A stretch of DNA of 23,195 nucleotides from IMG/VR virus record IMGVR_UViG_3300020465_000097, positions 1-23,195 of that record; one strand, written 5' to 3'. The stretch's first letter is position 1, and each line of letters opens with the position of its first letter. This DNA comes from a virus. The notes below the pieces were generated by a model. The model was given only the letters and a program-made list of their open reading frames with translations, was not told the origin of the DNA and did no database searches. The translations under genes were made by a program, and so were the position numbers. Of this stretch, positions 1 to 23,195 are shown in pieces.

Positions 1-2
1 GA

Positions 3-1076
3 ATTGCTACTACAACTGTATCAGTTAACCCATGGGTAGAAACCTCTGGTGTTGGTGAACTGGTAAGTTATAGTGGTAAGGTGGCTTGTGGTGCAGCATT
101 ATCAGTTACTGGAGATTTAAAAGTAACTGGTGTTACAACCATAAGTGGTCTAACATACCCTGCAAGTGACGGGAGTGCCTCACAGACTCTTCAGACAGAT
201 GGTAGTGGAAATTTAAGTTTCGGTGATTTAGCAGGGGATTTAACGGGTAATGTGACAGGTAATGTCACAGGAAGATTGACAGGTCATGTAGATGGTAATA
301 TTTTCTCAGCAGGTATATGTACAGTATCAGGGTTTACATTCCCTAGTAGTGATGGTTCTGAAAATGAAAGTTTAGTTACTGATGGTAATGGTAACTTAAG
401 TTTTAAAACTATAGAAAGTGGAGGTGGTGCTGGTATAACCACCCACGTAGATGGATATTATACAGCATCAGAGTTTCAAGTAGAATTCAATGCACCTCAT
501 CCATTTGTCGGTGACATAGGCACTAGGTCTTGTCAGGTATTTCTTAATGGTATTAAGTTAAGAGATAATCAATTTGTAAATGATCCCCCTGCTGACTTTG
601 CTTTATCGGGAGTTAGAACAGTTACATTAACAACTGGATGCCATGCTGGTGACAGAGTGCAGATAACTGTATTCTATCAAAATGAATTTGAAGAAGATTT
701 GCTTGGTGCATCAGTAGAAGGTCAAACTGAATTTAACCTAACTGGTGGTGACAAAACAAATGTGAAATGTTATGTCAATGGTGTCAAATTAAGATCAACT
801 GACTTTTCTATAACTAGAAAAATAACTCTAGTACAGGGTTGTAATGTTGGTGATGAGGTTGACATCATATCAGAGACTGCTGAAGATTACTTCACTGCTA
901 CTCAAAATCAAATTGAATTTTCACCTAGTAATGTTGACATACAAGAGCATAACCTAATGGTTTTTGTTAATGGTGTCAGATTAGAAAATAATGATTTCAC
1001 TAAAAACTCCCCCACAATAACACTAACAGAAGGTTTGAACAAGGGTGATCACCTTGATGTGGTGTACAGGGCATAA
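3..1076 (+). CDS. Fibre-like virion structural protein, 5' end cut off by the window edge
   Basis: The reading frame is open back to base 3, so the GTG at 81 is not a convincing start and the gene begins outside the window. Residue numbers here count from that GTG. Two copies of a roughly 34-residue unit (residues about 15-48 and 75-108) share the ending TDG(S/N)GNLSF. They are separated by a Gly/Thr/Asn run with GNVTG repeats, a composition typical of phage fibres. The C-terminal 200 residues hold three related units (about 128-200, 208-266, 269-331). Each has a VNG(V/I)(K/R)L core followed by GD-hydrophobic-D/Q-hydrophobic, as in VFLNGIKL, CYVNGVKL and VFVNGVRL. It sits directly before gp13, where cyanomyoviruses carry baseplate and fibre genes. 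A virion structural or fibre role is inference from repeats and position; no specific T4 orthologue is recognised. Confidence 0.75.
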   Translation: MATTTVSVNPWVETSGVGELVSYSGKVACGAALSVTGDLKVTGVTTISGLTYPASDGSASQTLQTDGSGNLSFGDLAGDLTGNVTGNVTGRLTGHVDGNIFSAGICTVSGFTFPSSDGSENESLVTDGNGNLSFKTIESGGGAGITTHVDGYYTASEFQVEFNAPHPFVGDIGTRSCQVFLNGIKLRDNQFVNDPPADFALSGVRTVTLTTGCHAGDRVQITVFYQNEFEEDLLGASVEGQTEFNLTGGDKTNVKCYVNGVKLRSTDFSITRKITLVQGCNVGDEVDIISETAEDYFTATQNQIEFSPSNVDIQEHNLMVFVNGVRLENNDFTKNSPTITLTEGLNKGDHLDVVYRA

Positions 1077-1079
1077 ATA
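1072..1079 (+). promoter_or_regulatory. T4-type late promoter element before gp13
   Basis: CATAAATA overlaps the stop codon of the preceding gene and ends 18 bases before the gp13 ATG. It matches the NATAAATA late element recognised by gp55-bound polymerase in T4-like phages. It would start the neck gene block. Confidence 0.6.
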
Positions 1080-1097
1080 CAAAAAAGTAGGCTAACA

Positions 1098-1946
1098 ATG
1101 GCACAACCGTCTACAAGACAAGAATTAGTTGAATACGCTAAAAGGCAGTTAGGTTATCCTGTCTTAGAGATCAACCTTGCCGATGAACAGATCGAAGATC
1201 TGATGGATGATGCTATCCAATTATTTCAGGATAGACATTTTGATGGTATAGAAAAACTATACATGAAGCATAAGGTAACCCAAGAGTTTATTAACTCCAT
1301 TGAAGCAAGGGGTGGATCTAAAACTATTGGTGTTACTACGACTACAGCAGAAGCACAGATAACAGGAAAGGTTGGTATAACTACGTTTTCATATGAAGAG
1401 AACCAAAACTTTATTCAGATACCAGAACAAGTTATAAGTATAGTCAAGGTTTGGAAGATTGATAATAGGGCAATAAGTACTAACATGTTTAGTGTAAACT
1501 ATCAGTTATTCTTGAATGAGATTTACTGGTTTAGTGCTTCTGAAATGCTTAACTATGCTATGACCAAAACGTTCTTGGAAGATATTAACTTCCTATTACG
1601 TCCTGAGAAGCAGATTAGATATAACAGAAGACAGAACAGATTGTATATTGATACCGATTATTCCAGTATGCAAGTTGATGACTACATTATTATCGAATGC
1701 TATAGAGCACTAGATCCTAATGCTTATCCTAATGTGTACAGAGATCCATTCTTAAAGAAGTATTTTACTGCTCTTATGAAGAAGCAATGGGGTCAGAACC
1801 TTATTAAATTCCAAGGAGTTAAACTTCCTGGTGGTGTAGAACTTAATGGTAGACAAATATATGATGATGCAATAGGAGAAATAGATAAGATTGAAGAAAG
1901 AATGGCATGGGAATATGAAATACCTGCTATGGATACTATTGGATAA
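1098..1946 (+). CDS. 13: gp13 neck protein
   Basis: Neck (head completion) protein that with gp14 closes the DNA-filled head below the portal and docks the tail. The 282 residues compare with about 309 in T4 gp13. The N-terminus (STRQELVEYAKRQLGYP, then EINLADEQIEDLMDDAIQLF) is the recognisable family signature. The C-terminal part (KKYFTALMKKQWGQNLIKFQG) also fits. ATG follows a late promoter element. The stop overlaps the gp14 start as TAATG, so gp13 and gp14 are probably translationally coupled. Identification rests on sequence resemblance plus the gp13-14-15-16-17 order. Confidence 0.92.
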   Translation: MAQPSTRQELVEYAKRQLGYPVLEINLADEQIEDLMDDAIQLFQDRHFDGIEKLYMKHKVTQEFINSIEARGGSKTIGVTTTTAEAQITGKVGITTFSYEENQNFIQIPEQVISIVKVWKIDNRAISTNMFSVNYQLFLNEIYWFSASEMLNYAMTKTFLEDINFLLRPEKQIRYNRRQNRLYIDTDYSSMQVDDYIIIECYRALDPNAYPNVYRDPFLKKYFTALMKKQWGQNLIKFQGVKLPGGVELNGRQIYDDAIGEIDKIEERMAWEYEIPAMDTIG

Positions 1947-3352
1947 TGGCATTAAATCCATTTTTTACTCAAGGCAATCGGTCTGAGCAAGGACTTGTTC
2001 AGGAATTGATTGACGAACATATTAAGATGCATGGCATAGAGTTTACCTATATGCCTAGAATCTATGTGAATACAAAAACTATAATAAGAGAAGTTAGTTC
2101 ATCTAAGTTTGATAAAGCATTTCCTATTGAAGGATATATTGAGAACTACCAAGGGTTTGGAGACAATTATAATATACTTACTAAGTTTGGTGTAAGGTCA
2201 ACTGCTGAGATGACTGTTATAATATCACAAGAAAGGTTTGAAGAATATATAACTCCATTATTAACAGGCGGTGTTACTGGGTTAAGTAATGATCCAGTTA
2301 GACCATTGGAAGGAGATTTACTTTACTTCCCATTGGGAGACATGCTTTTTGAGATTAAGTATGTTGAACATGAGCAACCATCATTCTACCAGTTACAAAA
2401 GAACTATACTTATAAGTTAAAATGTGAACTCTTCGAGTACGAGGACGAGCAAATCGATACTGGTATTGGTTCTATTGATGATGACTTTGAGACTATAGGA
2501 TACAATGCAACAATGCAGTTGCTAGGAATAGGTACACAAAGTGAAGCTACTTCAACTATAGTTAACGGTGGTCTGTCACAAATCAACTTAGTATCTGGTG
2601 GTACAGGGTATACCAGAGCACCAAATATAGTAATACAACCACCTAACTGGGGAATAGGTCATACTGCAACTGCTGTTGCAATAACTACCCAGATGTCAGA
2701 TGGTAAGTATTCGCTAACGGATATACAAATAACTGATTCTGGATCTGGTTATTCTACTTCTTCAAATCCACCAACTATTCAAATTATAACTGATGATGGT
2801 GAAGGTGCTGGAGCACAAGCACAAGCTATTGTTAGTAATGGAACTGTTGGCACTGTTGTTATGACTGAGCATGGTTCAGACTATGTACTAACACCAGTTG
2901 TTACGTTTAGTTCTCCACCATCACCAGGTGTTACTGCTGAAGGTTTTGCTAATCTTGATGCCAATGGTAAGGTAGGATCTATTAGTATTGTTAATGCTGG
3001 ATCAGGATATGCCATTGCTCCAACTGTCACAGTGTCTGCTGCTGGAACTATAGGAGTTGGTACATATTTCAGTGGTGATCTTATAACTGGTAGTCTTAGT
3101 AATAACAAGGCATTTGTTACTAATTGGAACAATCCTACTATGACTTTAACTATTAAGAGTCTCAGTGGACACTTCACTCCTGGTGAGATAATTGTAGGTA
3201 CATCTAAGACAACAGGTGAGTCTGTAGCATATAGACTAAATACCATCAACTATGATGATGACGATGTTATTGACAACAACCAAGAAATTGAGGTTGCTGG
3301 TGAAGAGATCATTGATTGGTCTGAACAGAACCCATTTAGTGAGAGACCATAA
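1946..3352 (+). CDS. 14: gp14 neck protein with a large repeat insertion
   Basis: Neck protein acting with gp13 at the head-tail junction. It is 468 residues long; T4 gp14 is about 256. The N-terminal core (about 1-200, including FFTQGNRSEQGLVQELIDEH) and the short acidic C-terminus (about 440-468, ending EEIIDWSEQNPFSERP) look like gp14. Residues about 205-435 look inserted. They contain Gly-Tyr repeats (SGGTGYTRAPNIVI, DSGSGYSTS, EHGSDYVLTPVVTF, NAGSGYAIAPTVTV). These are followed by a second module around residues 375-430 (FSGDLITG, HFTPGEIIVG). It starts in a TAATG overlap with gp13 and ends in the same overlap with gp15. The insertion is probably an exposed beta-rich decoration on the neck; that role is inference. 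Confidence 0.9.
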   Translation: MALNPFFTQGNRSEQGLVQELIDEHIKMHGIEFTYMPRIYVNTKTIIREVSSSKFDKAFPIEGYIENYQGFGDNYNILTKFGVRSTAEMTVIISQERFEEYITPLLTGGVTGLSNDPVRPLEGDLLYFPLGDMLFEIKYVEHEQPSFYQLQKNYTYKLKCELFEYEDEQIDTGIGSIDDDFETIGYNATMQLLGIGTQSEATSTIVNGGLSQINLVSGGTGYTRAPNIVIQPPNWGIGHTATAVAITTQMSDGKYSLTDIQITDSGSGYSTSSNPPTIQIITDDGEGAGAQAQAIVSNGTVGTVVMTEHGSDYVLTPVVTFSSPPSPGVTAEGFANLDANGKVGSISIVNAGSGYAIAPTVTVSAAGTIGVGTYFSGDLITGSLSNNKAFVTNWNNPTMTLTIKSLSGHFTPGEIIVGTSKTTGESVAYRLNTINYDDDDVIDNNQEIEVAGEEIIDWSEQNPFSERP

Positions 3353-4401
3353 TGTTAGGTAATTATTTTTATCATAGTACGGTAAGAAAGTCAGTTATTG
3401 CTTTCGGTACACTGTTTAATAACATCAGTATACAGCATACTAATGATGCTACTGGTGAAGTTATCAGTAAGATCAAGGTTCCTATTGCCTATGGTCCTAT
3501 TCAGAAGTTCTTAGCAAGAGTAGAACAGCAGCCAAATTTCGCTAGGGATGCTGCTATCACACTTCCAAGGATGTCTTTTGAAATTGTAAATTATAAGTAT
3601 GATGCTTCTAGAAAGACTGCCCCTATTACAAAATTCTGTCTACTTACTCCAACAGAGAAGACAAAAATTAAGAAAGTTTTTATGCCAACCCCCTACACCA
3701 TTGGGTTTAGGTTGAGTTTTGCTGCAAAGATACAGGATGATTCGCTACAAATATTAGAACAGATACTACCTCATTTCCAACCATCATATAAGGTTAGTAT
3801 TAATATGTTGGAAGATGCTGAAGAGATTAAAGATATTCCAATTACATTAACCAATATAACCTTTAGGGATGAGTATGAAGGTGACTTTACTGAACGTAGA
3901 GCAATTGTATATGAGATGGATTTTGACTTAAAAACATTCTTCTATAGCGAAGTACCTACAGATGAGAGTGGTGGTATTATTAAGAAGGTTAAGATCGATT
4001 ATGCTTCTGCTATCAGAGCACCTAGAGAACAAAGATATGTAGTGACACCAGCGGCTGTCAAGGATTATAACCAAGATCAAACGCAGTCATTGGCAGCAAA
4101 TCTTGATATGGATAAGACTTTGATGGAAGTTACTACTAACACTGGTTTAACAGTTGGAAGATATATACAAATAGGTGACGAAGTTTTACGCATCAATGAG
4201 GTGAATGGTACTAATGTATTAGTATCACGAGCACAGTATGGTTCTACTATGAGAGAACACTACCAAGGTGACGTTATTAATCAAATCACTATACAAGATG
4301 ATGCCCTAATTGAAATTGGTGATGATTTCGGATTCAACGAGACCAGAACTTTCTATCAAGACGGTAAAGTCTATAGCAGTTCGCAAGGAATAGATGTCTA
4401 A
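3352..4401 (+). CDS. 15: gp15 tail terminator (sheath stabilising) protein
   Basis: Hexameric protein that caps the tail tube and sheath and contacts the neck. It has 349 residues against about 272 in T4. The N-terminal half fits the family (YHSTVRKSVIAFGTLFNNI, PRMSFEIVNYKYDASRK). Residues about 250-315 form an additional small domain: a turn-and-beta pattern with GRYIQIGDEVLRI and VSRAQYGSTMREHYQGD. This type of module recurs in phage virion proteins. The start is in the TAATG overlap with gp14, and the last 8 bases overlap the gp16 start. The assignment is by homology and neighbours. Confidence 0.88.
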   Translation: MLGNYFYHSTVRKSVIAFGTLFNNISIQHTNDATGEVISKIKVPIAYGPIQKFLARVEQQPNFARDAAITLPRMSFEIVNYKYDASRKTAPITKFCLLTPTEKTKIKKVFMPTPYTIGFRLSFAAKIQDDSLQILEQILPHFQPSYKVSINMLEDAEEIKDIPITLTNITFRDEYEGDFTERRAIVYEMDFDLKTFFYSEVPTDESGGIIKKVKIDYASAIRAPREQRYVVTPAAVKDYNQDQTQSLAANLDMDKTLMEVTTNTGLTVGRYIQIGDEVLRINEVNGTNVLVSRAQYGSTMREHYQGDVINQITIQDDALIEIGDDFGFNETRTFYQDGKVYSSSQGIDV

Positions 4402-4822
4402 TAACAAAGGACACGATGCCATTAATAGAGCACTTGACGTAAAGGCAGAGATCGTCAAGGAAGGTGGTTGTGCTAAGAGATCTGATAAAGCACAACGTAT
4501 AGAGAAAGATGATCCCACTAAAGATTACGAATATACTAGAGCACAACTGTATAATTTAATCGAGAAAGGACATGAAGCACTTAACGGTATTCTAGATGTT
4601 GCTGCTGATAGTCAGCATCCTAGAGCATATGAAGTTGCTGGTCAGTTAATTAAAAGTGTTGGAGATGTAACAGACAAGTTACTTGATTCTCAGAAGAAAA
4701 TGAAGGACATGGATGAGGATAAGTCAGGTCCTAAACAGGTTACAAACAATTCTTTGTTCGTTGGAAGTACATCTGATTTACAAAAGATGTTAAAGGAGAT
4801 GGGTAAGAAAGACAATAAATAA
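4394..4822 (+). CDS. 16: gp16 small terminase subunit
   Basis: Small terminase subunit: an oligomeric ring that recognises phage DNA and stimulates the gp17 packaging motor. It has 142 residues (T4 about 164). Features are a charged N-terminus, a long helical central region (residues about 45-105, including YTRAQLYNLIEKGHEALNGI) expected to form the coiled-coil oligomerisation core, and a C-terminal TSDLQKMLKEM helix. The ATG lies inside the end of gp15, giving an 8-base overlap. In T4 gp16 and gp17 are adjacent. Here they are separated by about 585 bases carrying three small genes. Confidence 0.88.
   Translation: MSNNKGHDAINRALDVKAEIVKEGGCAKRSDKAQRIEKDDPTKDYEYTRAQLYNLIEKGHEALNGILDVAADSQHPRAYEVAGQLIKSVGDVTDKLLDSQKKMKDMDEDKSGPKQVTNNSLFVGSTSDLQKMLKEMGKKDNK
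4814..4821 (+). promoter_or_regulatory. T4-type late promoter element after gp16
   Basis: AATAAATA overlaps the gp16 stop and ends 22 bases before the next ATG. Spacing is the same as at gp13, gp20 and gp3. It would serve the small genes and gp17. Confidence 0.55.
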
Positions 4823-4843
4823 AGAACAGTCTGATTTACTATT

Positions 4844-5191
4844 ATGTTTAATAAGGGGATTATTAAAGTTCTACAAATAGTGGATCAGAAAAATATTTCG
4901 GAGGATTTAGTATCAGAAAAATTTGGGATCGTATCGACTGGACGAGCAGGTAGTTTCTCTGCCCAAAAGATGCCGTCTGCTGCTGATACAGCAGCAGCGA
5001 CTGCGGCTGAAAAAAATGCTAAACAAAAGCAAAGGGCAGCTGGAGCCAGTAAACTGATGGGAAGAGCAAAGGCTGCATTAGATGTAGTCAGGACTGTCAA
5101 TCAGAATATCTCTAGAGTCTACGAACCGAAAGAGTCGTTTACTTTTAAAAATTTTAGATGGATAACAAAGAAAGAGGACATGACGAATTAA
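4844..5191 (+). CDS. Small basic Ala/Lys-rich protein between terminase genes, unknown
   Basis: 115 residues, not recognised. The N-terminal part (IIKVLQIVDQKNISEDL) is probably helical. The middle is an Ala/Lys/Gln-rich stretch (residues about 44-75, including AADTAAATAAEKNAKQ) that should form a charged helix. The C-terminus is basic and aromatic (FTFKNFRWITKK). No signal peptide or membrane segment is seen. No clear Shine-Dalgarno precedes the ATG, but a late promoter element lies 22 bases upstream. The end overlaps the next small gene by 34 bases. Position between the terminase subunits suggests a late function in packaging or head completion; this is inference only. Confidence 0.72.
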   Translation: MFNKGIIKVLQIVDQKNISEDLVSEKFGIVSTGRAGSFSAQKMPSAADTAAATAAEKNAKQKQRAAGASKLMGRAKAALDVVRTVNQNISRVYEPKESFTFKNFRWITKKEDMTN

Positions 5192-5277
5192 AACGTCAGT
5201 CTGAAATCAACCGTTTATCTGATTTAACTAGACAACATGATGCTAAATACTTGACCAATCCAGCAAAATATAAGTGA
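5158..5277 (+). CDS. 39-residue charged protein, unknown
   Basis: Short frame starting at ATG 5158 and ending TGA 5275-5277; it begins MDNKERGHDELKRQSEINRL. It is rich in Lys, Arg, Asp and Glu and probably one helix. It overlaps the upstream gene by 34 bases in another frame. Its stop interlocks with the next frame's GTG as GTGA, a typical coupled-gene junction. No strong Shine-Dalgarno is visible, so translation would depend on coupling. Support comes from the otherwise unexplained gap and the chain of overlaps. It could still be a chance frame. Confidence 0.5.
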   Translation: MDNKERGHDELKRQSEINRLSDLTRQHDAKYLTNPAKYK

Positions 5278-5420
5278 TCTATACTGCCAACCCAAAGGTT
5301 TCTTTTATAATAGACCCTTTGGGTTCTGGCAAACTAATCAAATTCGTTCATCCTATTGACTTAAGGAGTGCGAGTCAGAAACTAGAATCTTTACAGAGAA
5401 AAGTTAATGCCTCAAAATGA
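5274..5420 (+). CDS. 48-residue protein with GTG start overlapping gp17, unknown
   Basis: The frame begins at GTG 5274, directly after an in-frame TAA (5271-5273), and ends TGA 5418-5420, inside the start of gp17. The translation looks protein-like: a hydrophobic strand (KVSFIIDPLGSGKLIKFVHP) followed by an amphipathic helix (DLRSASQKLESLQRKVNASK). The GTG overlaps the previous stop (GTGA) and the 3' end overlaps gp17 by 14 bases. It therefore fills the gap between the 39-residue gene and gp17 completely, which is what a genuine coupled gene would do. The LGSGK string is too short and poorly placed to call a P-loop. Function unknown. Confidence 0.58.
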   Translation: MIYTANPKVSFIIDPLGSGKLIKFVHPIDLRSASQKLESLQRKVNASK

Positions 5421-7056
5421 CATTTATCTCGGTAACCCGAACCTAAAGAAAGCAAATACACAGGTTCAGTTTACTAAAGAACATATAGAAGAGTATTTGA
5501 AGTGTAAGGATGATCCTGTATACTTCACCCAAAGTCATATTAAGATTGTTTCTCTTGATGAAGGTTTGGTTCCATTTAAAATGTGGGACTTTCAAGAGAA
5601 GTTAATTAAAAATTTCCATAGTCAAAGATTTAATATATGTAAGATGCCTCGTCAGACTGGTAAGTCTACGACTGTGGTGTCTTATCTTCTACATTATGCT
5701 ATCTTTAATGATAACGTAAACATTGCTATACTAGCAAACAAGGCACAGACTGCTAGAGACCTATTAGGTAGACTACAACTTGCCTATGAAAACCTACCCA
5801 AGTGGATGCAACAAGGAATTATTGCATGGAACAAGGGTTCTATGGAATTAGAAAATGGATCCAAAATTATCGCTGCATCTACTTCTGCATCTGCTGTCAG
5901 GGGTGGATCTTACAATATTATCTTCCTCGATGAGTTTGCGTTCGTTGCAAACCACCTCGCAGACGACTTTTTTGCGTCTGTTTATCCTACTATATCTTCA
6001 GGTCAGAAAACCAAAGTAATAATAGTATCTACTCCACATGGTATGAATCACTTCTACCGTATGTGGCATGATAGTGAACGTGGTAAAAATGATTATTGCC
6101 CAACTGAAGTTCATTGGTCTGAAGTACCAGGTCGTGATTCTAAATGGAAAGAACAAACTATAGCAAACACGTCCAAGTCTCAGTTCCAAGTTGAGTTTGA
6201 ATGTGAGTTCCTAGGATCTGTTGATACATTGATAGCACCTGCAAAGTTAAAGACGTTAGTATATGAAGATCCAGTATTACAGAATGGTAGTCTTTACATA
6301 TATGAGCATGTAAGAAAAGACCATGATTATATTGTAACAGTTGACGTTGCACGTGGTGTGTCGAAAGATTACAGTGCCTTTATAGTTTTTGATATTACAG
6401 AATTTCCATATAAAGCAGTAGCACGATACCGTAATAACAGTATCAAACCTATGCTGTTTCCATCTATCATACATGAAGTAGCATGTGGATATAATATGGC
6501 ATGGATACTATGTGAGGTAAATGATATAGGAGATCAGGTTGCGTCAATCTTAAACTTTGATCTGGAATATGAAAATGTTTTAATGTGTGCTATGCGTGGT
6601 AGAGCAGGTCAGGTAGTTGGTCAAGGGTTCTCTGGCAACAAGACTCAGTTAGGAGTCAAGATGTCAGTGACAACAAAGAAAGTTGGGTGTTCTAACCTTA
6701 AAACTTTGATAGAAGAAGACAAACTTATACTATGTGATTATGATATGATAAGTGAACTTACTACGTTTATACAGAAGAAACAATCCTTTGAAGCAGAGGA
6801 AGGATGTAACGATGACCTTGCTATGTGTATGGTTATTTTCTCTTGGTTAGTTGCTCAAGATTACTTCAAAGAGATGACAGATCAGGACGTAAGAAGACGC
6901 ATTTATGATGAACAAAAGAATCAAATAGAACAAGATATGGCCCCATTTGGGTTCGTTACTGATGGTTTAGAGGAGGAAATAACCGTTGATACCAACGGTG
7001 ATGAGTGGCATTTAGATGAATATGGCGACATGTCATACATGTGGGACTTCAAGTAA
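5407..7056 (+). CDS. 17: gp17 terminase large subunit (packaging ATPase-nuclease)
   Basis: Motor that cuts concatemeric phage DNA and pumps it into the prohead through the portal. It has 549 residues (T4 610). ATPase domain: Walker A PRQTGKST at residues 81-88 (Lys86), Walker B IIFLDEF at 171-177 (Asp175, Glu176), coupling motif VSTPHG at 207-212. C-terminal RNase H-like nuclease: acidic residues at Asp313 (TVDVARG), Glu370 (ILCEVND) and Asp469/470 (CNDDLAM). These correspond to the T4 catalytic triad. The gene starts inside the end of the 48-residue frame. No intein or homing endonuclease interrupts it. The C-terminal tail (about 490-549) is acidic. Confidence 0.96.
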   Translation: MPQNDIYLGNPNLKKANTQVQFTKEHIEEYLKCKDDPVYFTQSHIKIVSLDEGLVPFKMWDFQEKLIKNFHSQRFNICKMPRQTGKSTTVVSYLLHYAIFNDNVNIAILANKAQTARDLLGRLQLAYENLPKWMQQGIIAWNKGSMELENGSKIIAASTSASAVRGGSYNIIFLDEFAFVANHLADDFFASVYPTISSGQKTKVIIVSTPHGMNHFYRMWHDSERGKNDYCPTEVHWSEVPGRDSKWKEQTIANTSKSQFQVEFECEFLGSVDTLIAPAKLKTLVYEDPVLQNGSLYIYEHVRKDHDYIVTVDVARGVSKDYSAFIVFDITEFPYKAVARYRNNSIKPMLFPSIIHEVACGYNMAWILCEVNDIGDQVASILNFDLEYENVLMCAMRGRAGQVVGQGFSGNKTQLGVKMSVTTKKVGCSNLKTLIEEDKLILCDYDMISELTTFIQKKQSFEAEEGCNDDLAMCMVIFSWLVAQDYFKEMTDQDVRRRIYDEQKNQIEQDMAPFGFVTDGLEEEITVDTNGDEWHLDEYGDMSYMWDFK

Positions 7057-7068
7057 TAACGCATTTTT

Positions 7069-7076
7069 ACTAAATA
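7069..7076 (+). promoter_or_regulatory. Late promoter variant before gp18
   Basis: ACTAAATA lies in the 57-base gap between gp17 and gp18 and ends 37 bases before the gp18 ATG. It differs from NATAAATA at one position. The same CTAAATA variant occurs before the gp67-like gene at 11665. Confidence 0.45.
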
Positions 7077-7113
7077 ATTTATAGTCAAAATAGGGTTACC
7101 GCAGGGAGTTAGA

Positions 7114-9327
7114 ATGGCACTTCAGTTAGCATCCCCAGGAATTAATGTACGTGAGGTTGATCTAACACGTGGTGGCGTTAATGCATCATTAAACGTTGCT
7201 GCTGGTCTAGCAGGTCCTTTTCAGAAAGGTCCTGTTAATGAGATCATTAGAATCACAAACGAGAACGAACTCGTAGAAACCTTTGGTGGTCCTGGTGCAG
7301 GGATCACTGATTTCCATTATGAAACCTGGTATGCTGCATCAAATTACCTATCATATGGTGGACAACTAGAGGTTGTCCGTGCTGGTGGTGGAGAACTAAA
7401 CAACGCAAATGCTGCACCTTCGGGTACACCATCTACTGCGTTGCTTATAGAGAATTATGATGATTACAGCAACAACCATAGCACATCTGCTGATTGGTAT
7501 TTCGCAGCAAAAAACCCAGGTTACTGGGGAGAAAACATTAAGGTTGCAGTCATAGATGCTGCTGCCGATCAAATAATTAACGGAGTATCCGTTAACCAAG
7601 TATCCACATACGGCAATTCAGTCAGCAGTGGGTTCACCTATAACGTAGGTTATGGTGTTACTCAGAAGTTAACTGGAAACATTATCGGTGTTGGAACAGT
7701 TACCTCACCTGGTGACAACGATTACATTAAAGGAATCGTCACTGAGGTTGGTACAGACAGTATTTCAGTTAAAGTAGTTTCGGTTGTACAATCTGGTACA
7801 GAGACTGCTATTAGATACCAAGAAAATTCACAGTACTCATTCAATACCTCCAACCCTATTGGTATTGCATCTGCTTCTGTGGGTGATGATAAGAAAGTAT
7901 ATGGTACTTCTTTATCAGTTTCTGATTGGTACAACAATCAAGACATTCTTACTTCTGCTGCTGATGGTGGATCAGATCTACTTACACTTAAGTGGAGATC
8001 TGTACTACCTAAACCAAGAGTAAATGGATACTCTGCTGACAGAGGTGGAGACAATGACTCCCTTAACGTAGTTGTTATTGACGTTGATGGTAATGTCAAC
8101 GGAACACCTGCCACTATCCTAGAGAAGTTCCCTAACTTATCTAAGGCAAGTGATTCAGAGGTATCACCACAGAAGTCAATATACTATAAACAGTTCTTAG
8201 CAGATAACTCAGCATATGTTTATGCTGGTACATCACCTGCGGTAACTGATTCCCATTATGGAACATCACCTATACCTAACGGTTTCTCTTCTGGAGTTAC
8301 ACCACTAGGATCTGGGGTTGGTTCATGGGGTCAAACAGCAAAAGATATTAATTTCAATTCATTAGGCAACGTTAAGTATAGTCTTAATGCTGGTAAGGAT
8401 TATCAAGGCATAGGAAACTTCAATGCTCCATTAGGAGATATTCTTACTGCTTACGATAAACTACAAGATCCAGTTAACTCTGATATCAGATTCTTGTTAC
8501 AGGGTGGAGCACATAAGACTAAGGAAGAAGAGCAAGCAAAAGCACAGAAACTTATATCCATCTGTGAATTCCGTAAAGATTGTATAACATTCATATCACC
8601 CGATAGGGGATCTGTTGTTAACATCACAAGTGAATCACAACAGACAGAGAATGTACTTTCATTCTTCAGTCCACTAAGTTCATCTTCTTATGCAGTCTTC
8701 GATAGTGGTTATCAATACACTTACGACAGATTTAATAAGAAGTTCTGCTACTTACCAATATCAAATGATATCGGTGGACTCTGCGTTAGAACAGATAGAA
8801 ACCAGTTCCCATGGTTCTCACCTGCTGGAACATCTAGAGGTTCATTAAACTTCGCAGTTAAACTAGCATACAATCCTGGTCAGGATGCAAGAGATAGGTT
8901 GTATTCAAATAGAATCAACCCAGTTATTGCAAGTCCTGGTGCAGGTATTATTTTATTTGGTGACAAGACTGGTCTTGCTTATGAGTCTGCATTTGACAGA
9001 ATCAACGTAAGAAGATTATTCATCACTATTGAAAAGGCAATTGAGCATGCTGCTAAAGCACAACTCTTTGAACTTAACGATCCAGGTACAAGATCTAACT
9101 TCTTGAACATCGTTGAACCATACCTCAGAGATGTACAAGCTAAGCGAGGCATCAATGAGTTCCTAGTTGTTTGTGACGAATCAAACAACACACCAGACGT
9201 TATTGATCGCAACGAATTTGTTGCTGACATTTTCGTCAAACCAGCAAGATCAATCAACTTCATTGGTCTAACATTCGTTGCTACGAGAACTGGCATCAGT
9301 TTCTCCGAAGTAGTCGGCACTGTGTAA
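7114..9327 (+). CDS. 18: gp18 contractile tail sheath protein
   Basis: Major sheath subunit; it polymerises around the tail tube and contracts on infection. It has 737 residues (T4 659). The N-terminus (LASPGINVREVDLTRGG) and C-terminal region (RRLFITIEKAIEHAAKAQLF, then EFLVVCDESNNTPDVIDRNE) are characteristic of myoviral sheath proteins. They form the core domain that makes the inter-subunit beta-sheet mesh. The central region (about 130-480) is Gly/Ser/Asn-rich and variable, as expected for the outer protruding domains. The start is preceded by AGGGAG, 5 bases upstream of the ATG. It is followed by gp19, the universal sheath-tube pair. Confidence 0.95.
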   Translation: MALQLASPGINVREVDLTRGGVNASLNVAAGLAGPFQKGPVNEIIRITNENELVETFGGPGAGITDFHYETWYAASNYLSYGGQLEVVRAGGGELNNANAAPSGTPSTALLIENYDDYSNNHSTSADWYFAAKNPGYWGENIKVAVIDAAADQIINGVSVNQVSTYGNSVSSGFTYNVGYGVTQKLTGNIIGVGTVTSPGDNDYIKGIVTEVGTDSISVKVVSVVQSGTETAIRYQENSQYSFNTSNPIGIASASVGDDKKVYGTSLSVSDWYNNQDILTSAADGGSDLLTLKWRSVLPKPRVNGYSADRGGDNDSLNVVVIDVDGNVNGTPATILEKFPNLSKASDSEVSPQKSIYYKQFLADNSAYVYAGTSPAVTDSHYGTSPIPNGFSSGVTPLGSGVGSWGQTAKDINFNSLGNVKYSLNAGKDYQGIGNFNAPLGDILTAYDKLQDPVNSDIRFLLQGGAHKTKEEEQAKAQKLISICEFRKDCITFISPDRGSVVNITSESQQTENVLSFFSPLSSSSYAVFDSGYQYTYDRFNKKFCYLPISNDIGGLCVRTDRNQFPWFSPAGTSRGSLNFAVKLAYNPGQDARDRLYSNRINPVIASPGAGIILFGDKTGLAYESAFDRINVRRLFITIEKAIEHAAKAQLFELNDPGTRSNFLNIVEPYLRDVQAKRGINEFLVVCDESNNTPDVIDRNEFVADIFVKPARSINFIGLTFVATRTGISFSEVVGTV

Positions 9328-9328
9328 T

Positions 9329-9334
9329 AGGAGG
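9329..9334 (+). promoter_or_regulatory. Strong Shine-Dalgarno of gp19
   Basis: AGGAGG lies 8 bases before the gp19 ATG, in the 15-base gap after gp18. It is the only full-consensus Shine-Dalgarno I see in the window. It fits the need for many copies of tube protein. Confidence 0.75.
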
Positions 9335-9342
9335 AACTACTA

Positions 9343-9969
9343 ATGCCACTAGATCAAAACTCATTTCAAATAGGTAACAACAAGAGAACCATTAATTCTT
9401 TCAAGGATAGGTTACAGTTTGGCGGTGCTAGACCTAACCTCTTTGAAGTTAAAATGGTATTCCCTAATGTCGATATCTTTGACGGTAGGGAAGAAGAGTA
9501 CAGAATGATGGTTAAAGGTGCTCAGTTACCAGCATCTAACATCGCTGAAGTTGTAGTACCTTTTAGGGGAAGACAACTCAAGGTTGCTGGTGATCGTAGA
9601 TTCGATCCATGGACTCTTACAGTACTTAATGACGCTGACTTCAAACTAAGAGAAGCATTCGAGCGTTGGGCTAACTACATCATCAAGGTATCTGACGGAT
9701 CTGGTACAATCAATCCATCTGACTACTTTGCTGAGTGGGAAGTATACCAGTTAGGTCGTGCAAATACAGATCTTAACGTAACTGGAGACAAGAACCCTGC
9801 TAATCTTCCTATCCTTCGTGGATATAAGATGTGGGGATGCTGGCCTTCTGTTGTGTCTGGTATGGAATTATCATACGATACTCAAGATACTATAGAAGAG
9901 TTCCAAGTCACCATGCAAGTCCAGTACTGGGAAGCATTTGACAAGGATAACAGCGATTCTGTGGTATAA
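9343..9969 (+). CDS. 19: gp19 tail tube protein
   Basis: Subunit of the inner tail tube through which DNA passes. It has 208 residues; T4 gp19 has 163, with extra sequence in the middle and near the end. Family features include GARPNLFEVKMVFP near the N-terminus, KGAQLPASNIAEVVVPFRGR, and WTLTVLNDADFKLREAFERW. The C-terminal part (VSGMELSYDTQDTIEEFQVTMQVQYW) also matches tube proteins. The start is set by a strong AGGAGG. It sits between gp18 and gp20 as in T4. Confidence 0.95.
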   Translation: MPLDQNSFQIGNNKRTINSFKDRLQFGGARPNLFEVKMVFPNVDIFDGREEEYRMMVKGAQLPASNIAEVVVPFRGRQLKVAGDRRFDPWTLTVLNDADFKLREAFERWANYIIKVSDGSGTINPSDYFAEWEVYQLGRANTDLNVTGDKNPANLPILRGYKMWGCWPSVVSGMELSYDTQDTIEEFQVTMQVQYWEAFDKDNSDSVV

Positions 9970-9975
9970 TAAATA
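9968..9975 (+). promoter_or_regulatory. T4-type late promoter element before gp20
   Basis: AATAAATA overlaps the gp19 stop and ends 18 bases before the gp20 ATG. It has the same arrangement as at gp13 and gp3. Confidence 0.55.
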
Positions 9976-9993
9976 TCAGAAAGGATAATATGA

Positions 9994-11664
9994 ATGGCTA
10001 AACTTTTTGGTTTTTCAATTGATGATGAAGAGAAGAAGTCGAAATCGGTAGTCAGTCCTGTTCCTCCCAACCAAGAGGACGGTGCTGATTACTATTTGAC
10101 TTCTGGTTTTTATGGCCAGTACGTAGACATAGAAGGTGTTTTTCGTACTGAGTTTGATATAATCAAAAAGTATAGGAACATGTCATTGCACCCTGAGTGC
10201 GATACTGCTATTGAGCATGTTGTTAATGAAGCAATTGTTTCAGATTTAAACGATAGTCCTGTAGAAATAGATTTAGATAATTTAAAAACTGGTCAGAGCC
10301 TAAAGAATGTCATAAGAGATGAGTTTAAATACATCAAAGACCTCCTACATTTTGATAAGAAGTCTCACGAGATCTTTAGAAACTGGTATGTCGATGGTAG
10401 ACTTTACTACCATAAAGTAATTGACCTAGAGAAACCTGATGAAGGTTTAAAAGAAGTAAGACATATTGATGCATTAAAACTTAAGTTAATGAGGATCAAG
10501 CCTAAACCCACACGTGGGCAACCTATGGCTCCTCTTGAAGACCAGATAATGAAGGTTGGTAAGGACGCTGAGATATCAGAATTCTATACATACTACCCAC
10601 AAGGTACTGCTCAGAAGTATGGATCTATAGCAGGTAAGGGTATTAAGATTGCAAAGGATTCTATTACACATATATCATCTGGTCTAGTTGATCGTAACAG
10701 ACACATTGGTCTCTCTTATCTCCATAAGGCAATCAAAGGTCTGAACCAGTTGAGAATGATTGAAGACTCATTGGTTATCTACAGACTATCAAGAGCACCT
10801 GAAAGAAGAATATTCTATATTGATGTTGGTAATTTACCTAAGATTAAAGCAGAGCAATACCTAAGAGATGTGATGTCTCGCTATAGAAATAAGTTGGTAT
10901 ACGATGCTAACACTGGTGAGATCAAGGATGATAAGAAGTATATGGCAATGCTAGAGGACTTCTGGTTACCACGTAGAGAAGGAGGAAGAGGAACAGAGAT
11001 ATCTACTTTACCTGGTGGTCAGAACTTAGGAGAACTAGCAGATATAGAATACTTCCAGAAGAAACTATATCGTGCATTGAACGTACCAGATAGTAGAGTT
11101 GCAGATGATCAAGGATTTAACCTAGGTAGATCATCAGAAATCTTAAGAGACGAGTTGATGTTCTCTAAGTTTGTTGGCAGACTACGTAAACGATTCAGTG
11201 CATTATTCTTAGATCTACTTAAGACTCAGTTAATCCTCAAGAACATCGTTACCCCAGAAGACTGGGAACAGATGGCAGAGCATATACAATTCGATTACTT
11301 ATATGATAATCACTTTGCAGAACTTAAAGAAACGGAGTTGATGAATGAAAGACTCAATGTCATGGTACAAATAGAACCTTACATCGGAACCTACTATTCA
11401 AGAGACTATGTTAAACGCAAGATTCTCCGTCAAACGGATGAAGAGATCATTGAGATGGAATCTGAGATGGATCAAGAAAACGAGGCGGGCGTTGGTGTAC
11501 CGTTGGAAACTCAGAATATGATTATGCAAGGTCAGATGGAAGCAGACCCAGGAATGGCTCCTAATTTACCACAGTCAAAGACTACGGCAATGGGACAAAC
11601 TCCTAAGAATCCAGAGGTAAGTAAGGCTAAGACAGGGTTAGATATTAAAAAAGCAAAGATATAA
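9994..11664 (+). CDS. 20: gp20 portal protein
   Basis: Dodecameric portal at the unique head vertex; it nucleates prohead assembly and is the DNA channel used by gp17. It has 556 residues (T4 524). Recognisable segments are EFDIIKKYRNMSLHPECDTAIEHVVNEAI (residues about 49-77), LYYHKVIDLEKPDEGLKE, the SGLVDRNRHIGLSYLHKAIK region, and the stretch RAPERRIFYIDVGNLPK to NTGEIKDDKKYMAMLEDFWLPRREG. That last stretch is the g20 region widely used as a cyanophage marker. The C-terminus is Met/Gln/Lys-rich. AAGGA lies about 8 bases before the ATG. Confidence 0.97.
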   Translation: MAKLFGFSIDDEEKKSKSVVSPVPPNQEDGADYYLTSGFYGQYVDIEGVFRTEFDIIKKYRNMSLHPECDTAIEHVVNEAIVSDLNDSPVEIDLDNLKTGQSLKNVIRDEFKYIKDLLHFDKKSHEIFRNWYVDGRLYYHKVIDLEKPDEGLKEVRHIDALKLKLMRIKPKPTRGQPMAPLEDQIMKVGKDAEISEFYTYYPQGTAQKYGSIAGKGIKIAKDSITHISSGLVDRNRHIGLSYLHKAIKGLNQLRMIEDSLVIYRLSRAPERRIFYIDVGNLPKIKAEQYLRDVMSRYRNKLVYDANTGEIKDDKKYMAMLEDFWLPRREGGRGTEISTLPGGQNLGELADIEYFQKKLYRALNVPDSRVADDQGFNLGRSSEILRDELMFSKFVGRLRKRFSALFLDLLKTQLILKNIVTPEDWEQMAEHIQFDYLYDNHFAELKETELMNERLNVMVQIEPYIGTYYSRDYVKRKILRQTDEEIIEMESEMDQENEAGVGVPLETQNMIMQGQMEADPGMAPNLPQSKTTAMGQTPKNPEVSKAKTGLDIKKAKI

Positions 11665-11672
11665 GCTAAATA
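11665..11672 (+). promoter_or_regulatory. Late promoter variant before the gp67-like gene
   Basis: GCTAAATA starts at the first base after the gp20 stop and ends 26 bases before the next ATG. It has the same CTAAATA core as the site before gp18. It would drive the prohead core genes. Confidence 0.4.
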
Positions 11673-11698
11673 TATAATATACACTTCAATAGTATATT

Positions 11699-11887
11699 AT
11701 GGAATCTGCCGACATAGTAGATATGATTGCGAATGGTACTCCTTCATCGGAAGTATCAGATGCAATTAAGGATCTGCTGTATGTAAAAAGTAGTGGAAAG
11801 GTTGATGCTATGAAACCTTCTGCTGCTCAATCGCTGTTTGATGCTGAACCTGAAGTTGAAGAAGAACCAACGGAAACAGAAGAATGA
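11699..11887 (+). CDS. 67: Small acidic prohead core protein, gp67-like
   Basis: 62 residues: an N-terminal helical half (SSEVSDAIKDLLYVKSSGKV, then SAAQSLFD) and a strongly acidic tail (EPEVEEEPTETEE). T4 gp67, a minor prohead core protein, is also tiny. It also has a short helical region ending in a hydrophobic LF-type pair before a long acidic tail, and it too follows gene 20. The assignment rests on position, size and composition; residue similarity is weak. There is no Shine-Dalgarno. The stop overlaps the next ATG as ATGA. Confidence 0.62.
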   Translation: MESADIVDMIANGTPSSEVSDAIKDLLYVKSSGKVDAMKPSAAQSLFDAEPEVEEEPTETEE

Positions 11888-12450
11888 GTGCATCTCAGCC
11901 ACTAAAATTAGTATCTGATGTTGGGTCGGTATCATCTGCAAATGCTACATCTGCTGTATCATCTGCTCAGATAGTTCGATCTGGTGTCGTACATGTAACT
12001 GCTAGTTCTGATAAGGCTAGTGGTTCTATTGCAGCATGTAATACTTCCACCCAAACAGGTGTAGGTAGCATGTTTGTAGATAAGGGTAGTAACATCCTTT
12101 ATCGTTATGCTCATCCAGCTAACGCTAATGTTACTAATATCACTGCTACTAATCCAGCAGTTATAACTCTTGACCATCCAGACACAAAACTAAGTGTAGG
12201 TGATTATGTCACCTTAGTTGGTTCTACTGTTGGTGGATATAATACTCAGATAGCACACGTAGAGGTTACTGCTAAGTCACAACCTCAACAGTTCAACGAG
12301 TATGCACAGACTATAACTGTGAGTGCAGACTGTTCATCACTAGCAGCGTTTAGTGGTACAGCAACTGCATACAAATCTGTTATCTTTAGACTCGCCCCTG
12401 AGACATCATCAGGATGTACACTTCATATCAAAGAGGTAGGAATAGGATGA
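11884..12450 (+). CDS. Beta-rich protein in the gp68 position, unknown
   Basis: 188 residues, Ser/Thr/Ala/Val-rich, predicted mostly beta: alternating hydrophobic strands such as SGVVHVTASS, NILYRYAHP, AVITLDHP, KLSVGDYVTLVGS and SVIFRLAPE. No signal peptide, membrane helix or coiled coil. T4 has helical gp68, a core protein, here; this protein does not resemble it. It is locked into the head block by ATGA overlaps at both ends. A capsid-surface, stabilising or decoration role is plausible from composition and context but is inference. Confidence 0.82.
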   Translation: MSASQPLKLVSDVGSVSSANATSAVSSAQIVRSGVVHVTASSDKASGSIAACNTSTQTGVGSMFVDKGSNILYRYAHPANANVTNITATNPAVITLDHPDTKLSVGDYVTLVGSTVGGYNTQIAHVEVTAKSQPQQFNEYAQTITVSADCSSLAAFSGTATAYKSVIFRLAPETSSGCTLHIKEVGIG

Positions 12451-13094
12451 AATTAATTGCAGAAGAGATTGAATCCATAGATATTCTTACTGAAGAAAAA
12501 GACGGTAAGAAGACTTTATACATTCAAGGACCATTTTTACAAGCAGAAGTTGTCAATAGGAACAAACGTTTCTATCCAATTGATACAATGGTTAATGAGG
12601 TCAGTAATTATAATAAGAAGTTCGTTTCATCAGGTAGAGCACTTGGAGAACTCGGACATCCTGATGGACCTTCTATAAATCTTGATCGTGTATCACATAA
12701 AATTGTCTCACTTAAACAAGAAGGAAACAACTTTATAGGTAAAGCACAGATACTATCAACCCCTATGGGTAAGATAGCAGAATCACTTTTAAGTGATGGT
12801 GTAAAACTTGGAGTTTCCAGTCGTGGTATGGGTTCTATGTACCAAAAGGATGGGGTAAACATAGTAGGAGAAGACTTCATGTTAGCAACTGCTGCTGACA
12901 TTGTTGCGGATCCTAGTGCTCCCGATGCTTTTGTAGATGGCATCATGGAAGGTAAGGAATGGGTCTGGGAAGGATCCGTCTTGCGTGAGAAAAAATGTGA
13001 AGAGGTCAAGAAGTCAATAAATACGTTAGTGAGTCAAGAAGTATTAGATGAGCATAAACTTGCGTTATTCTCAAACTTCTTGCGTAGTCTATAG
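12447..13094 (+). CDS. 21: gp21 prohead core protease
   Basis: Protease that digests the scaffold and trims gp23 and other head proteins during maturation. ATG 12447 is chosen over an in-frame upstream ATG at 12414: it follows AGGTAGGAATAGG and forms an ATGA overlap with the previous stop. It gives 215 residues, close to 212 in T4. Family features: PFLQAEVVNRNKRFYP, catalytic His71 in GELGHPDG, catalytic Ser in GVSSRG (124/125), and DIVADPSAPDAFV around 151-163. This is the phage prohead protease pattern. The extra 11 residues from the upstream start would be untypical. Confidence 0.94.
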   Translation: MKLIAEEIESIDILTEEKDGKKTLYIQGPFLQAEVVNRNKRFYPIDTMVNEVSNYNKKFVSSGRALGELGHPDGPSINLDRVSHKIVSLKQEGNNFIGKAQILSTPMGKIAESLLSDGVKLGVSSRGMGSMYQKDGVNIVGEDFMLATAADIVADPSAPDAFVDGIMEGKEWVWEGSVLREKKCEEVKKSINTLVSQEVLDEHKLALFSNFLRSL

Positions 13095-13104
13095 TTTATA
13101 GATT

Positions 13105-13112
13105 TATAAATA
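13105..13112 (+). promoter_or_regulatory. Consensus T4 late promoter element before gp22
   Basis: TATAAATA is an exact match to the T4 late element. It lies in the 53-base gap between gp21 and gp22 and ends 35 bases before the gp22 ATG. It likely drives both gp22 and the major capsid gene, since no clear late element lies between them. A further AATAAATA at 13016-13023, near the end of gp21, might act in tandem. Confidence 0.7.
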
Positions 13113-13147
13113 ATAATATCATTTTCTAGAATTTTTCGGATCTAAAA

Positions 13148-14251
13148 ATGTCAGACGAACAATTACATGAGATGGATAATCAGGTAACGAAGGGAGCTTC
13201 TGCTGCCGAGCCTATGCCTAAGGCTCCAAATTACGTTCCTGATGCGGGTTCAGTCGAGGTTCTTGGTGGACCAACTCCAACCAATTCTAAACCTACAGAC
13301 GATAGCAACAAGCTAAAAACTCCATCGGCCACTTTGGCACAAACAGGCGATCCTCATTTTCGCCACGCTGGTGCTAAGACCACTCTACCAGGCCCTGCTG
13401 CTTTAAAAGCAACTGGATATGGTAAGGGTGCTAACGAAGAAACAGCTAAGGAGGAAGAAGTTGTTGCAGAAACTCCAGCAGTAGAAACAGAAACTACCGT
13501 TTCTGAAACTGAAACTGTTGAAGCTCCTGTAGTAACAGAAGAACCATTGGACATTGATGCAGATGTTAAGGCACTTCTCGAAGGAGAAGAACTATCTGAG
13601 AAATTCCAAGAGAAGGCTAAGACAATCTTTGAAGCAGTCATCAAGTCTAGGCTTGCTGATGCTAAAGAAGCAATGTCTAAGCAGTACGATGCAATGCTTA
13701 CTGAAGAAGTAAATGCTGTACGTACAGAACTTACAGAGCATATTGACTCATACCTTGAGTACGTTGCTAACGAGTGGATTAATGAAAATGCACTTGCTGT
13801 AGAATCAGGAATCAGAGGTGAACTATCTGAATCCTTTATGACTGGTCTTAAGGGTCTCTTTGAAGAGCACTACGTAACTATCCCAGATGATAAGTACGAT
13901 GTCCTTGAGGCAATGGTCACAAAACTAGATGAAATGGAGAGTAAACTCAACGAACAGATTGATGGTAATATCGCTTTAACTAAGCGTCTATCTGATTCTG
14001 TCTCCGACAACATCCTTGATGAAGTTAGCGAAGGACTAGCACTTTCTCAAAAAGAAAAGCTTAGTTCATTAGCAGAAGGTGTTGAGTTTGAAAGCGAGGA
14101 ACAATACCGTGAGAAACTTGTAACTCTTAAAGAGTCATATTTCTCTAACAAGCCAGTTACTGACTCACAAGAAGTCATATCCGAAGATGCTGTAGAGGAT
14201 AATTCCCCTACTATGTCAAAGTATCTTGAGGCGTTGACTAAGTTCAACTAG
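13148..14251 (+). CDS. 22: gp22 major prohead scaffold protein
   Basis: Major internal scaffold of the prohead, degraded by gp21 during maturation. It has 367 residues; T4 gp22 has 269. The core from about residue 142 follows T4 closely. For example, LEYVANEWINENALAVESGI matches the T4 segment ending KEWLAENKLAVDKGI, and it is followed by a GLKGLFEEHYV segment. It is acidic and helical with coiled-coil character. The first about 130 residues have no T4 counterpart. They are a Pro/Gly/Thr-rich part (PKAPNYVPDAGS, PGPAALKATGYG) followed by a Glu/Thr/Val-rich low-complexity stretch (residues 101-133). It is preceded by a consensus late promoter. Confidence 0.92.
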   Translation: MSDEQLHEMDNQVTKGASAAEPMPKAPNYVPDAGSVEVLGGPTPTNSKPTDDSNKLKTPSATLAQTGDPHFRHAGAKTTLPGPAALKATGYGKGANEETAKEEEVVAETPAVETETTVSETETVEAPVVTEEPLDIDADVKALLEGEELSEKFQEKAKTIFEAVIKSRLADAKEAMSKQYDAMLTEEVNAVRTELTEHIDSYLEYVANEWINENALAVESGIRGELSESFMTGLKGLFEEHYVTIPDDKYDVLEAMVTKLDEMESKLNEQIDGNIALTKRLSDSVSDNILDEVSEGLALSQKEKLSSLAEGVEFESEEQYREKLVTLKESYFSNKPVTDSQEVISEDAVEDNSPTMSKYLEALTKFN

Positions 14252-14292
14252 ATTAAATTTAAACTTACTACATCCCGAAACGGAGACCCAAA

Positions 14293-15720
14293 ATGTTTAA
14301 CTCTGCTCAATTGCAGAAGAAGTGGGGACCTCTTTTAGAAGCGGAAGGACTTGATAGTATCAAGGACACCCATAGAAAAGCGGTTACAGCCCAACTTCTC
14401 GAAAACCAAGAAAGATTTTTACGTGAAGAACGTGCCTTCTTAACAGAAGCACCTCCTACAGTTAACACTGACCCTGCTGGCACTGGTGCTGCTGGTTTTA
14501 GTGGTGGTGCTGACAATGGTGGCCCAGTTGCTGGTTTCGACCCCGTACTGATTTCTTTGATCAGACGTTCGATGCCAAACTTGGTTGCTTACGACCTAGC
14601 TGGCGTTCAGCCAATGAACGGACCTACTGGTTTGATCTTTGCGATGAGAACTCGCTACGACAATCAGCAAGGAACAGAAGCATTCTTCAACGAACCAGAT
14701 ACTGCCTTCTCAGCACAGAACTCTGCTGCATCACTTAACCAAGGTGATTACACAGGTGCTGTTGATGGTGGAACAGATGTTGGTTTCGGTACTACTGCAC
14801 AGGGTACAGACCCAAGCAGTGATGCTACAAACCCATCAATCCTTAACGGTGGCGATCAAAACGCTTATCCTACAGGACAAGGTTTCAAGACCCAAGATTT
14901 AGAAGCATTAGGTGACGATACAGCCACTAATGACTTCCGTGAGATGGCATTCAGTATCGAGAAAGTCTCGGTTACTGCTAAGTCTCGTGCTTTGAAAGCT
15001 GAGTACAGTTTAGAACTTGCTCAAGACCTTAAGGCGATCCACGGTCTAGATGCTGAAGCTGAATTAGCAAATATCCTTTCAACAGAGATACTTGCTGAGA
15101 TCAACAGAGAAATCATCAGAACTATCTACAAGGCTGCTGAGCCTGGTGCTCAGACGAACGTTGCTTCAACTGGAGTCTTCGACTTAGACGTTGACAGTAA
15201 TGGTCGTTGGATGGTTGAGAAGTTCAAAGGTATGATGTTCCAGCTAGAGCGTGATTCAAACGCTATCGCACAGAGAACAAGAAGAGGAAAGGGCAATGTT
15301 ATCCTTTGCTCTGCTGACGTTGCATCTGCACTTGCTGCTGCTGGTCAACTCGACTACACACCTGCTATCTCTGCTAACTTAACAGTTGATGATACTGGTA
15401 ATACATTTGCTGGAGTACTTAACGGACGCTTCAAGGTCTATATTGACCCATTTGCTGCTAACCTAAGTGCTAATCAGTACTACGTCATGGGTTATAAGGG
15501 ATCTAACCCTTATGATGCTGGACTGTTCTACTGCCCATACGTTCCTCTACAGATGGTTCGTGCAGTTGGTCAGGACACCTTCCAACCAAAAATTGGTTTC
15601 AAAACCAGATATGGTATGGTTGCTAACCCTTATGCTGAAGGAACAACACAAGGTCTTGGACGTATTACTGCTAATAGCAACCGCTATTACAGACGTGTTA
15701 AGGTTCAGAACCTAATGTAA
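14293..15720 (+). CDS. 23: gp23 major capsid protein
   Basis: Forms the hexamers of the head shell. It has 475 residues (T4 521). The N-terminal prodomain (AQLQKKWGPLLEAEGLDSI) matches T4. FLTE-APPT at residues 49-56 is an evident gp21 cleavage site between Glu52 and Ala53, like FLTE-AEIG in T4, leaving a mature chain of 423 residues. Further family segments: VLISLIRRSMPNLVAYDLAG, GVQPMNGPTGLIFAMR, ALKAEYSLELAQDLKAIHGL, and MGYKGSNPYDAGLFYCPYVP. GGAG lies 7 bases before the ATG. A strong terminator follows the gene by 24 bases. Confidence 0.98.
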   Translation: MFNSAQLQKKWGPLLEAEGLDSIKDTHRKAVTAQLLENQERFLREERAFLTEAPPTVNTDPAGTGAAGFSGGADNGGPVAGFDPVLISLIRRSMPNLVAYDLAGVQPMNGPTGLIFAMRTRYDNQQGTEAFFNEPDTAFSAQNSAASLNQGDYTGAVDGGTDVGFGTTAQGTDPSSDATNPSILNGGDQNAYPTGQGFKTQDLEALGDDTATNDFREMAFSIEKVSVTAKSRALKAEYSLELAQDLKAIHGLDAEAELANILSTEILAEINREIIRTIYKAAEPGAQTNVASTGVFDLDVDSNGRWMVEKFKGMMFQLERDSNAIAQRTRRGKGNVILCSADVASALAAAGQLDYTPAISANLTVDDTGNTFAGVLNGRFKVYIDPFAANLSANQYYVMGYKGSNPYDAGLFYCPYVPLQMVRAVGQDTFQPKIGFKTRYGMVANPYAEGTTQGLGRITANSNRYYRRVKVQNLM

Positions 15721-15744
15721 GACAGAAGTTTATACTTCTTTATC

Positions 15745-15775
15745 AAGACCTCCACACAAGTGGGGGTCTTTTTTT
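15745..15775 (+). terminator. Intrinsic terminator after gp23
   Basis: An 11-bp stem (AAGACCTCCAC / GTGGGGGTCTT, one G-T pair) closes an ACAA loop and runs directly into seven T residues. A smaller hairpin lies just upstream (AGAAGT 15724-15729 / ACTTCT 15734-15739). It ends the capsid transcription unit. The right arm and tail GGGGTCTTTTTTTATGC recur at the terminator near 23041. Confidence 0.9.
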
Positions 15776-15783
15776 ATGCTGAT

Positions 15784-15791
15784 GTTAAATA
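15784..15791 (+). promoter_or_regulatory. Possible weak late element after the gp23 terminator
   Basis: GTTAAATA lies 22 bases before the ATG of the 54-residue gene. It differs from NATAAATA at one position. It could restart transcription beyond the terminator. Weakly supported. Confidence 0.25.
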
Positions 15792-15813
15792 GTATACACT
15801 ATCAGATAATCTA

Positions 15814-15978
15814 ATGAACGGTAGACTATCTAAAGTTGACATGACAAATAGACTCATGCAACTAAAAAGAGAACTTGATTATAAATGTGAGATTGGTGAG
15901 ATGGGAGAATGGGAATGTATTGGTGCAAATAAGTATCTTCATAAAACACTTGATACATTGGATGAGTATTGGGGATAA
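15814..15978 (+). CDS. 54-residue hypothetical protein between gp23 and gp3
   Basis: ATG 15814 to TAA 15976-15978; an internal ATG at 15841 would give 45 residues. The product looks like a compact helical protein: TNRLMQLKRELDYKCEIGE, then EWECIGANKYLHKTLDTLDEYW. It is charged and amphipathic, with aromatic residues spaced along the second helix and two Cys. No membrane segment. It fills most of the gap between the gp23 terminator and gp3, and its stop overlaps the late promoter of gp3. Not recognised beyond that. A real gene is likely from its residue pattern and fit, but no homologue could be checked. Confidence 0.65.
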   Translation: MNGRLSKVDMTNRLMQLKRELDYKCEIGEMGEWECIGANKYLHKTLDTLDEYWG

Positions 15979-15981
15979 ATA
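15974..15981 (+). promoter_or_regulatory. T4-type late promoter element before gp3
   Basis: GATAAATA overlaps the stop of the 54-residue gene and ends 19 bases before the gp3 ATG. It explains how gp3, a late tail gene, is expressed beyond the gp23 terminator. Confidence 0.55.
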
Positions 15982-16000
15982 GATATAGCTTGGGAAGCTG

Positions 16001-16561
16001 ATGTCAAACAATCCAATGGCCTTGCAAGAAGTTTCTAATAGGAATTTCTTAGCATTAGGTGGTTTCAAACTCAAGTTGAATAGATGTCCAAAGGTAGACT
16101 TTCTTTGCAATAAAGCAAATCTGCCTACTATTACTTTGGGTGTTGCTCAACAAACTTCTTACCTTAAGAACATTCCTGTTCCTGGGGATAAGATGTCGTT
16201 TGATGATTTGGTTGTTAGTTTTATCGTTGATGAAAACCTTGAGAATTACTTACAAATATATGACTGGATGACTGGTTTAGGTTTTCCAGAAAGTTTACAA
16301 CAGTTTGAGGACATCAAGAGAAAGTCAAGATACTTCCCAGAATTCAACGAAGGTTTCAATGAAAGGTCAGACGGAACATTAATGGTTCTTAATAGCAACT
16401 ACAATACTGTTGCAAAAGTTAAGTTCAAAGACTTGTTCCCATTTGCTTTGACTGGTATACCATTTGATGCGACACTAACTCAAGAGCAGTATTTTACTGC
16501 AACTGTGAGTTTTAAATATACTATCTTTGATATGATTGACAATGAAGGAGACAAAGTTTGA
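16001..16561 (+). CDS. 3: gp3 tail tube terminator protein
   Basis: Caps the end of the growing tail tube and sets or stabilises its length before gp15 binds. It has 186 residues (T4 about 176). Family-like segments: NRCPKVDFLCNKANLPTITLG, NYLQIYDWMTGLGFPES, and the C-terminal beta region (TGIPFDATLTQEQYFTATVSF). The ATG at 16001 follows GGGAAG and a late element; a second in-frame ATG lies at 16016. In cyanomyoviruses gp3 commonly lies between gp23 and uvsY, as here. The last 20 bases overlap uvsY. Confidence 0.88.
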   Translation: MSNNPMALQEVSNRNFLALGGFKLKLNRCPKVDFLCNKANLPTITLGVAQQTSYLKNIPVPGDKMSFDDLVVSFIVDENLENYLQIYDWMTGLGFPESLQQFEDIKRKSRYFPEFNEGFNERSDGTLMVLNSNYNTVAKVKFKDLFPFALTGIPFDATLTQEQYFTATVSFKYTIFDMIDNEGDKV

Positions 16562-16988
16562 TCTAGAAAAGATCCAACGAATGTGGGATGAGGATAGCAA
16601 ACTGAATCAAGATGAACTTGATACTGAGTCTTTAAAAGTTCCCCAATTACACGCCAAATATTTCAACATATATAATATGACTTTAGCACTTCGTAAGAAT
16701 GCTGAGTCACAATATGCTTCTGTCATATTAGAAAGACGGAAGTATTATAAAGGTCAAGCAACAGCAGACATATATGCTGAAGAACCTTTCCCTATGAAAA
16801 TACGGGATAAGGATGACCTTAAACTTCATCTTGATGCCGACAAGAAAGTCGAGATTATCAGGTTGAAAATTGAGTACTATGACATGATGCTTAGATATCT
16901 TGAGGATATCTTAAAGCAAGTTTCTAATAGAACTTACCAAATTAAAAACGCTATTGAGTGGCGTAGGTTCTCTTCTGGTTATGGCTAA
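16542..16988 (+). CDS. uvsY: UvsY recombination mediator
   Basis: Mediator that helps load the UvsX recombinase onto gp32-coated single-stranded DNA. It has 148 residues from ATG 16542 (T4 137). A TTG two codons upstream at 16536 is a less likely start. Recognisable pattern: DLEKIQRMWDEDSKLNQDEL at the N-terminus, then KVPQLHAKYFNIYNM, ERRKYYKGQA, and a helical C-terminus (YYDMMLRYLEDILKQVSNRT) involved in oligomerisation in T4. It overlaps gp3 by 20 bases and uvsW by 8. Transcription probably reads through from gp3; I see no separate promoter. Confidence 0.92.
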   Translation: MKETKFDLEKIQRMWDEDSKLNQDELDTESLKVPQLHAKYFNIYNMTLALRKNAESQYASVILERRKYYKGQATADIYAEEPFPMKIRDKDDLKLHLDADKKVEIIRLKIEYYDMMLRYLEDILKQVSNRTYQIKNAIEWRRFSSGYG

Positions 16989-18441
16989 CATTGTTATCCA
17001 AAAAAAGAATGAGGTATTCTTAAAGGTTGAATGTGAACCTCATATCAAATATGAGTTAGCAGATCAGTTTACCTTTGATGTACCAAATGCAAAGTTTATG
17101 CCACAGTATCGTAATAGGTACTGGGATGGAAAGATACGTCTATTCAATACTGAGAAAGGAGAAATATATGTTGGGTTATTAGACAAGGTAGAACAGTTCT
17201 GTAAGAATCACGATTACTCTTTTGAATTTAGTGATAATAAACATTATGGTTTACCTTATGAAGAGAATGATGCAGTATCTAAAGAAGGTGTAAAAGATTA
17301 TCTTACTAATATATCTAAGGTTAAACCAAGAGACTACCAGATAGAAGGAGTCTTTGATGCTTTAAAAAAGAATAGAAGATTATTAATATCACCTACTGGA
17401 TCTGGTAAGTCCTTGATGATATATGCTGTAACAAGATATCATGTACAGGCAAAAAGAAAAGTGTTGATTGTCGTACCAACAACATCTTTAGTAGAGCAGA
17501 TGTATAAAGACTTTGTAGATTATGGTTGGGATGCTAGTAAATTTTGTCACAGAATATATGGGGGTCGTGATTTATTGTCAGATTTACCTGTTACTATATC
17601 TACTTGGCAATCTATATACAAACAGGATCGTAAATGGTTCAGACAATATGGTGTTGTTATAGGAGACGAAGCACACCAATATAAATCAAAATCGTTGGTC
17701 ACATTGATGACCAAATTAGATAATGCAAAATACAGATATGGATTCACGGGTACGCTTGACGGTACACAAACTCATAAGTGGGTATTGGAAGGTCTTTTCG
17801 GACCGTCATACAAAATTATTAATACAAGAGATCTACAGGAAGCGGGATACCTTGCCAAATTAAATATTCGTTGTCTTCTTTTAAAACATGATCCTCGTAA
17901 GTTTGATACCTATGAGGATGAAGTACAGTATCTTATTAGTCACGATAGTAGAAATAAATTCATTAAAAACTTAGCACTAGACTTAAAAGGTAATACTTTA
18001 ATACTCTATAGTCGGGTTGCCCAACATGGGGAACGTTTGTATGACCTCATAAATACTAATAACCGAAAGGTTTTCTTTGTACACGGAGGTGTTGATACAG
18101 AGGAACGTGAGTCTGTTAGACAAATTACCGAGGAGGAAAACGATGCGATTATTGTTGCCTCTTACGGCACTTTCAGTACTGGTATTAACATTAAGCGTCT
18201 TCACAACGTCATCTTTGCAAGTCCTTCCAAATCGAGGATTAGGAATCTCCAATCCATCGGCAGGGTCTTAAGGACTGGTAAGGATAAAGTTAAAGCAACC
18301 CTTTATGATATAGCAGATGATTGTACAAAAGGTAGTAGGTCGAACTACACTCTTAATCATCTAGTCGAACGTATCAAATACTATAACGAAGAGAAATTTA
18401 ATTATGACATCATCACCATCAAATTCGGAACCATACGATGA
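16981..18441 (+). CDS. uvsW: UvsW DNA helicase (SF2)
   Basis: Superfamily 2 helicase that unwinds R-loops and branched DNA and drives fork regression. In T4 it helps switch from origin-dependent to recombination-dependent replication. ATG 16981 overlaps the uvsY stop by 8 bases and gives 486 residues (T4 UvsW is slightly longer). The in-frame TTG at 16954 is unlikely. N-terminal substrate-binding domain (1-110) with MPQYRNRYWDGKIRLF. Motif I SPTGSGKS at 137-144, motif II DEAH at 229-232, motif III FTGTLDG at 255-261. Motif VI is QSIGRVLR at 424-431 with its arginine finger. Confidence 0.95.
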   Translation: MANIVIQKKNEVFLKVECEPHIKYELADQFTFDVPNAKFMPQYRNRYWDGKIRLFNTEKGEIYVGLLDKVEQFCKNHDYSFEFSDNKHYGLPYEENDAVSKEGVKDYLTNISKVKPRDYQIEGVFDALKKNRRLLISPTGSGKSLMIYAVTRYHVQAKRKVLIVVPTTSLVEQMYKDFVDYGWDASKFCHRIYGGRDLLSDLPVTISTWQSIYKQDRKWFRQYGVVIGDEAHQYKSKSLVTLMTKLDNAKYRYGFTGTLDGTQTHKWVLEGLFGPSYKIINTRDLQEAGYLAKLNIRCLLLKHDPRKFDTYEDEVQYLISHDSRNKFIKNLALDLKGNTLILYSRVAQHGERLYDLINTNNRKVFFVHGGVDTEERESVRQITEEENDAIIVASYGTFSTGINIKRLHNVIFASPSKSRIRNLQSIGRVLRTGKDKVKATLYDIADDCTKGSRSNYTLNHLVERIKYYNEEKFNYDIITIKFGTIR

Positions 18442-18841
18442 GTTCTATGCCAGTGTTAAACTGGTCTCAGGTGAAGAAGTGCTTTGTGTGGTTATGATTG
18501 ATGAACCTAAAAGTCAACCTGATAAGATAATTATAGATAATCCTGTTCTATGTAAAGAAGTTCGTGCACCTGGAACTAATATTCCTATGGGATTTAAGTT
18601 TGAACCATGGATGAAAATGACTGACGACAATACTTTTGTTTTATCTATGGATCGTGTAGTAACTATAAGTCAGATTCAGTCTAAAGAAATTATTGATACT
18701 TATAAAAGTATGATAGACCTTGGTATGAGTGGTGCATCTCATCCTGATATTACTAAGCAAATGGGATATATATCTTCTGTAGATAGAGCTAGAAAGGTCT
18801 TAGAAAAGATGTATAAAGATGAGCCTAAAGGAACCCCTTGA
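18404..18841 (+). CDS. Hypothetical protein between uvsW and gp55, possibly Sm-like N-terminus
   Basis: 145 residues, overlapping the end of uvsW by 38 bases; AAGAG precedes the ATG. The N-terminal half reads as beta-strands (YASVKLVSGEEVLCVVMIDE, then KIIIDNPVLCKEVRAP and TFVLSMDRVVTIS). The order and the SG-turn recall small Sm-like barrels. The C-terminal 45 residues are helical with a basic tail (DRARKVLEKMYKDEP). The equivalent gene sits between uvsW and gp55 in related cyanophages to my knowledge, without assigned function. A role with gp55 in late transcription, by analogy with T4 gp33, cannot be claimed: no gp33 resemblance is visible. Confidence 0.82.
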   Translation: MTSSPSNSEPYDEFYASVKLVSGEEVLCVVMIDEPKSQPDKIIIDNPVLCKEVRAPGTNIPMGFKFEPWMKMTDDNTFVLSMDRVVTISQIQSKEIIDTYKSMIDLGMSGASHPDITKQMGYISSVDRARKVLEKMYKDEPKGTP

Positions 18842-18868
18842 ACCCTTACAGAGTTATTCTACATAGAT

Positions 18869-18897
18869 TTGCCTATTCTGTCAAGCTATGCTATACT
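18869..18897 (+). promoter_or_regulatory. sigma70-type promoter of gp55
   Basis: TTGCCT (18869-18874), a 17-base spacer and TATACT (18892-18897) lie in the 78-base gap before gp55; start expected about 18904. A host-type promoter here would let the late sigma factor and the downstream gp47/46 genes be made early. Confidence 0.7.
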
Positions 18898-18919
18898 GTT
18901 CACATAGGATTGATACAAG

Positions 18920-19387
18920 ATGAAAAGGAAACGCTCTGAACACTACGTTAATAACAAGGAGTTCCTTGCTGCGATAGTAGCATATAAGCAATCTATTGTA
19001 GATGCTGAAGGTCTTGGTCAACCCAAACCTAGAATAACAAACTACCTAGGAGAGTGCTTCTTAAAGATAGCAACACATTTATCATATAAACCAAACTTTG
19101 TCAACTACATGTTCAAGGATGACATGATCTGTGATGGCATAGAAAATTGTGTACAGTACATTAATAATTTTAATCCTGAGAAATCATCTAATCCATTTGC
19201 CTATTTTACTCAGATAATACATTATGCATTTCTTAGAAGAATACAAAAAGAAAAGAAACAACTAGAGATAAGACAAAAGATTATTGAAAGATCTGGTTTT
19301 GAAGAGGTTATGCATTCTGATGACCAAGATAGATACTCTGAGAATAATCAGATTAAAGATGCTGTACAGTATCGTAATAACCGATGA
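18920..19387 (+). CDS. 55: gp55 late-transcription sigma factor
   Basis: Small sigma factor that redirects host RNA polymerase to TATAAATA-type late promoters. It has 155 residues (T4 185). Segments fit the family: VNNKEFLAAIVAYKQSI, NYLGECFLKIATHLSYKPNF, then MICDGIENCVQYINNFNPEK and NPFAYFTQIIHYAFLRRIQK. The last two correspond to sigma region 2-like elements (core binding and -10 recognition). It has its own sigma70-type promoter, and its stop overlaps gp47 as ATGA. Its targets are visible across this window as NATAAATA elements. Confidence 0.93.
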   Translation: MKRKRSEHYVNNKEFLAAIVAYKQSIVDAEGLGQPKPRITNYLGECFLKIATHLSYKPNFVNYMFKDDMICDGIENCVQYINNFNPEKSSNPFAYFTQIIHYAFLRRIQKEKKQLEIRQKIIERSGFEEVMHSDDQDRYSENNQIKDAVQYRNNR

Positions 19388-20424
19388 AAGTTGCTGTTAT
19401 CACTGATCAGCATATTGGATTTAAGAAAGGGTCAAAGTTATATCACGATTACTTCTTAAAGTTCTATGATGAAGTCTTTTTTCCAACGCTGCAAGAACGT
19501 AATATCACCACTGTACTTGACCTTGGTGACACTTTTGACAATAGGAAGGGTATTGATTTATATTCTTTGGACTGGGCGAAGCAAAATTATTTTGATAGGT
19601 TACAAGCTCTTGGCATTACTGTCATCAGCATTGTGGGAAACCATACAGCATTCTATAAGAATACGAACCATCTTAATACCATTAATCTACTCCTACGAGA
19701 ATATAATAATATTACAACTCTTCGTGAGACCACAGAGTTAGAAATTGGTGGATGTAAGATACTGTTTGTCCCTTGGATCAACCAAGAAAATAAAGAAGAG
19801 ACATATAGTAAGATAGAACAAACAACTGCTAAGATGTGTATGGGTCACCTTGAACTCAATGGGTTCACTGCTACTCATGGACATGTCATGGAGAATGGAG
19901 ATGATGTAGTTAAGTATAACAAGTTTACTAAGGTGTTCTCTGGACATTACCATACTAGATCTAGTAATGGTAAGATCTTCTACTTAGGTAATCCATATGA
20001 GATGTTCTGGAATGATGTGAATGATTCTAGAGGATTTCATCTGTTTGATACTGAGACATTAGAAACTGAGACTATAAACAATCCTTTCCAGTTGTATAAA
20101 ATTATTGTATATGATAATACACCTAGACAATTGTTTAAGTTTAATGAGTATAAGGATAAGATAGTTAAACTCGTAGTTAAAGAGAAAGATAATGAAAAAG
20201 AATATGAACGTTTCCTTGAGGCATTGATCAATGCTAACCCTTATGATCTAAAAGTAATAGAAAAGATACAAGGTGTTAATTTTGATAGTGGTTTAGTGGA
20301 GCATACCGAGGACACAGTGACGTTATTGGATTCATATGTTGACGATATGGAGACTGACTTGGAAAAATCTAGGATCAAGTCTATAGTATCTGAACTTTAT
20401 AGGGAAGCATGTGAGGTAAGTTAA
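19384..20424 (+). CDS. 47: gp47 recombination nuclease subunit (Mre11/SbcD-like)
   Basis: Nuclease partner of gp46 in the Mre11-Rad50 type complex that resects DNA ends for recombination-dependent replication and degrades host DNA. It has 346 residues (T4 339). Metallophosphoesterase motifs: DQH at 8-10, GDTFD at 48-52, GNH at 85-87, HGH at 165-167 and GHYH at 187-190. Residue 88 after GNH is Thr where many Mre11 proteins have Asp. It begins in an ATGA overlap with gp55 and its stop overlaps the next start as TAATG. It is separated from gp46 by two small genes. Confidence 0.95.
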   Translation: MKVAVITDQHIGFKKGSKLYHDYFLKFYDEVFFPTLQERNITTVLDLGDTFDNRKGIDLYSLDWAKQNYFDRLQALGITVISIVGNHTAFYKNTNHLNTINLLLREYNNITTLRETTELEIGGCKILFVPWINQENKEETYSKIEQTTAKMCMGHLELNGFTATHGHVMENGDDVVKYNKFTKVFSGHYHTRSSNGKIFYLGNPYEMFWNDVNDSRGFHLFDTETLETETINNPFQLYKIIVYDNTPRQLFKFNEYKDKIVKLVVKEKDNEKEYERFLEALINANPYDLKVIEKIQGVNFDSGLVEHTEDTVTLLDSYVDDMETDLEKSRIKSIVSELYREACEVS

Positions 20425-20693
20425 TGTTCATAATCACACTCAGGGGTATGGAAGATGCTGGTGCTTACTCAGTTAAAGATGAACTGGGAGACAAGGTAGT
20501 CTTTATGTTTGAAGAAGAGGATGATGCTGATAGGTATGCTATGATGATGAAGGAGGACGATGACAAGGACATGGTTGTTATCGAAGTCCAAGACTCAGTT
20601 GCTATCACAGCATGTGAACGTGGCAAAGTTAGGTACACCATCATTACTAAAAATGATATAGTCATCCCACCTCAAGTTGATGACGATGATTGA
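20424..20693 (+). CDS. DUF3110-like small protein, cyanobacterial type
   Basis: 89 residues. The segment KVVFMFEEEDDADRYAMMMK strongly resembles the core of DUF3110 proteins of cyanobacteria, which have a hydrophobic strand, then FE(E/D)-x-DDAxRYAxxLE. Here, however, the C-terminal half differs and ends in an acidic VDDDD tail. It starts in a TAATG overlap with gp47 and overlaps the next small frame, so it should be made along with gp47 and gp46. Function of the family is unknown to me. Presence in this operon suggests an adaptor or modulator gained from a cyanobacterial host; that is inference. Confidence 0.78.
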   Translation: MFIITLRGMEDAGAYSVKDELGDKVVFMFEEEDDADRYAMMMKEDDDKDMVVIEVQDSVAITACERGKVRYTIITKNDIVIPPQVDDDD

Positions 20694-20781
20694 CACATCC
20701 CCAGATTCCATTAGAATATTCGCCATAATAGTATTGGCATTACTCTGGTTGATTATTTTTAACACTCCTACTAATGATTGA
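20680..20781 (+). CDS. 33-residue single-pass membrane miniprotein, unknown
   Basis: Begins at ATG 20680 (33 residues) or ATG 20686 (31 residues) and ends TGA 20779-20781. A short polar N-terminus (MIDTSPDS) leads to one hydrophobic helix (IRIFAIIVLALLWLIIF, about 17 residues), then a polar tail NTPTND. It overlaps the DUF3110 gene by 8-14 bases and the gp46 start by 8 bases, so it exactly fills the 80-base gap between them. Such tight fit and a clean transmembrane profile favour a real gene. No strong Shine-Dalgarno, so coupling to the upstream gene is likely. Confidence 0.62.
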   Translation: MTMIDTSPDSIRIFAIIVLALLWLIIFNTPTND

Positions 20782-22483
20782 GTTTCAACGAATTCGTTAT
20801 AAAAATTTCTTGGCAGCAGGTAACTATTTCACTGAGATAGAACTAAATGCTGAACCTAATACCTTGATCATTGGTGGCAATGGTTCAGGTAAGAGTACTT
20901 TATTGGATGCTTTGTGCTTTGCTCTGTTCAATAAACCATTCAGACAGGTCAATAGAAGTCAATTAGTTAATAGTACTAACGAAAGGGATGCAATAGTTGA
21001 GTTAGAGTTTGCTGTAAACGCCCATGAGTACAAAATTGTACGTGGAATTAAACCAAATAGGTTTGAAATCTTCAGAAATGGTAAGAAACTCAATGAAGAT
21101 TCGTCAGCACAGGAGCAACAGAAGACATTAGAAGGACAAATTTTAAAATTAAACTATAAATCGTTCACACAAATTGTAATTTTAGGTTCTGCATCGTTCG
21201 TTCCCTTCATGCAGTTGTCTACTGCACACCGTAGGGAGGTTATAGAGGACTTATTAGACATAAAAGTGTTCTCAAGTATGAAAGATATACTTAAGACACG
21301 TCTGAAGGCATCTAGAGACGAGTTAAAGGTGCTAGAATTAAAAAAACAATCGACTGCTGACAAGATTGTCATGCAGCAAAACTTTATTAGAACCATTGAG
21401 GAGGATTCTAACAATGATATCAATGAAAAACAGGAGCAAATCGAGAATATCTATAAAGATATCTCAAGGTATCAAGAATGTGTTGAGGATATCTTGGTTA
21501 AGGTTTCCTCAAAAGAAGATGAAGTAGAAAAGTATTCTGATGCAACGGATACCATTCGGAAACTTGAAACATTTCAGACTAAACTTCAGACTAAACGGCA
21601 CAACAGTTGCAAGGACTTGGATTTCTTTGAAGAAAACAGTAATTGTCCTACTTGTACCCAAGTTATTGATGAAGATTTTAGGTTAAATAAAACAGAACAA
21701 CTCCAGAAGTCTATATCAAAATCAGAAAAGAGCCTGTCTGAAATAAAACAGGCAATTTCTGATGAGCAATCACGGGAACGTGAGTTCTCAACACTTCAAA
21801 GGGAGATTACGAAACTAAACAATGAGGTTTCTCAAACCAACATTAGAATTTCTGAGTCCAATAAGTTACGAAGACAAATTGAACAAGAAATTCAAGCAAT
21901 TACCGACAAACTTGAAAATAGAAATACTGAAGATGAAAAGTTAACTAAGTTTAAACAGGATTTGAAGGGTGTATTGGATGATCTAGCAGATCTTACCAAG
22001 ACATATGAGTATGACAGTCAAGCAAACCTTCTACTTTCTGATGAAGGGGTAAAGAGAAACATTATTAAGAAGTATCTACCTTTAATCAACCAGCAAGCGA
22101 ACAGATACTTGCAGATGATGGACTTTTACATCAACTTTAACCTTGATGAAGAGTTCAAAGAGAAGATAGAGTCTCCTATCCATGAAAACTTCTCATATTC
22201 TTCCTTCTCTGAAGGAGAAAAGATGAGGATAGACCTTTCATTGATGTTTAGTTGGCGAGAAATTGCACGTATGAAGAATAGTGTTAGTACTAACCTACTG
22301 ATTATGGATGAAGTGTTCGATTCTTCCTTGGATGGGTTCGGTACTGACGAATTTATGAAGATCATTAGGTTTGTGGTCAAGGATGCTAACATATTTGTGA
22401 TCTCACACAAGAATGAACTGCATGATAAGTTCGAGAAATGTATTGAGTTCAAGAGAACTAAGGGGTTTTCACGAATAGCTTGA
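20774..22483 (+). CDS. 46: gp46 recombination nuclease subunit (Rad50/SbcC-like ATPase)
   Basis: ATPase partner of gp47; it clamps DNA ends and controls the nuclease. It has 569 residues (T4 560). Walker A GGNGSGKS at 34-41, then Q-loop region (about 132). Two coiled-coil arms (about 165-285 and 300-400) flank a zinc hook CPTC at 291-294. ABC signature FSEGEK is at 478-483, Walker B LLIMDEVFD at 508-516, and His switch ISHK at 543-546. All expected elements are present. It starts within the end of the membrane miniprotein frame and ends just at the downstream TTGACA promoter element. Confidence 0.96.
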   Translation: MIEFQRIRYKNFLAAGNYFTEIELNAEPNTLIIGGNGSGKSTLLDALCFALFNKPFRQVNRSQLVNSTNERDAIVELEFAVNAHEYKIVRGIKPNRFEIFRNGKKLNEDSSAQEQQKTLEGQILKLNYKSFTQIVILGSASFVPFMQLSTAHRREVIEDLLDIKVFSSMKDILKTRLKASRDELKVLELKKQSTADKIVMQQNFIRTIEEDSNNDINEKQEQIENIYKDISRYQECVEDILVKVSSKEDEVEKYSDATDTIRKLETFQTKLQTKRHNSCKDLDFFEENSNCPTCTQVIDEDFRLNKTEQLQKSISKSEKSLSEIKQAISDEQSREREFSTLQREITKLNNEVSQTNIRISESNKLRRQIEQEIQAITDKLENRNTEDEKLTKFKQDLKGVLDDLADLTKTYEYDSQANLLLSDEGVKRNIIKKYLPLINQQANRYLQMMDFYINFNLDEEFKEKIESPIHENFSYSSFSEGEKMRIDLSLMFSWREIARMKNSVSTNLLIMDEVFDSSLDGFGTDEFMKIIRFVVKDANIFVISHKNELHDKFEKCIEFKRTKGFSRIA

Positions 22484-22509
22484 CATATAACCAAACCTTA
22501 TGGTACTAT
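22480..22509 (+). promoter_or_regulatory. sigma70-type promoter after gp46
   Basis: TTGACA (22480-22485, overlapping the gp46 stop) with TACTAT (22504-22509) at 18 bases. The -35 is perfect, the -10 fair. It partly overlaps a late element, so the leader and the gene at 22632 may be transcribed both early and late. Confidence 0.6.
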
Positions 22510-22514
22510 AAATA
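22507..22514 (+). promoter_or_regulatory. Consensus T4 late promoter element after gp46
   Basis: TATAAATA is an exact late-element match, three bases of which overlap the putative -10 hexamer of the sigma70 promoter. The next ATG is 117 bases away, much farther than for the other late sites in the window. Confidence 0.6.
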
Positions 22515-22544
22515 AAGCATACAAAGGAATCGAAATAATCGTGC

Positions 22545-22603
22545 CCCTGCGTAGTATGTAAATCACCCCATGTCGGGGGTGGTATCATCCGTAGGGTTTT
22601 TTT
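22545..22603 (+). ncRNA. Structured leader: attenuator/terminator or small RNA
   Basis: An outer 7-bp stem (CCCTGCG 22545-22551 with CGTAGGG 22590-22596, one G-T pair) encloses an inner 8-bp hairpin (ATCACCCC 22562-22569 with GGGGTGGT 22576-22583, loop ATGTCG). The outer stem leads straight into seven T residues (22597-22603). Transcripts from the promoters at about 22480-22514 would give an RNA of about 80-90 bases ending here, or reading on into the gene at 22632. It may be an attenuator, the terminator of the gp46 unit, or an independent small RNA. No known RNA family is recognised; not tRNA-like. Confidence 0.5.
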
Positions 22604-22631
22604 AATGCCTTGCGAGATACTTTAAACAATC

Positions 22632-23006
22632 ATGTCTATCAAATCAACAATCGCAGCTGCTTTCGCTGCACCTTTCCTTCTATCTTCAGCTGCTTTTGCT
22701 GGTCCTTACGTGAACGTAGAGACTAACAGCAATTGGGATGGAGACAACTACACAGGAAACACAACTGATCTTCACATCGGTTTTGAAGGTTCTACAGAAG
22801 GTGGCGTTGGCTACTATGTTCAAGGTGGTCCTTCAGTAATCGCACTTGATGGTGTTGACTCTGAAACTCAGTTCTCTGGTAAAGCTGGTGGTTCTGCTAC
22901 CCTTACAGATACTGTTGGAGTATACGGTGAGCTTGCTTTCACTTCAGATGACGATGACCTAATCGCTGATTCTGCTGCTAAGATTGGTCTTACCTACAAG
23001 TTCTAG
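22632..23006 (+). CDS. Secreted beta-rich outer-membrane-like protein
   Basis: 124 residues. A clear signal peptide is visible: MSIKST, then hydrophobic AAAFAAPFLLSSAAFA, with cleavage expected after AFA (about residue 23). The mature chain of about 101 residues is built of alternating strands (GPYVNVETNS, DLHIGFEGS, GYYVQGGPSV, GSATLTDTVGVYGELAFTS, AAKIGLTYKF). It ends in Phe, as outer-membrane barrel proteins do for assembly. About six strands are too few for a usual closed porin barrel, so it may oligomerise, or be periplasmic or on the virion. It has its own promoters, leader and terminator, separate from the replication operon. Function unknown; altering the infected cell's surface is a guess. 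Confidence 0.8.
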   Translation: MSIKSTIAAAFAAPFLLSSAAFAGPYVNVETNSNWDGDNYTGNTTDLHIGFEGSTEGGVGYYVQGGPSVIALDGVDSETQFSGKAGGSATLTDTVGVYGELAFTSDDDDLIADSAAKIGLTYKF

Positions 23007-23040
23007 TTCTCTTAAATAGTTAAGAGTTCGAGATGGATCG

Positions 23041-23069
23041 AGACCTCTGCATTGCAGGGGTCTTTTTTT
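23041..23069 (+). terminator. Intrinsic terminator after the outer-membrane-like gene
   Basis: A 10-bp stem (AGACCTCTGC / GCAGGGGTCT, one G-T pair), loop ATT, then seven T residues. It lies 34 bases after the stop. It shares the left arm AGACCTC and the right arm with tail GGGGTCTTTTTTTATGC with the terminator after gp23. Confidence 0.92.
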
Positions 23070-23084
23070 ATGCGATAATCTAAA

Positions 23085-23101
23085 CTAATGTACCCCATTA
23101 G
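23085..23101 (+). repeat. Short inverted repeat between terminator and promoter
   Basis: CTAATG (23085-23090) and CATTAG (23096-23101) form a perfect 6-bp palindrome with a five-base loop (TACCC), about 40 bases before the promoter at 23142. It has no T tract, so it is not a terminator. It could be an operator or chance. The rest of 23070-23141 shows nothing else. Confidence 0.3.
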
Positions 23102-23141
23102 CATTACTTGTAATTGTACGGTAGACCGAATGTAAAGTTAT

Positions 23142-23170
23142 TTGACAATGCTTAATGTTTCCTATATAAT
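23142..23170 (+). promoter_or_regulatory. Perfect-consensus sigma70 promoter at the right edge
   Basis: TTGACA (23142-23147), a 17-base spacer, and TATAAT (23165-23170): both hexamers and the spacing are ideal. Start expected about 23177, so it drives a gene beyond the window. It follows a terminator, marking a new early transcription unit. Confidence 0.88.
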
Positions 23171-23195
23171 ATTGTTACTTTACTTAACAAAAGAA

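Follow-up and report, generated by a model that had tools for sequence, protein, structure and literature searches.

A covarying leader RNA of the cyanophage Phage_OMP gene, probably wired as a transcription attenuator in one phage clade

Introduction

Cyanophages rank among the most abundant marine viruses, and little is known of how their late genes are controlled. The systems closest to the leader described here are bacterial transcription attenuators and terminator-type riboswitch platforms, in which mutually exclusive helices share a strand and a terminator-like stem with a U run lies between promoter and gene. Our leader is alike in these respects but contains no known aptamer or leader peptide, precedes a phage gene, has a competing downstream helix (B) that encloses the U tract, and has a core that persists without the terminator in another clade. 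The ompA-type 5' UTR stabilisers of enterobacteria likewise place two hairpins before an outer-membrane protein gene; the likeness is one of description, and the cyanophage leader differs in being phage-specific and in being wired with a terminator in one of its clades. As in T4-type late promoters, the box TATAAATA stands upstream of a late gene at this locus, but a sigma70-like promoter overlaps it here and a structured leader follows. Structured 5' leaders are also found in cyanophage genomes as Rfam cis-regulatory RNAs (manA RF01745, wcaG RF01761, PhotoRC-II RF01717) and the glutamine riboswitch (PMC2864571, PMC9964418), from which the present leader differs in both gene and structure.

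Structured leaders and attenuators are thus a known kind of element; what seems to be new is the RNA family itself, together with the gene it precedes and the two ways in which it is wired. A search of Rfam 15 returned no match at the element at either the gathering cut-off or a relaxed E-value. The search itself works, since it recovered a manA RNA elsewhere in two of the loci, both Synechococcus-phage contigs (L212 and L215, positions about 355-603), beside a tRNA gene and some 0.9-1.1 kb 5' of the OMP gene. The searchable papers, which were open-access articles other than preprints, yielded no account of the element. This compact RNA shows strong covariation and is tied to a single cyanophage-specific gene. 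That one core comes with a terminator in one clade of phages and with a Shine-Dalgarno sequence in another offers a natural experiment in the switching of leader RNAs between platforms. Direct tests are possible, since P-HM1, P-SSM2 and S-SSM4 are in culture.

The OMP gene and its promoter

The window, by which we mean the whole 23,195-nt stretch of DNA analyzed, is part of the genome of a T4-like cyanophage; in the annotated phage collection it most closely matches Marine virus AG-345-D19 (97.7%). The leader region is flanked upstream by an SbcC-like/gp46 gene (20774-22483) and downstream by a plus-strand gene (22632-23006) encoding a 124-aa product of the Phage_OMP family (PF24653, phrog_417), which scores 147 bits against a gathering cut-off of 27. 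This family is annotated in cyanophage isolates as DUF680, T4-GC 241 or PhCOG173. A terminator-like hairpin followed by a T run lies 3' of the gene on the same strand (23040-23064), and together with the promoter upstream it makes the OMP gene a predicted self-contained unit. Beyond it, a perfect sigma70 consensus promoter (TTGACA, 17 nt, TATAAT; 23142-23170) points out of the right end of the window.

This is the kind of gene that needs control, being under strong selection when phages switch hosts: S-TIM4 passaged on Synechococcus WH8102 acquired 13 different mutations in its OMP gene, many of them expected to abolish expression (PMC6224464). An OMP-family protein was detected by LC-MS in S-SZBM1 virions, which is consistent with late expression (PMC9146016). 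P-SSM2 carries two adjacent OMP paralogues before pstS, and the RNA element stands only at the first, PSSM2_246. The OMP gene of Syn1, Syn1_209, is annotated as starting within a tRNA-Gly gene; its likely start is locus position 2010, 3' of the RNA element.

The preliminary description of this DNA had proposed that a sigma70-type promoter and an exact late element overlap by three bases, and both are present. The -35 element TTGACA (22480-22485, plus strand) overlaps the gp46 stop codon TGA (22481-22483), and an 18-nt spacer separates it from the -10 element TACTAT (22504-22509), which is preceded by TG, for a 10/12 sigma70-type match. The T4-type late promoter box TATAAATA (22507-22514, plus strand) shares 3 nt with the -10 element, and the transcript is predicted to start near 22520-22522. 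By itself TATAAATA is not rare in the window (2 found, 2.4 expected from shuffles). In relatives, however, a NNTAAATA box stands 5' of the conserved core far more often than in the 6.4% of random 110-nt stretches that contain one: 64/68 leaders in the window's clade have it, and so do 61/83 in the other. Many relatives (such as L003, L006, L013 and L021) carry an inverted repeat, AACTG(T/G)CACA..TGTG(A/C)CAGTT, that directly precedes the late box and may be a terminator or the site of a regulator. A second conserved stretch, approximately GTGCCTCAATTACTCGC, lies 5' of the promoter in many Synechococcus-phage OMP leaders (L004, L034, L047, L086, L302, L342).

Competing helices in the leader

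The leader of the window holds four helices on the plus strand, two of which compete with a third. The 5' hairpin P0 (22525-22548), recognized from the fold and from co-changes between its strands, consists of AGG..CCT enclosing CGA..TCG with an internal loop. It is followed by the hairpin P2 (22562-22583), formed by ATCACCCC, an ATGTCG loop and GGGGTGGT, in which the arms vary with compensating changes and the loop residues GTCG are conserved. A conserved CATC linker (22586-22589) leads from P2 to the switch strand CGTAGGG (22590-22596), which can pair either with the upstream arm CCCTGCG (22545-22551), giving helix P1, or with 22608-22614, giving hairpin B. B (22590-22614) is the universal 3' hairpin of the element and is directly followed by a conserved AG, the start of the tail AGATAC (22615-22620), which reads AGAYA or AGTAA in relatives. 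Immediately 3' of P1 and within the loop of B lies a terminator-like tract of seven U residues (22597-22603).

The 59-base two-stage hairpin ending in seven T residues that had been described earlier is indeed there, as P1 and P2 (22545-22596) followed by T7. The fold of 22540-22606 has an energy of -24.7 kcal/mol (z -2.7), and the GC-rich P1+P2 stem directly before U7 gives the region a terminator-like form. Two further helices, B and P0, emerged here, each of which shares bases with P1 and so excludes the terminator stem. P0 competes for C22546, C22547 and T22548, whereas B pairs the 3' strand of P1 and part of the U tract with the segment directly downstream, forming 8 pairs (22590-22597 with 22607-22614) in the minimum free energy fold of the full leader. 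When the leader is cut at the U run, it is predicted to fold as P1+P2 (-24.8 kcal/mol); at full length, the predicted fold is P0+P2+B (-30.1 kcal/mol).

A family of leaders tied to one gene

To place this leader in its family, we collected leaders from viral-contig OMP homologues (found with three OMP queries), from phage isolates, and from contigs matched by a leader-only DNA pattern; the clade counts given throughout omit the leaders fetched by DNA pattern (L089-L206). The canonical core, defined as P2 with a GUCG loop, the linker CAUC, B starting directly after CAUC, and AG right after B, is present in 302/332 leaders before Phage_OMP genes. Since the core finder requires CATC, the invariance of this linker is partly by construction; its conservation is evident in the unfiltered leader listings too. 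The window's form of the leader recurs in P-HM1, MED4-213 and P-SSM2, and a shorter form is found in Syn1, S-SSM4, P-RSM1, S-TIM4, S-RIM2 and S-PRM1. Podoviruses 9515-10a and KBS-P-1A, and ACG-2014f, have OMP genes without the core.

The tie to the OMP gene is close. In the gene-blind search by DNA pattern, 102 matches had sufficient sequence on their 3' side to be judged, and 101 of these stand 13-19 nt before an OMP gene. Covariance models of the element found a single strong copy in each T4-like cyanophage genome that bears the core, located at the OMP leader; those weaker matches that were inspected proved to be P0 alone or chance. The upstream neighbours belong to at least 28 families across 103 loci, which argues that the element belongs to the OMP gene and not to gp46. 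Taken with the single strong copy per genome and the gene's own promoter and terminator-like hairpin, this means that the element travels with the gene. An origin in host genomes was considered and rejected, as 150 additional host-family genomes gave no match. The R1 search of hosts returned nothing at all and so lacks a positive control. The sole host-genome match to both OMP gene and RNA element (L375) is a 189-kb single-cell-genome contig of Prochlorococcus sp. AG-418-C09, which is probably a co-sorted or infecting phage.

Covariation supports P2 and B

Compensating changes in the stems had been put forward as a check on the structure, and they are clear for P2 and for the newly found B. 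In the Synechococcus-phage set, both-sided changes occur in 10 of the 12 P2+B pairs, and the covariation score is 0.579, compared with 0.230 (sd 0.018) in shuffles, none of 500 reaching it, and a maximum of 0.205 for structures slid along the alignment. In the window's clade the P0+P2+B structure scores 0.261 against 0.134 (sd 0.011) in shuffles (again 0/500), a signal that comes chiefly from P2. The shuffles leave relatedness in and the slid structures retain it, and the two controls agree. With the two clades combined (81 sequences), B opens with a CG pair 42 times and with a UA pair 39 times. Alignment cells with G-U pairs outnumber those with A-C by 114 to 26, which indicates that the element acts as a plus-strand RNA. 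The strands of P0 also change together: GGACT occurs with TAACCC (91), GGCC with TACCC (19), and GGGCC with TACCCC (7).

P1 is where the check failed: pairing is kept, at 93% in the window's clade, but its changes are one-sided, through G-U, and no double compensations were found there. Exchanging arms between leaders makes little difference (-13.5 for own arms, -13.1 for swapped), so that there is almost no signal of coevolution. Support for P1 thus comes from conserved complementarity and from its co-occurrence with the U run.

One core, two wirings

The core is wired in two ways. Leaders of the window's clade, that of the Prochlorococcus phages, carry P1 and the U tract without a Shine-Dalgarno sequence, whereas those of the other clade have neither P1 nor U tract and usually have a Shine-Dalgarno sequence. 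Complementarity of the switch strand to the upstream CCCUGCG has a z of about -3.6 in the window's clade, compared with +0.5 in the other, and falls below -2 in 59/68 leaders of the former and 1/83 of the latter. A run of five or more U residues shows the same division (56/68 versus 1/83), and a Shine-Dalgarno sequence the reverse (0/68 versus 63/83). A few members, L056 and L090 among them, keep B without a U run. Internal changes in the shared strand within the window's clade (C to U, A to G) retain both pairings through G-U, as expected for a strand with two partners.

When cut at the U run, all 66 testable leaders of the window's clade are predicted to form P1. Extended to the AUG, 22 of the 66 fold with B and 43 with P1; termination could therefore be constitutive, given that P1 is still the predicted minimum in those 43. 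In neither clade is the start region paired, and we therefore see no sign of a direct gate on translation. Sequestration of the Shine-Dalgarno sequence was rejected on this ground, and because duplexes between upstream segments and that sequence are not above chance.

Three further candidates were set aside. Attenuation by a leader peptide would rely on short frames at 22570 and 22606, which are not kept; on inspection, both the ATG and the frame change among the listed relatives. Pairing of UGUC in the P2 loop with GACA or GAUA in the tail is possible in the window's clade but was not adopted, since it could not form in the other clade with its AGUAA tails. A pairing of CUCG in P0 with CGAG after B is broken by GGAAUCG and GGCCCG variants.

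Proposed mechanism and alternatives

We propose, with a probability of roughly 60%, that the element is a cis-acting structured 5' leader of the cyanophage Phage_OMP gene, wired in the window's clade as a transcription attenuator. The sequence features and their conservation, the covariation of P2 and B, the mutual exclusivity of the helices and the linkage to the gene are observed; from them we infer the transcript ends, termination in vivo, and a regulator with its direction of action. The leader probably sets the amount of OMP that is made. Transcription would begin just 3' of the overlapping sigma70/late promoter, and P0 and P2 would fold first. With the polymerase at 22596-22603, CGUAGGG may pair with CCCUGCG to form P1, displacing P0; as a GC-rich stem before U7, P1 would then cause partial termination after about 84 nt. 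Polymerases that read through would go on to make the 3' arm of B, which may recapture the shared strand, restore P0 and leave the start region open. Anything that holds P0 would raise read-through, and we favour a protein that recognizes this hairpin, since P0-type hairpins recur in other cyanophage 5' regions. The preliminary description had wavered between a gate on the outer-membrane-like gene and a discrete small RNA, and the evidence now favours the gate: the element is tied to the gene, its structure is maintained by compensating changes, and its terminator-like and alternative helices are mutually exclusive.

Several other readings deserve weight. The leader may instead be a 5' stabiliser or processing element, in which P2 and B shield an abundant late mRNA at its 5' end or serve as a site for an RNase or a protein, with P1 and the U tract secondary. 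We consider this unlikely, though by a smaller measure than what follows: the persistence of the core in a clade without P1 or U run, the always open start region, and the protein in S-SZBM1 virions, consistent with late expression (PMC9146016), all fit, but it leaves unexplained why P1 and the U tract co-occur in one clade, and why 59/68 leaders retain a second strand with complementarity to the switch strand. Conserved unpaired residues (the GUCG loop, CAUC and the AG tail) could also form the pocket of a metabolite-binding riboswitch whose expression platform differs between clades. One core with two wirings and a single controlled gene would suit such a riboswitch, yet the element is confined to phages and to one gene family with no metabolic theme, it matches no Rfam riboswitch, and two short hairpins are small for an aptamer; we regard this as improbable.

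More improbable still, and to a similar degree, are two readings that detach the structure from OMP control. A promoter of its own and a terminator-like end would give a discrete RNA of about 85 nt, which might act in trans as a phage small RNA with OMP expression incidental. The element was recovered only in front of the OMP gene, however, with no copies found apart from it, and the other clade has no terminator. The CCCC-containing stem had been suggested to open and pair with other RNAs, a suggestion that finds no support: few parts of the leader vary more (89 distinct P2 5' arms among 205 leaders), unlike a seed. Likewise, P1, P2 and U7 are terminator-like and would stop read-through from gp46, so that they might serve as a plain terminator insulating the OMP unit from its upstream gene. 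Such a terminator would nevertheless sit downstream of the unit's own promoter and share a strand with the universal hairpin B, and the upstream genes vary among loci over the 28 families noted above, which also led us to reject a role as a terminator of gp46 only.

P0-type hairpins elsewhere in cyanophage genomes

Hairpins of the P0 type are found beyond the OMP leader. They occur alone before high-light-inducible (hli) genes and an OMP-like gene in podovirus-like contigs, and before a 38-aa frame (L376). This recurrence in other cyanophage 5' regions leads us to suggest that P0 may bind a common factor. More broadly, and only tentatively, we raise the doubtful but conceivable case of a cyanophage-wide RNA code, in which the P0-type hairpin (GG-NN-YGA..UCR-UR-CC) would be the site for one phage or host factor controlling OMP through the three-way P0/P1/B attenuator, phrog_8866 through enclosure of its start codon, and hli genes in podovirus-like contigs.

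In the loci L283:1033, L386:7729, L402:1462, L411, L415, L422 and L424, a stem-extended P0 hairpin (GGCGGCCCGAAACAATCGTACCCGCC) stands alone in the 5' regions of high-light-inducible genes and of one OMP-like gene without the P2-B core. In phrog_8866, a second gene with a late promoter, the start codon lies inside a P0-type hairpin (L591-L595, L479-L485 and others); the window has no such case. This hairpin takes the form GGA-GU-UGA..UCA-UG-UCC (53) or GGG-AU-UGA..UCA-UG-CCC (40), the two being perfectly compensating, and a TAAATA box lies no more than 60 nt upstream in 80 of 99.
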